Both the position numbers and the translations under genes were made by a program. A DNA stretch of 64,000 nucleotides from Acidobacteriota bacterium. Lineage in GTDB: Bacteria > Acidobacteriota > Thermoanaerobaculia > Multivoradales > JAGPDF01. The stretch spans positions 1 to 64,000 of the forward strand of contig JACTMI010000032.1 of NCBI GenBank assembly GCA_014584695.1, read 5' to 3'. Positions 1 to 64,000 of this stretch are shown piece by piece. How positions within the stretch are numbered: position 1 is the stretch's first letter; the number at the start of each line of letters is the position of its first letter. The notes under the pieces are model-generated. The model searched no databases. It saw nothing but the letters and a program-made list of their open reading frames with translations, and was not told where the DNA came from.

Positions 1-399
1 TCGATTCTCCCAGAAGACACGGTAGCCCGTTGCTGCGGACCTTGCGCCAGAAAGCCAGACAACCGGAGCGATCTCGGTTGCCACCGCCTGGGGCTCGCTC
101 CTCGCGGCACCCGAAGCGTCGATCGTCTGCGCGATCAGGGAGGCTACGATCGAGCTCTTGCCGACCTCCACCCAGACGACGAGGAACTGCCCATCGTCTC
201 CGGCAGCCACCTTCGGATCGAACTGCGCCGCCGACCCGGAGCCGCCGATCTCGATGGGGAGCCCCACCAGCGACCCCTGCGCATCCAGCCGCTGCCCGAG
301 AATCCTCCGCGGTTCCCCGTCGAGCGGCTGCTCAGCCCACACGATGATCGCGTCGCTCCTCTCCCATGGCCTGCCAGGCAGCCACCGGATCGGCGCGGC
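1..399 (-). pseudogene. Broken 'VVW/QRLDAQG' repeat protein, runs off the left edge
   Basis: The minus strand is open from 399 to the window edge for 133 codons. It reads a recognisable repeat pattern: DAIIVWAEQPLDGE, then RRILGQRLDAQGSLVGLP, then FLVVWVEVGKSSIVAS, then LIAQTIDASGAA. This alternation is typical of extracellular repeat proteins of the kind with VVW and GQRFDxxG motifs. There is no ATG, and a TGA closes the frame at 400-402. The neighbouring frame upstream reads DPVAAWQAMGEE, which is what should precede the first repeat. A one- or two-base frameshift near 362-372 would therefore join the two. This is either a decayed gene or a sequencing indel. The function is unknown and a surface location is inferred. 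Confidence 0.55.
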
Positions 400-506
400 T
401 CAGCAGGCCCTCTACTAATAGCGTTGCCGCAAGGGGGCTGAAACGTGACACCTGGCCCAAGAAATCTCTCGAATCACCGGCTGGGCGGGGTGACCGGTGC
501 GGGGCG

Positions 507-798
507 CCGGTGGGCGCTTTCACGCTGGAAAAGCGTTCTGTTGAAGGGGGTCACCGGCGTTCCGCCGCCGCCACTCTCGGTTGAGGCTCGACCCCTTCTA
601 TGGAGCCCTTGCCTTTCTCCTTTCGCAGGCCGACCCGCCGGTGGGCGCGCTCACGTTGAGAAAGCGTTCTGTTGAAGGGGGTGGTGGACGTTACATCCGT
701 GGCGAGTGCGAGACGTCCTCGCGCCCCTTACCGCCGCGCCGACTGCCGGCGTTTGGACTTTGCCACCAGCGGCCGGCACTCGACCCTTCAATGGAGCT
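507..798. repeat. Inverted-repeat family, locus 1 (two tandem units)
   Basis: Two units about 129 bp apart each start with a near-identical block: CCGGTGGGCGC, TCACG, then AAAGCGTTCTGTTGAAGGGG (507-550 and 636-679). Each unit ends with an inverted partner, CGACCCCTTCTATGGAGC at 589-606 and CGACCCTTCAATGGAGC at 781-797. The arms TTGAAGGGGGTC and GACCCCTTCTA can pair. The block around 529-551 is the exact reverse complement of a 23-mer found three times at 41833-42263. No convincing gene lies between 400 and 970. Confidence 0.75.
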
Positions 799-970
799 TC
801 TCGAGAGCTTCCTCCACCCTGCGTGCCCCGCCGAAGCCACCGCGGTCGTCGCGACCGCTGCGCGCTGATACGGTTGGAGCCCAGCGGCTCTCGCGCCGAT
901 GGCTGGGGTGGAGCGGCAGGGGCGCGACGAGCAGGCGGTGGAGCGAGTCCGGAGCGTCGAGGAGGGTGCC

Positions 971-2113
971 ATGCGCGAACGGCGGATCGAGAGGGTTGGT
1001 GAGATCGGAGACTGGAAGCTGGCGGCGCAGGTGGCGCGGGTAGCGCGGGTAGCGCTGGTGGCGCTGGTACCGCGAGTGGTGCGGGTAGCACTGGTGGCGG
1101 CGACCGTCTTTGTCGCGCTCGGCCCCGGCGTCCTCGCCGAGACGCTGGTGGTCGCCAACAAGGCCGAGGCCACGGTGTCGCTGGTGGACCTCGCGACCGG
1201 GACGGTGCGCGCGACGCTGCCGACCGGCGTCGGGCCGCACGAGGTGGCGATCTCGCCGGACGGCCGGACGGCGCTGGTGACCAACTACGGCCAGCGGGGC
1301 GAGGGGGGCTCGACCCTGAGCCTGATCGACGTGCCGGGGGCCAAGAGCATTCGGACCATCGAGCTCGCGCCCTACCGCCGCCCGCATGGCGCGGTCTTCC
1401 TGCCGGACGGCCGGCGGGCCCTGGTCACGGCGGAAGCCAACCATGCGCTGCTGATCGTCGACCTCGAGAAGGGGGTGGTCGAGCGGGCGCTGGTGACCGG
1501 GGCCGAGGTCTCCCACATGGTCGACCTCTCCCCGGACGGCGCGCGCGCCTACGTCACCAACATCGGCTCGGGCTCGCTCACCGTCTTCGATCTCGAGCAG
1601 GGCGAGCGGGTGGCCGAGATCCAGACCGGCAAGGGCGCCGAGGGGCTCGCGGTGCGGCCGGGCAGTGGCGAGATCTGGGTCACCAATCGGGCCGACGACA
1701 CCGTCTCGGTCATCGACCCGACGAGCTTGCGGCCCGTCGCCACGCTTTCGGCGCCGAAGTTCCCGATCCGGGCCAAGCCGACCCCCGACGGCCGGGCGGT
1801 GTTGGTCTCCTGCGCCGAGTCGGGCGATCTCGCCTGGTTCGATGCCGAAGCGCGGACGCTCGCCCGGCGGGTGCCACTGCCGACCGGTGAGGCGACCAGC
1901 GAGGGGAAGCTGTTCGGCGACCAGTTCGGCAAGAGCTCGATCCCGATCGGCATCGTCGTCGCTCCCGACGGCAAACGCGCCTGGGTGGCCCACGCCGGCT
2001 CCGACGCCATCTCGGTCATCGACCTCGGGACCGGCGCCAAGTCGGGCGAGCTGCGGGCGGGACGGGAGCCGGATGGAATGGGCTACTCGCCGGTCCCAGT
2101 CGGGGCGCCCTGA
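971..2113 (+). CDS. Secreted YVTN-repeat beta-propeller (YncE-like)
   Basis: The protein has 380 residues. The ATG at 971 was chosen because AGGAGG sits six bases upstream; an earlier ATG at 899 has no ribosome site. The N-terminus is odd: about 20 residues of Val/Ala/Leu/Arg repeats encoded by a GTAGCGCTGGTGGCG-like microsatellite (1020-1100) lead into a signal peptide that would cleave after GPGVLA. The mature part is a run of YVTN blades: ANKAEATVSLVDLATG, PHEVAISPDGRTALVTNYG, SHMVDLSPDGARAYVTNIG, then AWVAHAGSDAISVIDLGTG. Such proteins are periplasmic or extracellular seven-bladed propellers. The ligand cannot be read from the sequence. Confidence 0.88.
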   Translation: MRERRIERVGEIGDWKLAAQVARVARVALVALVPRVVRVALVAATVFVALGPGVLAETLVVANKAEATVSLVDLATGTVRATLPTGVGPHEVAISPDGRTALVTNYGQRGEGGSTLSLIDVPGAKSIRTIELAPYRRPHGAVFLPDGRRALVTAEANHALLIVDLEKGVVERALVTGAEVSHMVDLSPDGARAYVTNIGSGSLTVFDLEQGERVAEIQTGKGAEGLAVRPGSGEIWVTNRADDTVSVIDPTSLRPVATLSAPKFPIRAKPTPDGRAVLVSCAESGDLAWFDAEARTLARRVPLPTGEATSEGKLFGDQFGKSSIPIGIVVAPDGKRAWVAHAGSDAISVIDLGTGAKSGELRAGREPDGMGYSPVPVGAP

Positions 2114-2191
2114 CCGGGCGGAGGGAGCGGGGCCCCCTGGGGGTGCATCCTCGGGCCGGCCGCGACGTATCTCCACCAGAATGGGCGCGCG

Positions 2192-4708
2192 ATGAGCCGG
2201 TCCCGGCTGAAGCTGCTGCTGTCGCTGGTGGGGGCGGTCGCCTTCGTGCTGGCCGCCTCGTCGCTGATCGACATCATCGTCCCCCGGCCGTTCGACGGCG
2301 TGGTGCTCGAGGCCGACGCGCCCGGCAGGCTGGTGGTGCGCGAGGTGCTCGGGGGCTCCGGGGCGGAGCGGGCGGGAATCCGTCCCGGCGACCAGATCGT
2401 CGGCATCGACCGTTCGGTGCTCGACTCGGGCAGCCACGCCGCCCGCTTGCTCGCGGCCCGCCGGATCGGCGACAGCGTCGCCTACCTGGTCCGGCGCGAC
2501 GGCCGCCTGACGGAGGTCACCGTCGAGCTCGGCCGGCGCTTCGTCGGCAGCGCCTCTTACTTCTTCGCCTGCCTGCTGGGTTTCGCCTTCTTCGGCGTCG
2601 GTCTGTTCGTCCGCCGCCGTCAGCCCGACCAGCGCGCGGCCCAGATCTTCTTCCTGCTCTGCTCCCTCTTCATGATCTTCCTGGTCTGCCGGCTCCGGCC
2701 GGCTTCCTACCAGTGGTTGGACGCTTTCGTCCTGGAGGCGGGCGCGCTCGCCCTGATGCTGCTGCCGGCGACCTTCCTCCACTTCTTCCTGGTCTTCCCC
2801 CGCCCGCTGCCGCTGCGGCCGACCGGCGCCGAGCCGGACTACGCGAAGCGGCGGCGCCGCTGGCTCGCCGTGCTCGGGACGGTCTACCTGGTGCCGATCC
2901 TGCTGCCGATCGCGGTGCGCTGGACCGGGGCGCCGGGCGGCGAGTCGCCGCGGCTGATCAGCGGCGCTCCAGCGGCGAGCTGGTGGCTGCTCGGGCTCTA
3001 CTTCGTCCTCGGCCTGGCGGCGCTCGGCGCCAACGCGCGCCGGCTGGGCGACGAGCGCCAGCGGCGCGGCGTCGGCCTGTTGCAGGCCGGCTCGCTGTTC
3101 GGCCTGGCGCCCTTCCTGGTCATCGCGGTGGCGCGCCCCAATTGGCTGCTGACCGACCCGCACGCGTTCCTGGCGCTGGCGCCCTTGACGTTGGTGCCGC
3201 TGACCTTCGCTGTCGCCATCGTCCGATTCGGCCTGCTCGACATCCAGGTCCTGGTCCGCCGCAGCCTGGTCTACACCGCGGTGTCGATCGCGCTCACGGT
3301 CAGCTACGCCGTGGCGCTCGGCCTGTTCAACGCCTTCGCCATCGGCTCGAAGCTGGCGCTCTCGCCCTGGTTCCCGATCTTCTTCGCGCTCGCCGTCCTG
3401 CTGCTGTTCGAGCCGCTGCGACTGCGCAGCCAGGAGATGGTGGATCGCTTCGCGCTGGGCGACCGGCGCCGGCTGCAGGAGGCGGTGCGCGAGCTCGGCC
3501 GCGCGACCAGCGCCCAGGTCGATCTCGAGCCGGTCGTGCGCGACCTGGTCGAGCGGCTGCCGCGGCTGCTCGGGCTCCACTTCGCGGCGCTCTATCTCGA
3601 CGCCGGCGGCGAGCTGCGGCGCGAGGCGGGGCCGGCGGCGCTGCCGGCGAAGCTGCCGCCGGTGCCCGAGCTGCGGGACGCGCTCGCGGCGCGCGGCTCG
3701 CTGGCGCCGCTCGCGGAGCTGCCGGGCCTCGCCGGCGCCAGCGCGGCGGCCGACCTGGTGGCACCCCTGGCCGAGGCCGGGGTCGAGTGGCTGACCGATC
3801 TGACCTCGCCGCGGCGCCGCATCGGTCTCGTTCTGCTGTCGAAGCCGGCTGGCCAGCTGGCCCTGGGCGAGGAGGAGCTGGCGCTGCTCGACAGCCTCTT
3901 CGACCAGGCGGCGATGGCGCTCGAAACCCACTTCCTGCTCGGCGAGCGGGCGCGCCAGGCGGAGCTCGAGCGCGAGCTCGAGATCGCTTCGACGGTGCAG
4001 GCCGAGCTGCTGCCGCGCGCGCTGCGCTTCGGCGAGGGGTGGCGCGTGGCGGCGGTCTGCCGCCCGGCGCGCCACGTCGGCGGCGACTTCTTCGCCGAGC
4101 TGCCGGCGCGGCAGAACGGCGCGCGCGCGATCGTCTTCGGCGACGTCGCGGGCAAGTCGGTGGCGGGCGCCCTGCGCATGATGGCCGCGCACGAGGCGCT
4201 GCAGAGCCTGGCGCTGACCCACCGCGATCCCGAGCAGCTGTTCGAGCTGGCCAACCGGCGCCTCTATCTGCCCGGGGCGAAGCGCTCCTTCGTGGCGCTG
4301 GCCTATCTCGCGGCGCTGCCGGATGGCGACGGCATCGAGTATCTGGTCGCCGGGCAGCCGCAGCTGCTCGTCCGCGGCCGCGGCGGCGCGGTGCGCGCGT
4401 TGCCGCTGCCGGCGCATCGATTGCCGGTCGGAGCTCTGCTCGAAGGACGACACGTCCTCTCGCAGGCCCGGCTCGAACCAGGAGAGCTGATTTTGGGTTA
4501 CTCGGACGGCGTGATCGAGGCACAATCGCCGGCGGGGGAGTTCTTCGGCGACCAGCGGCTGGCCCGCGCGCTGGCGGAAGCGGAAGGATCCCCGGACGGG
4601 GTCGTCGCGGGCGTGCTGGCCGCGATCGAGGAGTTCACCCGGGGCGCCGAGCCCTACGACGACATCACGTTGGTGGCGCTGGCGCGCGACGCGGAGGTGG
4701 CGACATGA
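2192..4708 (+). CDS. Membrane PDZ-GAF-SpoIIE serine/threonine phosphatase
   Basis: This 838-residue protein has an N-terminal membrane anchor and then a PDZ domain at about 30-110 (VVREVLGGSGAERAGIRPGD, QIVGIDRSVL). Several hydrophobic segments lie between about 125 and 410. A GAF-like region covers about 430-590 and is followed by a coiled linker (RQAELERELEIAST). The C-terminal PPM/SpoIIE phosphatase domain spans about 600-838. Its metal-binding motifs are visible: RHVGGDFFAE, VFGDVAGKSVAGA, LGYSDGVIEA and PYDDITLVAL. Enzymes of this type dephosphorylate anti-sigma-factor antagonists such as STAS proteins; a STAS protein is at 27293. The outside PDZ domain suggests a sensor for peptides or protein stress. 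The stop overlaps the next gene by four bases (ATGA), so the two are probably coupled. Confidence 0.9.
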   Translation: MSRSRLKLLLSLVGAVAFVLAASSLIDIIVPRPFDGVVLEADAPGRLVVREVLGGSGAERAGIRPGDQIVGIDRSVLDSGSHAARLLAARRIGDSVAYLVRRDGRLTEVTVELGRRFVGSASYFFACLLGFAFFGVGLFVRRRQPDQRAAQIFFLLCSLFMIFLVCRLRPASYQWLDAFVLEAGALALMLLPATFLHFFLVFPRPLPLRPTGAEPDYAKRRRRWLAVLGTVYLVPILLPIAVRWTGAPGGESPRLISGAPAASWWLLGLYFVLGLAALGANARRLGDERQRRGVGLLQAGSLFGLAPFLVIAVARPNWLLTDPHAFLALAPLTLVPLTFAVAIVRFGLLDIQVLVRRSLVYTAVSIALTVSYAVALGLFNAFAIGSKLALSPWFPIFFALAVLLLFEPLRLRSQEMVDRFALGDRRRLQEAVRELGRATSAQVDLEPVVRDLVERLPRLLGLHFAALYLDAGGELRREAGPAALPAKLPPVPELRDALAARGSLAPLAELPGLAGASAAADLVAPLAEAGVEWLTDLTSPRRRIGLVLLSKPAGQLALGEEELALLDSLFDQAAMALETHFLLGERARQAELERELEIASTVQAELLPRALRFGEGWRVAAVCRPARHVGGDFFAELPARQNGARAIVFGDVAGKSVAGALRMMAAHEALQSLALTHRDPEQLFELANRRLYLPGAKRSFVALAYLAALPDGDGIEYLVAGQPQLLVRGRGGAVRALPLPAHRLPVGALLEGRHVLSQARLEPGELILGYSDGVIEAQSPAGEFFGDQRLARALAEAEGSPDGVVAGVLAAIEEFTRGAEPYDDITLVALARDAEVAT

Positions 4709-6066
4709 AACGAACGCTCCTGGGCTGGACTTCGGCGGTGGCGGTCGCCGGGCTCGCGGTGGCGGCGCTGGTCTACATGGGCGCCTTCGACCGGCGGGAG
4801 TGGACGACGGATTCGAAACCCGCGCTCGAGGCGTTCCAGCGCGGACTCGACGAGCGGATGCGCTTCTATCCGCAGGACGCCATGGCGAGCTTCCGCAGGG
4901 CGCTCGAGGCGGATCCGCAGTTCGCCGCCGCGCGCGTGCAGCTGGTCGAGCTCGAGCGGGAGGCCGAGACACGTCAGGCGCACTTCGACATCCTGGCCAC
5001 GGTCGACCGCCGGCGGCTGACCGAGCGCGAACGATTCCTGGTCGACCTGTCGCTCGCCTGGCGGGACAAGGATCAGGTGCGCGTGCGCCATCTCGCGCGG
5101 CAGTTCGTCGAGCGCCACCCGCGGGACCCCTGGGGGCTGTCGATGGTGGCGGCGCAGGCCTGGGACGACCAGGATTGGTCGCGCGCGGAGCAGCTCTTCG
5201 GCCGCCTGCTCGCGGTCGAGCCGAACTGGGTGCTGGCGCGCAACAACCTCGGCTATCTGGCGATGGCGCAGGGGCGCTTCGCCGACGCCGAGCAGCACTT
5301 CCAGACCTACGCCTACGTGGCGCCCGATCAGGCCAACCCCCACGACTCGCTCGGGGAGCTCTACGTCCTGCTCGGCCGCTACGACGAGGCGCGGGCGCAA
5401 CTCGAGCAGGCGCTCGAGATCCGGCCGGACTTCTGCGCTTCCTACGGCAACCTGATCGCGATCGCCATGCTGGAGGGTCGCTCCGAGGCGTTCGGTCCCA
5501 TTCTGGACCGGGTCGACGCGCACTGCGAGCCCGCCATGGCGGAGCGGATGAGGTGTCAGGCCCGGATGATCGAGGCCTTCCTGGAGCGCGACTACGAAGC
5601 GCCCTGGCGGGAGGCGATCGACCGTTGTCTGCCGGGCCCGCGGGAGCGCGGGGTGATGTTCCACCGGCTGGCCCTGCTGACCGGCCGGGACGACGTCGCG
5701 CGCGAACAGGAAGAGGCGGTGGCGGCATTGGCCGCGAAGGACTACGCGACCACCGGCAAGCGCCAAGAGGGGGCGAACGCCTTCGAGCTCCACCTGCGCG
5801 GCGTGGGGCAGCTCGCCGAGGGGCGCAACGCGGAGGCCGCGGAGAGCTTGCGCGCGGCGGATCGGAGCGTCCGGTTCTGGGGGCTGGGCGACGGGCGATT
5901 CAAGCTGCTCAACAAGATGACGCTGGCGATCGCGCTCGAACGGGCGGGTGACGCAGCGGGCGCCGCGGCGGCACTCGCCGAGGTCGCCCAGATCAATCCC
6001 GAGTACGCGCGGCGACTGCCGCAGATCGCCGAGCGGACGCCCGGTCCGGCCCGCCGCGGCCGCTGA
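4705..6066 (+). CDS. Membrane-anchored tetratricopeptide-repeat protein
   Basis: The protein has 453 residues. One N-terminal transmembrane helix (about 5-25) precedes a soluble domain with several TPR motifs, for example PQDAMASFRRALEADPQFAA, LARNNLGYLAMAQGRFADAE and HDSLGELYVLLGRYDEARAQ. A further helical repeat set near the C-terminus ends in an Arg-rich tail. TPR arrays bind other proteins. The ATGA overlap with the upstream phosphatase suggests that the two are made together, and the TPR domain may form the input or scaffold of that signalling unit. The partner is not known. Confidence 0.85.
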   Translation: MKRTLLGWTSAVAVAGLAVAALVYMGAFDRREWTTDSKPALEAFQRGLDERMRFYPQDAMASFRRALEADPQFAAARVQLVELEREAETRQAHFDILATVDRRRLTERERFLVDLSLAWRDKDQVRVRHLARQFVERHPRDPWGLSMVAAQAWDDQDWSRAEQLFGRLLAVEPNWVLARNNLGYLAMAQGRFADAEQHFQTYAYVAPDQANPHDSLGELYVLLGRYDEARAQLEQALEIRPDFCASYGNLIAIAMLEGRSEAFGPILDRVDAHCEPAMAERMRCQARMIEAFLERDYEAPWREAIDRCLPGPRERGVMFHRLALLTGRDDVAREQEEAVAALAAKDYATTGKRQEGANAFELHLRGVGQLAEGRNAEAAESLRAADRSVRFWGLGDGRFKLLNKMTLAIALERAGDAAGAAAALAEVAQINPEYARRLPQIAERTPGPARRGR

Positions 6067-6082
6067 GCCCAGGTCCCGACGA

Positions 6083-6088
6083 TAGACT
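6083..6088 (+). promoter_or_regulatory. TAGACT -10-like box before the M23 peptidase
   Basis: TAGACT ends six bases before the GTG start at 6095, and no Shine-Dalgarno is present. Transcription would begin at or next to the start codon, suggesting a leaderless message. No clear -35 element is visible. Confidence 0.35.
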
Positions 6089-6094
6089 GCCGGG

Positions 6095-6931
6095 GTGCGA
6101 GCGCCCGCCGCCGCGACCCTCCTCGCTCTCGTTTCCGCCGCGCTCGGAGTGCCGGCGGCGGATGTGGCGCGCGCGGCCACCGCTCCGGCGGTCGCGACCG
6201 TGGTCCCTGGTTCGGTGGTGCGCTGGCCCGGAGTCGAGCTCGCCTCCTGCGAGATGAAGGGGCGCCGCTGGCAGCCGCTGGCCGACGCTTGCTGGTACCC
6301 GATCGACCTCGAGCTGCAGGGGAGCGTCGAGCTGGTCCGCCGGTCATCGGCCGGCGTCGCCTCACGCACGGTCGCGATCGGCCCCTACCCCTATCCGACG
6401 CAAGAGCTGACGGTCGAGGAGAAGTACGTCGCGCCGCCCAAAGAGGAGCTCGCCCGCATCGAGCGCGAACGGCAGCGGGTGGGAGCCCTCTTCGCGCTCG
6501 AGACACCGCGCCGCTTCTCGCTGCCGCTCGGCGCACCGCTCGATCCGCTGCCGGCGGGGGGGCGCTTCGGCGCGCGCCGGGTGTTCAACGCCCAGCCGCG
6601 CAGCCCGCATTCGGGCGCCGACTTCCGGGCCAGCCCCGGCACCGTCGTCCGCGCGGTCGCCGACGGCAGGGTGGCGCTCGCCGAGGAGCACTACTTCGCC
6701 GGTCGCGCGGTCTATCTCGACCACGGCGACGGCCTGCTGTCGATGAGCTTCCATCTCTCCGAGATCCTGGTCCGCACGGGCGACGAGGTTCGCCGCGGGC
6801 AGGAGATCGGCCGTGTCGGCGCCACCGGGCGGGTCACCGGCCCGCACCTCCACTTCGGTCTGCGCTGGCACGGCGCCCGAGTCGACCGCGCCCTCCTGAT
6901 CGGCGAGGTCTCGCCGGTCGAGGTCCGATAG
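6095..6931 (+). CDS. Secreted M23-family metallopeptidase (LytM domain)
   Basis: The 278-residue protein starts at GTG 6095 and has a signal peptide ending near GVPAADVARA. The middle region, about 40-150, is unassigned. The C-terminal LytM domain, about 165-270, carries both zinc motifs: HSGADF (HxxxD) and GPHLHFGLRW (HxH). Between them is the usual GTVVRAVADGRVALAEE turn. M23 enzymes cut peptide cross-links in peptidoglycan. This one looks catalytically complete and should act in the periplasm, possibly in wall remodelling. It is transcribed away from the following SRAP gene. Confidence 0.9.
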   Translation: MRAPAAATLLALVSAALGVPAADVARAATAPAVATVVPGSVVRWPGVELASCEMKGRRWQPLADACWYPIDLELQGSVELVRRSSAGVASRTVAIGPYPYPTQELTVEEKYVAPPKEELARIERERQRVGALFALETPRRFSLPLGAPLDPLPAGGRFGARRVFNAQPRSPHSGADFRASPGTVVRAVADGRVALAEEHYFAGRAVYLDHGDGLLSMSFHLSEILVRTGDEVRRGQEIGRVGATGRVTGPHLHFGLRWHGARVDRALLIGEVSPVEVR

Positions 6932-6970
6932 TGGCCCACGGTGTCCGGGGGCAGGACCGAGCCGGAGGCG

Positions 6971-7648
6971 CTACGACGCCGCGAGCGGCTGCACCAGCGA
7001 CGGATCGTCGTTGGCCGGGCTGTTGACCCTTCGGCCGACCGGGTAAGACTCCATCTCTGCCGCCGGATAGGGCGTCATCAGACTGGCCAGCCGGGTCGGA
7101 TCGGTGAGCGCGGGGTCGAGCCAGGTGCCGTGGGCGGCGCGCGGCAGGATCACCGGCATCCGGTCGTGGACCTCGGCGGCGAGAGCGTTGGGGCGCGTGG
7201 TCAAGATGGCGCAGCTCTCGAAGGGCTCGCCGCTCGCGGGGTCCTGCCACCGCGACCAGAGGCCGGCGAAGCCGAACGGCGCGCCGCCGCGCAGGCGAAG
7301 CAGGTAGGGCTGCTTGCCGCCCTCGAGCTTGCGCCATTCGTAGAAGCCGTCGGCCGGAATCAGGCAGCGGTGACGCTTCAGCGGGTCGCGGAACGAGGGC
7401 TTCTCCGCGGCGCTCTCGGCGCGGGCGTTGATCAGCCGATTGCCGATCGCCCGCTCCTTGGCCCAGAACGGCACCAGTCCCCAGGAAACGAACGCCAGCT
7501 CGCGGCCGCCGCTCGCCCCGGCGCGGACGATCGGCACCGCCTGGGTGGGCGCGATGTTGTAGCGCGCGGCGAGCTTCGGCGCCGCCGGCAGCTCGAACAG
7601 CTCGGCCAACACCTCGCCCGGGGTCGACAGGACATAGCGTCCGCACAC
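6971..7648 (-). CDS. SRAP-domain protein (YedK/HMCES family)
   Basis: The start is GTG at 7648, because the family needs its catalytic Cys immediately after the initiator and the sequence reads (M)CGRYVLSTP; upstream codons in the same frame would bury that Cys. The product has 225 residues. Conserved elements are present: YNIAPTQ (Asn), the WGLVPFWA loop, INARAES, CLIPADGFYEW (Glu) and EVHDRMPVIL (His). SRAP proteins make a stable thiazolidine link through Cys2 to abasic sites in single-stranded DNA, shielding the lesion from error-prone repair. A TATCTT box lies upstream on this strand. It is a single gene convergent with the M23 gene. Confidence 0.93.
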   Translation of the reverse strand: MCGRYVLSTPGEVLAELFELPAAPKLAARYNIAPTQAVPIVRAGASGGRELAFVSWGLVPFWAKERAIGNRLINARAESAAEKPSFRDPLKRHRCLIPADGFYEWRKLEGGKQPYLLRLRGGAPFGFAGLWSRWQDPASGEPFESCAILTTRPNALAAEVHDRMPVILPRAAHGTWLDPALTDPTRLASLMTPYPAAEMESYPVGRRVNSPANDDPSLVQPLAAS

Positions 7649-7797
7649 GGCCGCGCCCTCCGAGCCTGAAGATACCGGAGAGGGCCGGGGCTGTGCAGCG
7701 TGCCACACCTGGGGGGCGAATGGCCCGTCTAGGCTCCGCCTGCCGCGTAAAGGGTAAGAACGATCGCGGCGCCGCTGCCGGCGCCGCTGGAGGAGCG

Positions 7798-10077
7798 ATG
7801 CTGCGCAGAATCGAGCTCTCGAGCAGGCTCCGGAGCGCCTGGGTCGCGGGACTGCTCCTGGCGGCGCCGGCCTCGGCCGTCCGGCCCCACCCGATTCTCT
7901 TCGTCACCCAGGTGCCGATCCCGGGGGACTTCACCACCATCGGATCGGTCTTCGGCAACCACCGGGCGACGATGCAGACCGTCGGCCGCGGCGGCGACCT
8001 CTGGATCCTCTACCCGGACGGCAGTCTCAAGAACCTGACCGCCGCCGCCGGCTACGGCGTTGCCAGCGGCTTCCAGGGCGCGAGCTCGATCGCGGTGCGC
8101 GAGCCCGCGGTCCACTGGTCGGGGACGAAAGCGGTCTTCAGCATGGTGGTGGGGGCGCCGACCGCGCAGTTTCAGGTCGGCACCTACCGCTGGCGGCTCT
8201 ACGAGGTGACGGGGCTCGGTCCCGCCGACACCCCGGTCATCACGCTCGTCCCCAACCAGCCGGCCAACGCCAACAACGTCAGCCCCGCCTACACCAGCGA
8301 CGGCAAGATCCTCTTCACCTCGGACCGCTCGCGGGACGGCTCGGCGCACCTCTACCCGCAGCTCGACGAGTACGAGACCGCGCCGACGGTCTCCGGTCTC
8401 TGGCGGCTCGATCCGGCGACCGGCGAGCTCCTGCTGCTCGACCACGCGCCATCGGGAGTCTTCAAGCCGATCGTCGACAGCTTCGGGCGCGTGGTCTTCA
8501 CCCGCTGGGATCACCTGCAGCGCGACCAGCAGGCCGACGCCGACGATCTCGACCCGAACGGCGATCCCTACGGCACGTTCGACTGGTCGAGCGAGAAGCC
8601 GGGCTCGGTGCCGCTGGCACAGCGGATCGAGGTCTTCCCCGAGCCCCGCGCGGCTCGCACGGACATCCTCCTGCCGCACGAGGAGGGGCACAGTTTCAAT
8701 CACTTCTTCCCCTGGATGGCGAACCAGGACGGCACGGAGCTCGAGACGCTCAATCACGTCGGCCGGCACGAGCTGCACTCCTACTTCAATCGCGCCTTCA
8801 ACGACGATCCGAACCTCTCCGAGTTCATCGCCGCCGTCTCCGGCCGGGTCAATCCGAACTCGATCCTCAACTTCCTGCAGACCCACGAGAGCGCGAGCCA
8901 GCCCGGCCGTTACTTCGGCATCGACGCGCCGGAGTTCCAGACCCACGCGGCCGGTCAGCTGGTCTCGATGGAGGGACCGCCCGTGCTGCCGGCGGATCAG
9001 TTCGCGGTCACCTATTGGACGCACCGCAGCACCTCGAACGTCTCGAACACCCCGGGGCCGTGCCACAGCGGCTTCTACCGCAGCCCGCTCGAGCTCGGCG
9101 ACGGCTCGCTGGTCGCCGTGCACGCGGGGGAGATCTCGCCCGGGGTGCCCGAGACCCGGGCCGACATCAACACCGGCACGCGCCCGCTGCCCGGCTCGCG
9201 CTACAAGTTCCGCCTGCGCGACCTGGGCCCAGCGGGCTCCCCGTGCACGGGCTACCAGACCTACGGCGCGACGCTCACGCCCGGGATCACCAAGACGCTC
9301 TGGTTCTGGGACCCGGACGTGCGGGTGGACTACGTCAACACGACGCTCTGGGAGCTCGATCCGGTCGAGGTGCGGCCGCGCACGCCGCCGCCGATGCCGA
9401 CCGGCGAGCTGCCGGCCCCCGAGGCGGCGGTCTTCGCGCAAGAGCAGGTGGACGAGGCCGCCTTCCGCGCCGCGCTCGCCCAGAAGGGCCTGGCGCTGAT
9501 CGTCTCGCGCGACGTCACCACCCGCGACCTCGCCGACGAGCAGCAGCCCTACAACCTGCGCGTCCCCGGCGGCACCGCGCAGACCATCGGCGCGCCGGGC
9601 CGGATCTACGACGTCGAGTACCTGCAGCTCTTCCAGGGCGACCTGATCCGCGGCATCGGTGGCACGCAGACCCCGCGCGCCGGCCGGCGGGTGCTGGCGC
9701 GTCCGCTGCACGATCCGAAGGCGGTCAACCCGCCGCTCGATCCGGGCGATCCGGTGGGCAGCGTCGAGGTGGCGGACGACGGCTCGATCGCGGCGCTGGT
9801 GCCGGCGCACCGCGCGCTCTCCTGGCACCTGACGACCGGCGCCGGCACGCCGGTGGTGCGCGAGCGCTACTGGCTCACCTTCCAGGCCGGCGAGATCCGC
9901 GTCTGCGCCTCCTGCCACGGCGTCAACGCCCAGGACCAGGCCGGGCAGGCGCCACCGACCCACCAGCCCGAGGCGCTGCGGCAGCTCCTCCAGTGGTGGA
10001 AGAGCCACATCTTCACCGCCCGCCACGAAGAGGGCGACCTCGCCGAGTGGAGCTCCGCCACCGGCGCGGTGCCCTAG
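7798..10077 (+). CDS. Secreted mono-heme protein of the hydrazine-synthase-alpha-like family
   Basis: The product has 759 residues from ATG 7798, which has GGAGGAG just upstream. A signal peptide ends around LLAAPASA. The propeller-like middle reads PHPILFVTQVPIP, VSPAYTSDGKILFTSDR and GRVVFTRWDHLQRDQQ. This resembles the HZS-alpha middle-domain family, which is widespread outside anammox bacteria. One c-type heme site, CASCH (Cys703, Cys706, His707), lies near the C-terminus. A role as a periplasmic redox or binding protein is likely. Hydrazine synthesis is not implied, since the beta/gamma subunits and the second heme region are not seen nearby. Confidence 0.7.
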   Translation: MLRRIELSSRLRSAWVAGLLLAAPASAVRPHPILFVTQVPIPGDFTTIGSVFGNHRATMQTVGRGGDLWILYPDGSLKNLTAAAGYGVASGFQGASSIAVREPAVHWSGTKAVFSMVVGAPTAQFQVGTYRWRLYEVTGLGPADTPVITLVPNQPANANNVSPAYTSDGKILFTSDRSRDGSAHLYPQLDEYETAPTVSGLWRLDPATGELLLLDHAPSGVFKPIVDSFGRVVFTRWDHLQRDQQADADDLDPNGDPYGTFDWSSEKPGSVPLAQRIEVFPEPRAARTDILLPHEEGHSFNHFFPWMANQDGTELETLNHVGRHELHSYFNRAFNDDPNLSEFIAAVSGRVNPNSILNFLQTHESASQPGRYFGIDAPEFQTHAAGQLVSMEGPPVLPADQFAVTYWTHRSTSNVSNTPGPCHSGFYRSPLELGDGSLVAVHAGEISPGVPETRADINTGTRPLPGSRYKFRLRDLGPAGSPCTGYQTYGATLTPGITKTLWFWDPDVRVDYVNTTLWELDPVEVRPRTPPPMPTGELPAPEAAVFAQEQVDEAAFRAALAQKGLALIVSRDVTTRDLADEQQPYNLRVPGGTAQTIGAPGRIYDVEYLQLFQGDLIRGIGGTQTPRAGRRVLARPLHDPKAVNPPLDPGDPVGSVEVADDGSIAALVPAHRALSWHLTTGAGTPVVRERYWLTFQAGEIRVCASCHGVNAQDQAGQAPPTHQPEALRQLLQWWKSHIFTARHEEGDLAEWSSATGAVP

Positions 10078-10101
10078 GGCGCGCCTCCTGGAGATCCTCA
10101 C

Positions 10102-10125
10102 CTCCGAGGGGTCGCACCCCCGGAG
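10102..10125 (+). terminator. Hairpin after the mono-heme gene
   Basis: CTCCGAGGGG, loop TCGCA, CCCCCGGAG forms a GC-rich stem 25 bases after the stop at 10077 and between convergent genes. There is no T-tract, so it may work with Rho or only protect RNA ends. Confidence 0.4.
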
Positions 10126-10148
10126 CGAGCCGCGAGGCGAGCAGCCCT

Positions 10149-10496
10149 TCAGCCGCCGCCGACCGTTGCCGACCAGGCCGTCGTGTCCCCGGTTTCGAAG
10201 CCGTCGCCGAAGAGGTCGTTGCGGTCGCCGAACCAGAAGCCGAGCTCCGCCTTGCCGCCCGCTCCGACGCTCACGCCGATCGGGCTCTGCCCGAGGGTGA
10301 TCTGCCCGCGATAGCCGGCGGACGTGGCGGTGCCGCCGCCATTGGCGTCGAGGACGATCCAGTGGATCGCGTAGTTGGGAGAGCTGGCGCGTGTCTCCTC
10401 CGGGGGGCCGGCCTCGCCGACCGGCGGCTGGGCCGCCGCGGCGGCGCCCAAGGCGGCGAGCACGACGCCCGCGAGCCTCGATCTGTCTCCGTACAT
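10149..10496 (-). CDS. Small secreted protein with DGFETGD C-terminal tail
   Basis: This 115-residue protein has a signal peptide cut near LGAAAAAQ and a good ribosome site (GGGGGAGG). The mature part, about 90 residues, reads NYAIHWIVLDANGGG and GYRGQITLGQSPIGVSVG. It ends with FGDGFETGDTTAWSATVGGG, a tail almost identical to that of the protein at 21067-22506. No domain is recognised. It follows the gene at 10509-11777 by 12 bases and is probably in the same operon, so the two may work together at the cell surface. Confidence 0.75.
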   Translation of the reverse strand: MYGDRSRLAGVVLAALGAAAAAQPPVGEAGPPEETRASSPNYAIHWIVLDANGGGTATSAGYRGQITLGQSPIGVSVGAGGKAELGFWFGDRNDLFGDGFETGDTTAWSATVGGG

Positions 10497-10508
10497 GGTC
10501 GCCTCCCC

Positions 10509-11777
10509 CTAGCGAGCGTTGACGAGGATCTCGATCTGGCCCGTGCTGTGCGCGAGCGGCTGGAGCGCCTTGCCGAGCACCGCTCCAGGCGGCGGCGAGA
10601 TGCCGGCACGCATCGCGTGGCCCGGCGTCGAGGAGGTCACCAGCAGGTCGCCCCGCTGGATGGCGCCGTTCTCGGCGGTGACCTTGCAGGGGACGATGCC
10701 GGTGATGGCCACCGGCACGCCCACCAGCGGCTCCCCGGTGTCCGGAGCGCCCGCCAGGACCCCCGGGCGGGTGGAATGGACGCCGATCACCGCGGTCGAG
10801 AAGGCCTCGTGGGAACGCTCCACCGCGCGATCCGCGCCGAGGCTGATCACCAGCACGTCGCCCGGTGACAGCGCGGCGCGATCGCCGTGCACGTCGAGGC
10901 GCTCCGCGAAGTCGGCGCCGCCGGTCTGCGTGCCCCCCTCGAAGTACCCCTTGCCGGTCCGGTCGACTCGGAAGTACCGGGTGCCGTAGTAGCTGCTCGA
11001 ACCGACCACGAAGTTGCCGGCGGCGTTTTCCTGCACGAGGTAGAGGGTCGGATAGAGATTTCCCGAGGAGTTGGCGCGCGCCGCCAGCGCGACGCCCGCC
11101 CCGGTGTTGTCGGCGTAGACGCCCCGCCCGGTGTTCGCCTGGGCGACGCCGCTGACGCCGTCGCCACTCTGGCTCTCCGCCTCGAGGGCGTCCTTGAAGC
11201 CCGCGCCGGTCGCCGAAGCGCGCAGGGCGACGCCGTCCTGGTTGTTGAAGAAGTAGCCGCCGTAGCCGGCGGGGGACTGCGAAGCGCCGACCACGCCGTA
11301 GTTGGTGCCCGAGGTCGCAGTCGCGTAGGCGCGCAGGCCGCGGCCGCCCGCGGCGGCGTTCTCGATGTGGAGGATCGCGCCACTGTAGGAGCCCTGGGAC
11401 ACCGCGCCCGGCCGGAGGCCCCAGGCGTAGACGGCGTTGTCGACGAAGAAGCGAGGCGCCATCTCGCCGTCGTCTCCGACTTCGATTCCCAGGGTCAGCT
11501 CGCGACCATCGATGCCGCAGCTGGTGCCGCCGAAGTAGGTCGAGAAGAGACCGCGGTCGACCGTGACCGACTTCGTGAGGGTGCAGAGCAGCGTGCCCGT
11601 GGCGACGTCGTAGAGACGGAACTTGAGCGTGTGACTGCCGTGCAGAGGGACGCCGGAGCTATCGGTGAGCCTGCCCTGGACCGGGATGTAGTCGCTTTGA
11701 GCGACGGCGGCGGTCGCCGTGGCCAGAACGAGGAGCAGAGTGGCGAGCAGCGGGGCGGAGCGCTTCGATCGATGCAT
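10509..11777 (-). CDS. Secreted fibre-like protein with G2-type autoprocessing domain
   Basis: The protein has 422 residues, a strong AGGAGG site and a signal peptide ending LATATAAVAQ. The N-terminal region (SDYIPVQGRLTDSSGVPLHG) resembles the head of many secreted proteins from this kind of bacterium. The middle, about 130-290, is rich in Gly/Ala/Asn/Tyr like tail-fibre or beta-helical stalks. The C-terminal third (GGADFAERLDV, LSPGDVLVIS, STAVIGVHSTRPGVL, RGDLLVTSSTPGHAM, GAVLGKALQPL) matches the intramolecular-chaperone peptidase-G2-like fold. It is probably an extracellular trimeric fibre whose C-terminal domain folds it. No host-range or binding partner can be read. Confidence 0.75.
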   Translation of the reverse strand: MHRSKRSAPLLATLLLVLATATAAVAQSDYIPVQGRLTDSSGVPLHGSHTLKFRLYDVATGTLLCTLTKSVTVDRGLFSTYFGGTSCGIDGRELTLGIEVGDDGEMAPRFFVDNAVYAWGLRPGAVSQGSYSGAILHIENAAAGGRGLRAYATATSGTNYGVVGASQSPAGYGGYFFNNQDGVALRASATGAGFKDALEAESQSGDGVSGVAQANTGRGVYADNTGAGVALAARANSSGNLYPTLYLVQENAAGNFVVGSSSYYGTRYFRVDRTGKGYFEGGTQTGGADFAERLDVHGDRAALSPGDVLVISLGADRAVERSHEAFSTAVIGVHSTRPGVLAGAPDTGEPLVGVPVAITGIVPCKVTAENGAIQRGDLLVTSSTPGHAMRAGISPPPGAVLGKALQPLAHSTGQIEILVNAR

Positions 11778-11939
11778 GAACGGCCTCCTGGTCGGATCGC
11801 GAGCGGGACCGCTCGACGACGCGATCAGGATCGGACCGTTCGGCCGCGCCCGGAATGGACCGGAGCGCCAAGTTCCTGGAGGAAAGCGCCAGCTCGGCGT
11901 CGCGCGGCGAGTTTCCGCCGCAATGCCGCCAGGTGGGAT

Positions 11940-13418
11940 TCAGGCCGCTTGCTCGCGGCCGGCGCCGATCGCCGTCGGCGAAGCGCCGTGGTAGGCCTTG
12001 AATCGGCGCGAGAAGTGGGCCGGGTCGTCGTACCCAACTCGGCGCGCGACCTCCTGGACCTGCAGTCCGCCCCGCTCGAGCAGGCGCCGCGCTTCGCGCA
12101 TCTTGACCGCCAGGATGAGCTCTCCTGGCGAGCAGGCGAGCGCGCCGGTCAGGTGGCGCTGCAGGGTGCGGAGGGAGACGAAGAGCTGGTCGGAGAGCTC
12201 GGCGGGGCTCAACGGCTGGTCCAACCGGTCGAGGATCGCCTTGAGCGCGCGCAGCTCGAGCCTGGCGTGGGCGCCGGAATCCTCAGCTCGCTCAGCGGAG
12301 CGCTCCAGGTAGTCGAGCGGCTCGGGTCTCGACGCGGGGGGCCGCGCCCGCGCGGCTCCACCTGCCCCGGTCGCCGCACCCTCGGCCACGCCTTCCCGAG
12401 CTGGCGGAGGCATCGCTTCGAGCGTCGCGAGGCGCCCGAGCAGCACCGCGATCCTGCGCCGGTGGTGCCACTCGTCCGCGATCACGCCGAGGGCGACGAG
12501 CACCGCCGCGAACAGGGCCGCCCCGACCAGCGTTCGCCTGGGGCCCAGGGTCTCGACCACCTGCTCCGCGAACGCCGGCCCCCCGGTCAAGCGGACCAGC
12601 GTCCACCGCTGCGGGTGGCCAAAATCCCTGCTGCCGGCGAGTGACCAGGGGCGGTAGAGACGCCGCTCGAGCTCGGCGGCGAGCTCGGCGGCGAGCCCGT
12701 TGTCCGTGTATGCCGAAGGTTCGTTCGCCGGTCTCGCGTCGAGCTTGCGCACGGTATCGAGGTCGAAACGCACTTGCTGAAGCGGCGGATGGTCGGCGAG
12801 CCAGTCGTTGAGCGCGAGGTCGATCGCGATCGTCGCGCCGTCCCGGGGCGCGATGCCGACCGCCGCGAAGGGAATGGCGCACTCGATCCGGTAGCCGTCC
12901 GGGTCACGCGCCGCCGCGACCTCGACCACCAGCGACTCGCGCTCCCGCTTGGGAACTTCCAGCTCTTCGAGCTCGAGCAGGAGCGGGTCGCCCTGGAGCA
13001 CGGAATACCGCCCGTCGGGCGCGAGCAGGAACTGGAAGTCGTCGGCGCCCATCCGCCGGGAGCGGTCGCCCCGGCCGTCGAGGTAGATCTCGACCGAATC
13101 CCACTGGAAGAGCTCCGGCCCCGCGATCGACGGCGGGGCCAGGTGCAGCGTGGGGTCCACCACCTCGAGCAGGACCCAGAGCGCGCGCCGATCCCAGACG
13201 AGCCGCGCCGCAGCGCGCGCCGCCGGCTCACCCTCGGTGGCGGGCCGTCGGATCTCGAAGCGAGCCGCTTCGGAGCCCCAGTCGGAGGCATCGCCGTCGA
13301 TTTCCAGATTGGCGGTGCGGTGCGGAATCTCGATCGTCGCTGGGCCCGGCGCAGAGTGGCCCCCGCCGCTCCCTGCGAGGGCCAAGACCGCGATGGCGAG
13401 CGAACGAGAGGTCAACAT
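11940..13418 (-). CDS. Membrane-anchored one-component regulator: sugar-binding-like domain, TM helix, AraC HTH
   Basis: The 492-residue start at 13418 has GGGAGG upstream, and the signal anchor reads LTSRSLAIAVLALAGS. Residues about 28-215 look like a CBM9/DOMON-type sandwich (EIDGDASDWG, FQWDSVEIYLDGRGDRS, YRIECAIPFAAVGI). A single hydrophobic helix lies at about 296-314 (TLVGAALFAAVLVALGVI). The last 100 residues are an AraC-type double helix-turn-helix (LFVSLRTLQRHLTGAL, VQEVARRVGYDDPAHFSRRF). The layout is an outside sensor joined directly to an inside DNA-binding domain, without a kinase. Likely targets are the secreted proteins just downstream or glycan-use genes; this is inference. 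Confidence 0.85.
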   Translation of the reverse strand: MLTSRSLAIAVLALAGSGGGHSAPGPATIEIPHRTANLEIDGDASDWGSEAARFEIRRPATEGEPAARAAARLVWDRRALWVLLEVVDPTLHLAPPSIAGPELFQWDSVEIYLDGRGDRSRRMGADDFQFLLAPDGRYSVLQGDPLLLELEELEVPKRERESLVVEVAAARDPDGYRIECAIPFAAVGIAPRDGATIAIDLALNDWLADHPPLQQVRFDLDTVRKLDARPANEPSAYTDNGLAAELAAELERRLYRPWSLAGSRDFGHPQRWTLVRLTGGPAFAEQVVETLGPRRTLVGAALFAAVLVALGVIADEWHHRRRIAVLLGRLATLEAMPPPAREGVAEGAATGAGGAARARPPASRPEPLDYLERSAERAEDSGAHARLELRALKAILDRLDQPLSPAELSDQLFVSLRTLQRHLTGALACSPGELILAVKMREARRLLERGGLQVQEVARRVGYDDPAHFSRRFKAYHGASPTAIGAGREQAA

Positions 13419-13549
13419 GCCTCCCGGGAGTGAGGTTCCCGAAGTGACTCCAGCCCAAGGTAGCACGCGACCCGGAGGCCTCACAATCCCGGCCGCCACA
13501 GCCCATTGCGGGCTCCTACTGCCGCAGCCCAGGGATCATCTGTCGCGAG

Positions 13550-13846
13550 CTACCCGCCGGCGATGGCGCCGACGACGAGGTAGGGCTCGGCGCCCGTCGC
13601 GACGGCTGCGGGGAGAGGGGCGTCGGGGGCGTCGTCGGAGAGATCGCGGCCGCAGGCGTAGAGGCGAATGAACGGGCGGCGGCGCTTCGTCCGCTGGTCG
13701 CGCGTAGTGCCGGCGAGCATCGGGTAGCGCGCTTCGAGGGCGTCCAGGACCGCGGCCTGCGTCACCGGGCCGTCGACTTCGAGCACGACCTCGCCGTCGA
13801 TGCGCGCGAGGCTGCGGAGCGGCGCGGGCAGCACGACGCGGATCAT
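13550..13846 (-). CDS. MoaD/ThiS-like sulfur-carrier protein
   Basis: This 98-residue ubiquitin-fold protein has [20 protein letters not shown] near the start. It ends in the required di-glycine tail (VVGAIAGG), where an E1-like enzyme would form the adenylate and thiocarboxylate. The ATG overlaps the stop of the BNR gene by four bases, so the two are coupled. A matching E1-rhodanese gene is divergently placed at 15137. It is longer than classical MoaD (about 80 residues) because of a charged insert ([14 protein letters not shown]). Confidence 0.88.
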
Positions 13847-14958
13847 GGCAAGGTCTGGACCTCGACCGAGAGCACCGCCGGCAAGTCGCGGACGATGGCC
13901 GTCCAGTGGTCGCCGCCGTCGGGCGAGGCGTAGACCTGCCCGCCGGTGGTGCCGAAGTAGACGCCGCAGGGGTCGAGCGCGTCGACCGCCATCGCGTCGC
14001 GCAGGACGTTGACGTAGCAGTCGCGCTCCGGCAGCCCGCGGCCGAGCTCCTGCCACTCGCCGCCGCCGGTGCGGCTCCGGTAGACCCGCAGCTTGCCGTC
14101 GGGCGGGTAGTGGAGCGAGTCGCTGGTGATCGGCACGACGTAGATCGTCTCCGGCTCGTGGGCGTGGACGTCGATCGGGAAGCCGAAATCGGTCGGCAGG
14201 TTGCCCGAGACCTCGCGCCAGGAGTCGCCGGCGTCGTCGCTGCGCATCACGTCCCAGTGCTTCTGCATGAACAGCACCTCGGGGCGCGACGGGTGGTGCG
14301 CGATCCGGTGTACGCAGTGGCCGACTTCGGCGGTCGGGTCGGGCATGAACTCGGAGCGCAGCCCCTCGTTCTTGGGCGTCCAGGTCGCGCCGCCGTCGTC
14401 GCTGCGAAAGACACCGGCGGCGGAGATCGCGATCCAGATCCGCTCGGCGCGCGCCGGGTCGACCAGGATGGTGTGCAGTCCCATGCCGCCCGCGCCCGGC
14501 ATCCAGCTCGCCCCCGAGCCGTGGCCGCGCAGCCCGGAGAGCTCCCGCCAGCTCTTGCCGCCGTCGGTCGAGCGAAAGAGCGCGGCGTCCTCGACGCCGG
14601 CGTAGACCGTGTCGGGATCGGCGCGCGACGGCTCGAGGTGCCAGACGCGCTTGAACTCCCAGGGGTGCGGCGAGCCGTCGTACCACTGGTGGGTGCCGGG
14701 GACGCCGTCGTAAGGGAAATCGTTGCCGACCGCCTCCCAGGTCACGCCGCCGTCGTCCGAGCGCTGCACGACCTGCCCGAACCAGCCGCTGGTCTGCGAG
14801 GCATAGATCCGGTCCGGGTTCGCCGGGGAGCCTTTGAGGTGGTAGATCTCCCAGCCACCGAAGTGCGGGCCGGCGACCTCCCAGCGCTCGCGCTTGCCGT
14901 CGGCGGTCAGGACGAACGCGCCCTTCTTGGTGCCGACCAGGACTCGAATCCGGCTCAC
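13843..14958 (-). CDS. Cytoplasmic BNR/sialidase-like beta-propeller
   Basis: GTG 14958 was chosen over longer starts because GGAGGTGG precedes it and the fold begins there ([20 protein letters not shown]). The product is 371 residues. Repeated Asp-box motifs mark propeller blades: [48 protein letters not shown] and [12 protein letters not shown]. There is no signal peptide. Such propellers are named exo-sialidase-like, but the catalytic set of true sialidases is not evident here. Its fixed coupling to a MoaD-like carrier suggests a role with that carrier and not glycan cleavage. Confidence 0.85.
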
Positions 14959-15136
14959 CGTTCCACCTCCTTCGCTGCTCTCGGCTCCCGCCGCGCTCTC
15001 ACTGCGGTCCGCGCGTCGACCGCGCCTCCGCAAGATCCTCGGCGGGGAGGAGAGCGGCGAGTCTAGGGCCGATGGCGCCGCCAGCGCCAGTTGGTCGTAG
15101 CATCGGGGCCTGGAGAGGGGCGAATCGCCCCGCGTC

Positions 15137-16285
15137 ATGGCCGAGCTCTCGCACCCGGAGATCCTGCGCTACAGCCGCCACCTGCTGCTGCCCGAGGTGA
15201 CGCTCGATGGGCAGCGCCGGTTGAAGGCGGCGCGCGTGCTGGTGGTCGGCGCCGGCGGATTGGGCTCGCCGCTCGCGCTCTACCTCGCCGCCGCCGGCGT
15301 CGGCACGCTCGGCCTGGTCGAGTTCGACGCGGTCGACCTGACCAACCTCCAGCGGCAGATCCTCTACACCACCGCGGACGTCGGCCGGCCCAAGCTCGAA
15401 GCGGCGCGCGAGCGCCTCGCCGGCATCAACCCCGAGATCGAGATCGTGGCGCACCCGCTGCGCCTGGCGAGCGACAACGTGCTCGAGGTGATCGACGGCT
15501 ACGACGTGGTGGCGGACGGCACCGACAACTTCGCCACCCGCTACCTGGTCAACGACGCCTGCGTTTTCACTGGCAAGCCGAACGTCCACGGCAGCGTCTT
15601 TCGCTTCGACGGCCAGCTCTCCGTCTTCGACGCCCGGCGCGGGCCCTGCTACCGCTGCCTCTTCCCGGAGCCGCCGCCGCCGGGGCTGGTGCCTTCGTGC
15701 GCCGACGGCGGCGTGCTCGGCGTGCTCCCGGGCATCGTCGGCACGCTCCAGGCGCTCGAGGTGCTCAAGCTGATCCTCGGGCGCGGGGAGCCACTGGTGG
15801 GCCGTCTGGTGCTCGTCGACGCCCTGGGTTTCCGCTTCCGGGAGCTCGCCGTCGAGAAGGACCCCGCCTGCCCGGTCTGCGGCGAGGCGCCGACGATCCG
15901 CGCGCCGATCGACTACGAGGAGTTCTGCGGCGTGCGGGGGCGCGAGCCCGAGCTCGATTCCAGCGGCCTGCCGATGCTCACCGTCGAGGAGCTCCACGCG
16001 CGCCGCCAGGCGGGGGAGTCGTTCGAGCTGCTCGACGTGCGCGAGCCGCACGAGGCGGAGATCGCGCGCATTCCGGGCGCGCGGCTGCTGCCCCTGGGCG
16101 AGCTCGCGGCGCGCCTCTCCGAGCTCGATTCGGCGCGCACCTACACGATCGCCTGCCACCGCGGCACCCGCAGCCTCCAGGCCTATCAGCTCCTCCGCCA
16201 AGCCGGTTTCGCCAGGTTGCGGATCCTGGCGGGGGGGGTCGACGCCTGGGCGGAGCGGATCGACGCCGGGATGGCGAGATACTGA
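15137..16285 (+). CDS. moeZ: E1-like adenylyltransferase/sulfurtransferase (MoeZ type)
   Basis: The 382-residue protein has two parts. Residues 1-260 are a ThiF/MoeB fold with the nucleotide loop [20 protein letters not shown], the adenylating region [11 protein letters not shown], and zinc-type cysteines in CYRCLFPE and CPVCGEAPT. Residues about 285-380 are a rhodanese domain with active Cys in ACHRGTRS. Enzymes of this kind adenylate the C-terminal Gly of a MoaD/ThiS carrier and load it with sulfur, for molybdopterin, thiamine, cysteine or thio-tRNA synthesis. The carrier at 13550 is the obvious partner. A GGGGCG-AAT-CGCCCC hairpin sits just before the start. Confidence 0.9.
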
Positions 16286-16362
16286 AGCGAGAGCGCTCAG
16301 CCGAGCGCGCCGCAGTGACGCGGGGCCTTGCGGATCGTCGCTGGCTGGCGCAGTCTGCGGAC

Positions 16363-18357
16363 ATGAGGGCGCCCGGGATCGTCGTCGGGCTGGTGGTCGT
16401 GGCGAGCGCCGCGCCAGCGCAGAACAGCGTCCAGCTGCTGGGTGTCGCCGGCTACGGCACGTTTCACGCCGCCGGCGTCACCGCGGCGGTCGCCGGCGAC
16501 GCCGACGGGGATGCCGTCGCCAGTCTGGAGTGGCGGCGGCTGGGTGATGCAGCGTTCCGCGCGGGTCACCCCCTGATCCGGATCAGCCCCGGCCTGTTCG
16601 CCGGCAGCCTCTTCTTCCTCGATCCGGGCGCGAGCTGGGAGGCGCGGGTCACGCTCTCCGATCCCGACGGCGTGATCGGCGAAGCCACGGCGGTGGCGCC
16701 GTTAACGACCCGCTGGCCGCTCCTGGCCGAACCGACGCTGCGCACGCTCTACGTCGCCCCCGGCGGCAGCGACGGCAACACGGGGACCGACCCGGCGCAC
16801 CCGCTCGCCACCATCCAGGCCGCGGCGCAGCGCGCCCAGGCCGGGGATCTCGTCGCCATCGCCCCCGGCGTCTACCGCGAGGCGGTGACGGTGACGGCGT
16901 CGGGGACCGCCGCGCAACCCATCGTTTTCCGCGGCTCCGGCCCCGGCGTCGTTCTCGACGGCGCGGACGGCGCGATCGCCGCCGGCGTCGCCTGGAGTCA
17001 CGACGGCAACGGTGTGTACTCGCGGGCGCTCGGCTTCGCGACCGGGCACGTCGTCGCCGACGTCGGCCGCCTCTTCCGGTACGACGACCTCGCGGACCTC
17101 CTGGCGCTGCCGGCCGGCCCCCCCGGCGGCTTCTGGCTCGACGGCGGGACGCTGCGGGTCCGTTTCTCGGACGGCTCGTCGCCGGCAGCGCACGCGATGC
17201 ACGTCGCGCGGCGCGAGAACGGCTTCTACCTCGATGGCGTCGCCCATGTCCGGATCGAGAACCTGGAGATCCGCCACTACGGCTCGGGTGATTTCGGCAA
17301 AGGGGTCTATCTCCGCTTCGCCAGCGACTGCGCGGTGCGCGGCAGCGAGCTTCACGAGATCGGGTCGGCGGGGGTCTGGGTCAAGGGCGGCGCGCGCCAT
17401 CTGATCGAGGGCAATTCGTTCTGGGACAGCTCGATCCCCGGCTGGGTCTGGGACTGGACCAAGGGCTCGAGCGCCGAGGGCAACGGCGTCGTCTTGACCG
17501 ATGACGTCGGCCGCGGGCACGTCGTCCGCCGCAATCTCGTCCAGGGGACTTTCAACGGCATCGGCCCCTGCGGCGGCAGCGCGCCGCCCGGCGGCGTCGT
17601 CACCACGGAGGTGGACGTCTACGAGAACCTGTTCCTGGACCACAACGACGACGCGCTCGAGCCCGAGGGCTGGTGCTCGAACGTCCGCATGTGGGACAAC
17701 CACATCGAGCGGGTCCACATGGCCTTCGCGGTGGCGCCGGCCGCGCCGGGGCCGACCTGGATCGTCCGCAACGTCGCCTTCGACTTCGGCGCCACCCGCA
17801 CCAGCCAGATCGACGGCTACCTGGCCTCGGCGCTCAAGATCAACAGCGGCTACGCGACGCCGGTCGGGCCGCTCCTGCTCTACCAGAACACCTTCCTGAC
17901 GACGGCGCCGGCGACCGCCGCGATGACTCTGCTCAACCCCGGGCAGAGCACTCACATCACGGCCCGCAACAACCTCTTCGCCGGCACCGGCGAGGCGCTC
18001 TACAAGGTCAACCCGGTGCTGCTCGACTGGGACTGGAACGACCTCCACCGCTCGTCCGCCGGCCGGCTGGTCTACTGGCAGGGGACGAGCTACGCGAATC
18101 TCGCGGCCTTCCAAGTCGGTACCGGCCAGGAGCCCAACGGCCTCTCGGCGCCACCGCTCCTCGTCGCGCCCGGCGCCGGCGACTTCACGCCTCTGGCCGC
18201 CAGCCAGTTGGTCGACCGGGGCGTCGAAATTCCCGGCATCAACGACCGCCGCCCCACCGCTGACCCGCCCGACCTCGGCGCCGTCGAGCGCTCGCTCCTC
18301 TTCGCCGACGCCTTCGAGGAGGGGAGCCTCCTCTACTGGTCCTTCACTTCGCCCTGA
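16363..18357 (+). CDS. Secreted right-handed parallel beta-helix protein
   Basis: This 664-residue protein has a short signal peptide ending ASAAPAQN. An N-terminal beta-sandwich-like part, about 25-125, leads to a pectate-lyase-like motif (LYVAPGGSDGNTGTDPAHPL, TIQAAAQRAQAGD). Beta-helix rungs follow with Asn ladders (VRIENLEIRHYGSGDFG, HLIEGNSFWDSS, VDVYENLFLDHNDDALEPEG). The end is LLFADAFEEGSLLYWS, a degenerate copy of the DGFETGD tail seen in two other proteins here. Such folds often bind or cleave polysaccharides, but no lyase residues can be assigned. A secreted, surface-associated role is likely. Confidence 0.85.
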   Translation: MRAPGIVVGLVVVASAAPAQNSVQLLGVAGYGTFHAAGVTAAVAGDADGDAVASLEWRRLGDAAFRAGHPLIRISPGLFAGSLFFLDPGASWEARVTLSDPDGVIGEATAVAPLTTRWPLLAEPTLRTLYVAPGGSDGNTGTDPAHPLATIQAAAQRAQAGDLVAIAPGVYREAVTVTASGTAAQPIVFRGSGPGVVLDGADGAIAAGVAWSHDGNGVYSRALGFATGHVVADVGRLFRYDDLADLLALPAGPPGGFWLDGGTLRVRFSDGSSPAAHAMHVARRENGFYLDGVAHVRIENLEIRHYGSGDFGKGVYLRFASDCAVRGSELHEIGSAGVWVKGGARHLIEGNSFWDSSIPGWVWDWTKGSSAEGNGVVLTDDVGRGHVVRRNLVQGTFNGIGPCGGSAPPGGVVTTEVDVYENLFLDHNDDALEPEGWCSNVRMWDNHIERVHMAFAVAPAAPGPTWIVRNVAFDFGATRTSQIDGYLASALKINSGYATPVGPLLLYQNTFLTTAPATAAMTLLNPGQSTHITARNNLFAGTGEALYKVNPVLLDWDWNDLHRSSAGRLVYWQGTSYANLAAFQVGTGQEPNGLSAPPLLVAPGAGDFTPLAASQLVDRGVEIPGINDRRPTADPPDLGAVERSLLFADAFEEGSLLYWSFTSP

Positions 18358-18401
18358 GTCGGAGGCTTCTGCTTCGGCGCGGATGCGAGTCTGGTGTGGT
18401 T

Positions 18402-18785
18402 CGCGAGTCCGAGGCAGCCGGGGTTCGTGAGGTGTTGAAACTGCTTCCATAGAAGGGGGGCGGTGGAGGGCGTGGCGGCCGTGGCGAGCGCGGGTCGCAG
18501 GTGGTGGCCGGAGCTGCTGGCTGCTGAATGCTGACCTTTTCTTCCCCGGGAGCTTCTCGTTGCGTCGCGAGTTCGGGGCAGCCTGGGTTCGTGAGGTGTT
18601 GAAACTGCTTCCATAGAAGGGGGGTGGTGGAGGGCGCGGCGGCCGTGGCGAGCGCGGGTCGGCGCGCCGCTCGCCGCATGGGTCGCCGCGCCGGTCGCCG
18701 CATCGGTGGCAGCGTGGGTCGCCGGGGTGGTCGCCGGAGCGAGCCCAGCGCCCCGTCTTTCTTGTTTTTCCTTCTATGGAGCTTC
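18402..18785. repeat. Inverted-repeat family, locus 2 (two left halves, one right arm)
   Basis: A block of about 98 bp occurs twice, at 18402-18500 and 18565-18661, with few differences. It includes GAGGTGTTGAAACTGCTTCC, ATAGAAGGGG and GGCCGTGGCGAGCGCGGGTC. The inverted partner CCTTCTATGGAGCTTCTTTT lies at 18770-18789. Between them, 18660-18730, is a run of short GGTCGCCGC repeats. No gene is supported between 18358 and 18977. Confidence 0.75.
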
Positions 18786-18921
18786 TTTTCCGTCGCCGGG
18801 GGAACGATGGTCCGGGCCTGAGCGGCAATGTAAGTGCTTGTATGACTGAAGTTGCGAGCCCTGCTCGAAGGTCTTTGACGGGTGCGGTGGTGGTTCGAGG
18901 GTGGCGAATTTGGGTGGAGGC

Positions 18922-18927
18922 TAGAAT
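18922..18927 (+). promoter_or_regulatory. TAGAAT -10-like box before the aconitase-family gene
   Basis: TAGAAT followed by GCCGGGG lies 50 bases upstream of the start at 18978, which also has its own GGGGGAG ribosome site. The -35 region is not clear. Confidence 0.3.
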
Positions 18928-18977
18928 GCCGGGGCGGCGCGGAGGGGTGCCGCGCGGGATGGGGGAGCCAACGCACG

Positions 18978-20975
18978 ATGAAGCCGCCGTCGATCGTCCG
19001 CCTGACGCCCGGTAAGCGGGTCCTGTTCCTGACCAAGGATGCCGAGGTGATCCGGCGGCAGTTGCGCGGCGAGGTCGAGCTGCGGATGGACGAGGTCGAT
19101 CCGGCCGACCTGCTCGACGACATCAACACCGACGTCATGACCCCGGCCTGGGTCTGCTTCGACTGGCAGCCGGCCGAGATCGCGCGCGAGGCCTACGCCG
19201 GGCTGATCGTCGACGGCCGCCGCGTGTTCGAGCGCGACGCCTTGGTCCAGGGCGGCTTCGAGGTCATCGTCTCCGGCCTGCGCAAGGGGACCGGCAGCTC
19301 GCGCGAGACGGCCGCGCAGTGCGAGAAGTACGCCGGCATCCGGATCGCGATCGCCGGCTCCTTCGCGCCGATTCACGCCCGCAACAACATCAACCTCGGC
19401 ACCCTGATGGCCGGCTACGACGTCCTGGCGCGGCTCCAGCGCGGCGAGGGAGTGCCGCTCGAGGAGTTCGCCCGCGGCGCCGATCCGATCACCCGGCAGA
19501 TCATCGAGTGGGGCGGCCTCTTCCCCTACTCGAAGGCGCTCGCCGACGGGCTCGTCGAGCCGCCGCCGCTGGCGACCGCGCGGCGGCCGATGACGATGGC
19601 GGAGAAGATCCTCGCGCGCCACCTGGTCGGCGGCGGCGAGGGCCGCTCCGTAAAGCCCGGCGACGCCGTCGTGGTCACCGTCGACGCCGGCTACTCGCAC
19701 GAGTTCACCACCGCGCAGGTCCACGCCTTCCTCGAGGAGCAGCACGGACCCGGCTACCGGCTAGAGGATCCCGGCCGTTTCGCGGTGTTCGAGGACCACC
19801 TGATCTACGCCGACGAGGTGGCGCGGATGCGCCCCTTTCTGCCCAAGATCGAGATCCTGCGCGCGAAGCAGCGGCGGTTCCAGGAGCACACCGGAGTGCG
19901 CGATTTCTCGGCCGAGGACGGCGTCTCGCCCGGCATCTGCCACGAGGTGGCTCGCACGCGGATGGTCGAGCCCGGCGACTTCGTCCAGGCGACCGACTCG
20001 CACACTTGCATGGGCGGCGCCAACAACGCGCTGACCTGGGGGGTCGGCACCACCGAATACGCGGCGCTGGTCCACTCGGGCTTCACCCAGGTCGAGGTGC
20101 CGGAGTCGATCCGCTTCGAGCTGGTGGGGAAGCTGCGGCCGAACGTCACCGCCAAGGACCTGATGCTCCACATCCTGCTGCACTACGCGCGGCCGCAGGC
20201 GACCCTGAACCGGGTGATGGAGTTCACCGGGCCGGGGGTGTCGACGCTGTCGATGGACGAGCGCGCGACGCTCGCCAACATGGCGACCGAGTGCACGGCG
20301 CGCAGCGGCATCGTGGCCGCGGACGGGGAGACCTTCCGCTGGCTCGGCGAGTGGCGGCCCGGCGGCGACGTGGAGCGGTGGCGCGAGCGCGCGGTCGAGC
20401 CCGACGCCGACGCGGTCTATCACGGCGGCATCCACGTCATCGACCTCTCGGCGCTCGAGCCGATGGTCGCGGACCCCGGCGACCCCGACCGCGGCATCGC
20501 CTCGGACCCCACGAACGGCGCCAGGGTGGCCGACATCGGCGAAGTGCGGATCGACATCGCCTACGCCGGCAGCTGCACCGCGGGCAAGATCGACGACCTG
20601 GTCTTCTACCATCGGGTGGTCCGCGAGGCGGTCGACTCGGGGTGGCGGGTCGCGCCCGGCGTCGAGTTCATCATCCAGTGCGGCTCGCGCGAGGTCGAGG
20701 ACTTCGTGCGCGAGCAGGGCTTCCTCGACGCTTTCCAGCGCGCCGGCGTCCGGCTCATCCGCCCGGGCTGCGGCGCCTGCATCGGCTGCGGCCCCGGCGT
20801 CTCCGAGAGCGCCGAGCAGGTCACCGTCTCGGCGATCAACCGCAACTACAAGGGGCGCAGCGGCCCCGGCAAGCTCTGGCTGGCGAGCCCGCTCACCGTC
20901 GCCGCGTCGGCCTTCACGGGCCGGATCTCGGCCTACGAGCCGGGGATGTTCGCGCGCGTCCCGGCAGGCGCTTGA
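18978..20975 (+). CDS. Aconitase/isopropylmalate-dehydratase-family protein, swivel domain first
   Basis: The 665-residue protein joins both parts of the family in reverse of the usual order. Residues about 40-170 are the LeuD-like swivel domain (DDINTDVMTPAW, GTGSSRETAAQCEKYAGI, AIAGSFAPIHARNNINLG). Residues about 195-665 are the LeuC-like part. The [4Fe-4S] ligands are visible as Cys344 in DSHTCMGG and Cys598/Cys601 in PGCGACIGCGPG; a third Cys604 is extra. The substrate loop reads AGSCTAGKIDDL, where isopropylmalate and homoaconitate enzymes usually have GSCTNG. The reaction is a hydro-lyase or isomerisation on a hydroxy-acid, but the substrate cannot be fixed. AcnB also has an early swivel domain but adds an N-terminal HEAT domain, absent here. 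Confidence 0.8.
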   Translation: MKPPSIVRLTPGKRVLFLTKDAEVIRRQLRGEVELRMDEVDPADLLDDINTDVMTPAWVCFDWQPAEIAREAYAGLIVDGRRVFERDALVQGGFEVIVSGLRKGTGSSRETAAQCEKYAGIRIAIAGSFAPIHARNNINLGTLMAGYDVLARLQRGEGVPLEEFARGADPITRQIIEWGGLFPYSKALADGLVEPPPLATARRPMTMAEKILARHLVGGGEGRSVKPGDAVVVTVDAGYSHEFTTAQVHAFLEEQHGPGYRLEDPGRFAVFEDHLIYADEVARMRPFLPKIEILRAKQRRFQEHTGVRDFSAEDGVSPGICHEVARTRMVEPGDFVQATDSHTCMGGANNALTWGVGTTEYAALVHSGFTQVEVPESIRFELVGKLRPNVTAKDLMLHILLHYARPQATLNRVMEFTGPGVSTLSMDERATLANMATECTARSGIVAADGETFRWLGEWRPGGDVERWRERAVEPDADAVYHGGIHVIDLSALEPMVADPGDPDRGIASDPTNGARVADIGEVRIDIAYAGSCTAGKIDDLVFYHRVVREAVDSGWRVAPGVEFIIQCGSREVEDFVREQGFLDAFQRAGVRLIRPGCGACIGCGPGVSESAEQVTVSAINRNYKGRSGPGKLWLASPLTVAASAFTGRISAYEPGMFARVPAGA

Positions 20976-21066
20976 GCCCGCGCGTTCCCGCCCGTCGAAC
21001 TGTGAAGCAGTTCTCTCGACCCTCGTCGAAGCGCTCCGTTACGATCGCGGCCGGAGGCTCTCGCCC

Positions 21067-22506
21067 ATGAAGCTCATGATGTCCCGCCAACTCTCGCGCA
21101 GCGCGCTCGCGCTCCTCCTGCTCGCTCCGGCCACCGCCAGCGCGATCTGTTACTCGAACACCTGCGCGGCCTGCACGCCGCCGATGGGTACGAACTTCGT
21201 CCTCTCGACGTTGATCCCGTCCGCGGCGTTCCCGGGTAGCACCGCCAACGAACCGGTCGCCTTCGTCGATCCCGACGACGGCCGCCCGTTCCGGCTGGTG
21301 CCGGTGCAAGAGGGGGCGATCCTGGTCTGGGACGGCACCACGGGGAGCTTTCTGGCGACGCCGTTTCTCGACCTGCGCAACGACGGTGCCGGCCCCGGCC
21401 TGGACAAGGTGCTCTACGGCGGCGAGCGCGGGCTGCTCGCGATGGTGGTCGATCCGGATTACGTCACGACCGGCCACTTCTGGGTCTACTACACGCGGGT
21501 CTCCGACGGCGACATCGTGGTCGAGCGCTACCAGCGCTCCGCCGGCGACCCCAACGTCGCCAACACCACCGGCACGGTGGTCCTCCGCATCGATCACCCG
21601 GCCACCAACCACAACGGCGGCTGGCTGGCCTTCGGCCCCGACGGCTTCCTCTACATCTCGACCGGCGACGGCGGTGGCGGCTGCGACGGCGGCGCGGGCA
21701 GCAACGGCGACGGCCAGAACCCGGGCACGCTCTCGGGCAAGATCCTCCGCCTCGACGTGCGCGGCGTCGAGCCCGGGGCGGGAGCGCCGGAGTGCGGGCT
21801 CGACGCCAACTACGGCGTGCCGACCGGCAACTGGTACGTCGGCGTCGCCGGCTGCGACGAGGTCTGGACGCTCGGGCTGCGCAATCCCTTCCGCTTCAGC
21901 TTCGACCGCGTGACCGGCGACATGTACATCGGCGACGTCGGCCAGGACAACTGGGAGGAGATCAACCTCCTGCGGCCGACCGACATGGGCGCGGTCAACT
22001 TCGGTTGGGTCTGCCGGGAAGGCTGCAACAGCTCGTCGGTCGCCCCGTCGAGCTGCTCGATTCCCGGTTGCGGCACCAGCGAGGGAGCGACCTGCCAGTA
22101 CCCGACGCCCTCGGGCAAAGTGGACCCCATCCTCTGTCACTCGAACCCGAACGGCTGGGCTTCGATCATGGGCGGCTACCGCTACCGGGGAACCCGCGTG
22201 CCGGACCTGGCGGCGCGCTACGTCTACGGCGACGTCTCGTGCGGCCAGATCTGGGTGACCACCTCGCTCGATCCGGCCGTGCCGGCGACGACCGCCGCCG
22301 CCTGCTGGCGCAGCGGCTTCGGTGGCACTTATGGTTTCGCCGAGGACAAGCTCGGCGAGCTCTACGTCGTCCGCGGCGGCGCCAACCGGATCGAGTGCAT
22401 CCACGACGGCAACCCCGGCGGCTGTTACTGGGCGGGCTGGCGGGGAATGTTCGAGGACGGCTTCGAGACGGGCGACACCTCCCGGTGGTCGGCGGCCGTT
22501 CAATGA
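21067..22506 (+). CDS. Secreted PQQ-type sugar (glucose/sorbosone) dehydrogenase-like propeller
   Basis: The 479-residue protein has GGAGG before the ATG, a signal peptide ending ATASA, and then a Cys-rich start (CYSNTCAACTPP). The propeller has family motifs: GGERGLLAMVVDPDY, NHNGGWLAFGPDGFLYISTG, GDGGGGCDGG, LGLRNPFRFSFDRVTGDMYI and GDVGQDNWEEIN. These match the soluble glucose dehydrogenase fold, where the early His and the DGG loop bind PQQ and calcium. It ends MFEDGFETGDTSRWSAAVQ, a shared C-terminal tail. Probably it is an extracytoplasmic oxidoreductase; the substrate is unknown. Confidence 0.88.
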   Translation: MKLMMSRQLSRSALALLLLAPATASAICYSNTCAACTPPMGTNFVLSTLIPSAAFPGSTANEPVAFVDPDDGRPFRLVPVQEGAILVWDGTTGSFLATPFLDLRNDGAGPGLDKVLYGGERGLLAMVVDPDYVTTGHFWVYYTRVSDGDIVVERYQRSAGDPNVANTTGTVVLRIDHPATNHNGGWLAFGPDGFLYISTGDGGGGCDGGAGSNGDGQNPGTLSGKILRLDVRGVEPGAGAPECGLDANYGVPTGNWYVGVAGCDEVWTLGLRNPFRFSFDRVTGDMYIGDVGQDNWEEINLLRPTDMGAVNFGWVCREGCNSSSVAPSSCSIPGCGTSEGATCQYPTPSGKVDPILCHSNPNGWASIMGGYRYRGTRVPDLAARYVYGDVSCGQIWVTTSLDPAVPATTAAACWRSGFGGTYGFAEDKLGELYVVRGGANRIECIHDGNPGGCYWAGWRGMFEDGFETGDTSRWSAAVQ

Positions 22507-22619
22507 CCTCGACGGAACCACCGCGCCGCGGTCGGTGACCCGGACGGGGGGGCGTCCGGCCCTCCAGGGACGTTCCAGGTCCTGCCCACGTGGGTAGCGG
22601 GACATCGCGGCCGCCGGCT

Positions 22620-22625
22620 CAGACT
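22620..22625 (+). promoter_or_regulatory. CAGACT box before the diguanylate cyclase
   Basis: CAGACT followed by GCCGGCG ends seven bases before the ATG at 22633. The start has no Shine-Dalgarno, which suggests a leaderless message. Confidence 0.3.
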
Positions 22626-22632
22626 GCCGGCG

Positions 22633-25600
22633 ATGGCAGATGCCCCGCGCCGGCCCGATCGCAACGGTGCCCTGAAGTACTTCTGGGCGATCTTCCTGCC
22701 CCTCGCCCTGCTGGCGTTGGGTGCCGGAGCGGTGATGGTCGCCTGGCAGCGCGCCGGCGAGCGGAACCGGCTGCGAGTCGAAGAGACGGCTCGCCTGATG
22801 CTCGCCGCGCGCTTCCTCGACGGCGAGGTGGAGCGCGCCGCGTCCGACCTCCTCCTCCTGGCGGGAGAAGACGGCGTCCGTCAGGCACTCGATCGACGCG
22901 ACGATCCACGGGCCGTCGCGGCCGGCGCGCGCGAGCTCCTTCGGTTCGCGCAGCTACGATCCCTCTACGACCGGGTCCGGCTCCTCGACGGCGACGGTTT
23001 CGAGCTGATCCGCTACCAGCGACGGGGGGAGGACGTCCTGCGCGCTCCCGACAGCGAGCTGTCGGATCGCGGCTCTCGCGAGTATCTCGCGGCCGCGCGC
23101 TCGCTCGTTCCGGGCGAGATCCTGGTCTCCTGGTTCGAGCTCTCGACCGATGGGGGGCTGCTCGACCCGGCCCCGAAGCCGGTCCTGAGGCTGGTGACGC
23201 CGCCGCCTTCGGGCTCGGAGGCCAGCGCGGGCTACCTGGTATTGACGCTCAGCGGCGAGGACTTGATCGCGCGCCTGCGGGGGACCACGGCCGGGCTCGA
23301 GCGGCGCGTGCTGGTCGCGGAGGCTTCGGGGCGGTGGATCGCCGGGCCGAGCGTCCAGGACGCCTGGGCGGCGTTGCATCCGGGACGCGAGGCGCGAACG
23401 GTCGAGGGCTGGGATCGCGAGCTCTGGAGCGCCATCGAAGGGCAGGCGAGGGGTGACGTCCCGATCCGGGGCGGCCTGGCAGTCTTCCGTCGCTTCCGGT
23501 TTGGCGAAGGGCTGACCTTGCCGACCGGTCACCGCCTGCTCTCGGCGGACCGACGGGACCGCGACGCGAGCTGGCTCTTGATCATCCACTCGCCGATCTC
23601 CTCGGCGGTTCCCGGCGCCGGATTCTGGCTCGCCGAGCTCGCCGTCCTCTCCGCTTTCGGCGGCCTGGCCGGGTGGCTCGCGCGCTTGGCCCGCGAGCGC
23701 CGAGAGGCGGTCTCCCAACGCGAGGCGTCGCTCGCTTTCATGGAGCGCGTCGCCGACACGATTCCGAGCCCGATCTACGTCAAGTCGGCCGCGGGTAACT
23801 ACCTGGGCTGCAACCGGGCCTTCGAAGAGGCGACGGGATTTCATCGCGACGAGCTGATCGGCAAGGGGGTCGAGCACCTGGTCGGCCCGGAGGCGGCCGA
23901 AGCGTTCACCCGCCGCGACGCCGAGCTGCTGTCGCAGGGCGGGGTGCAGGTCTACGAGGCGGAGGTGTCCTTCCGTGGCGGCCCACTGCGCACCTACCGG
24001 ATTCACCGCGCGGTCTATCCAGGCGCCGACGGCGGCCGCGGGGGAATCGTCTCGGCGCTCATCGACGTCACCGAGCTGCGCGGCGCGCAGCGCGCGCTGG
24101 CGGCTTCTGAAAAGCGCTTCCGCGGCATGATCGACAGCGCGCTCGACCTCGTGGTCATCCTCGACGCGGATGGCCGACACCGCTTCGTCTCGCCGGCGAT
24201 CGAGGGTTTCCTCGGCCGCGCGCCGCAATCGCTGATCGGTCGCAGCGTCCTCGAGCACCTGCATCCGGAGGACGCGCCGAAGGTGCGCGCGCTGTTCGCG
24301 GAGTTCTCGGGCCGGATCGGTCCGGTGCCGGTCGAGCCGATTCGCCTTCGCCACGCCGACGGCGGCTATCGCTGGCTCGAAGTGAGCGTCAACAACCAGC
24401 TCGGCGAGGAGGGCATCGACGGCATCCTCGTCGTCGCGCGCGACGTCTCCCATCGGATCGAGCTCGAGCGCCAGGTGGTCGAGAGCCGCGCCGTGCTCGA
24501 GCTGCTGATCGAGCACATGCCGGTGATGATCGCGGCCGCGGACAAGGCCAAGAACGTCGTGTTCTGGAATCGACAGTGCGAGCGTGTCACGGGCTTTTCG
24601 AAGGAGCAAGCCGTGGGCCGGTCACCGATCGAGCTGCTGATTCCAGACAGCGAGCGACCAGTGCTGATCGAGGATCTGCGTCGCCGCAGAGGCCGATTCC
24701 ACGACCTGGAGGTCGAGATCGTGCCCAGGGAGGGGGACCGGAGGACGATCGCCTGGACCTCGTTCGAGGGCCCGGTTCGCGTCACCAGTTGGCCCTATTG
24801 GGTGATCGGCGTCGACGTCACCGAGCGGCGCAACGCCGAGCGGGCCCGGCAGGAGGCTTCCGGCTCGCTGCGCGAGTGGCTCGAGAAGCTCCAGCGGATC
24901 AACGAGATGGACGACACGCTGACGGCCTGCAAGACACTGCCCGAGGCCTTCCAGGTGATCCCGAGCTTCCTGGCCGACCTGTTCCCAGCGACCTCCGGCG
25001 CGCTCCACGTGCGCGACGGCTCGCACGGCGAGCTGGAGGCGCAGTGCCGTTGGGGGCAGGCGAGCTTCCGGGAACGGCTGCGAGTGGACGACTGCTGGGC
25101 CCTGCGGCTGGGCCGGACCCAGGTGTCCGGCCGTTTCGGTGGCCGCGGGCTGCGCTGCGCGCACCTGCGCGAGCACGGCGGCGCGGCGCTCTGCGTGCCG
25201 GTCCTCTCCCAGGGCGAAGTGACCGGTCTGCTCGAGATCCGCGGCCCCGCTTCCGGCGAGCTTCGCCCGGACGCGAAGGAACAACTCGCCCACTCGGTCG
25301 CCGGCCACCTGGGTCTGCGGCTGGCAGCGCTACGCCTGCGCGAGGAGCTGCTGCTCAGCTCGACCCGGGATCCGCTCACTCGGCTCTACAACCGCCGGTA
25401 CATGGAAGAGACGTTCGATCGCGAGCTCGAGCGAGCGCGTCGAGCCGACCGGGAGGTCGGAGTCGTTCTGGTCGACCTCGACCATTTCAAGCGGCTCAAC
25501 GATACCTGGGGTCACGAGGCTGGCGATGCCGCGCTACGCCAAGTGGCCGGCCGGCTGGTGGCGATGATGCGGCGGGACGACGTCGTCTGCCGCTACGGCG

Positions 25601-25899
25601 GCGAAGAGTTCGTGGTGATCCTGCCGAACGCGCCGCGCGCGGCGGTCGAGGAGAAGGCGCGGACGATCGTCGAGGAGATCCGCAAGCTGGGGTCGACGCC
25701 GCAAGTCGAAGCGCTGCGTGGGATCACGGCGTCGGCCGGTCTCTCTACATTCCCGCTCGACGGCGATGATCCGCAGGAGCTGCTGCGCGCCGCCGACGAC
25801 GCCCTGTATCGCGCCAAGCGCGCCGGTCGCGACCGCGTCTGCGTGGCTCAAGGCAGTGCGCGCAGCGCGGCGTCCTGGAGCCAGACGGCTCCCAGCTGA
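22633..25899 (+). CDS. Membrane sensor diguanylate cyclase (sensor-PAS-PAS-PAS-GAF-GGDEF)
   Basis: The 1088-residue protein has a first transmembrane helix at about 17-37, a periplasmic sensor to about 320, and a second helix at about 325-350. Three PAS domains follow: FMERVADTIPSPIYVKSAAG, GMIDSALDLVVILDADGRHR and LIEHMPVMIAAADKAKNVVF. A GAF domain lies at about 760-890. The GGDEF domain (about 910-1080) has RYGGEEF, the allowed GGEEF variant. An RRDD I-site is five residues before it, so the enzyme should make cyclic-di-GMP and be product-inhibited. The periplasmic signal is unknown. It ends two bases before the stop of the convergent fadL-like gene. Confidence 0.92.
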   Translation: MADAPRRPDRNGALKYFWAIFLPLALLALGAGAVMVAWQRAGERNRLRVEETARLMLAARFLDGEVERAASDLLLLAGEDGVRQALDRRDDPRAVAAGARELLRFAQLRSLYDRVRLLDGDGFELIRYQRRGEDVLRAPDSELSDRGSREYLAAARSLVPGEILVSWFELSTDGGLLDPAPKPVLRLVTPPPSGSEASAGYLVLTLSGEDLIARLRGTTAGLERRVLVAEASGRWIAGPSVQDAWAALHPGREARTVEGWDRELWSAIEGQARGDVPIRGGLAVFRRFRFGEGLTLPTGHRLLSADRRDRDASWLLIIHSPISSAVPGAGFWLAELAVLSAFGGLAGWLARLARERREAVSQREASLAFMERVADTIPSPIYVKSAAGNYLGCNRAFEEATGFHRDELIGKGVEHLVGPEAAEAFTRRDAELLSQGGVQVYEAEVSFRGGPLRTYRIHRAVYPGADGGRGGIVSALIDVTELRGAQRALAASEKRFRGMIDSALDLVVILDADGRHRFVSPAIEGFLGRAPQSLIGRSVLEHLHPEDAPKVRALFAEFSGRIGPVPVEPIRLRHADGGYRWLEVSVNNQLGEEGIDGILVVARDVSHRIELERQVVESRAVLELLIEHMPVMIAAADKAKNVVFWNRQCERVTGFSKEQAVGRSPIELLIPDSERPVLIEDLRRRRGRFHDLEVEIVPREGDRRTIAWTSFEGPVRVTSWPYWVIGVDVTERRNAERARQEASGSLREWLEKLQRINEMDDTLTACKTLPEAFQVIPSFLADLFPATSGALHVRDGSHGELEAQCRWGQASFRERLRVDDCWALRLGRTQVSGRFGGRGLRCAHLREHGGAALCVPVLSQGEVTGLLEIRGPASGELRPDAKEQLAHSVAGHLGLRLAALRLREELLLSSTRDPLTRLYNRRYMEETFDRELERARRADREVGVVLVDLDHFKRLNDTWGHEAGDAALRQVAGRLVAMMRRDDVVCRYGGEEFVVILPNAPRAAVEEKARTIVEEIRKLGSTPQVEALRGITASAGLSTFPLDGDDPQELLRAADDALYRAKRAGRDRVCVAQGSARSAASWSQTAPS

Positions 25900-25900
25900 A

Positions 25901-27175
25901 TCAGAAGCGCCAGCGGGCGGAGACCGAGAAGAGCTGGGCGCGGGCCTGGTAGGTCGCCGCGCCGCCGGCGGGCTGGAGCTGGCGCTCGCCGGTCAAGGCA
26001 TCGAAGTCGTGGTACGAGTAGCCGAGATCGAAGCTCAACCGGGCGTCGAGGTCGAAGCTGGCGCCGAGCGCGTAGACGAGCGCATCGCCGCGGGCGGCGC
26101 CAGGTTCCGCCGCCCCCGGCCGGGCCGGCGTCGGCTCGATGGCGACGCCGGCGCCCAGCCGCCAGCGCGGATCGGGCAGGTCCCCCTCGAGGCCGAAGCG
26201 GATCGAGAGCGTGTCGCGCCAGCCGTTGCGGCGGGTGATGGCGACCACGGCGCCCTCGGCGCCGACCGACGAGCTCGCCGCCGACCAGCGGGCGAGCGCG
26301 AGGTCGAGCTCCAGGCGGAGCTCCGGGTAGGGCGCGAACCAGAATCCGGCCGCGAGCTGCTCCGGCAGGTCCTCGGCCAGGCGGACGTCGGCGCGCGGAA
26401 AGCGCGCGAGCGCCGCGGCCTGGACGTCGGCGGGCAGCGCCGCCAGGTCGCGCACCTGGAACTCGACGTCGCCCTTGCCCTCGACCTCGGTCGCCGAAGC
26501 GTACGTGGCGCCGAAACCCCAGCGCGCGGTCGAGTAGTGGACCGCCAGGTCGAGACCGAGGCCGTCGGCCGAGACCTCCGCCCGCCGGTCGACTTCGAAG
26601 CTGACCGGCCCGGCGGCGCCGCTCTCGGTCGCGGTGACGGTGTCGCCGTAGCCCGAGGTGCCGGTGAGGTAGCGCAGGCCGCCGCCGACGCTCCAGTGCT
26701 CGTCGACCGCGAGGGCCGCGACGGCGCGCGCGGCGAACAGCGTGGTCTCGCTGCGCCGCGCCACGAAGCGGCCCGGAAAGAGGGCGTTGTCCCACTCGAT
26801 CAGGCGCCAGAGCGGGGAGTCGACGCCGGCGCCCACCGCCCAGCGCGCCCCCGCCGGCTTCCAGGTCAGGTACGCCGCGGGCGGGAACTGGATCGAGTGG
26901 CGCGCCTTGCTGTCCCCCGCCGCGCTCTCGAACTCGTCCGTCGGGGCTTCGAAGTCGAGGCCCGCCTGGGCCTGCAGACCTTCCAGCCGGACGATCGCGG
27001 CCGGGTTGTAGGCGACGGCCGAAGGGTCGGCGGCCCGCGCCAGGAACGCTCCCGCCTGGCCGGTCGCGCGGCCGCCGTGCTGGAAGCGGCCGTAGGCGTC
27101 GGCGGCCGCCGGGCCGGCAGTCGAGAGCGAGGCGATCACGGCACCGAGGCAGAGCAGGCGGCGGGCGTGGGTCAT
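25901..27175 (-). CDS. FadL/OmpP1-family outer-membrane transporter
   Basis: The 424-residue protein has a signal peptide ending PAAADAYG. The family's N-terminal hatch follows (GGRATGQAGAFLARAADPSA, VAYNPAAIVRLEG). The rest alternates like a 14-strand beta-barrel and ends with a C-terminal aromatic residue (LFSVSARWRF), the signature for outer-membrane insertion. FadL-type porins move long-chain fatty acids or other hydrophobic molecules. The substrate is not fixed, and no linked fadD or catabolic gene is next to it. It is transcribed away from the STAS gene. Confidence 0.9.
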   Translation of the reverse strand: MTHARRLLCLGAVIASLSTAGPAAADAYGRFQHGGRATGQAGAFLARAADPSAVAYNPAAIVRLEGLQAQAGLDFEAPTDEFESAAGDSKARHSIQFPPAAYLTWKPAGARWAVGAGVDSPLWRLIEWDNALFPGRFVARRSETTLFAARAVAALAVDEHWSVGGGLRYLTGTSGYGDTVTATESGAAGPVSFEVDRRAEVSADGLGLDLAVHYSTARWGFGATYASATEVEGKGDVEFQVRDLAALPADVQAAALARFPRADVRLAEDLPEQLAAGFWFAPYPELRLELDLALARWSAASSSVGAEGAVVAITRRNGWRDTLSIRFGLEGDLPDPRWRLGAGVAIEPTPARPGAAEPGAARGDALVYALGASFDLDARLSFDLGYSYHDFDALTGERQLQPAGGAATYQARAQLFSVSARWRF

Positions 27176-27243
27176 GTGCGATCTCCCGAGAGGTCTCCCA
27201 GCGGCGGCAGTCTATCCGCCTCGCGGCGCCGGTTCGTTCCGGA

Positions 27244-27272
27244 TTGAAGCTCCCGGGAGCGGCTGCTAGACT
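27244..27272 (+). promoter_or_regulatory. Promoter of the STAS gene: TTGAAG-N17-TAGACT
   Basis: TTGAAG at 27244-27249 and TAGACT at 27267-27272 have a 17-base spacer, a good sigma-70-type match. The ATG is at 27293, giving a short leader. This is the clearest complete promoter in the window. Confidence 0.5.
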
Positions 27273-27292
27273 GCGGCGCGCCACGAACCGCC

Positions 27293-27637
27293 ATGATCGT
27301 CGAGAAACGCCGCATCGGTGAGGAGCACACGCTCCTGCGCGTCGAAGGAGTGATCAAGCTGGGCGAGAGCGCCCAGTTTCTCGCCCAGACGCTGGAGCGC
27401 GCGCTCGCCGAGGAGGGCGGCCACGTCTTCATCGACCTCGAGCGGATCAACTACATCGACTCGACCGGCATCGGCGAGCTGGTCGGCTACCTCGGCCGAT
27501 TCCGGGAGCGCGAGCGCCGCCTGGTGCTGGTGCACCCCTCGGTGCGGATCGTCAAGCTGCTCGAAGTGGCCCAGCTCGCCGACCTCTTCCCGACCTACGA
27601 GCGGCTGGAAGACGCGCTCGCCGCCGAGTGCGCCTGA
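27293..27637 (+). CDS. STAS-domain anti-sigma-factor antagonist
   Basis: This 114-residue single-domain protein has the central motif VFIDLERINYIDSTGIGELV, whose DSTG serine is the site that partner kinases phosphorylate. In the SpoIIAA/RsbV family the unphosphorylated form frees a sigma factor or drives a stress cascade. The two SpoIIE-type phosphatases in this window (2192 and 34427) are possible activators, though they are not adjacent. It is followed after about 110 bases by the FAD-oxidase gene. Confidence 0.92.
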   Translation: MIVEKRRIGEEHTLLRVEGVIKLGESAQFLAQTLERALAEEGGHVFIDLERINYIDSTGIGELVGYLGRFRERERRLVLVHPSVRIVKLLEVAQLADLFPTYERLEDALAAECA

Positions 27638-27746
27638 GCGCCGCGCGGCGCGGCCCCGCTTGCTCGCCGGCGCCGGCATCGGCGACAATCGCGGCCCACG
27701 AGCCCGGCCGGCGCGCGCGGCCGCTCGCGATCCGACAGGAGCCTTC

Positions 27747-29183
27747 ATGACCCCGCCTTCGACCGCCGAGATTCCCCTCGCGCTCACCGCGCTGGCGGAG
27801 CTGCTCGGCGACTGCATCGCCTTCGACCTGGCGACGCGCGAGCAGTTCGAGACCGACTTCGGCCGCTGGCGGCACCAGGTCCCGATGGCGGTGGCGCGCT
27901 GCCGCAACGCCGTCGAGGTCTCGCAGGTGCTGCGCCACTGCCGGGCCCACGGCATCGCGGTGGCGCCGCGCAGCCAGGGTCACACCCAGAGCGGCCAGTC
28001 GCTGACCGCCGGCGTGCTGATCGACACCGCGGCGATGAACCGCATCGTGGCGATCGACGAAGCGGCCGGCTGGGCCGATTGCGAGGCCGGGGTGATCTGG
28101 CGCGACCTGGTGGTCGAGGCGACCGGCCGCGGCCTGATCCCGCCGGTGCTGACCAACAACCTGTCGGTGACCGTCTCCGGAACGACGTCGGTCGCGGGGC
28201 TCGGCGTGGCCTCGTTTCGCCACGGCACGCAGGCGGACAACGCGCTCGAGATCGAGTGCGTGACCGGCGACGGCGAGATCCACGTCTGCTCGCGCGAGGT
28301 CGAGCCCGAGCTCTTCGACATGGTGCGCTGCAGCCTCGGCCAGATCGCGGTGATCACCCGCGTCAAGACCCGGCTGCGCCGGGTCGAGCCGCTGGTCCGG
28401 CTCTACACCCTGGTCTACGACGATCTGGGCACCTTCATGGCCGACGCGCGCCGGATCATGGACCCGGCCGACGGCAGGTTCGCCTCGCTGGGCGGCATCT
28501 GTTCGCCGGCGCCGCTCGGCTTCCGCCGCATCGGCGAGGGGATGGAGCTCGGCAAGGGGATGATCGGCTACGGGCTCTGGCTCTTTCCGCTGTACCTGAC
28601 CGTCGAGTACGCGCCGGGGAGCGAGCCGGACGACGCGCGCGTTCTCGCCGGCCTCTCGCCCTGGCGGCACGTGCAGACGCAGGACATGACCGCGCTCGAG
28701 TTCGCCCGCCGGATGGAGCCGATGTTCGAGGCCTGGCGCCTCTCCGGCTACTGGGATCAACCCCATCCCTGGATGGAGACCACCCTGCCTTGGGAGAACG
28801 CGCGCGAGTACATCGAGACGGTGCTGGCCAATCTCCCGCCGGGGGCGCTCGGACCGGGCGGCCACGTTCTCCTCTGGCCGGCGCGTACCGCCACCTCGGA
28901 CGTGCCGCTCTTCAGGCATCCGGGCGGCGAGTGCGTGCTCGGGTGGGGCATCCTCGGCTCGGTGCCGCGCGCGAAGCTCGACGAGATGCTGGCCCAGCTC
29001 GACCTCGCCTCGGAGTTGGCGATCGCCTACGGCGGCAAGCGCTACCTCTCCGGCTACATCACCTTCGATTCGCCGGAACGGTGGGCGGCGCACTTCGGCG
29101 ACCAGTGGCAGCGTCTCCGCGCGGCCAAGCGCCGCTGGGATCCCGATGGCATCCTCGCCCCCGGGTTCATCCAGTACGAATGA
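27747..29183 (+). CDS. FAD-linked oxidase, cytokinin-dehydrogenase-like
   Basis: The 478-residue protein (AGGAG upstream of ATG 27747) is a VAO/PCMH-type flavoprotein. The FAD-binding half has APRSQGHTQSGQSLTAG; its His corresponds to the one that binds FAD covalently in many members. It is followed by GTTSVAGLGVASFRHGTQAD and NALEIECVTGDGE, very like cytokinin dehydrogenase. The C-terminus ends KRRWDPDGILAPGF. No signal peptide is seen, so it should be cytoplasmic. The substrate is not predictable; cytokinin itself is only the best-known example of the family. Ddl starts 16 bases downstream. Confidence 0.88.
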   Translation: MTPPSTAEIPLALTALAELLGDCIAFDLATREQFETDFGRWRHQVPMAVARCRNAVEVSQVLRHCRAHGIAVAPRSQGHTQSGQSLTAGVLIDTAAMNRIVAIDEAAGWADCEAGVIWRDLVVEATGRGLIPPVLTNNLSVTVSGTTSVAGLGVASFRHGTQADNALEIECVTGDGEIHVCSREVEPELFDMVRCSLGQIAVITRVKTRLRRVEPLVRLYTLVYDDLGTFMADARRIMDPADGRFASLGGICSPAPLGFRRIGEGMELGKGMIGYGLWLFPLYLTVEYAPGSEPDDARVLAGLSPWRHVQTQDMTALEFARRMEPMFEAWRLSGYWDQPHPWMETTLPWENAREYIETVLANLPPGALGPGGHVLLWPARTATSDVPLFRHPGGECVLGWGILGSVPRAKLDEMLAQLDLASELAIAYGGKRYLSGYITFDSPERWAAHFGDQWQRLRAAKRRWDPDGILAPGFIQYE

Positions 29184-29199
29184 TCGGCGAGGGCGCCGG

Positions 29200-30213
29200 G
29201 TGAGCCGGATCGCGCTCTGGACCGGGGGCTCGACCCCCGAGCGGGATGTCGCGCTGGCCGGCGCCGCGCAGGTCGCGCCGGCGTTGCGCGCGCTCGGACA
29301 CGAGGTGGCGGTCGTCGACACCGTCGACGGGCCGCTCGACGAGGCTGGCGAGGCGCGGCTGTTCGCGGCGCGCGTCGAGGTCGAGCCGCCGGGTCCGGCA
29401 GCCCTCGCCGCGCTGCGCGCCCGCGAGGACCTGCCGCGCTGGGCCCGCGCCGCGCCGACCGCCGGCGCCGATCTGGTCTTCCTCGTCCTCCACGGCGACC
29501 AGGGTGAAGGGGGCTCGGTGCAGGGGCTGCTCGACCTGGCCGGGCTCCGCTACACCGGCAGCGGCATGCTGGCGAGCGCGATCGCGATGGACAAGGCGGT
29601 ATCGAAGCGGCTCCTGCGCGACGCCGGGCTGCCGCAGTCCGATTGGGTCGAGGCGGATGCCGGCGGCGAGGTGGCAGCCGCGGAGGTGGAGCGGCTGGGC
29701 CTGCCGGTGGTGGTCAAGCCGTCGAACGGCGGCTCTTCGGTCGGCGTCTCGATCGTGCGCGAGGGCGGCGCGCTGCCGGCGGCGCTCGCGCTGGCGCGAG
29801 CGGTCGACCCGAGGGTCCTGGTCGAGGCCTACCTGCCGGGCCGGGAGTTCTCGGTCGGGGTGCTCGGCGACCGCGCGCTGGGAGTGGGGGAGATCCTCCC
29901 GGCGCACGATTTCTTCGACTACGAGTGCAAATACACCCCCGGGATGTGCCGCGAGGTCTTCCCGGCGGAGATCCCGGACGAGACGACCGAGCGGATGCGC
30001 GAGCTGGCGCTCGCCACCCATCGCCTGCTCGGCCTGCGCGACTTCTCGCGCGTCGACTTCCGCCTCGACGCCGACGGCACACCGTGCGTGCTCGAGGCCA
30101 ACACCCTCCCGGGGATGACCCGCACCTCGCTGCTGCCGCAGTCGGCCGCCGTCCACGGCCTCGACTTCCGCGCCCTGTGCGGCGAGATCTGCCGCCTCGC
30201 GCTCGCCCGCTGA
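29200..30213 (+). CDS. ddl: D-alanine-D-alanine ligase family protein
   Basis: The GTG at 29200 gives the family's N-terminus (SRIALWTGGSTPERDVALAG). The 337-residue product is an ATP-grasp enzyme: GDQGEGGSVQGLLDLAG, YTGSGMLASAIAMDKAVSKR, VVKPSNGGSSVGVSIV, EFSVGVLGDRALGVGEI, and the metal-binding end CVLEANTLPGMTRTSLLPQ. It joins two D-Ala residues for peptidoglycan. It is unusual that it lies behind an oxidase instead of in a mur cluster, so a different dipeptide product is possible. Confidence 0.88.
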   Translation: MSRIALWTGGSTPERDVALAGAAQVAPALRALGHEVAVVDTVDGPLDEAGEARLFAARVEVEPPGPAALAALRAREDLPRWARAAPTAGADLVFLVLHGDQGEGGSVQGLLDLAGLRYTGSGMLASAIAMDKAVSKRLLRDAGLPQSDWVEADAGGEVAAAEVERLGLPVVVKPSNGGSSVGVSIVREGGALPAALALARAVDPRVLVEAYLPGREFSVGVLGDRALGVGEILPAHDFFDYECKYTPGMCREVFPAEIPDETTERMRELALATHRLLGLRDFSRVDFRLDADGTPCVLEANTLPGMTRTSLLPQSAAVHGLDFRALCGEICRLALAR

Positions 30214-30315
30214 CCGCGCGCCGAGCGCTCGACCATCAGCGCCATCCAGAAGGAAGAAGAAGAAGCTGGCTCGCGCGCCGCTGGGAAGCGAAGCGGCGGT
30301 GGGAGCTCGACGGAG

Positions 30316-30515
30316 AAAAGCCAAAGGACCATAGAAGGGAGGCTGGTGCCGGCTGGATCGCCAGCGGGTCGGCGGTGCGCCTGCGTCGGTGTCCGCATCG
30401 CCTCGGCGCGTCCGGTGAGCGCAGATCCAGCCCACCGCCAACCTCGCGGCCCGCCCGCCAAGCCCCACCCGGGCCCGTCCCACAACCTTCATCCCTTCTA
30501 TGGTCTTTTTGCCGG
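30316..30515. repeat. Inverted-repeat family, locus 3 (single unit)
   Basis: A perfect 14-base inverted pair, GACCATAGAAGGGA at 30327-30340 and TCCCTTCTATGGTC at 30492-30505, encloses about 150 bases of GC-rich sequence. A-rich sequence (GAAAAGCCAAAG) flanks the left arm and T-rich (TTTTT) the right. A purine run AGGAAGAAGAAGAAG is at 30250. No gene is supported between 30214 and 30666. Confidence 0.75.
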
Positions 30516-30603
30516 TTACCACGAGGAAGCCACGACGGGTCACCATCGTCGGGAGACGAACGAGGGAAGAGACGCCGGCCCGGTGGTGCTCGGCGCAAAG
30601 GGA

Positions 30604-30659
30604 GAGGGCGGCCTCGCGGCCGCCCTCGGTGCTGCTTCCGGTGGGAGCCGAAAGGCTCC
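30604..30659 (-). terminator. Tandem hairpins downstream of the polyglycine-linker gene
   Basis: GAGGGCGGCC-TCGC-GGCCGCCCTC (30604-30627) is a perfect 10-bp stem, and GGAGCC-GAAA-GGCTCC (30644-30659) is a perfect 6-bp stem with a GNRA loop. Both lie just after the minus-strand stop at 30667. There is no T-tract. Confidence 0.5.
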
Positions 30660-30666
30660 GATCAGG

Positions 30667-32076
30667 TCACGGGATCCACTCGGCGCGGAAGTTCGAGAAG
30701 CGCCAACCGTAGGTGTGAGACTCCGGGCCGTCCGAGATCTGGGTGCCGAACTCGATGAAGGCGAAGCTGGTGTTCAGCGTGCCGACGTTGATGTCGTAGG
30801 CGGTGCCGACCAGCCGCGAGCTGCCCTGGTAGACCTCGTAAGCGGCGTAGTCTTCCTCGGTGTTGTACTCATAGTAGACACGGTAGGTGTTGCCCGGCTG
30901 AACTCCCGGCGACTGGTAGAACTCCTTCCAGCTACCGCCGGTGGCGTTGACCTGGAAGACCATCCGGTTCTGCGTGCCACGCGAGTTCAGGTAGCCCAGC
31001 ATGTTGTTCCAGCTCTGGCCGTTGTTGAGCCAGAACAGGCAGTGGAAGCCGTTCGGCAGGTTGCCGTCCCAGCCCGAGACGTAGACGTCGAACTGGAGCA
31101 CCATGCGGGTGAACGGACGGGTGGCTCCGAACGACATGTTGTAGCGCCAGTTCGTGTTGTTCGAGTTCGAGACCAGGAACTGGCCCGGCAGCTCGAACAC
31201 GACCGCGTTCGGATTGCCGCCGCCGCCGCCGCCACCACCACCACCACCACCACCATCACCGCCGCCATCACCACCACCGTCCCCGCCCGAGCCGGGCTTG
31301 GTCAGGGAGGAGGCCGCGGGCGAGGCCGAGGGGCCGACGAACTGCGCGGAGCTCGTGGTGGCGTCGTAGAGCGAGGTGTAAGCCCAGAAGGCCTTGTCGC
31401 AGCTCACTCGGACCCGGGCGCCTTCCGGCACGTTGGTGAGCCCGAGCAGCGAGAAAGCGTCGTCGAACTGCGCGTGGGAGAGGGGAGCCATCGCCAGGGT
31501 GACGTTCTGGATCATCAGCAGCCCGTCGGCGTACCGCGCGTCGATGACGCAGGTCGCCTCCGTGTGCGCCAGGTTGACCAGGCCGAGGTTCGAGTAGCGC
31601 GTCGAGCCCCCCTTGGTCAGCCCCTGCAGCCAGGCGCTGCCGCCGGCCGCGATCAGATTCGTCGAACCGAGGATCGGAATGTCGGCCGGCTCGGGCTCGC
31701 CGGCGAAGCCGACGATGTCGCTCGCCAGCCGCGCGCTCAGCACCAGCTCCGGGGAGCCTTCGATCTCGAGCATGCCGCGCCCGCCGGGGGGGACGAGGTC
31801 GGTGAACCGCACCGATTGGCCCGGGCCGACGAAATAGACCGGCGGCTCGCCCTCCCTCACCGTGCCGTCGTTGCCCGACGGCAGGAAGGTGGAGTAGAAG
31901 CCGAGGACGGAGTTCTCCGTGGGATTGCTCGCCCAGAGCTCGGTGCGGACGACGATGTCGCCGTGGAGCTCGTGGATCGCCCCGGGGACGTAGAGGAGGC
32001 CGGCCTGGAGCGGCGCGACGGTGCTCGCGAGGAGCGCTGCGGCGAGTAGAGCGGTGCGGAGTCGTGGCGTCGACAA
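30667..32076 (-). CDS. Secreted two-domain protein with polyglycine linker
   Basis: The best start is TTG at 32076, preceded by GGAGGA, giving 469 residues. The signal peptide runs LLAAALLASTVAPLQAG. Residues about 25-265 form one domain (VVRTELWASNPTENSVLGFY, GRGMLEIEGSPELVLSARL). A linker rich in Gly/Asp (encoded by a CCACCACC microsatellite, 31218-31290) leads to a C-terminal jelly-roll-like domain of about 170 residues (FTRMVLQFDVYVSGWDGNLP, YRVYYEYNTEEDYAAYEVYQ). The C-terminal part resembles lectin or polysaccharide-lyase-like folds, but no catalytic residues are claimed. It is probably extracellular. Confidence 0.78.
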   Translation of the reverse strand: MSTPRLRTALLAAALLASTVAPLQAGLLYVPGAIHELHGDIVVRTELWASNPTENSVLGFYSTFLPSGNDGTVREGEPPVYFVGPGQSVRFTDLVPPGGRGMLEIEGSPELVLSARLASDIVGFAGEPEPADIPILGSTNLIAAGGSAWLQGLTKGGSTRYSNLGLVNLAHTEATCVIDARYADGLLMIQNVTLAMAPLSHAQFDDAFSLLGLTNVPEGARVRVSCDKAFWAYTSLYDATTSSAQFVGPSASPAASSLTKPGSGGDGGGDGGGDGGGGGGGGGGGGGNPNAVVFELPGQFLVSNSNNTNWRYNMSFGATRPFTRMVLQFDVYVSGWDGNLPNGFHCLFWLNNGQSWNNMLGYLNSRGTQNRMVFQVNATGGSWKEFYQSPGVQPGNTYRVYYEYNTEEDYAAYEVYQGSSRLVGTAYDINVGTLNTSFAFIEFGTQISDGPESHTYGWRFSNFRAEWIP

Positions 32077-32155
32077 GAAGGCTTCCTCCGTGGCAATTGT
32101 CGGGTCTTGAGGGTCGCTGGGGCGCAGAGCGGCGACATGATAAGCGTTTCGAGAG

Positions 32156-32182
32156 AAAACCTCAAGTGTTTCTTGAGGTTTT
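32156..32182. terminator. Bidirectional terminator-like hairpin between divergent genes
   Basis: AAAACCTCAAG-TGTTT-CTTGAGGTTTT is a perfect 11-bp stem ending in A/T runs, far more AT-rich than its surroundings. It lies 80 bases upstream of the secreted-protein start at 32076 and 200 bases upstream of mqnD, so it could be an attenuator or the end of a small RNA. No other gene is supported between 32077 and 32378. Confidence 0.5.
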
Positions 32183-32243
32183 TGCCATCGTCGGCTCTTC
32201 CGGGGGGGGCGCCCGTTGGAGCGGGGGAGATAGAGAAGCGGCA

Positions 32244-32290
32244 GAGAAGGGGCCGAGGTGGCGGATGGGGCGGGCGTGGCGAGCTCGGGT
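32244..32290. repeat. Degenerate half of the inverted-repeat family (locus 4)
   Basis: AGAAGGGGCCGAGGTGGCGG followed by a GCGTGGCGAGCTCGGGTCG stretch aligns with the left halves at 18450-18500 and 18613-18661. No right arm is seen. Confidence 0.4.
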
Positions 32291-32361
32291 CGAGAGGTCG
32301 CCGACACCCCGAGTTGGAAAGTGGACCTGACTTCGCCTCGGGGGGGCTTTCGCGTTTTCGA

Positions 32362-32367
32362 TATCCT
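32362..32367 (+). promoter_or_regulatory. TATCCT -10-like box before mqnD
   Basis: TATCCT lies 11 bases before the ATG at 32379, with no Shine-Dalgarno between. Confidence 0.35.
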
Positions 32368-32378
32368 CCCGATCCGCC

Positions 32379-33230
32379 ATGTCGAGCCCGACGCTGATCC
32401 GCATCGCCCACAGCCCCGACTCGGACGACGCCTTCATGTTCTTCGCCCTGACGCAGGGCGTGCTGGACATCGAAGGCCTCCGCATCGAGCACGTCCTCGC
32501 CGACATCGAGAGCCTGAACCAGGCCGCCTTCGCCGGCACCTACGAAATCACGGCGCTCTCCTTCCACGGCTACGCGCACCTGGCCGACCGCTACCGGCTG
32601 ATGCCCTCGGGGGCCAGCTTCGGCGACGGCTACGGGCCGGTCGTGGTCGCGCGCCAGCCGCGCGAACGGGGAGACCTGGCCGGCCGAACGGTCGCCATCC
32701 CGGGTGAGCTCACCACCGCCGCGCTGGTCTTCCGGATCTGGCAGCCCGAGGCGAAGACGGTGGTGATGCCGTTCGACCAGATCTTCGAGGCCGTGGCGGA
32801 GGGCCGGGCCGACGCCGGCGTGATCATCCACGAAGGGCAGCTCACTTACCGTGACCGCGGCTTCGAGCCGGTCGTGGACCTCGGCGCTTGGTGGCGGCAG
32901 GAGACCGACGGGCCGCTACCCTTGGGCGGCAACGGCATCCGCAGTGACCTCGACCCAGCGCTGCGGCGCCGGCTCTGCCGGCTGCTCACCGAGAGCATCG
33001 AGTACGCCCTCGCGCACCGCGGCCAGGCGCTCGACTTCGCCGCCCGCTACGCGCGCGAGCTCGAGGGCGACCCGGTCCGCTCCGACCGTTTCGTCGCCAT
33101 GTACGTCAACGAGTGGACCCGCGGCTACGGCGAGGCCGGGCGGGCCGCGGTCCAGCGGCTGCTCGACCGGGGCTTCGAGGCGGGAATCCTGCCCCAGCGC
33201 GTGCGCGCCGAGTTCGAAGCCTCCGAGTGA
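32379..33230 (+). CDS. mqnD: 1,4-dihydroxy-6-naphthoate synthase (futalosine menaquinone pathway)
   Basis: The 283-residue product shows MqnD-family motifs: IAHSPDSDDAFMFFALTQG at the start, the FHGYAHLADRY region, and the active-site stretch GVIIHEGQLTYRDRGFEPVV followed by DLGAWWRQETDGPLPLGGNG. MqnD cleaves cyclic de-hypoxanthine futalosine to 1,4-dihydroxy-6-naphthoate on the way to menaquinone. No other mqn gene is within the window. A HAD phosphatase starts inside its stop codon (GTGA), so the two are co-transcribed. Confidence 0.87.
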   Translation: MSSPTLIRIAHSPDSDDAFMFFALTQGVLDIEGLRIEHVLADIESLNQAAFAGTYEITALSFHGYAHLADRYRLMPSGASFGDGYGPVVVARQPRERGDLAGRTVAIPGELTTAALVFRIWQPEAKTVVMPFDQIFEAVAEGRADAGVIIHEGQLTYRDRGFEPVVDLGAWWRQETDGPLPLGGNGIRSDLDPALRRRLCRLLTESIEYALAHRGQALDFAARYARELEGDPVRSDRFVAMYVNEWTRGYGEAGRAAVQRLLDRGFEAGILPQRVRAEFEASE

Positions 33231-33880
33231 GCTCCGCGCGACCGGCCGCGCTGGTCTTCGATCTCGACGGCACCCTGGTCGATTCGCGGGCGGATCTCGC
33301 GGCGGCGATCGATGCGCTGCGCGCCGAGCTCGGGCTGGTGGCGCTGGGCGAAGCGGCGGCCGTGCGCCTGGTCGGCGAGGGGGCGCGGCGCCTGGTGGCG
33401 CGGGCGATCGACCGGCCCGAGGCGGCGGTCGAGGCCGAGCTGGCGCGCTTTCTCGCCCTGTACGAGGCGAGGCTCACCGACCGGACGCGGCCCTACCCGG
33501 GGATCGACCAGCTGATCGCGCGGGCGCAGCCGAGCTACCCGCTGGCCCTGCTCACCAACAAGCCGGAGCGCTTGGCCCACCTGCTGCTCGCCCACTTCGG
33601 GTGGCGCGCCTGCTTCCGGGTGGTGATCGGCGGCGACACGCTGCCGCGGCGCAAGCCCGATCCGCTGGGGCTGCACGAGATCGCGGCGCGGCTCGGGGTG
33701 GCCGTGGCGGAGCTGTTGCTGGTCGGTGACAGCTGGATCGACGCAGCGACCGCGCGCGCCGCCGGCTGCCGCTTCGCCCTCGCCGAGTGGGGATTCCCCG
33801 CAGCCGAGGAGCGCGCCGCGATCCCCGGGCGCGAGCGCTATCCCACCGCGGCCGCCCTCGCCGCCGCGCTAGCCCTCTGA
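33227..33880 (+). CDS. HAD-family hydrolase, phosphoglycolate-phosphatase-like
   Basis: The GTG at 33227 overlaps the mqnD stop by four bases. The 217-residue product has the HAD motifs: VFDLDGTLVDSRAD (nucleophile Asp and acid Asp), LLTNKPERL (motif II), RRKPDPLGLHEIA (motif III Lys) and LLVGDSWIDAATARAAGC (motif IV). The cap is the helical type of Gph/MupP. The substrate could be phosphoglycolate or another small phosphate. Its end overlaps the convergent cdd by 12 bases. Confidence 0.88.
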   Translation: MSSARPAALVFDLDGTLVDSRADLAAAIDALRAELGLVALGEAAAVRLVGEGARRLVARAIDRPEAAVEAELARFLALYEARLTDRTRPYPGIDQLIARAQPSYPLALLTNKPERLAHLLLAHFGWRACFRVVIGGDTLPRRKPDPLGLHEIAARLGVAVAELLLVGDSWIDAATARAAGCRFALAEWGFPAAEERAAIPGRERYPTAAALAAALAL

Positions 33881-34291
33881 CCGAGAGGTCTGGAAGAGCT
33901 GTGCTGGGTCGAAGGCGAAGGGCTCGGGAAAGAGCTCGCCCAGCCGGAAGTCGCGCTGCTCGCCCTCCAGGTTGACCAGACGGATCGGCAGGTCCGGGCC
34001 GCAAAACTCGGCCAGCGTCTCGCGGCAGAGGCCGCAGGGGGGCGCCGGCGGCGCGCTGTCGGCGAGAACCAGCAGGGCCCGGAAGCTCCGCTGGCCCGCG
34101 GTCACCGCCGCCGCGACCGCCGACCGCTCGGCGCAGAGCGCCAAGCCGTAGCTGCGATTCTCGACGTTGGCGCCCGCGAAGATCGTGCCGTCGCCGGTGA
34201 GCAGCGCGGCGCCCACGGCGAAGCGGCTGTAGGGGCAGTGGGAGCGGTCCCGGGCCCGGCGGGCGGCATCGAGCAGGGGCTGCCAGTCCAT
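33869..34291 (-). CDS. cdd: Cytidine deaminase
   Basis: This 140-residue protein has the zinc site: the CAE motif (GLALCAERSAVAAAV), whose Glu is catalytic, and PCGLCRETLAEF. The N-terminal AARRARDRSHCPYSRFAVGA and GANVENRSYGLA are the usual nucleoside-binding features. It deaminates cytidine and deoxycytidine to uridine forms in salvage. It stands alone and its 3' end overlaps the HAD gene. Confidence 0.93.
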   Translation of the reverse strand: MDWQPLLDAARRARDRSHCPYSRFAVGAALLTGDGTIFAGANVENRSYGLALCAERSAVAAAVTAGQRSFRALLVLADSAPPAPPCGLCRETLAEFCGPDLPIRLVNLEGEQRDFRLGELFPEPFAFDPAQLFQTSRSEG

Positions 34292-34426
34292 GGCGCGGCG
34301 AGGCTAGCACGCGGCGGCCGCCGCCGGGGGGCCGCGGCCGGCGTGATAGCTTGCCGCCCGCCCGAGGGGGCCGGAAACTCCGCATGGTCCTCCACGTACC
34401 CTAAGCAGCCGGAGGCGACACTCTCG

Positions 34427-36838
34427 ATGCGCCTGATCCGTGGTCCTCTGCTTTGGCTCGCCGGGCTCGGCGTCGCGGTGGCGATCACCGCCTGGGCTTA
34501 CCCGCGGGCGGTGCCCTTCTTCCCCGAAGGCTGGAAGGTCGCCCGCGAGGATGCCGAGGCGATCGCGCTCGAGCGCCTGCGCGACCTCGGGGAGCTGCCG
34601 GCCGCCCCCTACGTCGTGGTGCGCATGGACGAGGAGTTCTTCTTCGAGCGCCGCATGCTCGAAGCGCTCCGCCACACCTCGCGCGAGCAGCTGCGCGGCA
34701 CCGACGTCGCCCACCACGTGCTCTACTGGGAGGTGACGGTCTATCCCCAGGGGGCGCCGCCGGGAGAGTGGACCCACCAGGCGCGGATCGCCTTCGACGG
34801 TGACGTGCTCCTGCTGCGGCGCGGCTTTCCCAAGACCGAGCCGGGAGATCCGATCGCCGAGGAGGACGCCCGCCAGCGGGCTGGGGAGTTCCTGGCCGAG
34901 CAGGGCTTCGACCTCGGCCGCTACGAAGCCCCCGAGCTGCGCCGGGTCGACCTCGACCGCCGCACCGACCTCGTGCTGCGCTTCCGCGCCAAGGAGCGGG
35001 CGCTGGGCGAGGAGATCCGCTACGGCGTGGCTGTGACCTTCGCCGGCGACCAGCTCGCGGGTTACGCCCCTTGGCGCGAGGATCCGGGGGAAAAGGAGCT
35101 GCTGGCACTGCTCCAGCCGGTGACGCTGCTGGGCAACATCAGCTTCTTCTCGTCGTTCCTGGTGCTGCCGTTCGTCGCCGTTTTCTTCCTGAAGCGGTAT
35201 CACGCCGGCGAGATCGGCGTGCGGCGGGGGCTGCACATCTTCGCGCTGGTGCTGGTCCTCGCGGCGGTGGTGCTGGTCTTGACCGCGCGGCCCGCGACGC
35301 AGGGGCAGTACTGGGGCTCGCTCTCGCGCGCGCAGATCACCGTCATGTGGGGCTCCCAGCTGCTGCTGCTCTTCTACTTTCCGCTCGCGCTGTCCTCGTT
35401 CCTCTCCTGGTCGGTGGGGGAATCGTACTGCCGCGAGCGCTGGGCGCACAAGCTGGCGGCGTTCGACGCCCTCTTCCACGGCCAGTGGCGCAACCGGACG
35501 GTCGCCGGCGCCTCGCTGCGCGGCTACGCGGCGGGCTGGATGGTGGCGGCGGCGGTACTGCTGCTCCAGGTCCAGCTCGGCGAACGCGCCGATGCCTGGG
35601 GCTCGGCGGCCTTCCTGTTCGGACCGTTCTGGAACAACGGCCCCTGGCCGGGGCTGCTGGCGGTCTTCTTCTTCGCGAGCTTCTGCCTCTACACGACGCT
35701 TTTCGGCCGCCTCTTCCTGGTGTCGCTCCTGGCGCGCAAGGTCGGGCCCTGGATCGCCGGCGTGCTCGCGACGCTGCTGACCGGCTTGATCTTCTTCGCG
35801 CCGGTGACGCTGATCCCGCTCGAGTGGTCGGTGCCGATCTGGTTCGTGGTGGCCGGCTCGGCGGTGGTGCTCTTTCTCGCCTTCGATCTGCTGACCACGC
35901 TGATCGGGGCGCTCACCGCCCAACTCGTGCTCTCGACCTATCCGTTCTTGTTCGCGGTCAGCCCGTCGATCGAGCTGCAGGGCTGGATCGGGCTGCTCGC
36001 CGGAGCCGTGCCGCTGGCGATCTCGCTGCGCTACCTCGCCTCCGACCGGGTCTTCGTCTACCGCTACGAGGACGTGCCGCCGCACGTGCGCCGGATCGCC
36101 GAGCGCGAGCGCCAACGGGTCGAGCTCGAGACGGCGCGCAACATCCAGAGCTCGATCCTGCCCGAGCTGCCGCCGCAGCTGAACGGCATCGAGCTCGCCC
36201 ACACCTACCTGCCGGCCACCGAGGTGGGTGGCGACTTCTACGACGTCCTGGCGCTCGAGGACGGGCGCGTGGCGGTCGCGGTGGGGGACGTGGCCGGGCA
36301 CGGCGTCTCCTCGGGCCTGGTGATGTCGATGGCGAAATCGGCGCTGGCCGTGCAGGTGACCTTCGATCCCGAGGTGGCGGCGGTGTTCGCCACCCTCAAC
36401 CGGATGGTCTTCCAGAGCGCGCGCAAGCGGCTGATCGCGACGCTCTGCTACGCGGTGGTCGACCCGCGCCGCCACGAGATGCAGTTCGCCAGCGCCGGGC
36501 ATCTCTTCCCCTACCGGGTGACCCTCACCGGGCAGGTCGAGGCACTGGAGTCGGTCGCCTACCCGCTCGGCGTCCGCCCCTCGATCGAGGTCGTCCCGCG
36601 CACGGCCCGACTCGCCTCCGGGGACCTGCTCTTCCTGTGCAGCGACGGCGTGATCGAAGCGCGGCGGGAGGGCTCCGACGAGCACTTCGGCTTCGACCGG
36701 CTGGAGCGGCTGCTGGCGCGCTGGGCCGGCCACGCGGCGTCCACCCTGCGCGACCAGGTGCTCAAGGAGCTCCGCCTCTTCACCCAGGACGCCCCGCGCG
36801 ACGACGACCTGACCATCCTGGTCCTGCGCCTGCCCTGA
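34427..36838 (+). CDS. Polytopic-membrane SpoIIE-type serine phosphatase
   Basis: ATG 34427 follows GGAGG. The product has 803 residues. A signal anchor at about 5-25 is followed by a soluble, probably periplasmic, region to about 215 with repeated PepSY-like helices (AIALERLRDLGELP, DARQRAGEFLAEQGF). Eight or so membrane helices cover about 225-520. The PPM/SpoIIE domain spans about 560-803 with ETARNIQSSILPELPP, EVGGDFYDVLALEDG, VAVGDVAGHGVSSGLVMSM, LLFLCSDGVIEARRE and DDDLTILVLRLP. Metal-binding Asp residues are intact. It likely responds to an envelope signal by dephosphorylating a STAS-type protein. It is the second such enzyme in the window and has a different input domain. Confidence 0.9.
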   Translation: MRLIRGPLLWLAGLGVAVAITAWAYPRAVPFFPEGWKVAREDAEAIALERLRDLGELPAAPYVVVRMDEEFFFERRMLEALRHTSREQLRGTDVAHHVLYWEVTVYPQGAPPGEWTHQARIAFDGDVLLLRRGFPKTEPGDPIAEEDARQRAGEFLAEQGFDLGRYEAPELRRVDLDRRTDLVLRFRAKERALGEEIRYGVAVTFAGDQLAGYAPWREDPGEKELLALLQPVTLLGNISFFSSFLVLPFVAVFFLKRYHAGEIGVRRGLHIFALVLVLAAVVLVLTARPATQGQYWGSLSRAQITVMWGSQLLLLFYFPLALSSFLSWSVGESYCRERWAHKLAAFDALFHGQWRNRTVAGASLRGYAAGWMVAAAVLLLQVQLGERADAWGSAAFLFGPFWNNGPWPGLLAVFFFASFCLYTTLFGRLFLVSLLARKVGPWIAGVLATLLTGLIFFAPVTLIPLEWSVPIWFVVAGSAVVLFLAFDLLTTLIGALTAQLVLSTYPFLFAVSPSIELQGWIGLLAGAVPLAISLRYLASDRVFVYRYEDVPPHVRRIAERERQRVELETARNIQSSILPELPPQLNGIELAHTYLPATEVGGDFYDVLALEDGRVAVAVGDVAGHGVSSGLVMSMAKSALAVQVTFDPEVAAVFATLNRMVFQSARKRLIATLCYAVVDPRRHEMQFASAGHLFPYRVTLTGQVEALESVAYPLGVRPSIEVVPRTARLASGDLLFLCSDGVIEARREGSDEHFGFDRLERLLARWAGHAASTLRDQVLKELRLFTQDAPRDDDLTILVLRLP

Positions 36839-36897
36839 CCGGCCGCCCCTCAGCGCGGACCGCGCCGCGGGGCGGGGAGGGCCTGGCTCCGAGGCGA

Positions 36898-36903
36898 TAG
36901 ACT
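36898..36903 (+). promoter_or_regulatory. TAGACT box before sucC
   Basis: TAGACT lies 58 bases before the TTG start at 36962 and fits the -10 consensus seen upstream of several genes here. Confidence 0.35.
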
Positions 36904-36961
36904 CGGGCCGAAGGGGCCGCGTTGCCACGCCCCGTTCCGATCCAGCCGAAGGAGGGCCCGT

Positions 36962-38131
36962 TTGAAGATCCACGAGTTCCAGGCGAAGGAGATCCTGCGC
37001 CGCTACGGGGTCGCGACCCCGCGCGGGCGGGTGACGGACGACCCGGCCGAGGCGCGCCGGATCGCCGAGGAGATGGGCGGCAAGGCGGTGGTCAAGGCAC
37101 AGATCCACGCCGGCGGCCGCGGCAAGGGGGGCGGCGTCAAGCTCGGCAAGAGCCCCGACGAGGTGGAGGCGTACGCGCGGCAGATCCTCGGCATGCAGCT
37201 CGTCACCCACCAGACCGGCCCGGAGGGGCAGAAGGTCCAGAAGGTCCTGATCGAGGAGGCGGCCGAGATCGCGCGCGAGGTCTACGTCGCGGTGACGCTC
37301 GACCGCGCGGCCGGGCGCCCGGTGGTGATCGCTTCGGCGGCCGGCGGCATGGACATCGAGGAGGTGGCGGCCAAGGACCCCGCCGCCATCCACCGCGAGG
37401 GCTTCGACCCGCACCTCGGACTGCTGCCCTTCCAGGCGCGGCGGATCGCGCGCAAGCTCGGTTTTTCCGGCGACACCGCGGTCAAGGGGGCCAAGCTGGT
37501 CGCCGCCCTCTGCCAGGCCTACCTCGACACCGACGCCTCGCTGGCCGAGATCAACCCGCTGATGGTGACCGCGGCCGGTGACGTGGTGGCGCTCGACGCC
37601 AAGATCAACTTCGACGACAACGCGCTCTTCCGCCACAAGGACGTGGTCGCGATGCGCGACCTGGCCGAGGAGAACCCGCTCGAGGTCGAGGCCTCGAAGC
37701 ACAACCTGAACTACATCAAGCTGGACGGCGAGATCGGCTGCATGGTCAACGGCGCCGGGCTGGCGATGGCCACCATGGACATCATCAAGCTCTACGGTTC
37801 CGAGCCCGCCAACTTCCTCGACGTCGGCGGCTCGGCCTCGCAGGAGGCGGTCACCAACGCCTTCAAGATCCTGATCTCCGACCCCACCGTCAAGGCGGTG
37901 ATGATCAACATCTTCGGCGGCATCGCGCGCACCGACCGGATCGCGGCCGGCGTCGTCGCGGCGCTCGAGGAGCTGGGCGGCGTGCCGATCCCGGTGGTGG
38001 TGCGGCTCGAGGGCACCAACGTCGAGGAGGGGCGGCGCATCCTGCGCGAGAGCAAGTTCCATTTCCACGTCGCCGAGACGATGGCGGACGCCGCCGAGAA
38101 GGCGGTCGCGGCCGTGAAGGGAGCTGCCTGA
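36962..38131 (+). CDS. sucC: Succinate-CoA ligase, ADP/GDP-forming, beta subunit
   Basis: The 389-residue product starts at TTG 36962 with AAGGAGGG upstream. It begins [20 protein letters not shown] and has the ATP-grasp signature [20 protein letters not shown], the conserved [19 protein letters not shown] and [20 protein letters not shown]. With SucD it makes succinyl-CoA reversibly in the TCA cycle. Its stop overlaps the sucD start by one base. Confidence 0.97.
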
Positions 38132-39000
38132 TGGCCATCTGGCTGAAGGAAGACTGCCGCCTGGTGGTGCAGGGAATCACCGGCAAGGAGGGGAAGTTCC
38201 ACGCGCTCGGCTGCCGCGACTACGGCACCCAGGTGGTGGCCGGCGTGACGCCGGGCAAGGGCGGCGAGACGGTCGAGGGGATCCCGGTGTTCGACTCGGT
38301 CGCCGAGGCGCGGCAGGCGACCGGCGCCAACGCAACCATGGTCTTCGTGCCGCCGCCGTTCGCGGCCGACGCGATCATGGAATCGGCCGACGCCGGCGTC
38401 GAGCTGATCGTCGCGATCACCGAGGGCGTGCCGGTCAACGACATGCTGCGCGCGCAGGCCTACCTCGCGGGGCGCGCGACCCGCTTGATCGGCCCCAACT
38501 GCCCGGGCATCATCTCGCCCGGCAAGGCGAAGATCGGCATCATGCCGGGACACATCCACCGCCCGGGCCGAGTCGGCGTGGTCTCGCGCTCGGGCACGCT
38601 GACCTACGAGGCGGTCTGGCAGCTCACCGGCCTCGGTCTCGGCCAGTCGACCTGCGTCGGCATCGGCGGCGATCCGGTCAATGGCACCAACTTCCTGGAC
38701 GTCCTCCAGGCCTTCGCGGCCGACCCGGAGACCGACGCGATCATCATGATCGGCGAGATCGGCGGCTCCGCGGAAGAGGAGGCGGCGGAGTGGGTGAAGG
38801 CCCACCTGCGCAAGCCGGTGGTCGGCTTCATCGCCGGCCGCACGGCGCCGCCCGGACGCCGCATGGGCCACGCCGGCGCGATCGTCTCCGGCGGCAAGGG
38901 CACCGCCGCCGCCAAGATGGAGGCGATGCGCGCGGCCGGCATCCACGTCTGCGAATCCCCCGCCGACCTGGGCACCGCGGTGGCGAAGGCGCTCGGCTAG
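38131..39000 (+). CDS. sucD: Succinate-CoA ligase alpha subunit
   Basis: The 289-residue product carries the CoA-binding Rossmann part ([20 protein letters not shown]), [20 protein letters not shown], and the active-site His region [18 protein letters not shown], where His is phosphorylated. It partners with sucC in one operon. Confidence 0.97.
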
Positions 39001-39101
39001 CGCCCGCTCGCCCGACGCCCCGATCGCGCCGACAGCCGAGCGCCCGCCGGCCGGCCGGGCCCGCGGCGGTCTCGCCGCCGGGTCGGCCGAGGGGTTTGTT
39101 C

Positions 39102-39107
39102 TATGCT
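39102..39107 (+). promoter_or_regulatory. TATGCT -10-like box before the S51-like gene
   Basis: TATGCT ends seven bases before the ATG at 39115. The earlier ATG at 39103 lies inside this box, so 39115 is the better start and the message is probably leaderless. Confidence 0.35.
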
Positions 39108-39114
39108 GGCCGCG

Positions 39115-39786
39115 ATGTCCGACGGCGAGCGGCGAGGTTGGCTCTGCCTGCTGGGCGGCGGTGAGTTCTCCTTCGGCGAGACCGAGGAGCTCGACGACGC
39201 CTGGTTGATCAAGGCGCCCCCGGGGCCGATCGGCTTCGTGCCGGCGGCGTCGGGCAGCGCCGACTACGGGCGGCATTTCGCGGCCTACATGAAGGAGGCC
39301 TTCGACCGCGAGGTCGAGACCATCCCGATCTACCGGGATCGCGACGCGCGCCGGGGCCGCAACGCCGAGCGGATCCGGGCCTGCGCGGCGGTCTATCTCG
39401 GCGGCGGCGTGGCGGACCAGCTGATCGACGCTCTGGCCGGCAGCCCGGCACTCGAGGCGCTCGCCGGCCGGCTGACCGACGGCGGGGTCGTGGTGGCGAT
39501 CGCCGCCGCGGCCCAGGCTTGCGGGCCGGCCGCCCGCAGCGTCTTCGGCGGCAGGACGATCCCCGCGCTCGGCCTCATCGAGCGGGTGGTCGAGGCCAAC
39601 TTCGATCCGGCGCACGACCGGCGTTTCCGGCAGCTGGCGGCCGCGCCGGGGGCGCGCGGGGGCTGGGGGATTCCGGCGGAAGGAGCGCTCTTCCTCGGCC
39701 CCGGGGACGCGATCGAGACGGTCGGCCCGGTCTTCCGGCTCGACACGCCGGAAGGGGATCTGGCGGCGGTGGAGTCACCGTTCTGA
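39115..39786 (+). CDS. Peptidase-S51/cyanophycinase-like protein, probable pseudoenzyme
   Basis: The 223-residue product has the class-I amidotransferase-like fold of peptidase E and cyanophycinase: LLGGGEFSFGETEELDDAWL, IGFVPAASGSADYGRHFAAY and AAVYLGGGVADQLIDAL. However, the nucleophile elbow, normally G-T-S-A-G-A, reads VVVAIAAAAQACG, so the catalytic Ser is Ala. The later His-Phe motif reads VEANFDPAHDRRFRQL, with Asn for His. It is therefore unlikely to be a protease. It could bind a peptide or regulate. It sits between sucD and a peroxiredoxin gene. Confidence 0.75.
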   Translation: MSDGERRGWLCLLGGGEFSFGETEELDDAWLIKAPPGPIGFVPAASGSADYGRHFAAYMKEAFDREVETIPIYRDRDARRGRNAERIRACAAVYLGGGVADQLIDALAGSPALEALAGRLTDGGVVVAIAAAAQACGPAARSVFGGRTIPALGLIERVVEANFDPAHDRRFRQLAAAPGARGGWGIPAEGALFLGPGDAIETVGPVFRLDTPEGDLAAVESPF

Positions 39787-39854
39787 GCGCCCTGCCGCGG
39801 ACGTCCCGAACGGCGATCCCGACGTAGAAGAGAGGGACGAGGAGGTCGAGACCG

Positions 39855-40382
39855 ATGGTGCGAACCCGAGTGTTGACGCTGGCGATCTGCGGAGGTCTGA
39901 CGATGTTCGGATTCGGTGCGAAGGCGGAGGAGCTCGCCGAGGGGGCGAAGCTCCCGGCGGTCGCGGTGCAGGACCAGGACGGCCGGACGATCGATCTGGC
40001 GGCCGAAGGGGGCAAGGGGCTGACGCTGGTCTACTTCTATCCCAAGGCCGACACGCCCGGCTGCACCAAGCAGGCGTGCAGCCTGCGCGACTCCTACGCC
40101 AAGCTGACCGACACGGGGGTGCGCGTCTTCGGCGTCTCGACCGACGACGTGGCGGCGCAGAAGGCCTTCCAGCAGAAGTACCGGCTGCCGTTCACGCTGC
40201 TCGCCGACAGCGACAAGAAGGTGCTCGAGGCGTTCGGGGTCCCTTCGACTCTCGGCTTCGCCAAGCGGCAGGCGTTCCTGTTCCGGGACGGCGTGCTGGT
40301 CTGGCGAGACTTGACCGCCTCGACCGACCAGCAGGCGGCGGACGTGCTGGCGGCGATCCAGGAGCTGGGCGGCAAGGGCTGA
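39855..40382 (+). CDS. Secreted thiol peroxidase (Bcp/PrxQ-type peroxiredoxin)
   Basis: The 175-residue product has a signal peptide (TLAICGGLTMFGFGAKAE), so it should work in the periplasm; most Bcp enzymes are cytoplasmic. The active site is YFYPKADTPGCTKQACSLRD, with the peroxidatic Cys in PGCT and a resolving Cys five residues later in QAC. It reduces peroxides using a thioredoxin-like partner. A long hairpin pair follows the gene. Confidence 0.9.
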   Translation: MVRTRVLTLAICGGLTMFGFGAKAEELAEGAKLPAVAVQDQDGRTIDLAAEGGKGLTLVYFYPKADTPGCTKQACSLRDSYAKLTDTGVRVFGVSTDDVAAQKAFQQKYRLPFTLLADSDKKVLEAFGVPSTLGFAKRQAFLFRDGVLVWRDLTASTDQQAADVLAAIQELGGKG

Positions 40383-40477
40383 GCGCGCGGATAGTTCCTT
40401 CGCCACGCCCCCTCTCGGCCGTGGCTTCGGGCCTGGTTGCTGTGCGGTCCTCTTCGCGAGTGCGCCGGGGTCGCGGC

Positions 40478-40769
40478 AAAGAGCTCTTCTTTTCGCTTGC
40501 GGGGAACCCCACGGTTTGACTGGATTCTGAAGGCGTGGGGACCCCCCGCCGTCTGCGCGAAAAGGAGAGCTCTTCGCCACGCCCCCTCTCGGCCGTTGAG
40601 GATGAAGCAAGCGCAGTGCATCGCGCACTCTGAGCTTGCGGCCAACCTCCGATAGCGGCGGGGGAGCCTGTTCTCTCTCCGCGCAGACGGCGGGGGGTCC
40701 CCACGCCACCAGCATGAGATCAACCGTGGGGTTCCCCGCAAGCGGAGAGAGAACAGGCTTCCCCGCCGC
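40478..40769. repeat. Pair of long, mutually inverted hairpins between prx and ndk
   Basis: Hairpin 1 (40478-40574): AAAGAGCTCTTCTTTTCGC pairs with GCGCGAAAAGGAGAGCTCTT, and inside it GCGGGGAACCCCACG pairs with CGTGGGGACCCCCCGC. Hairpin 2 (40655-40769) has an outer arm pair around AGCCTGTTCTCTCTCCGC and GCGGAGAGAGAACAGGCT, and inside it the same core in reverse orientation. The loops (15 and 14 bases) differ while the stems are kept. A direct repeat, CTTCGCCACGCCCCCTCTCG, lies at 40400 and 40573. No gene lies between 40383 and 40912. Confidence 0.75.
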
Positions 40770-40912
40770 GGCGCCGGCCACCCACGAACCGGCGTGGCGC
40801 CCGAGCCCACACTCATCGTGATAGATTTCACGAGCTGAATCCGGACCCGGCCCAGTCCCCGCCAGCCCGGACACCAGAACGACAACTCGCTGGAATCTCT
40901 GGAGATATCGCC

Positions 40913-41335
<423 letters not shown>

Positions 41336-41392
41336 GATCAGCGCCGAGCACGCGGCACCGAGCACCCAGCGCCAGAGACAGGGAGGGGAGCC

Positions 41393-41665
41393 ATGTACCG
41401 TTCGCCGCACGCCGCGCCGCTGTCGACGGTCGCGGAGAGCCGCCGCGGCCGCACCGCCGGCCGCTTCTGCCGCGACTGCCTGAGCGTCTACCCACTGCAC
41501 GCCTCCCGCCACGGCGGCAAGCCGACCGACGGCCGTGACCACGTCGCGTCGCCCTGCGTCCACGAAGGCCGCCCCTTCACCGACGGCGCCCCCTGGTGGG
41601 AGCCCGCGGTCGAAATCCTCCCCGAGCCCCAGCCCAATCCCGAGCCCCTGGCCGCCGCCAACTGA
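41393..41665 (+). CDS. Conserved-looking 90-residue protein with CxxC and Pro-rich tail
   Basis: A strong ribosome site (GGGAGGGGAGCC) precedes the ATG. The protein has CRDCLSVYPLHASRHGG, then SPCVHEGRPFTDGAPWWEP, and ends PEPQPNPEP. Two or three Cys and several His could bind metal. No family is recognised. The strong ribosome site and regular codon use argue for a real gene. Confidence 0.65.
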   Translation: MYRSPHAAPLSTVAESRRGRTAGRFCRDCLSVYPLHASRHGGKPTDGRDHVASPCVHEGRPFTDGAPWWEPAVEILPEPQPNPEPLAAAN

Positions 41666-41760
41666 GCCCCGCGCTCCCCCGCCCGACCCCCCAGCGCGCC
41701 CCAGCGCTGCGGCGAGGAATCGAGAACAGAAGCAAGAAAGACAACCAGAAAAGAAGAAGA

Positions 41761-42263
41761 AGCTCCATAGAAGGGAGCGATCTTGACCGCCGTCACGGTG
41801 GTGGCGAGCTCGCCACAGCCGCCGCGTCGGTCACCCCCTTCAACAGAACGCTTTTGCTTTTCGCTCGAGCCGGCACAGCGGCCTCGACGAGCTCTCCGGT
41901 CCCCGCTGATCCATAGCGGAGTAGAAGCAGAAGCAGCGGCAGAAGAAGAAAAGGAAGAAGAGAGAGAAGCTCCATAGATGGGAGCGAGCTTGCCCGTCGT
42001 CACGGTGGCGGCGAGCTCGCCACGGCTGCTGCCCTGGTCACCCCCTTCAACAGAACGCTTTTGCTTTTCGCTCGAGCCGGCACGGCGGCCTGGACGAGCT
42101 CTCCGGTCCCCGCTGATCCATAGCGGAGTAGCAGCAGCAGCAGCACAAGAAAAGGGAGAAGAGAGAGAAGCTCCATAGATGGGAGCGACCTTGCCAGCCG
42201 TCACGGTGGTGCCGAGCTCGCCGCGGCCGCTGCGTCGGTCACCCCCTTCAACAGAACGCTTTT
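41761..42263. repeat. Inverted-repeat family, locus 5 (three tandem copies)
   Basis: Three copies with periods of 207 and 201 bases begin AGCTCCATAGAAGGGAGCG or AGCTCCATAGATGGGAGCG (41761, 41968, 42169). Each runs through CGTCACGGTGGTGGCGAGCT and ends with ACCCCCTTCAACAGAACGCT plus TTT (41833, 42040, 42241). That 23-mer is the exact reverse complement of the one at locus 1. Purine-rich tracts precede each copy. The region 41666-42383 has no supported gene. Confidence 0.8.
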
Positions 42264-42383
42264 GCCTTTCGTCTGCTGGCCCACCTGGGTCTTGCTGGTC
42301 TGCCGCGGGCGGGGGGCGGGGGGGGAGGGCGGGGCGGGAGCGTGGGCGAGGGCTGGGCAGCGGGGCGAGTGGGTGGCGCTGGG

Positions 42384-42722
42384 TCAGTCGCGGATGGCGC
42401 GCTCGAGCTCGCGGGTGACGGCGTCGATCTCGTCGAGGCTGGCCGCTTGCCAGGAGGTCGCGAAGCGTTCGCGCAGCAGGCGATTGAGGTCGGCGAGCGG
42501 GATCCGGCGGGCGGCGGCGGCGAGCTGGCGCCAGTCGAAGGCCAGCTCTTCGAGCTCGTCGAGCTCGGCCTCGGTGGCGTAGTCGTAGGCCGCGCGGGCG
42601 GCGTTGCCGTGTCGCGTCGCCGGCTCGGCGTCGAGGTAGGCGCCGAGGAAGAGCGCCAGCCGGGGCAGCTCCCGGGGGTCGATCCGGTCGAGCAGCGCGG
42701 CGGTTGCGGGGTCGCTGGTCAC
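42384..42722 (-). CDS. Hypothetical 112-residue helical protein
   Basis: GTG 42722 follows AAGGGA. The protein is acidic and mostly helical: PRLALFLGAYLDAEPATRHG, EAELDELEELAFDWRQLAAA and IDAVTRELERAIRD. It shows no signal peptide or known motif. Codon use resembles its neighbours, so it is probably real. It is divergent from the SRPBCC gene with about 100 bases between. Confidence 0.5.
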   Translation of the reverse strand: MTSDPATAALLDRIDPRELPRLALFLGAYLDAEPATRHGNAARAAYDYATEAELDELEELAFDWRQLAAAARRIPLADLNRLLRERFATSWQAASLDEIDAVTRELERAIRD

Positions 42723-42819
42723 CGTCCCTTCTTATCGCCTCCCGCGGCCCCGGGCAAGCCGAACGGCGGCTTTCCGCGTAGCTCTCGGTGCCCGGCAACG
42801 GGCCGACCGGGAGGACAGG

Positions 42820-43329
42820 ATGCGCATCTTCGAGCTCGACACCGAAATCTGGTTGCCCCGCCCCGTGGGGGAGGTCTTCGACTTCTTCGCCGACGCCCGC
42901 AACCTCGAGCGGCTCACGCCGCCTTGGCTGCACTTCGAGATCACCACCCCCGGCGAGATCGAGATGCGGGTCGGCGCGCGCATCGACTACCGGCTGCGCG
43001 TGCACGGTTTGCCGATCCGCTGGGCGAGCGAGATCACCCGCTGGCGGCCGCCGTTCGAGTTCGTCGACGTGCAGCGCCGCGGCCCCTACCGCTTCTGGCA
43101 TCACACCCACCGCTTCGAATCCCGCGACGGCGGCACCCTGGCGCGCGACCGGGTCCGCTACGCGGTCCCCGGCGGCGCGCTGGTCCACCGCCTGTTCGTA
43201 CGCCGCGACGTCGAAACGATCTTCGCCTTCCGCGCCGAGGCCCTGCGCCAGATCCTCGCCGCGCCGGTGACTCAGCTCGCGCCCGCCGGCGAGCGGCCTG
43301 GCCTACGGCTGATCTCGACCGGCCGCTGA
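42820..43329 (+). CDS. SRPBCC (START-like) ligand-binding protein
   Basis: The 169-residue protein begins ELDTEIWLPRPVGEVFDFFA followed by DARNLERLTPPWL, the typical start of cyclase/dehydrase-type SRPBCC folds. It also carries GARIDYRLRVHGLPIRWASE and FWHHTHRFESRDGGTL. These proteins hold a hydrophobic ligand. Neither the ligand nor a partner is known. Its end overlaps the convergent thioredoxin-fold gene by 27 bases. Confidence 0.85.
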   Translation: MRIFELDTEIWLPRPVGEVFDFFADARNLERLTPPWLHFEITTPGEIEMRVGARIDYRLRVHGLPIRWASEITRWRPPFEFVDVQRRGPYRFWHHTHRFESRDGGTLARDRVRYAVPGGALVHRLFVRRDVETIFAFRAEALRQILAAPVTQLAPAGERPGLRLISTGR

Positions 43330-43965
43330 GCTGGCCGGCGCGGCGGCGCGCTCGGCCGGCCGGAGGCTCGCGGCCTGGGCGGCGGCGGCGGCGGCTTCAG
43401 CGGCGCGCCACTTGGCGACGATCCGGTCGAACTGCGAGCGGGAGAATCCGAGCAGGACCTCGTCTTCGAAGGCGAGGACCGGCACCCCTCCCGAGGGCGC
43501 CAGCTCGAGCTGCCGACGCCGGGCCTCGGGATCGCTCTCGACGTCGCGCTCGTCGTAGCGGACGCCGCTCGCCGAGAGCGCTTCGCGCGCGGTGCGGCAG
43601 ACCGGGCACCAGGTCGTGGTGAAGAAGAGGACCGTCGGGTGACCGACATCGTCCGCGTGGGCGAAATCGGCGTCGGTGAGGCGGACGACCGGCGCGCTCG
43701 ACGCCGCGGGCGCGGCCGGCGGCGCGGCCGGGCGGTTGGCCTCGGCGGTGGCGTCGAGGTCGACCTCGGCGACCGGCAGCGCCGAGAGCGTGCCGTTCGC
43801 CAGGGTGAACACGACCCGCCGCTTCTCGACACTGGCCTCACCGCGGATCTCGAGCCGGCCGCCATCGCGCAGGACCAGCCACTCGGCGGCGGACGGACCG
43901 ACCGCGCCGAGCAGCGCGGCGAGCGCGCAGAGGGGTACCAAAGTCCTTCGGGGCGTCATCCGCAT
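43303..43965 (-). CDS. Secreted glutaredoxin/thioredoxin-fold protein
   Basis: ATG 43965 has GGGGGAG eight bases upstream. The 220-residue protein has a signal peptide ending VGPSAAEW. A short N-terminal beta domain (WLVLRDGGRLEIRGEASVEK) resembles DUF4124-type modules. Then comes a glutaredoxin-like fold with TVLFFTTTWCPVCRTAREAL (CPVC) and GGVPVLAFEDEVLLGFS. An Ala-rich tail follows. It is likely a periplasmic thiol-redox protein. Confidence 0.82.
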   Translation of the reverse strand: MRMTPRRTLVPLCALAALLGAVGPSAAEWLVLRDGGRLEIRGEASVEKRRVVFTLANGTLSALPVAEVDLDATAEANRPAAPPAAPAASSAPVVRLTDADFAHADDVGHPTVLFFTTTWCPVCRTAREALSASGVRYDERDVESDPEARRRQLELAPSGGVPVLAFEDEVLLGFSRSQFDRIVAKWRAAEAAAAAAQAASLRPAERAAAPASSAAGRDQP

Positions 43966-44150
43966 GCAGTTTACTCCCCCTTCCGCGCCGGCACGCCGCG
44001 CCGGCCGATGGTCGTGGTTTCGCGCCCGCCGCGACGGCGGGCGCCTCCCGTCGACGAGGGCGGGCGCGCGGTCGTCCGAGCGGTTCACCCGCTCGTGCCG
44101 CCGGTCGAGTGGCGTCAGCATCGATTCCTCGGCTCCTCGGCTCCTCGGCG

Positions 44151-45176
44151 CTACGGCGCTCCCGCCGTCTCGCACGCCGGCGCTTCGCCCCAGCCGAGGT
44201 CGTGGAGAAAGGCGCGGGTGAGCTCGAGCTCGAGGGGGGAGTCCTCGTAGAAGAGGGAGAGGATCTGGCGCGGTTGGACGTCGAGGGCGAAGTGGGTGGC
44301 GGTCGCCAGCTGCGAGGCCTGCGGCGGCGCGTGCATCCGGACGTTGCCGAGCGCCGTCGTGCCGGCGCTGAGCTCGGCGACGGCCGCGGCGACGGCGCTC
44401 GGGCCGGCCCACTGGAGCTCTCCGGAGCGGAGCGCGGCGGCTCTCTGGGCGTCGCTCATCTCCGCGAGCCGCTCGGGGGTGGCCCCTTCGCGGATCAGGT
44501 GGACGAGATAGGCGTCGTCGTGGCCGAGGAGCTTCTCGCCGGTCGCGAAGTCGAGGTAGGTGGTGAAGCCGAGCGCGTGGCCGATCTCGTGCAGGGCGAC
44601 GTCGACGAACCAGACGCTGCCGGCCGGCACCTGGGGATCGAAGCCGTAGTCGAAACCGTCGTCGCCGAAGAGGACCGGACCGTCGACGTCGGAGTTGAAG
44701 TGGAGGACGAGGTCGAGCGCGCCGGGCTCGAGATCGACGCCGGCCAACCGGTCGGCGAGCGCGGAGGGGTACCAGGTCGCGGCGCGCGGCGCCCCGGCGA
44801 AGTCGCGGAAGGCGCTTTCGGGTCCACCCAATCCGAGCAGGGCGGGGCTGGCCCCGGTCCCGAGCGGGTCGAAGGAGACGCCGAGGCGCAGCACGACGGG
44901 GGAGTCGAGCTGTACCGCCCAGACCCCGGCGGCGAATTCGACCGCCGCCCGACGCGCCTCGCCGAGCGTCGTCCCCGGATTGCCGTCACGCGGGGTGTAG
45001 GGCGCCGGATCGTGGAGCCCTTCACCCGGCCCGTCGAGCGGGACGATCTCGAACGTCGCCCCGGCGGCGCGCCCCGGCGCCGCCGCGACCAGCGCCCACG
45101 AGACGAGCAGAAGGCCAGCGATCGAGCGCAAGAAAGGAACCGAAGTCCTCGAAGCCTGCCCACGCCATGCGCTCAT
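44151..45176 (-). CDS. Secreted zinc metalloprotease-like protein (HEIGHALGF)
   Basis: The 341-residue protein starts at 45176 behind GGGAGG. A signal peptide runs SIAGLLLVSWALVAAAPGRA. The zinc motif VDVALHEIGHALGFTTYLDF (HExxHxxG) gives a metzincin-like protease with a downstream Gly. Residues about 40-140 read VLRLGVSFDPLGTG and resemble other secreted metalloprotease N-terminal regions. Its ATG overlaps the stop of the upstream small gene by four bases, so translation is coupled. It is extracytoplasmic; the substrate is unknown. Confidence 0.82.
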   Translation of the reverse strand: MSAWRGQASRTSVPFLRSIAGLLLVSWALVAAAPGRAAGATFEIVPLDGPGEGLHDPAPYTPRDGNPGTTLGEARRAAVEFAAGVWAVQLDSPVVLRLGVSFDPLGTGASPALLGLGGPESAFRDFAGAPRAATWYPSALADRLAGVDLEPGALDLVLHFNSDVDGPVLFGDDGFDYGFDPQVPAGSVWFVDVALHEIGHALGFTTYLDFATGEKLLGHDDAYLVHLIREGATPERLAEMSDAQRAAALRSGELQWAGPSAVAAAVAELSAGTTALGNVRMHAPPQASQLATATHFALDVQPRQILSLFYEDSPLELELTRAFLHDLGWGEAPACETAGAP

Positions 45177-45577
45177 CGCGGCCTCCCGGCGCTGCCCGTC
45201 GGTGCCGCGGACTCCGCATCCGACTCCACCTCCGCGCCGTGACCAGGATCCTCGGGCCCACACCCGACCAGAAACTCGCCCTCCTCGCCGCGCCACGCGA
45301 CCACCGCCGACACCGCCCGCCCACTCTCCCGCAGCCCGACCCGATACCCCCCAGCCGGCCCGGCCACCGCCCTCTCCACCGCCGCGCGTCGCGGCGCGCC
45401 GACGACGACTTCCGCCATCTCCCGCCCATCCACCACTTCTCTCGCCGCCGGCCGCACGAACCGCCCACTCGCCGGATCCCGAAATGCCAGCCCGCTGCCT
45501 CCATTCGTGCCTGGATGGGCCCCAGTCACATCGAAGAAGCTCACCCAGACGACCCACGTGATTCCCAGCCAGTTCAT
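45173..45577 (-). CDS. Small secreted or anchored protein coupled to the protease
   Basis: This 134-residue protein starts MNWLGITWVVWVSFFDVTGA after GGAGG, a hydrophobic N-terminus. The rest reads LAFRDPASGRFVRPAAREVV and GYRVGLRESGRAVSAVVAWR. It ends in a Ser/Ala/Glu-rich tail and overlaps the protease start (ATGA). No family is recognised. It may be a partner or propeptide-like inhibitor of the protease; that is inference from coupling only. Confidence 0.55.
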   Translation of the reverse strand: MNWLGITWVVWVSFFDVTGAHPGTNGGSGLAFRDPASGRFVRPAAREVVDGREMAEVVVGAPRRAAVERAVAGPAGGYRVGLRESGRAVSAVVAWRGEEGEFLVGCGPEDPGHGAEVESDAESAAPTGSAGRPR

Positions 45578-45579
45578 TC

Positions 45580-45678
45580 CTAGCCTCCAGTTCTGAGCAC
45601 TTCCGTGCCGAAGAGGTCTTCGCGCCAGTCGAGCGTGCGATGGCAAGCCAGCTCCAGCGTGACCACGAGCCCGCTCAC
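45580..45678 (-). CDS. Possible 32-residue ORF coupled between small genes
   Basis: GTG 45678 overlaps the stop of the upstream gene (GTGA) and reads SGLVVTLELACHRTLDWRED to a stop just before the next start. It could be a real small protein or a reading-frame bridge. Evidence is context only. Confidence 0.25.
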   Translation of the reverse strand: MSGLVVTLELACHRTLDWREDLFGTEVLRTGG

Positions 45679-46076
45679 GGCGCGTTGACCTCCTTGAGAA
45701 CATGAATCGCCTCGAGCCGGCTGGCGGAGTCGAAGATCAGAATGGCCTCCACAACTCGGGAGAACACGGCGCGAGACGGCCCAAGATCGAGGCGGATATA
45801 GCCCTTGCCCAGCGTCCCGCCGTCGGACCACAGGAAGCCGTGCTCGGTCGAGGAGGTACTCACGCGCAATCCGCGCCGCGCTGTTACGTGCTCGATGACT
45901 GAGCGCTCGGTGTTTGCCGCAGGATGCTGTTTCAGCCGACTCTGAATCAGCCCTTCTGGCAGGAGGATGTAGAGAGTCGTCGTGTTGAGCACAGTGACGA
46001 TCGCAACTAGTGCCGCCGCGACCGAGGCCGCAAGCCACCGAGGTCTGGTACGCGAGCGCTTCACCGCCGAGGCCAT
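45675..46076 (-). CDS. Small membrane-anchored hypothetical protein
   Basis: The 133-residue protein has Arg/Lys residues and then one transmembrane helix (LAASVAAALVAIVTVLNTTT). The outside domain reads GLRVSTSSTEHGFLWSDGGT and LGPSRAVFSRVVEAILIFDS. No match is recognised. Its codon use is less GC-biased than the core genes, like the RHS island it follows, so it may belong to that island. Confidence 0.5.
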   Translation of the reverse strand: MASAVKRSRTRPRWLAASVAAALVAIVTVLNTTTLYILLPEGLIQSRLKQHPAANTERSVIEHVTARRGLRVSTSSTEHGFLWSDGGTLGKGYIRLDLGPSRAVFSRVVEAILIFDSASRLEAIHVLKEVNAP

Positions 46077-46077
46077 C

Positions 46078-46809
46078 CTAGGTGCCGGGTCGTCCTAGCA
46101 GTTCCAGCGAGCGGAAAGCGCCGCCTGTCGCCGATTGTGGACCGGGCGATTCGGCATCGAGAAACTCCTGACGTGCCGCCTCGATCCACTTGATGACGGG
46201 ATCCGCGGCCTTGCCGTTGGATGGTCCGAGAAGCGACAGACTCATGACCTCTGCGCCGCCGACGACGCAGACTTCATAGTGGCGAGAATCGAGAGCGATG
46301 GAGCTGTCGAGCGGTAGTCGTGGGCGTAGGCGCTCGAATCGTCGGGCAAGGCGCCGCAATCTCAATGACGAAGCTGTGCCACCGAAGGAGTGGTGGTTCA
46401 CGCGAATGTGGGAAGCAAGGGCCTGGAGTGCCGCATCGGGATTCCCGATCCTGAGCTCTCGGAGCATCGGCAGCAGGGGCGAATCGAGGTAGGCGAGAGA
46501 TCCCTCGACCGACCCGTCGAGGTGCTTGGTGAGCGTCAGCAGGTACTCTGGTGGATAGGAGTGCGCCGGCCGACCGCGAGCAGTTACGCGCCATTGGGCA
46601 CTACCCTGGCTATCCGTATCGGGAGCACAGGTAAGGGGTAGCAAGAGGCCAAGCGCCTCTTCATAGGAGTTGATCGCCCACCGGTCGGCTAGCTGAGATG
46701 GCGGCGGCGCTTGATCCCTTGCTGAGAGGAGGGCTGCAGCCCAGTGCAGAGCCGCTCCTGCCATGATGGAAGCCAAAGCAGCGTTGAGTCTTACTCGCAC
46801 TTTCTGCAT
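46078..46809 (-). CDS. Candidate immunity protein for the RHS-JAB toxin
   Basis: The start at 46809 overlaps the end of the RHS-JAB gene, the usual place for an immunity gene. The 243-residue protein has a hydrophobic N-terminus (ALASIMAGAALHWAAALL) and then helical soluble sequence (YLLTLTKHLDGSVEGSLAYL, LRELRIGNPDAALQALASHI). No known immunity family is recognised, and the role is inferred from position. Base composition is lower in GC than its neighbours. Confidence 0.5.
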   Translation of the reverse strand: MQKVRVRLNAALASIMAGAALHWAAALLSARDQAPPPSQLADRWAINSYEEALGLLLPLTCAPDTDSQGSAQWRVTARGRPAHSYPPEYLLTLTKHLDGSVEGSLAYLDSPLLPMLRELRIGNPDAALQALASHIRVNHHSFGGTASSLRLRRLARRFERLRPRLPLDSSIALDSRHYEVCVVGGAEVMSLSLLGPSNGKAADPVIKWIEAARQEFLDAESPGPQSATGGAFRSLELLGRPGT

Positions 46810-48680
46810 GTCTTGTCCTTGATGCCGTCGCGCCAATCGGGCCCCGCTTCCTGAGAGACCGTTCCCTCGGGAGTTACTTTCCAGACCGCATTCCTCGAGA
46901 TGACATAGATCGAAGTGTTCGCCTTTGCAGCCGCGTAGTCGTCCTTGGGATTACTCGCTGAGCCACCGATCGAAGGCCTGGGACTCGCGCTGTCTGGATG
47001 AGTATGGACTAGTCCAACCGCATTGGTAGGCACGGGGCCCTTCCAGGTCTCTTGGCGACGCTGTGCTGACCACGGCCAGCGCAAGCAGCTGTACTTGCCA
47101 GTGTTGGGATCCTTGAGAATCCATGCCGCTCGCTCGGTTTCGGACCTTCCTTTGCCCGCAAGACGCCAGATGTCATACATGAACTCCCTTACAGTTGGGT
47201 CTTCTGTCAGTGCATCTCTACCAGAAGGGTCGAAGAGGTTGACGGGGTCTTCGAAGGCATAGCCGTAGAAGTTGCGCTCGCCACTCTCGAACCCGATCGG
47301 ATCTTTGCTTGTCCAGCGCCCGATCTCCGGGTCGTAGTCTCGCGCTCCGAACCGTGTCAGCCTGGTCTGGTGGTCGTAGAGCCCACCCGCGAATCCGAAG
47401 GGTTGGAATCCGGGATTCGTGTCCTGGAGGGTCCTTCCCCACGGGTCGTAGTCGAGGCGTTGGGCGATGGCGCCTGTCGCGGCGTCGACGACGAGGCGGA
47501 CGCTGCCCAAGTGGTCGGTGAAGATGCGGTAGGTGGTGCCGTTCTTGACGATGTAGTCCGGGACGTTGATCTTGGTCGCGTAGACGAACTCCGCGACGAC
47601 GTTGCCGTCGCCGTCGAGCTCGGCCGCGGGGCGGAGCTGGCTCTCCCAGAGGAAGCCCTGGACCTTTACGCCGTTGACCGTCTTGCCCACGCGGCGGTTC
47701 GCGGCGTCGATCAGGTACTCGATCTGGACGCCGGTGGGAAGCGAGACCGTGCGCAGATTGCCGAAGACGTCGTAGCCGTAGGTCGTCGTTTCGGGGCCTT
47801 CGACCTTGGTCAGCAGCTCGCCGTTGGCCGTGTAGGTGAAGCTCGTAGCGCCGTAGGTGAGGAGGCGATCCTGGTCGTCGTAGGTCGCGCTCCCGGAGCC
47901 CCAGAAGTCGGAGAAGGTGACGCGATTCGAGTTGGCGTCGTAGCCGTAGGTCTCGACCACGAGGCCGTCGCGCTTCACCTGCTCCAGGCGCCCGGCGAGA
48001 TCGTAGCCGTACTCCCAGACCGAGGGGAGGCCGCCGATCGTCTCGGTCTTGCTCGTGATCCTGCCGCCGGCGTCGCGGTCGAGGTCGTAGGCGTAGAGCG
48101 TCGAGCCGCCGTGCCGGGCGGTCGCCGTGTCGAGCTCCCCGAACGGCGTGTAGGTCCACTCCTCCGCCGTCGCGCCGAGCTCGGCCCGCTCCGGGAAGCC
48201 CGAGGCGAAGTCGTAGTCGAGCTCGAGCGCGCCGGCGCGCGTCAGCAGGCCGTCGGCGTCGTAGGCGAAGGTCGTCTCGAGCGTGCCGTTGACCGTCCGG
48301 GAGATCGGCTCGAACGAGTCGTTGTAGTCGACCGCCACCGAGCCCGCGACCGGGCCCGACCAGGTGACCGAGAGCGGCAGCGACCCGTCGTAGGCGAGAG
48401 CGAGTGAGCCGCCGCCAGGCTCCGTGATCGAGGCGAGGTTGCCGCTCGTGGGGTCGTAGGCGTAGCCGTAGGTGCCGTTCGGAGCGACGACGGAGTCCAA
48501 GCGCCCGGTCGAGGCGCCGTAGACGAAGTCGATCGTCTGGCCGTCTGGCCGCGTCACCAGCTCCAGCTGGCGATCCAGATTGCAGGCGTAGATCGCCCAG
48601 TGGTGAGGAGATCTGTGATCGACAGAGGCGCTGTTGCTCATGCGGAGTTTGTCGCCATCTCGGTTGGCACTAGCGTTCAC
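46791..48680 (-). CDS. RHS-repeat polymorphic toxin (orphan cassette) with JAB-like tip
   Basis: The 629-residue ORF starts at GTG 48680 directly after the upstream immunity stop. Its first 35 residues are unrelated to RHS; from YACNLDRQLELVTRPDGQTI on it matches the second RHS gene in parallel. RHS/YD repeats lead to the conserved shell-closing motif FGARDYDPEIGRWTSKDPIG, FYGYAFEDPVNLFDPSG. The tip of about 150 residues then reads VGLVHTHPDSASPRPSIGG, with HxH and a Ser/Asp further on (SASNPKDDYAAA), a JAB/MPN-like metallopeptidase pattern. It is probably a displaced toxin cassette used after recombination. Confidence 0.8.
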   Translation of the reverse strand: MNASANRDGDKLRMSNSASVDHRSPHHWAIYACNLDRQLELVTRPDGQTIDFVYGASTGRLDSVVAPNGTYGYAYDPTSGNLASITEPGGGSLALAYDGSLPLSVTWSGPVAGSVAVDYNDSFEPISRTVNGTLETTFAYDADGLLTRAGALELDYDFASGFPERAELGATAEEWTYTPFGELDTATARHGGSTLYAYDLDRDAGGRITSKTETIGGLPSVWEYGYDLAGRLEQVKRDGLVVETYGYDANSNRVTFSDFWGSGSATYDDQDRLLTYGATSFTYTANGELLTKVEGPETTTYGYDVFGNLRTVSLPTGVQIEYLIDAANRRVGKTVNGVKVQGFLWESQLRPAAELDGDGNVVAEFVYATKINVPDYIVKNGTTYRIFTDHLGSVRLVVDAATGAIAQRLDYDPWGRTLQDTNPGFQPFGFAGGLYDHQTRLTRFGARDYDPEIGRWTSKDPIGFESGERNFYGYAFEDPVNLFDPSGRDALTEDPTVREFMYDIWRLAGKGRSETERAAWILKDPNTGKYSCLRWPWSAQRRQETWKGPVPTNAVGLVHTHPDSASPRPSIGGSASNPKDDYAAAKANTSIYVISRNAVWKVTPEGTVSQEAGPDWRDGIKDKTCRKCE

Positions 48681-49235
48681 CTACTTGGAGTCCGATCCAC
48701 CAACTTCAGCCGATACAGCGAGTATCCAGTGGTAAACACTCTTGTAGGTTCCGAATGTCGGGTCTGGTTGCTCGCCCCGATAGAGTTCGTAGATCGCTTC
48801 CTCTCCGGGGCGTACGACGATTTCGCCTTCGAAGTCCGTTCCCTTTCCGATGGATCCGATTCGCAAGTAGCCGGGGCTGACAGCGGTGTGGTCGATGTCT
48901 GAGCGCGAAAGTGTCGTACGAGCGGGATTCTTCGCTTCGATTGCCCCAAAACGTCGGAACACGACTTGAAGCTCAGGTGAAAGCCTGTCAAGTCCACTGT
49001 TCGGTTGATCATGAGCTTCGGTCACTTCGAACACGTTCGCGTCCGAGAGTTTGGCGATCGCGAGAACGGAAGCTTCTGAAAGCGAGAGCGACGAAATGTC
49101 GCCGAGCCTCCTCGCTTCGCGCCGGAGCTCGGACTTGCCGCGCCTTACAAGTAGGCGCACGCCGAGCAGACCTAGCCCAAACATCAGAATCGCGAAGGCG
49201 ATCATGTAGAAGGCTCGTTCTAGGAGCATCCGCAA
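48681..49235 (-). CDS. Candidate immunity protein for the RHS-HNH toxin
   Basis: The ATG at 49235 overlaps the end of the RHS-HNH gene by 16 bases. The 184-residue protein has one N-terminal transmembrane helix (MIAFAILMFGLGLLGVRLLV) and a soluble part (PELQVVFRRFGAIEAKNPAR, GKGTDFEGEIVVRPGEEAIY). No known family is recognised. Immunity is inferred from position; a membrane-anchored neutraliser is unusual for a cytoplasmic nuclease. Confidence 0.5.
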   Translation of the reverse strand: MRMLLERAFYMIAFAILMFGLGLLGVRLLVRRGKSELRREARRLGDISSLSLSEASVLAIAKLSDANVFEVTEAHDQPNSGLDRLSPELQVVFRRFGAIEAKNPARTTLSRSDIDHTAVSPGYLRIGSIGKGTDFEGEIVVRPGEEAIYELYRGEQPDPTFGTYKSVYHWILAVSAEVGGSDSK

Positions 49236-51283
49236 TCCTCCATTGCGAGTCGTCCCAGGCGGGTAACCGTTGTTGCGGGATTCACAGCAGTTGCAAGTGC
49301 CGACTCCTGTCGCCTCAGTCGTCGGTGTGCAGCGATGTGCTCCGGAATTGACAAGAGCTCCAGGTTGCGGGGGTGATGTCGAATTCCCGCAGGAAGTGCT
49401 GCCGTTGGGAACAGCCCCGCCTTGAGTGGGTTCTTGTGGTGAAGTGCAGAGATCCCACGTGTTCCTCTGGGGATCGCCGAGCTCAAACCTCTTCTCGCCG
49501 CAGCTTGAGAGACGCCTTTTGCGGCGCCTCGAAGCGCTGCCGAGCCGCCCGTTGCGATCAGTTCAAGACCAACTTCAAAGAGGCCTCCTGCAGAATAGGC
49601 CCCGGCACACTCGTCCACCTGAGGAGTCAGTCCAAACAGCCAGCCGACTGCCTCCCGCGCATGCTTCGTAGCACCCAGGGTCAGTGAGTCCCCAAAGCCA
49701 GCCGCGAAGTTACCGACGCTGTCGAGCCAGTCCTCGCCATAGTGGTCGAACAGATTGACCGGGTCGCTGACCACGTATCCGTATAGGTTCGTGTCATTGC
49801 CTGCGAAGCCGATCGGGTCCTTACCGACCCACCTCCCGGTCGCCGAGTCGTAGTCCCTCACCCCAAACCGCACCAGCCCCGTCTGCGAGTCATAGAGCCC
49901 CCCCGCAAATCCGAAGGGCTGGAACCCCGGATTCGTGTCCTGGTGGATGCGTCCCCAGGGGTCGTAGTCGATGCGTTGGGCGATGGCGCCGGTGGTGGTG
50001 TCGACGACGAGGCGGGCGCTGCCCAGGTGGTCGGTGAAGATGCGATAGGTGGTGCAGTTCTTGACGATGTAGTCCGGGACGTTGATCTTGGTCGCGTAGA
50101 CGAGCTCCGCGACGACGTTGCCGTCGCCGTCGAGCTCGGCCGCGGGGCGGAGCTGGCTCTGCCAGAGGAAGCCCTGGACCAGGACGCCATTGACCTTCTT
50201 GCCCACGCGGCGGTTCGCGGCGTCGATCAGGTACTCGATCTGGACGCCGTTGGGGAGCGAGACCGTGCGCAGGTTGCCGAAGACGTCGTAGCCGTAGGTC
50301 GTCGTCTCCGGGCCCTCGACCTTCGTCGACAGCTCGCCGTTGGCCGTGTAGGTGAAGCTCTTCGCGCCGTAGGTGAGGAGACGATCCTGGTCGTCGTAGG
50401 TCGCGCTCCCAGAGCCCCAGAAGTCGGAGAAGTTGACGCGATTCGAGTTGGCGTCGTAGCCGTACGTCTCGACCACCACGCCGTCCTTCTGGACCTCGTC
50501 GAGCCTGCCGGCCAGGTCGTAGTGGTATTCCCAGACCGCGGTCACGCCGCCGATCGTCTCGGTCTTCCTCGTGATCCGGCCGCCGCCGTCCCGGTCGAGG
50601 TCGTAGGTCAGCACCGGTAGAGCGCCCGCCGAGGCCGTGTAGGTGTCGAGCTCCCCGAAGCTCGTGTAGGTCCGCTCGTCCGTCGACGTCCCGACCGTCG
50701 TCGTCTCGAGGAAGCCGGTCGTCGCGTCGTAGTCGAGATCCAGGGCTCCCACCTGGGTGAGCAGCCCGTCGTCGTCGTAGGCAAAGCTGGTCGAGAGCGT
50801 GCCGTTCAGCGTGCGCGAAGTCGGCTCGAAGGAGTCGTTGTAGCCGACCTCGACGCTGCCGGCGATCGGCCCGGACCAGGTGACCGAGATGGGCAGCGAG
50901 CCGTCGTAATCGAAGGCGAGCGAGCCGCCGCCGGGCTCCGTGATCGAGACGAGGTGGCCGCTCGAGGAATGGTAGGCGTAGCCATAGGTCCCGTGCGGCG
51001 AGACCACGGAGTTCAGCCGCCCGGTCGTCGCACCGTAGACGAAGTCCACGGTCTGACCGTCCGGCCGCGTCACCAGCTCCAACTGGTGGTCCAAGTTGTA
51101 GGCGTAGAGCGTCCGGTCCTCCGCAAGACCCACCGCGGGCGGATCGTACTCCTCGGGGAGATCGACCGCCGTGTGGTCGAATGTGTGCGCCGGCCGGCCG
51201 GGCGGTGTGATCGAGGTCAGGTTGCCGTTGGCGTCATAGGTGAACCCGATGACGCGCAGGTCCGGCAGGCGCTGCGTCAGCAC
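49220..51283 (-). CDS. RHS-repeat polymorphic toxin, 5'-truncated, with HNH-type nuclease tip
   Basis: The 687-residue ORF begins at GTG 51283, but the RHS frame stays open to about 51331 (CFGREVHFTYDDADR), so the true N-terminus is missing. RHS repeats run through IEYLIDAANRRVGKKVNGV and the closing motif FGVRDYDSATGRWVGKDPIG. The tip has a pre-toxin-like stretch (GFGDSLTLGATKHAREAVG) and then ISALHHKNPLKAGLFP and HPRNLELLSIPEHIAAHRRL, a His-rich HNH/LHH nuclease pattern. Usual RHS proteins exceed 1,300 residues, so most of the repeat core has been lost. It shares a long, highly similar block with the cassette at 46791. Confidence 0.8.
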   Translation of the reverse strand: MLTQRLPDLRVIGFTYDANGNLTSITPPGRPAHTFDHTAVDLPEEYDPPAVGLAEDRTLYAYNLDHQLELVTRPDGQTVDFVYGATTGRLNSVVSPHGTYGYAYHSSSGHLVSITEPGGGSLAFDYDGSLPISVTWSGPIAGSVEVGYNDSFEPTSRTLNGTLSTSFAYDDDGLLTQVGALDLDYDATTGFLETTTVGTSTDERTYTSFGELDTYTASAGALPVLTYDLDRDGGGRITRKTETIGGVTAVWEYHYDLAGRLDEVQKDGVVVETYGYDANSNRVNFSDFWGSGSATYDDQDRLLTYGAKSFTYTANGELSTKVEGPETTTYGYDVFGNLRTVSLPNGVQIEYLIDAANRRVGKKVNGVLVQGFLWQSQLRPAAELDGDGNVVAELVYATKINVPDYIVKNCTTYRIFTDHLGSARLVVDTTTGAIAQRIDYDPWGRIHQDTNPGFQPFGFAGGLYDSQTGLVRFGVRDYDSATGRWVGKDPIGFAGNDTNLYGYVVSDPVNLFDHYGEDWLDSVGNFAAGFGDSLTLGATKHAREAVGWLFGLTPQVDECAGAYSAGGLFEVGLELIATGGSAALRGAAKGVSQAAARRGLSSAIPRGTRGISALHHKNPLKAGLFPTAALPAGIRHHPRNLELLSIPEHIAAHRRLRRQESALATAVNPATTVTRLGRLAMEDCGCS

Positions 51284-51334
51284 GCGGTCGGCGTCGTCGT
51301 AGGTGAAGTGGACCTCGCGGCCGAAGCAACGTCA

Positions 51335-51480
51335 TGGACGGAGATGGCGCCGGAGGTTCCTGCCACGACGACGAAGCTGCCGTTGCTCTGGGGGACGGGC
51401 GAGAGCGCGAGGCCCGATGCGGTCGCGAGTCCGGTGGATACCATCACGATCGCCGCCGATGCGCGCGTGGAGAGGCTCAT
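51335..51480 (-). pseudogene. Signal-peptide start fused out of frame to the RHS gene
   Basis: From 51480 a signal peptide reads MSLSTRASAAIVMVSTGLAT and then SNGSFVVVAGTSGAISVHDV. It runs into the RHS region in another frame and ends at 51277. This is probably the original 5' end of the toxin gene, joined by an internal deletion with frame loss near 51332. Confidence 0.5.
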
Positions 51481-51507
51481 GACTCGACTCGCGGGGTGCG
51501 GATTACC

Positions 51508-52437
51508 TCAGCCTGCCGGTTCGAGGGTCAGGTCGTCGGCGATGGTGAAGACGAGCTCGAGGGGCTCGGCGGGGCTGCGGACCGTGAGGCGGAGCTTGCG
51601 CTCGACCTTCTCGCGGCGGACGAGCAGGGTGGCGACCTCGACCAGGCGCTCGCCGCCGCCGGTGACGTCGAGGTTCCCGATCGTCAGCGCGACGAGGGCG
51701 TCGTCCGCCCCCCGCAACAGCTCGCTGACGGGGCGGCCGACGTAGCGCGTGACCTCGTCCGGGTCGGCGGCGTACTCGACCACCAGCTTCACGCACTGCG
51801 CGGCGCCGCACGGGGCGAGCTCGCGAGGCGTGACCCGCACGAGGTAGCCGACGGTGTTGCCGTCGCCCAGATCGAGAGTGTTCGGCCCCTCGATCGTCTC
51901 GCCCAGGCGCAGCGGCTGGCCGGCGAGCATGCGAACGCGCTCGTCCCAGGCGGCGCGCTCCCGCTCCCGGAGGTCCCAGACGCTGATCGAAGCCGAGCCG
52001 GGCGCCAGACCCGCGGCGGCGGCGCGCTGCGCCAGCAGCGCTTCCAGGCGCTCGACGCCGCGCAGGGCGGTGACCTCGCCGTCCTCCATCAGCTCGGTGA
52101 CGAGCGCGAGGCCCTTGGCGTCGTCGGAGAGGCCGGGGAAGGGGTCCCGTCCGTCGATCGTGTAGCGGAGCTCCTCGAGCTCCTCCTCCCAGGCGAAAGC
52201 CCAGGCCGAGGCCCGGCGCACCAGGACGTGGCTCTTCGTCCTGGACCGCTGGTCACCCTGCGCGAAACCGGGCAGGCGGATCGACTCGCGATGCTCCGAG
52301 GTCAGGCGCCATCGGCTCCCCTCGGGGGGCGCGAAGCGGAGCGATTCGACCACCGGCTCACCGGCGCAGCCGGCGAGGAGCAGCAGCGCGGCGGTGAGCG
52401 TCGCGCCACGCACGGCGGGACTCGGCAGGTTTCGCAT
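51508..52437 (-). CDS. Putative lipoprotein of unknown function
   Basis: The 309-residue protein starts at 52437 after GGGAGG. Its lipobox, ATLTAALLLLAGCAGEP, gives lipidation at Cys. The mature part reads FAPPEGSRWRLTSEHRESIR, GEVTALRGVERLEALLAQRA and ELVFTIADDLTLEPAG. No family is recognised. It should sit in the inner or outer membrane facing the periplasm. It is next to, but not clearly part of, the RHS island. Confidence 0.75.
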   Translation of the reverse strand: MRNLPSPAVRGATLTAALLLLAGCAGEPVVESLRFAPPEGSRWRLTSEHRESIRLPGFAQGDQRSRTKSHVLVRRASAWAFAWEEELEELRYTIDGRDPFPGLSDDAKGLALVTELMEDGEVTALRGVERLEALLAQRAAAAGLAPGSASISVWDLRERERAAWDERVRMLAGQPLRLGETIEGPNTLDLGDGNTVGYLVRVTPRELAPCGAAQCVKLVVEYAADPDEVTRYVGRPVSELLRGADDALVALTIGNLDVTGGGERLVEVATLLVRREKVERKLRLTVRSPAEPLELVFTIADDLTLEPAG

Positions 52438-52621
52438 CGGAGCCTCCCAGGAGAGCCGGTGCCCCGAGCCATTCGGGCGGCACCGAGCCGGCAAAGAGCC
52501 AGACGGCAACCCGCAAACTGACGACAGCAAGCCGGAGCGAACTCTTTCCGCCCGCCCGCCGAATGTCAAGCGAGCGGAGCCGCTCGCCGGGAGATCTGGT
52601 CCGGCCGCGGCGCGCCGCGCT

Positions 52622-54196
52622 TCAGTGCGCGGACAGAAGCTCGCCCCGCCGCGCCAGCCGCTCGAGATGGGCCTCGATCTGGCGCTCGGCCAAGGGGTGG
52701 AGGAGCGGGGGGGTGTCGGTGTAGACGAGCGGCAGGATTTCGGCCGCCGAGTGGTGACCGGCGCGCCAGGCGGCGAGGATCTGGCGCTCGCGGTCGAGGC
52801 GGTGGGCGAGGACGGCTTCGAGGGCGGCGTCGACGTCGAGGAGGGGGGCGCCGTGGGCGGGGAAGAGGGTGCGCAGGCCGCGCGCGCGCATCCGCTCGAG
52901 CGAGGCGAGGTAGTCGTCCATGTCGCCCTCGGGCGGGGCGATGACGATGGTCGAGAAGCCGGCGACGAGGTCGCCGCCGAGCAGGTCGCCGGCGCCCTCG
53001 ACCTCGAGCGCCAGGTGTCCGCGCGCGTGCCCCGGCGTGTGGTGAACGAGCAGCGTCATCGGCGGCGTGCCGGCGAGCTCGATCCGCTCGCCGCCGGCGA
53101 GCTGGCGGGCCACCGCGATGCCGCGGCTCGCCACCCGCTCCGCCGTCGCGGCGTGGGCCCACACCGGGATCTCCAGCCGGCGGGCCAGCGCCGCCGCGCC
53201 GCCGACGTGGTCGGGGTGGTGGTGGGTCAGCAGGATCGCCACCGCGCGGCGGCCAAGCCGCTCCCGCGCCGCGTCGAGCGCGGCCAGCAGGCGCTCGTTC
53301 TCCCGCTCGCCGTCCGCGCCGGGATCGACCAGCAGCGCCTCGCCGTGGCCGACCAGGTGGACGTTGGTGTGCGAGGCCGGCGGCAGGGTCGCCGTGGCGA
53401 GCGGGAAGAGCAGGATGCCGGGCCGCAGCTCGATCCGGCGCAGCGGCCCGAGGTTCGCTTCCGAAGTGTCGAGCAGCCGGCCGAGCCCGCGCTCGGGACC
53501 CTCCTCGGCCAGCACGCGCAGCAGGTGGACGATCGGCGGCGCGGCCATCTCCCCGCCACCGCCGACCCGCTCGAGCGCGCGCGCCGGGGCGATCCACTCC
53601 CCGGACTCGCTCTCGGGCGGCCCGGCCTCGGGCTCGCCGTCCGCCGCGCGCCACGCGGCGAGGAAGAAACGGTTGTCGAAGCGGACCGGCGCGAACGGCG
53701 GCGTCAGCCAGCGGCCGGCGAAGACGAGCCGGCCGGCGTCGAGCCGCGCGGCGCGCCCGGCGAGCAGCTCGGCGAGCGGCGGCCGCGCCGGCGCGCGGGC
53801 CGCGGCGCCGAGCCAGCCGCCTTCGGCGAGCAGGACCCCGGTCTCCTCGTAGAGCTCGCGCAGCGCCGCCGCGGCGAGGCCCGATGCGAGATCGGGGTCG
53901 CCGGAGAGCGTGGCGAGATCGGGGAGTCCCGGCGTCCGGCCGCCGGGCTGCGGATGGGCGGGCGTGCCCGAGACGGGGAGCGCCGCGTCGCCGCGCTCTA
54001 GGCCGCCGCCCGGGAAGGCCCGCCAGCCGCCCATGAAGGGGAGCGCGGACGCCCGCCGCAGCCAGAAGACTTCGAGCCCAGCGGGACCTTCGCGGTAGAG
54101 CACCACCGCCGCCGAGGGGCGCGGCGGGCGCACCGCTGGCGTGGACCCACCCGCCGCGGCGAGGACGGCTTCGTAGAGCCCTTCGGCCCGGCTCAT
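52622..54196 (-). CDS. Nudix hydrolase fused to a metallo-beta-lactamase-fold hydrolase
   Basis: The 524-residue protein starts at 54196, overlapping the DUF1684 stop (ATGA). The N-terminal Nudix part (about 25-240) has WRAFPGGGLERGD and ALRELYEETGVLL, a Nudix box split by about 30 residues. The MBL domain (about 260-524) has ILLTHHHPDHVGGAAALARR, VHHTPGHARGHLALEV and GGDLVAGFSTIV, the usual metal motifs (HxHxDH). The domain order resembles LACTB2-like fusions. Roles in nucleotide or RNA clean-up are possible. Active sites look intact. Confidence 0.85.
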   Translation of the reverse strand: MSRAEGLYEAVLAAAGGSTPAVRPPRPSAAVVLYREGPAGLEVFWLRRASALPFMGGWRAFPGGGLERGDAALPVSGTPAHPQPGGRTPGLPDLATLSGDPDLASGLAAAALRELYEETGVLLAEGGWLGAAARAPARPPLAELLAGRAARLDAGRLVFAGRWLTPPFAPVRFDNRFFLAAWRAADGEPEAGPPESESGEWIAPARALERVGGGGEMAAPPIVHLLRVLAEEGPERGLGRLLDTSEANLGPLRRIELRPGILLFPLATATLPPASHTNVHLVGHGEALLVDPGADGERENERLLAALDAARERLGRRAVAILLTHHHPDHVGGAAALARRLEIPVWAHAATAERVASRGIAVARQLAGGERIELAGTPPMTLLVHHTPGHARGHLALEVEGAGDLLGGDLVAGFSTIVIAPPEGDMDDYLASLERMRARGLRTLFPAHGAPLLDVDAALEAVLAHRLDRERQILAAWRAGHHSAAEILPLVYTDTPPLLHPLAERQIEAHLERLARRGELLSAH

Positions 54197-55125
54197 TCGT
54201 GGACGGCGAGGGCGTACTTCTTCTCGCCCGCCTCGATCGCGAACAGGAGCTTGTTGCCGCGCGGCGGCAGCGGGCAGGTCGCGTAGGGCGAGAAGACGCA
54301 GGGGGGGTTGTAGGCGCGGTTGAAGTCGATCACCACCCGGCCGTCGACCGGCGGGTCGGTGTAGAGGAAGCGGCCGCCGCCGTAAGTCGCGCGGCCGTTG
54401 GTGGTGTCGCCGAAGACCAGAAAGAGCCGGCCGTCGCCGGTGTCGTCGAGCGCCAGCAGCCGGTGCTCGGCGCCGTCCCAACGGAAGACGACGTGGCCGG
54501 GCGAAGGCATCTTCTCGACGTAGCCGAGGACGTTCGGCACCTCGACCTCGCGCGGCGTCGGGGCCGGCTCGAAGCGCGCCTCGACGCGCCAGCGGCGGTC
54601 GGCGGGGTAGTAGTCGAGACCGCGGAAAGCGGCGAGCGCCGGCGCGGCGCTGTCCTTGATCCGCACCGCCGCGCGGCCGGCGCGCCGGATGGCGTAGAAG
54701 CTGACGGTGCCCACCTCGAGCACCGTCGGCGCGCCGCCGCGGTCGTCGGCCAGGTCGAGCGAGGTGACCGGCTTGCCGCCGCTGCGCACGGCGACGCCGG
54801 GCGCGGCGGTGAAGCGGATCCGCTCGCCGTCGACCTGGAGCGTGCCGACCGCCGCGGGCGCCGCCTTGGGCAGCACGACGCGGCTCTCCGCGGCGCTGCC
54901 GACCCGGTTCTCGCCCGGCTCGAGCCAGCCCAGGCCGACCAGGGTGAGCCAGCCGTCCGGCCGGCGGAGCCGCTCGTCGCGGTTCTTCTTCCAGGCCGCG
55001 AGCGAGCTGTCGAAGTCGTCCGGAGCCGGCGTCACGCCCGCCAGGGGAGCGGCGAGCGTCAGGAGAACCGCGGCCGCGAGGGCCAACGGGCAGGCCGGGC
55101 GGAGCGAGCGGAGTGGCTGGAGCAT
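54193..55125 (-). CDS. Secreted DUF1684 protein
   Basis: ATG 55125 has GAGG seven bases upstream. The 310-residue protein has a signal peptide ending LTLAAPLAGVTPA. DUF1684 motifs are clear: RRPDGWLTLVGLGWLEPGEN, YPADRRWRVEARFEPAPTPR, VFGDTTNGRATYGGGRFLYT, and FNRAYNPPCVFSPYATCPLP with two Cys. The function of the family is not established. It is coupled to the Nudix-MBL gene. Confidence 0.85.
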   Translation of the reverse strand: MLQPLRSLRPACPLALAAAVLLTLAAPLAGVTPAPDDFDSSLAAWKKNRDERLRRPDGWLTLVGLGWLEPGENRVGSAAESRVVLPKAAPAAVGTLQVDGERIRFTAAPGVAVRSGGKPVTSLDLADDRGGAPTVLEVGTVSFYAIRRAGRAAVRIKDSAAPALAAFRGLDYYPADRRWRVEARFEPAPTPREVEVPNVLGYVEKMPSPGHVVFRWDGAEHRLLALDDTGDGRLFLVFGDTTNGRATYGGGRFLYTDPPVDGRVVIDFNRAYNPPCVFSPYATCPLPPRGNKLLFAIEAGEKKYALAVHE

Positions 55126-55233
55126 CTGCACACCTCGAAAGAGGCCGGCGGCGTCCAGACCGCGAACGCCGCGCCGGCTCCCGCGGAGCTTAGCGCAGGG
55201 AGGGCTCGGCCTCGGGCGGCCGGCGGCGCCGAA

Positions 55234-56379
55234 TCAGTCGAACTGGAAGTCGCGGACGAAGTGGCAGGTGTAGCCGCCCGGGTTCTTCTCGAGGTAGTCC
55301 TGGTGGTAGTCCTCGGCCGGCCAGAAATCCCCCGCTGCCGAGATCTTCGTCACCACCGGCCGCCGCCACTTGCCCGAGGCGTCGACGCGCGCCTTGACCT
55401 GCTCCGCGGTCGCGCGCTGCGCCTCCGAGAGGTAGAAAATCTCCGAGCGGTACTGGGTGCCGACGTCGTTGCCCTGGCGGTTCGGCGTGGTCGGGTCGTG
55501 GATGCGGAAGAACTCGAGCAGCAGCTGCTCGTAGGTCAAGCGGCTGGGGTCGAAGACGACGCGGATCGACTCGGCGTGACCGCTGGTGCCGGTCTTGACG
55601 TCGCGATAGGTGGCCTTCGGCAACAGGCCGCCGGTGTAGCCGACCTCGGTCTCGACGACGCCCGGCAGCTGTCGCAGCAGCTCTTCCATGCCCCAGAAGC
55701 AGCCGCCGGCGAGCAGCGCCGTCTCCCGCCCGGCGCCCTTCGGCTCGCCCGTCTCGGCCCCGCCGCCGCCGCTGCCCTGCTTGCGGAACAGCGGCAGGTA
55801 AGCGCCGTAGCCCTCGGCCTCGAGGCGGTCGACCGGCACGAAGCGCAGCGCGGCGGAGTTCATGCAGTAGCGCAGCCCCGTCGGCCGCGGCCCGTCGGGG
55901 AAGACGTGGCCGAGGTGCGAGTCGGCGTGCTTCGACCGGACCTCGGTGCGCGACATCCAGAGCGTGCGATCCTCGCGCTCGACCACGTTGGCGCTCTCGA
56001 GCGGCCGCGTGAAGCTCGGCCAGCCGGTGCCCGAGTCGTACTTGTCGCGCGAGGAGAACAGCGGCTCGCCGGAGACGACGTCGACGTAGATGCCGGCCTC
56101 CTTCGAGTCCCAGTAGTCGTTCTGGAACGCCCGCTCGGTCCCCTCGTGCTGGGTCACCTTGTACTGCAGCGGCGTCAGCCGCCGCTTGAGCTCGTCGTCG
56201 GAGGGCTTGGTCCAGCTCTTCATCGCTTCCTGGCTCCAGGGGGCTCGGGTCGGGGTCTCCGCGGCGGCCTCGGCACGGCAGCCGGCGAGGCCCACCGCGG
56301 CGCACGCCAGAGCGGCGCAGACCGAGGCCAACGCGCGGGCCCGCGAAGAAATCGACCGTCCAATGCGAAACGTGGGCAT
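55234..56379 (-). CDS. msrAB: Lipid-anchored MsrB-MsrA methionine sulfoxide reductase fusion
   Basis: The start at 56379 is preferred because GGAAGG is nine bases upstream; the ATG at 56388 abuts it. The product is 381 residues. A lipobox ([11 protein letters not shown]) targets it to the membrane. MsrB comes first (about 50-190: [31 protein letters not shown] with the catalytic Cys; the zinc CxxC pairs are absent). MsrA follows (about 205-381: [36 protein letters not shown]). It repairs oxidised methionines of envelope proteins. The peroxiredoxin at 39855 may be part of the same defence. Confidence 0.93.
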
Positions 56380-56550
56380 CGCAATCATCCTTCCACGAAC
56401 GTTACGTCTCCCACACCCGCCTCGGATGCAACCCCCGCGCCCGAGGTTTCACCGCCCCGTCCCCGCCCCCGCCAGCGCGCGGACCACACCTCTGAACCCC
56501 TTCCGCCAAGTCGCGAGTCCACACCAGCCTCGGCCTCGCAAGGTTCAAGC

Positions 56551-57050
<500 letters not shown>

Positions 57051-57179
57051 CAGTCCTGTTCCGTTCCGAGTCCACGGCGTTTCAGGGCCGCTTCCCGGGG
57101 GGCCGAATCCTCGTTAGTCTGGATCGGGCTCCGGTGAAGATGGAGCGAGTGACCGAGTGACCGAGTGAGGGAGCGAGAG

Positions 57180-60100
57180 ATGTCGAGAGGGTGGCGCGCT
57201 GGCTGGACTCGGCGGGTGGCGGTGACGGTGGCTGGGGCGATGGCGGCGGTCGGGGGCGCGGTTTCGTTGTTTCCGAGTCCGGCGCTCGGAGCTCCGGCGG
57301 AGCCGGCGGGTGCGGTCGGCGGGACGGCGACGGGTGCTGCGGACGAGGCGGAGCCCTGGTTCGGCAAGCTCGAGTTCCGCTCGATCGGGCCGGCGATCGG
57401 GGGGCGGGTGTCGCGGGTGGCGGGGGTGGCGGGGGATCCGCTGACCTGGTACGCGGCGACGGCTCAGGGCGGGGTCTGGAAATCGGAGGATGGCGGGCGG
57501 TCGTTCCGGCCGATCTTCGACGACCAGCCGGCCTCCTCGCTCGGCGCGATCGCGGTGGCCCCTTCGGATCCGAACGTCGTCTACGTCGGCGCGGGCGAGG
57601 CGAACATCCGCGGCAACGTCGCGGCGGGAAACGGCATCTACAAGTCGACCGACGCCGGCAAGAGCTGGCGCCAGGTGTGGAAGTCGATCGGCCAGATCGG
57701 CACCATGGCCGTCCACCCCACCGATCCCGACGTCGCCTTCGCGGCCGTGCTCGGCAGCGCTTTCGGGCCCGGCCCGCAGCGCGGTGTCTTCCGGACCGAA
57801 GACGGCGGGATCTCCTGGCGCCGCGTCTTGTTCGTCGACGAGCAGACCGGCGCTTCGGACGTCGCGTTCGATCCGGCGAATCCGCGCCGCCTGTTCGCCG
57901 GCACCTGGCAGGCGCGGCGGCAGCCCTGGGGGATGACCAGCGGCGGCCCGGGCGGCGGTCTCTGGTTCTCCGGCGACGGCGGCGAGAGCTGGACGCGGGT
58001 CGAGCACGAGGGGCTGCCGCAGCCGCCGTGGGGAAAGGTCGGCGTGCAGGTGGCCCCCTCCGACAGCCGTCGGGTCTATGCCCTGATCGAGGCCGAAGAG
58101 GGGGGCCTCTTCCGCTCGGACGACGGCGGCGAGAGCTGGCGGCGCGTCAACGCCCACCGCGCGCTGCGGCAGCGGGCCTGGTACTACTCGGTGCTGACGA
58201 TCGATCCCCGCAACCCGGACGTGGTCTGGTTTCCGCAGGTCCACCTGCTCAAGACGATCGACGGCGGCTCGACCATCACCTCGGTGCCCGGCCTCTCGCA
58301 CGCCGACCACCACGACGTCTGGATCGATCCCGCCGAGCCGCGGCGGATGATCTCCGGCCACGACGGTGGCGTCGACCTCTCGGTCGACGGCGGCAAGAGC
58401 TGGTGGGCGCCCAAGCTGCCGCTGGCGCAGTTCTACAACCTCGACGTCGACGACCGCGAGCCCTACCACGTCGGCGGCACGATCCAGGACCAGGGGACGG
58501 CGAGCGGCCCCTCGAACAGCCTCAAAGCGGGCGGCATCGCGCTCTCCGAGTGGACCTACGTCGGCGGCGGCGAAGCGGGCGACTTCGTCTACGACGAGCG
58601 GCAGCCGGGGGTGGTCTACGCCGGTGAGTACGGTGGCTATCTCTCGCACTTCGACGAGCGGACCTCCCAGGCGCGAATGATCGGCATCTACCCGACCAAC
58701 CCCTCCGGGCGGGCGCCGTCCGAGCTGCGGCACCGCTTCCAGTGGACCGCGCCGCTCGCCACCTCGCCGCACGACCCGCGCGTGCTCTACCACGGCGGCG
58801 AACGGCTCTTCCGCACCCTCGACCGGGGCGAGAGCTGGAGCGCGATCAGCCCCGACCTGACCCGCAACGACCGCTCGAAGCAGCAGTGGTCCGGCGGCCC
58901 GATCACCGGCGACAACACCGGCGTCGAGGTCTACGGCACGATCTTCTCGGTCGCCGAGTCGCCGCTCGCCGCGGGGACGATCTGGGCCGGCACCGACGAC
59001 GGCCGCGTCCACGTCACCCGCGACGGCGGCGCGAGCTGGAGCGAGGTGACGCCGCCCGGGATGCCGGAATGGGGGACGGTCGAGGGCCTCGAGCTGTCGC
59101 GCCGGGCGGAGGGGACGGCCTACGTCGTCGTCGACGCCCACCGTCTCGACGACTACCGGCCCCACCTGTTCCGCACCCGCGACGGCGGCCGCAGCTGGGA
59201 GAGCCTCGCGAAGGGGTTGCCGCAGGACGTCCACCTGTTCGCCGTGCGCGAAGACCCCGAGCGGCCGGGCCTGCTCTTCCTCGGCCACGAGCAGGGCGTC
59301 TCGATGTCGCGCGACGACGGGCGCAGCTGGCAGCGACTGAAGCTCAACCTGCCGACGGTGGCGGTGGTCGACCTCGAAGTCCGCCACGGCGACCTCATCC
59401 TCGCCACCCGCGGCCGCTCGATCTGGATCCTCGACGACCTGACGCCGCTGCGCGAGTGGAGCGACGAGGTCGCCGCGCGGCCGCTCCACCTGTTCGCGCC
59501 GCGCCCGGCGGTGCGGTGGCGGCTGGGCTGGAGCTGGGGGCAGGCGCACGAGGGGCTGGGCGCCAACCCGCCTTACGGCGCGGTGCTCTCGTATCACCTC
59601 GCCAAGGCGCCGGAGGGGCCGGTGATCCTCGAGGTGCTGGACGCCGACGGCGCCCTCGTCCGCCGGCTCGACAGCGCGGTGCCGCCGGTGATCCAGGCCG
59701 AAGACGATCCGGACGAGCCGACGCCGGCGCCGAAGGCGGCGCTCCAGGCGACGGCCGGGCTCCATCGCGCGGTCTGGGACCTCCGCTACGAGGGCGCCCG
59801 GCGGCTCGAGCGGGCCAAGATCGATCTCGGCAGCCCGCACGCCGGGCCGCTGGCGCCGCCGGGTCGCTACACCTTGCGCCTCAAGGTCGGCGAGGCGGTC
59901 GCGGAGACGACGGTCGAGGTGCGGCCCGATCGGCGCAGCCCCGTGCCGGTCGCGGAGATGCGCGCGGCCTTCGATCGGATGCGGGAGCTGCGGGACACCA
60001 TCTCGCGCGTCGTCGACCGGATCGAGGAGATCCGCTGGCTCCAGCCGCAGCTCCTCGACCTGGCGCGGCGGCTCGAGGGGGACGCCGCCGCGGCCGAGCT

Positions 60101-60437
60101 GGTCGAGCTCGCCCGACGGTCGGCGGCGAGCCTCGACGAGCTGGAGCGCGAGCTGCACAACCCGGACGCCGAGGTCGTCTACGACATCCTGTCGCGCGGC
60201 GGCGGCGCGCGCATCCACTCGATCCTGACGCTGGTCTACGACTGGGGGATGGACGGCTCCGACCACGCGCCGACGCAGGGGATGCGCGAGGTGGTGGCGG
60301 AGGAGACGGCGAAGCTCGAGGCGGTCGAAGCCCGCTTGGCGGCGCTCAGAGCGCGGGAGCTGGCGCGGGTCGAAGAGCTGGCTCGCCAGGGGGGTCTGCC
60401 GAGGATCCTGCCGCCGCCGGCTCCGCCGGCGCGGTGA
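57180..60437 (+). CDS. Secreted 1,085-residue BNR/Vps10-like beta-propeller protein
   Basis: ATG 57180 follows GAGGGAG. The product has a signal peptide (AVTVAGAMAAVGGAVSLFPS) and then two propellers with Asp-box blades: VWKSEDGGRSFRPIFDD, GIYKSTDAGKSWRQVW, GLFRSDDGGESWRRVN, RLFRTLDRGESWSAIS and MSRDDGRSWQRLKLNL. A beta-sandwich region (about 755-920) and a C-terminal helical coil of about 150 residues complete it. This layout is common as secreted proteins in Acidobacteriota and Bacteroidota and is often annotated as glycosyl hydrolase-like, without proven activity. Its 3' end overlaps parA by 92 bases. Confidence 0.88.
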   Translation: MSRGWRAGWTRRVAVTVAGAMAAVGGAVSLFPSPALGAPAEPAGAVGGTATGAADEAEPWFGKLEFRSIGPAIGGRVSRVAGVAGDPLTWYAATAQGGVWKSEDGGRSFRPIFDDQPASSLGAIAVAPSDPNVVYVGAGEANIRGNVAAGNGIYKSTDAGKSWRQVWKSIGQIGTMAVHPTDPDVAFAAVLGSAFGPGPQRGVFRTEDGGISWRRVLFVDEQTGASDVAFDPANPRRLFAGTWQARRQPWGMTSGGPGGGLWFSGDGGESWTRVEHEGLPQPPWGKVGVQVAPSDSRRVYALIEAEEGGLFRSDDGGESWRRVNAHRALRQRAWYYSVLTIDPRNPDVVWFPQVHLLKTIDGGSTITSVPGLSHADHHDVWIDPAEPRRMISGHDGGVDLSVDGGKSWWAPKLPLAQFYNLDVDDREPYHVGGTIQDQGTASGPSNSLKAGGIALSEWTYVGGGEAGDFVYDERQPGVVYAGEYGGYLSHFDERTSQARMIGIYPTNPSGRAPSELRHRFQWTAPLATSPHDPRVLYHGGERLFRTLDRGESWSAISPDLTRNDRSKQQWSGGPITGDNTGVEVYGTIFSVAESPLAAGTIWAGTDDGRVHVTRDGGASWSEVTPPGMPEWGTVEGLELSRRAEGTAYVVVDAHRLDDYRPHLFRTRDGGRSWESLAKGLPQDVHLFAVREDPERPGLLFLGHEQGVSMSRDDGRSWQRLKLNLPTVAVVDLEVRHGDLILATRGRSIWILDDLTPLREWSDEVAARPLHLFAPRPAVRWRLGWSWGQAHEGLGANPPYGAVLSYHLAKAPEGPVILEVLDADGALVRRLDSAVPPVIQAEDDPDEPTPAPKAALQATAGLHRAVWDLRYEGARRLERAKIDLGSPHAGPLAPPGRYTLRLKVGEAVAETTVEVRPDRRSPVPVAEMRAAFDRMRELRDTISRVVDRIEEIRWLQPQLLDLARRLEGDAAAAELVELARRSAASLDELERELHNPDAEVVYDILSRGGGARIHSILTLVYDWGMDGSDHAPTQGMREVVAEETAKLEAVEARLAALRARELARVEELARQGGLPRILPPPAPPAR

Positions 60438-61194
60438 GGCCGGCGCGCTCGGCGAGCTCGACCGCCGCCAGTCGGTAGGCGTGGGCGCCGCGCGCCCGCG
60501 GATCCAGCTCGAAGATGGTGCGGCCCGCGCCCGGCGCCTCCGCCAGCCGCGCGTTGATCGGGATCTCGGCGTCGAAGACCTGCAAGCCGAAGCGCAGGCG
60601 CAGCTCCGTGACGTGGATGAACGCGGCTCTCGTCCGGCGGTCGACCTGGGTCAGCAGCAGGCCGAAGCAGCGCGCCGGGCGGCCGAAGCGGGCGCGCAGG
60701 CGCTCCGCGACGTCAAGGGCGACGTCGACGCCGTCGAAAGCGAGCGGTTGCGGCGCGCACGGTACGACGAAGCCATCGGCGGCCACCAGGGCGTTGGCGG
60801 CGAGCGTTCCGAGCGCCGGCGGGCAGTCGAGGAGGATCCAACCGTAAGTCGCGCTGATCGGCTGGAGGGCCGCGGCAAGCAGCGTTTCGCGGCCGCGCAT
60901 CGGCGCGAAGTCGAGGTCGGCGTGGACGAGGTCGGCCGAGGCGGTGAGCAGGTCGAGACCGGGGGTCGAGGTGCCGCGGATCGCGGCGGCGGCCGGGACG
61001 CCGCGGAAGAGCACGTCGTGGACCGAGGGGGCGAGCGCGCCGCGCTCGATCCCCAGGCTGCGCGAGGCCGAGGCCTGCGGATCGAGGTCGACCACCAGCG
61101 CGCGACTGCCCCGCAATGCGAAGGCGCCGGCGAGCGACACCGCGGTGGTGGTCTTGCCGACGCCCCCTTTGCGACTGACGATCGCGACGATCAC
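60346..61194 (-). CDS. Orphan ParA/Soj-type ATPase
   Basis: The 282-residue product from GTG 61194 has the deviant Walker A SRKGGVGKTTTAVSLAGAFA, switch ALVVDLDPQASASRSLGIE and Walker B-like WILLDCPPALGTLAANALVA. Such ATPases move plasmids, chromosomes or protein arrays. There is no ParB or parS next to it. The C-terminal tail is Pro/Ala-rich (PAEPAAAGSSADPPGEPALR). It lies 56 bases downstream of hypE and has its own TAGACT box, so it is probably independent of the hyp operon. Confidence 0.88.
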   Translation of the reverse strand: MIVAIVSRKGGVGKTTTAVSLAGAFALRGSRALVVDLDPQASASRSLGIERGALAPSVHDVLFRGVPAAAAIRGTSTPGLDLLTASADLVHADLDFAPMRGRETLLAAALQPISATYGWILLDCPPALGTLAANALVAADGFVVPCAPQPLAFDGVDVALDVAERLRARFGRPARCFGLLLTQVDRRTRAAFIHVTELRLRFGLQVFDAEIPINARLAEAPGAGRTIFELDPRARGAHAYRLAAVELAERAGLTAPAEPAAAGSSADPPGEPALRPAPAPAL

Positions 61195-61203
61195 GGCGGT
61201 ACG

Positions 61204-61209
61204 AGTCTA
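61204..61209 (-). promoter_or_regulatory. TAGACT box before parA
   Basis: On the minus strand TAGACT ends nine bases before the GTG at 61194, with no ribosome site, so the message may be leaderless. Confidence 0.35.
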
Positions 61210-61250
61210 TCCACTGCGTCGATCGCGCGCGCGGCCCCGCGCCCTGAAGC

Positions 61251-62318
61251 TCAACAGATGCGGGGCAGCTGCTCGCCCGACAGCAGGTCGACCACGCGCA
61301 GCCCGCCGATCGAGCTGCGCAGCGTCACCGCGCCCGGGTGGTCGGCGACCACTTCGCCCAGGGCCACCGCGCCGCGGCCGAGCTCGTGGCCGCGCCAGAG
61401 GTCGAGCGCCTCCTCGGCAGTTTCGCGCGCCACCAGGGCGAGTGCCCGGCCCTCGTTGGCGACGTAGAGCGGGTCGAGACCCAGGATCTCGCAGGCGCCA
61501 CGCACGCTCTCCTCGATCGGGATCCGGGTCTCCTCGATCCGGATGCCGACGCCGGCGGCGCCGGCGATCTCGTGCAGCGCCGAAGCGACGCCGCCGCGGG
61601 TCGGGTCGCGCAGGACGTGGACGCGGTCGCCGAACCGTTCGAGCAGGCGGGCGACCAAGTCGTGGAGCGGCGCCGAGTCGGAGACGATCGGGCCGTCGAG
61701 CTCGAGCCCTTCGCGCACCGACAGGATGGCGACGCCGTGCGCGGCGATCGGGCCGGAGAGCAGCACTACGTCGCCCGGTCGGGCGCGCGTCGGCGCGATC
61801 TCGACTCCCTGCGGCACCACGCCGATGCCGGCGGTGTTGACGTAGAGCCCGTCGCCCTTGCCGCGGTCGACCACCTTGGTGTCGCCGGTCGCGACCGGCA
61901 CGCCGACCCGCGCCGCGGCGTCGCGCATCGAGCCGATGAGCGCGCGCAGGGTCGCCATCGGGAACCCCTCCTCGAGGATCAGGCCGCAGGAGAGCGCGAG
62001 CGGACGGGCGCCGCACATCGCGAGGTCGTTGACCGTGCCGTGGACGGCGAGCGAGCCGATGTCGCCGCCCGGGAAGACCAGCGGGCGGACGACGTAGGAG
62101 TCGGTGGTGAAGGCGAGGCGGCCGGCCGGCAGATCGAGCACCGCGCCGTCGTGCAGGGTCGCGAGCAGCGGGTTGTCGAAGGCCGGCGCCAGCAGCTCGG
62201 CGATCAGGCGCTGGGTGAGCCGACCGCCACCACCGTGCGCGAGCTGGACCGCCGGGTAGTCGGCGAGCGGCAACGGGCAGGCCGCTCCGAAAGCCGGGTC
62301 GCCGCGCTCGTCGCTCAT
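61251..62318 (-). CDS. hypE: [NiFe]-hydrogenase maturation protein HypE
   Basis: The 355-residue protein has the N-terminal AIR-synthase-type region ([58 protein letters not shown]) and ends in the required tail EQLPRIC. The C-terminal Cys receives the carbamoyl group made with HypF and is dehydrated to thiocyanate, the source of the cyanide ligand. The ATG overlaps the hypD stop by four bases (ATGA). Confidence 0.96.
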
Positions 62319-63415
62319 CGCCGGGTCTCCTCCAGCCGGCCGTAGCGGTAGTAGGCCGCGCAGGCCCCTTCGTTCGACACCATGGGCGCGCCGAGCGGTC
62401 GCTCGGGCGTGCACTGCCGCCCGAAGGCCGTGCACTCGTGCGGCTTCCTGCGCCCGCGCAGCACGTCGCCGGCGATGCACAGCGGCGACTCCTCGGCGGT
62501 GAGCGCGCCGACCTCGAAGCGCCGCTCGGCGTCGAAGGCGCGCCACTCGGGCCGCAGCGCCAGGCCGCTCGCCGGAATCGTGCCGATGCCGCGCCACTTG
62601 CGGTCGCAGACCTCGAACACCTCGGCGACCCGCGCCTGGGCGGGGAGGCTGCCGTCGCGGGTCACCGCGCGCACGTACTGGTTCTCGACGCCGTGGCGCC
62701 CCTGCTCGAGCGCGCACACCGTGCGGTGGATCCCCTCGAGCAGGTCGAGCGGCTCGAAGCCGGTGACGGTGATCGGAATCCGGTGCCGCTCGGCGATCGG
62801 CTCGTACTCGCGGTAGCCCATCACCGCGCAGACGTGGCCGGCGGCGAGAAAACCCTGGACGCGGTTGTCGGGCGAGGCGAGGATCGCCTCCATCGCCGGC
62901 GGCACCAGGACGTGGGAGCAGAGGATCGAGAAGTTGTCGAGACCGAGCTGGCGCGCCTGCCAGACCGCCATCGCGTTGGCCGGGGCGGTGGTCTCGAAGC
63001 CGACGGCGAAGAAGACCACCTGGCGCTCGGGGTGCTTCTGGGCGAGCTTCACCGCGTCGAGCGGCGAGTAGACCATGCGGACGTCGCCGCCGTCGGCCTT
63101 GACCGCCAGCAGGTCGGTGGTGCTGCCGGGCACGCGCAGCATGTCGCCGAACGAGGTGAAGATCACCTCGGGCAACCGGGCGATGGCGAGCGCGCGGTCG
63201 ATCAGCTCGAGCGGCGTGACGCACACCGGACAGCCGGGGCCGTGGATCAGCGAGATCGTCTCGGGCAGCAGGCGGTCGATGCCCGAGCGGATCAGCGTGT
63301 GGGTCTGGCCGCCGCAGACCTCCATCAGGCTCCAGGGGTGGACGGCGTCACGGCGGATCGCGGCGAGCAGCCGCGCCGCCTCCTCGCCGCCCCGGTACTC
63401 GTCGACGAAGCGCAC
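62315..63415 (-). CDS. hypD: [NiFe]-hydrogenase maturation protein HypD
   Basis: GTG 63415 gives the family's start [20 protein letters not shown], with GGAGGG upstream. The 366-residue protein has [39 protein letters not shown] and the [4Fe-4S] cysteines at the end ([42 protein letters not shown]). It carries the iron-cyanide/CO precursor with HypC. It lies four bases after hypC. Confidence 0.96.
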
Positions 63416-63419
63416 CGCC

Positions 63420-63704
63420 TCAGCCCTCCCGGTCCGACCGCGGCGAGGCGGGCGGCTCCACCTGGTCGAGGCCCTCGAGATCACCGATCTCCTCGAGGTA
63501 GGCGAAGACCTGCTTCGCCTCCTCCTCGTCGATGGTCGAGATCGAGAAGCCGACGTGGACGACCACGTAGTCGCCGACCGCGACCTCGGGCGTGTAGGCG
63601 AAGCAGACCTCCTTGACCACGCCGCCGAAGCTGACCTTGCCGGTCGGAATGCCGAGCGCGTTCGGCACGACTTCGATCACCTGTCCGGGGACTCCGAGGC
63701 ACAT
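63420..63704 (-). CDS. hypC: [NiFe]-hydrogenase maturation chaperone HypC
   Basis: The 94-residue protein has the essential N-terminus [18 protein letters not shown], whose Cys2 holds the iron moiety, and the OB-fold motif [20 protein letters not shown]. The C-terminal tail is longer than usual ([13 protein letters not shown]). It is cotranscribed with hypF, hypD and hypE. Confidence 0.96.
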
Positions 63705-63718
63705 GGCGGTCTCCCTGG

Positions 63719-64000
63719 CTAGCGGGCGTGGCGGGCGGCCGCGACCGCGATCTGACCCAGCGCAATGCCGCCGTCGTTGGCGGGCACGTCGCGGTGGAGG
63801 AGCACTTCGAAGCCGGCGGCGCGGAGCCGGCCCGCGCTCTCGAGAACGAGGCGGCGATTCTGGAAGCAGCCGCCGGTCAGGGCGACCCGGGGAGCGGCGA
63901 CGGCGCGCGCGACGGCGAGGACGGCCTCGGACATGGCGGCGTGGAACCTCGCCGCGACCGTACCACGCGGAGCGCCGCGGGCGAGGTCGGCCAGCAGCGC
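63719..64000 (-). CDS. hypF: Carbamoyltransferase HypF, C-terminal fragment
   Basis: The frame is open to the window edge. It reads LLADLARGAPRGTVAARFHA, AMSEAVLAVARAVAA and then ALTGGCFQNRRLVLESAGRL and HRDVPANDGGIALGQIAVAA, the HypF C-terminal Kae1-like domain with GGCFQN and DGGIALGQ. HypF carbamoylates HypE from carbamoyl phosphate. The N-terminal acylphosphatase, zinc and YrdC parts are outside the window. Confidence 0.94.
   Translation of the reverse strand, partial: ALLADLARGAPRGTVAARFHAAMSEAVLAVARAVAAPRVALTGGCFQNRRLVLESAGRLRAAGFEVLLHRDVPANDGGIALGQIAVAAARHAR

Follow-up and report, generated by a model that had tools for sequence, protein, structure and literature searches.

A predicted membrane AraC-type regulator with an outside CBM9-type domain, and its stand-alone, often kinase-adjoining relatives

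Within 64,000 nucleotides of an acidobacterial genome (the window), one gene encodes a sensor domain, a membrane helix and a DNA-binding domain in a single chain, as judged from Pfam, hydropathy and AlphaFold2. One-component membrane AraC regulators are known in kind; the form fused to a CBM9 domain is real, rare and new, and a counterpart is kept in at least one distant relative. Of greatest interest is the kinase-linked family that lies behind the fused gene.

The original prediction had placed a gene at 11940–13418 and read it as a CBM9/DOMON-like domain, a membrane helix and an AraC helix-turn-helix (HTH) in one chain. An open frame is indeed present there, on the minus strand (Table 1), and this composition is borne out by Pfam, by hydropathy and by the CBM9 fold of the outer part. 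From N to C terminus, a likely signal peptide is followed by the CBM9-type domain, a single membrane helix, a short helix that is basic and coiled-coil-like, a loose linker and an AraC/XylS double HTH. An in-frame GTG lies upstream of the ATG, at 13499, and the ATG aligns with the start of a homologue in G196, a genome from another family of the class. As this 454-aa homologue is 42% identical to the window protein and has the same order of parts, the window gene is not a chance frame. The ten Pfam families matching the window protein at E values up to 1 included no histidine kinase or receiver domain and no HTCS-like periplasmic domain.

Table 1. Coordinates of the gene, the parts of its product and the upstream repeat (window positions)
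Feature	Position	Strand	Remarks
CBM9-TM-AraC gene	11940..13418	(-)	492 aa; ATG start at 13418; open frame
Likely signal peptide	13347..13418	(-)	about residues 1–24; N-terminus hydrophobic in both the window and the G196 protein; by eye
CBM9-type outside domain	12582..13301	(-)	residues 40–279; low-confidence insert at about 206–255; Pfam, AlphaFold2, PDB matches
F104 codon	13107..13109	(-)	at Trp71 of T. maritima CBM9; Tyr in G196 and CBM9.3; profile alignment
F266 codon	12621..12623	(-)	inferred Trp175 equivalent
Transmembrane helix	12477..12533	(-)	residues 296–314; hydropathy
Basic juxtamembrane helix	12414..12476	(-)	residues 315–335; LLxRLxxLE-like pattern; AlphaFold2 and family alignment
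Pro/Ala-rich linker	12321..12413	(-)	residues 336–366; pLDDT 52–54 over 341–370; without predicted secondary structure
AraC/XylS DNA-binding domain	11946..12320	(-)	residues 367–491; Pfam and AlphaFold2
CAGCCCA x3, candidate operator	13451..13531	(+)	copies at 13451, 13499 and 13525; within 131 bp upstream of the gene

Residues 296–314 form the most hydrophobic segment of the protein (mean Kyte-Doolittle 2.56), a value reached in 2 of 2000 shuffles of the sequence from residue 25 onward. The segment is directly followed by HHRRR, which fits an outside-to-inside topology, and each of the 17 proteins tested has a hydrophobic stretch (mean 2.07–3.21) at the equivalent place. In the AlphaFold2 model a single helix, 293–335, spans the membrane segment and beyond, with block pLDDT values of 87–91 over 301–330 and 78 over 331–340. 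As hydropathy, the HHRRR sequence and the predicted helix all fit, the objection that this stretch might not be a membrane helix fails. At the inner end, Pfam HTH_18 matches residues 408–483 (E 2.9e-20; 72.8 bits against a cut-off of 33.6), and the domain at 367–491 is modelled as all-helical, with block pLDDT of 94–97 over 391–480 and lower values at 367–390. Apart from this domain and the helix, the full-length model is poor (mean pLDDT 58.6), and the CBM9 fold was judged from a separate model of the outer domain. Structure prediction, which had been proposed as a check on the protein, gave a CBM9 fold outside, a helix where the membrane segment was expected and a modelled AraC domain.

The outer domain was recognized by Pfam as CBM9_1 (PF06452) at residues 40–209 (E 8.9e-15; 55.5 bits against a cut-off of 23.4). 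Modelled separately with 16 relatives, it reached a mean pLDDT of 76.9, with values of at least 90 at 113 of 267 residues. In structure comparison, the model matched the CBM9 modules 7nwn (Z 19.4, rmsd 4.9 over 192), 1i82 (Z 19.0, rmsd 2.6 over 184) and 7nwo (Z 19.0, rmsd 4.4 over 188). The next kind of match was 4jpq, a putative carbohydrate-binding protein (Z 17.3, rmsd 3.2 over 195). Lower scores were obtained with ethylbenzene dehydrogenase gamma, a protein with a role in heme binding (Z 12.9, rmsd 3.7 over 180), with nitrite oxidoreductase (Z 12.9, rmsd 3.3 over 187) and with cytochrome-type domains (Z 8.5–8.6).

At the sugar site, profile alignment places E110 of the window protein on Glu77 of CBM9, which we take to be a sugar-site residue, and Q129 on Gln96. 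Phenylalanine would stand at both places of the clamp tryptophans, the second by an equivalence that we infer: the structural alignment stops at model residue 255 and chain residue 188, and position 266 falls on 175 if the final stretch is ungapped. By sequence alone this second match is weak, as 115 of 2000 shuffles were equally good. F266 lies inside an RDFGHP block that is identical in the window and G196 proteins. In characterized modules, the clamp is formed by Trp71 and Trp175 (T. maritima) or by Tyr89 and Trp191 (C. kristjansonii CBM9.3), and Gln96 bonds to glucose (PMC8280721). The domain therefore has aromatic residues at one sugar-clamp position and probably at the second too. As the predicted fold is that of CBM9 and aromatic, Glu and Gln residues align with the places of the sugar site, a sugar is a likely ligand of the outer domain.

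Full-length matches were restricted to the window genome and G196 among the ten best candidates from each of 148 class genomes; because at most ten candidates per genome were scored, paralogues may be missing. The CBM9 halves of the two proteins are 40% identical. Among the candidates scored, the gene was present in none of three same-genus genomes (0/3), and among the matches listed for eight genomes reached from other records, none spanned both CBM9 and AraC. A scan of genome contigs reported 21 matches, each covering either the CBM9 or the AraC part and none both. A third, divergent CBM9–AraC gene may be split over two contig ends in G489, where a CBM9 start (L120:5814–6179) and an AraC end (L119:4838–5164) each run off a different contig; the CBM9 fragment has no aromatic residue at the first clamp position. 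A literature search that leaned on abstracts, with subscription journals largely outside it, found no description in print of a CBM9-TM-AraC protein.

The inner half of the window protein also occurs by itself, with strong matches in at least 15 further loci from 13 genomes (class search, ten best candidates per genome). These matches start at window-protein positions 280–318 and end at 486–493. Stand-alone members have about 200–240 residues, begin at or just before the membrane segment and have no outside domain; their starts were picked by eye, and those of L071 and L109 would be CTG and TTG, respectively. A profile of the 15 members matches the window protein over profile positions 15–205 of 208 with 172 bits, including the membrane helix, the coiled coil and the AraC domain. 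No family members were found outside the class at E values up to 1e-18 in a 396-genome sample of the phylum with the seven best candidates per genome. The counts leave out L121 (G388), L119 and L120 (G489, contig ends) and weaker AraC matches. L121 is an 88-aa frame at about 4977–5150 that contains the end of a family AraC domain, has no start and is probably a remnant.

A Ser/Thr kinase gene, in one case a remnant, is the next gene in 10 of the 15 stand-alone loci (L071, L072, L106, L107, L108, L110, L111, L112, L113 and L118), with frames that overlap or lie less than 200 bases apart. As it adjoins 10 of 15 members, the kinase is usual rather than defining for the family; the five others, with no kinase beside them, are L109, L114, L115, L116 and L117, the start of L116 being 58 bases away from the end of its contig. 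By contrast, a kinase was the next gene for none of 14 control AraC genes, which were hand-picked from the class search, seven of them in genomes that lack the stand-alone family and some with short flanks. Four of these 14 had a kinase in the fetched flanks, about 1.2–3.3 kb away (the gaps for L135 and L139 being approximate) and with open frames in between, among them a frame of 385–393 codons in L131 and L132. The seven family genomes checked hold 18–82 kinase matches each, which corresponds to a chance of about 3–9% of finding one within 3 kb. Kinase and AraC gene lie on the same strand with the kinase first in two loci and the AraC gene first in three, and are convergent in three and divergent in two. 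That the two genes stay adjacent in differing orientations speaks for a functional link between them. HRD and DFG are conserved in all eight kinases examined, each of which also has a hydrophobic segment (mean 1.66–2.67) after the kinase domain, and Pfam found both kinase and TPR domains in all four partner kinases scanned. The TPR part of the L112 kinase is unseen because the kinase runs off the contig end. In L110 (G337), where the TM-AraC gene is intact, a short frame next to it at 5273–5509 runs from a kinase start straight into a TPR-like end and is apparently a decayed partner kinase. In the two kinase-first loci, L071 and L072, the stop codon of the kinase and the AraC frame meet, as GTGA in L072; the corresponding codon in L071 is CTG.

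Neither of the two fused genes adjoins a kinase, and no kinase-domain match was present in the 64-kb window or in the 19 kb of L070. As the fused genes carry CBM9 and have no adjoining kinase, a direct outside sensor probably replaces the kinase input, which suggests that one input was exchanged for the other. In trees of the AraC half the two fused proteins were not sisters. A single fused clade was marginally rejected with the outgroup (AU p 0.049) and not rejected without it (AU p 0.092), so that the trees do not establish one fusion event; two fusions, or a single old fusion followed by loss, are possible. In the tree without the outgroup, the fused proteins grouped with L106–L108 (support 89/89). 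We also considered loss of a phosphorylation site in the fused proteins, as a G.T[ST].V motif before the AraC domain is found in 11 of 15 stand-alone members and in neither fused protein. This idea is weakened by L106–L108, which lack any trace of the motif yet have kinases; as these are the members that group with the fused proteins, motif loss need not accompany fusion. Tentatively, and as a possibility that we rate below even, the class may hold a modular family in which a membrane-anchored AraC output is driven either in trans by a neighbouring transmembrane Ser/Thr kinase-TPR protein or, after input exchange, by a fused CBM9 ectodomain. If true, kinase-driven and one-component signalling would have been interconverted naturally on a single DNA-binding module.

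The gene had also been described as sitting beside secreted surface proteins. This holds in the window, where the products of 10509–11777 and 10149–10496 look secreted by their N-termini (by eye), but the setting is not clearly conserved: the flanks of the G196 gene differ and resemble proC and uvrC (by eye from translations). A special link to the downstream neighbour at 10509–11777 was rejected, as it has relatives in 28 of 148 class genomes and those of G196 lie on contigs other than that of its AraC gene. A glycan-utilisation locus is likewise unsupported, as none of the nine neighbours scanned (7.8–22.5 kb) matched a family of glycoside hydrolases or of sugar uptake. Pfam matches in these nine were HZS_alpha/PD40, BNR, ThiF with rhodanese, Beta_helix, aconitase and glucose/sorbosone dehydrogenase (21067–22506); three had no match, one of them MoaD-like by eye. 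The HZS_alpha and PD40 matches fall in 7798–10077 (+), a frame with a CASCH heme-binding-like motif and a WSSATGAVP end. At 13550–16285, the MoaD-like and BNR genes lie on one strand, divergent from the ThiF-rhodanese gene. The genomic place is not a conserved one for the regulator, as G002, G003 (with ThiF) and G004 keep the moaD-BNR pair with no AraC gene there; in G001 the BNR protein had no match.

A sequence like DGFE[ST]GD-x-x-x-WS stands at the end of several proteins that look secreted; in the window it occurs at 10185–10205 and 22456–22476, with a variant at 18307. The pattern DGFE[ST]G[DN] occurs 17 times in the genome and a reversed control pattern not at all; these tails may act as C-terminal sorting tags. 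Five further family loci, L071, L072, L106, L108 and L111, also have them within 4 kb. Overall they were found within 4 kb of 6 of 17 family loci versus 2 of 14 control loci, a difference too weak to claim a link to the family. Upstream of the window gene, the CAGCCCA triplet is a possible operator, offered as a lead only: the 64 kb contain eight plus-strand and three minus-strand copies, CAGCCCA was chosen after the fact, and some 7-mer occurred three times in 516 of 5000 random 131-bp stretches of the window. No repeat of this type was listed upstream of the G196 gene, and a scan of 11700–13600 found no promoter or terminator.

The one-component membrane receptor of the original prediction stays the best reading, and we consider it probable that the protein is a one-component transmembrane transcription regulator that senses an outside ligand through CBM9 and binds DNA from the membrane. 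In such a model, the signal peptide would export the protein so that the CBM9 domain faces the periplasm or the cell surface; one helix would cross the membrane, and hydropathy, charge and the structural model suggest that the basic coiled-coil-like helix keeps the AraC domain near the inner face. The ligand, most likely a glycan chain end, would be held between the two aromatic residues. Its binding might alter the packing of two chains through membrane helix and coiled coil, upon which the paired AraC domains may bind to a promoter or let go of it. The membrane helix together with the coiled coil and the AraC domain would then form a ready-made output module that stands alone elsewhere in the class, in most cases next to a transmembrane Ser/Thr kinase that carries C-terminal TPR repeats, and the fused CBM9 sensor would probably replace the kinase input.

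Alternatively, the CBM9 domain could tether the protein to an envelope polymer, or dock it to a partner protein, and sense no soluble signal. The replacement of the clamp tryptophans by Phe would fit this, as would the lack of a glycan-degrading family among the nine neighbours scanned and the polyspecificity of CBM9, of which C. kristjansonii CBM9.1 is without the expected residues (PMC8280721). We nevertheless regard a pure tether as unlikely, as an aromatic residue occupies the first clamp place in both the window and the G196 protein and also the inferred second place, the Glu and Gln are kept and the fold is close to sugar-bound forms. Binding of heme or another small non-sugar molecule, as in other members of the superfamily fold, is suggested by the ethylbenzene dehydrogenase gamma, nitrite oxidoreductase and cytochrome-type matches; true CBM9 modules score about six Z units higher, and with the sugar-site Glu and Gln in place such a ligand appears very improbable. 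On the output side, an outside cue might trigger a cut in or near the membrane helix, after which the AraC half would travel free to its promoters. A low-confidence linker does lie between membrane helix and DNA-binding domain, but no protease family was seen among the nine neighbours scanned and the few membrane regulators studied bind DNA while anchored, according to PMC11856585, so that we judge regulated proteolysis to be quite improbable.

If sensing through CBM9 from the membrane is right, a carbohydrate-binding module best known from secreted enzymes would serve a gene switch in the membrane as its outside sensor, which would suggest a simple chassis for sugar-responsive synthetic switches. 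The fused sensor and the neighbouring kinase would form a natural pair, one output module with two kinds of input, and Ser/Thr kinase control of 'DNA-binding-domain only' regulators would become testable.

That membrane-integrated AraC proteins exist, as originally stated, is confirmed by precedents in Vibrio and Saccharophagus. TfoS, of the Vibrio chitin response, is like the window protein an AraC-family protein with a periplasmic sensor domain, is a proposed sugar sensor and regulates from the membrane (PMC7564644, PMC11856585). A relationship to hybrid two-component sensors is described for the periplasmic domain of TfoS (PMC7564644), whereas the outer domain of the window protein has the CBM9 fold. 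In Saccharophagus degradans, 16 of 31 AraC regulators are reported to be membrane-bound, again combining an AraC HTH with the membrane and proposed to sense outside polysaccharides (PMC2386152). Examples tabulated there have two membrane regions each and lie next to a cellulase or a xylanase, whereas the window protein has a single helix behind its likely signal peptide and none of its nine neighbours scanned is of that kind. With the CBM9 modules of T. maritima Xyn10A (1i82) and Caldicellulosiruptor (CBM9.3; 7nwn/7nwo), the window domain shares the fold, the Glu and Gln and the first-clamp aromatic; those are xylanase binding modules, whereas the window CBM9 is fused to a DNA-binding protein and has Phe at the clamp. 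For the stand-alone members, the closest parallel in our comparison is PknK of Mycobacterium tuberculosis, a Ser/Thr kinase that phosphorylates the AraC protein VirS (PMC4601284), as we propose for the family kinases and their AraC neighbours. According to PMC4601284, PknK is soluble and contains a STAND domain, whereas the family kinases have a membrane segment and TPR and their AraC partner is predicted to be anchored in the membrane.
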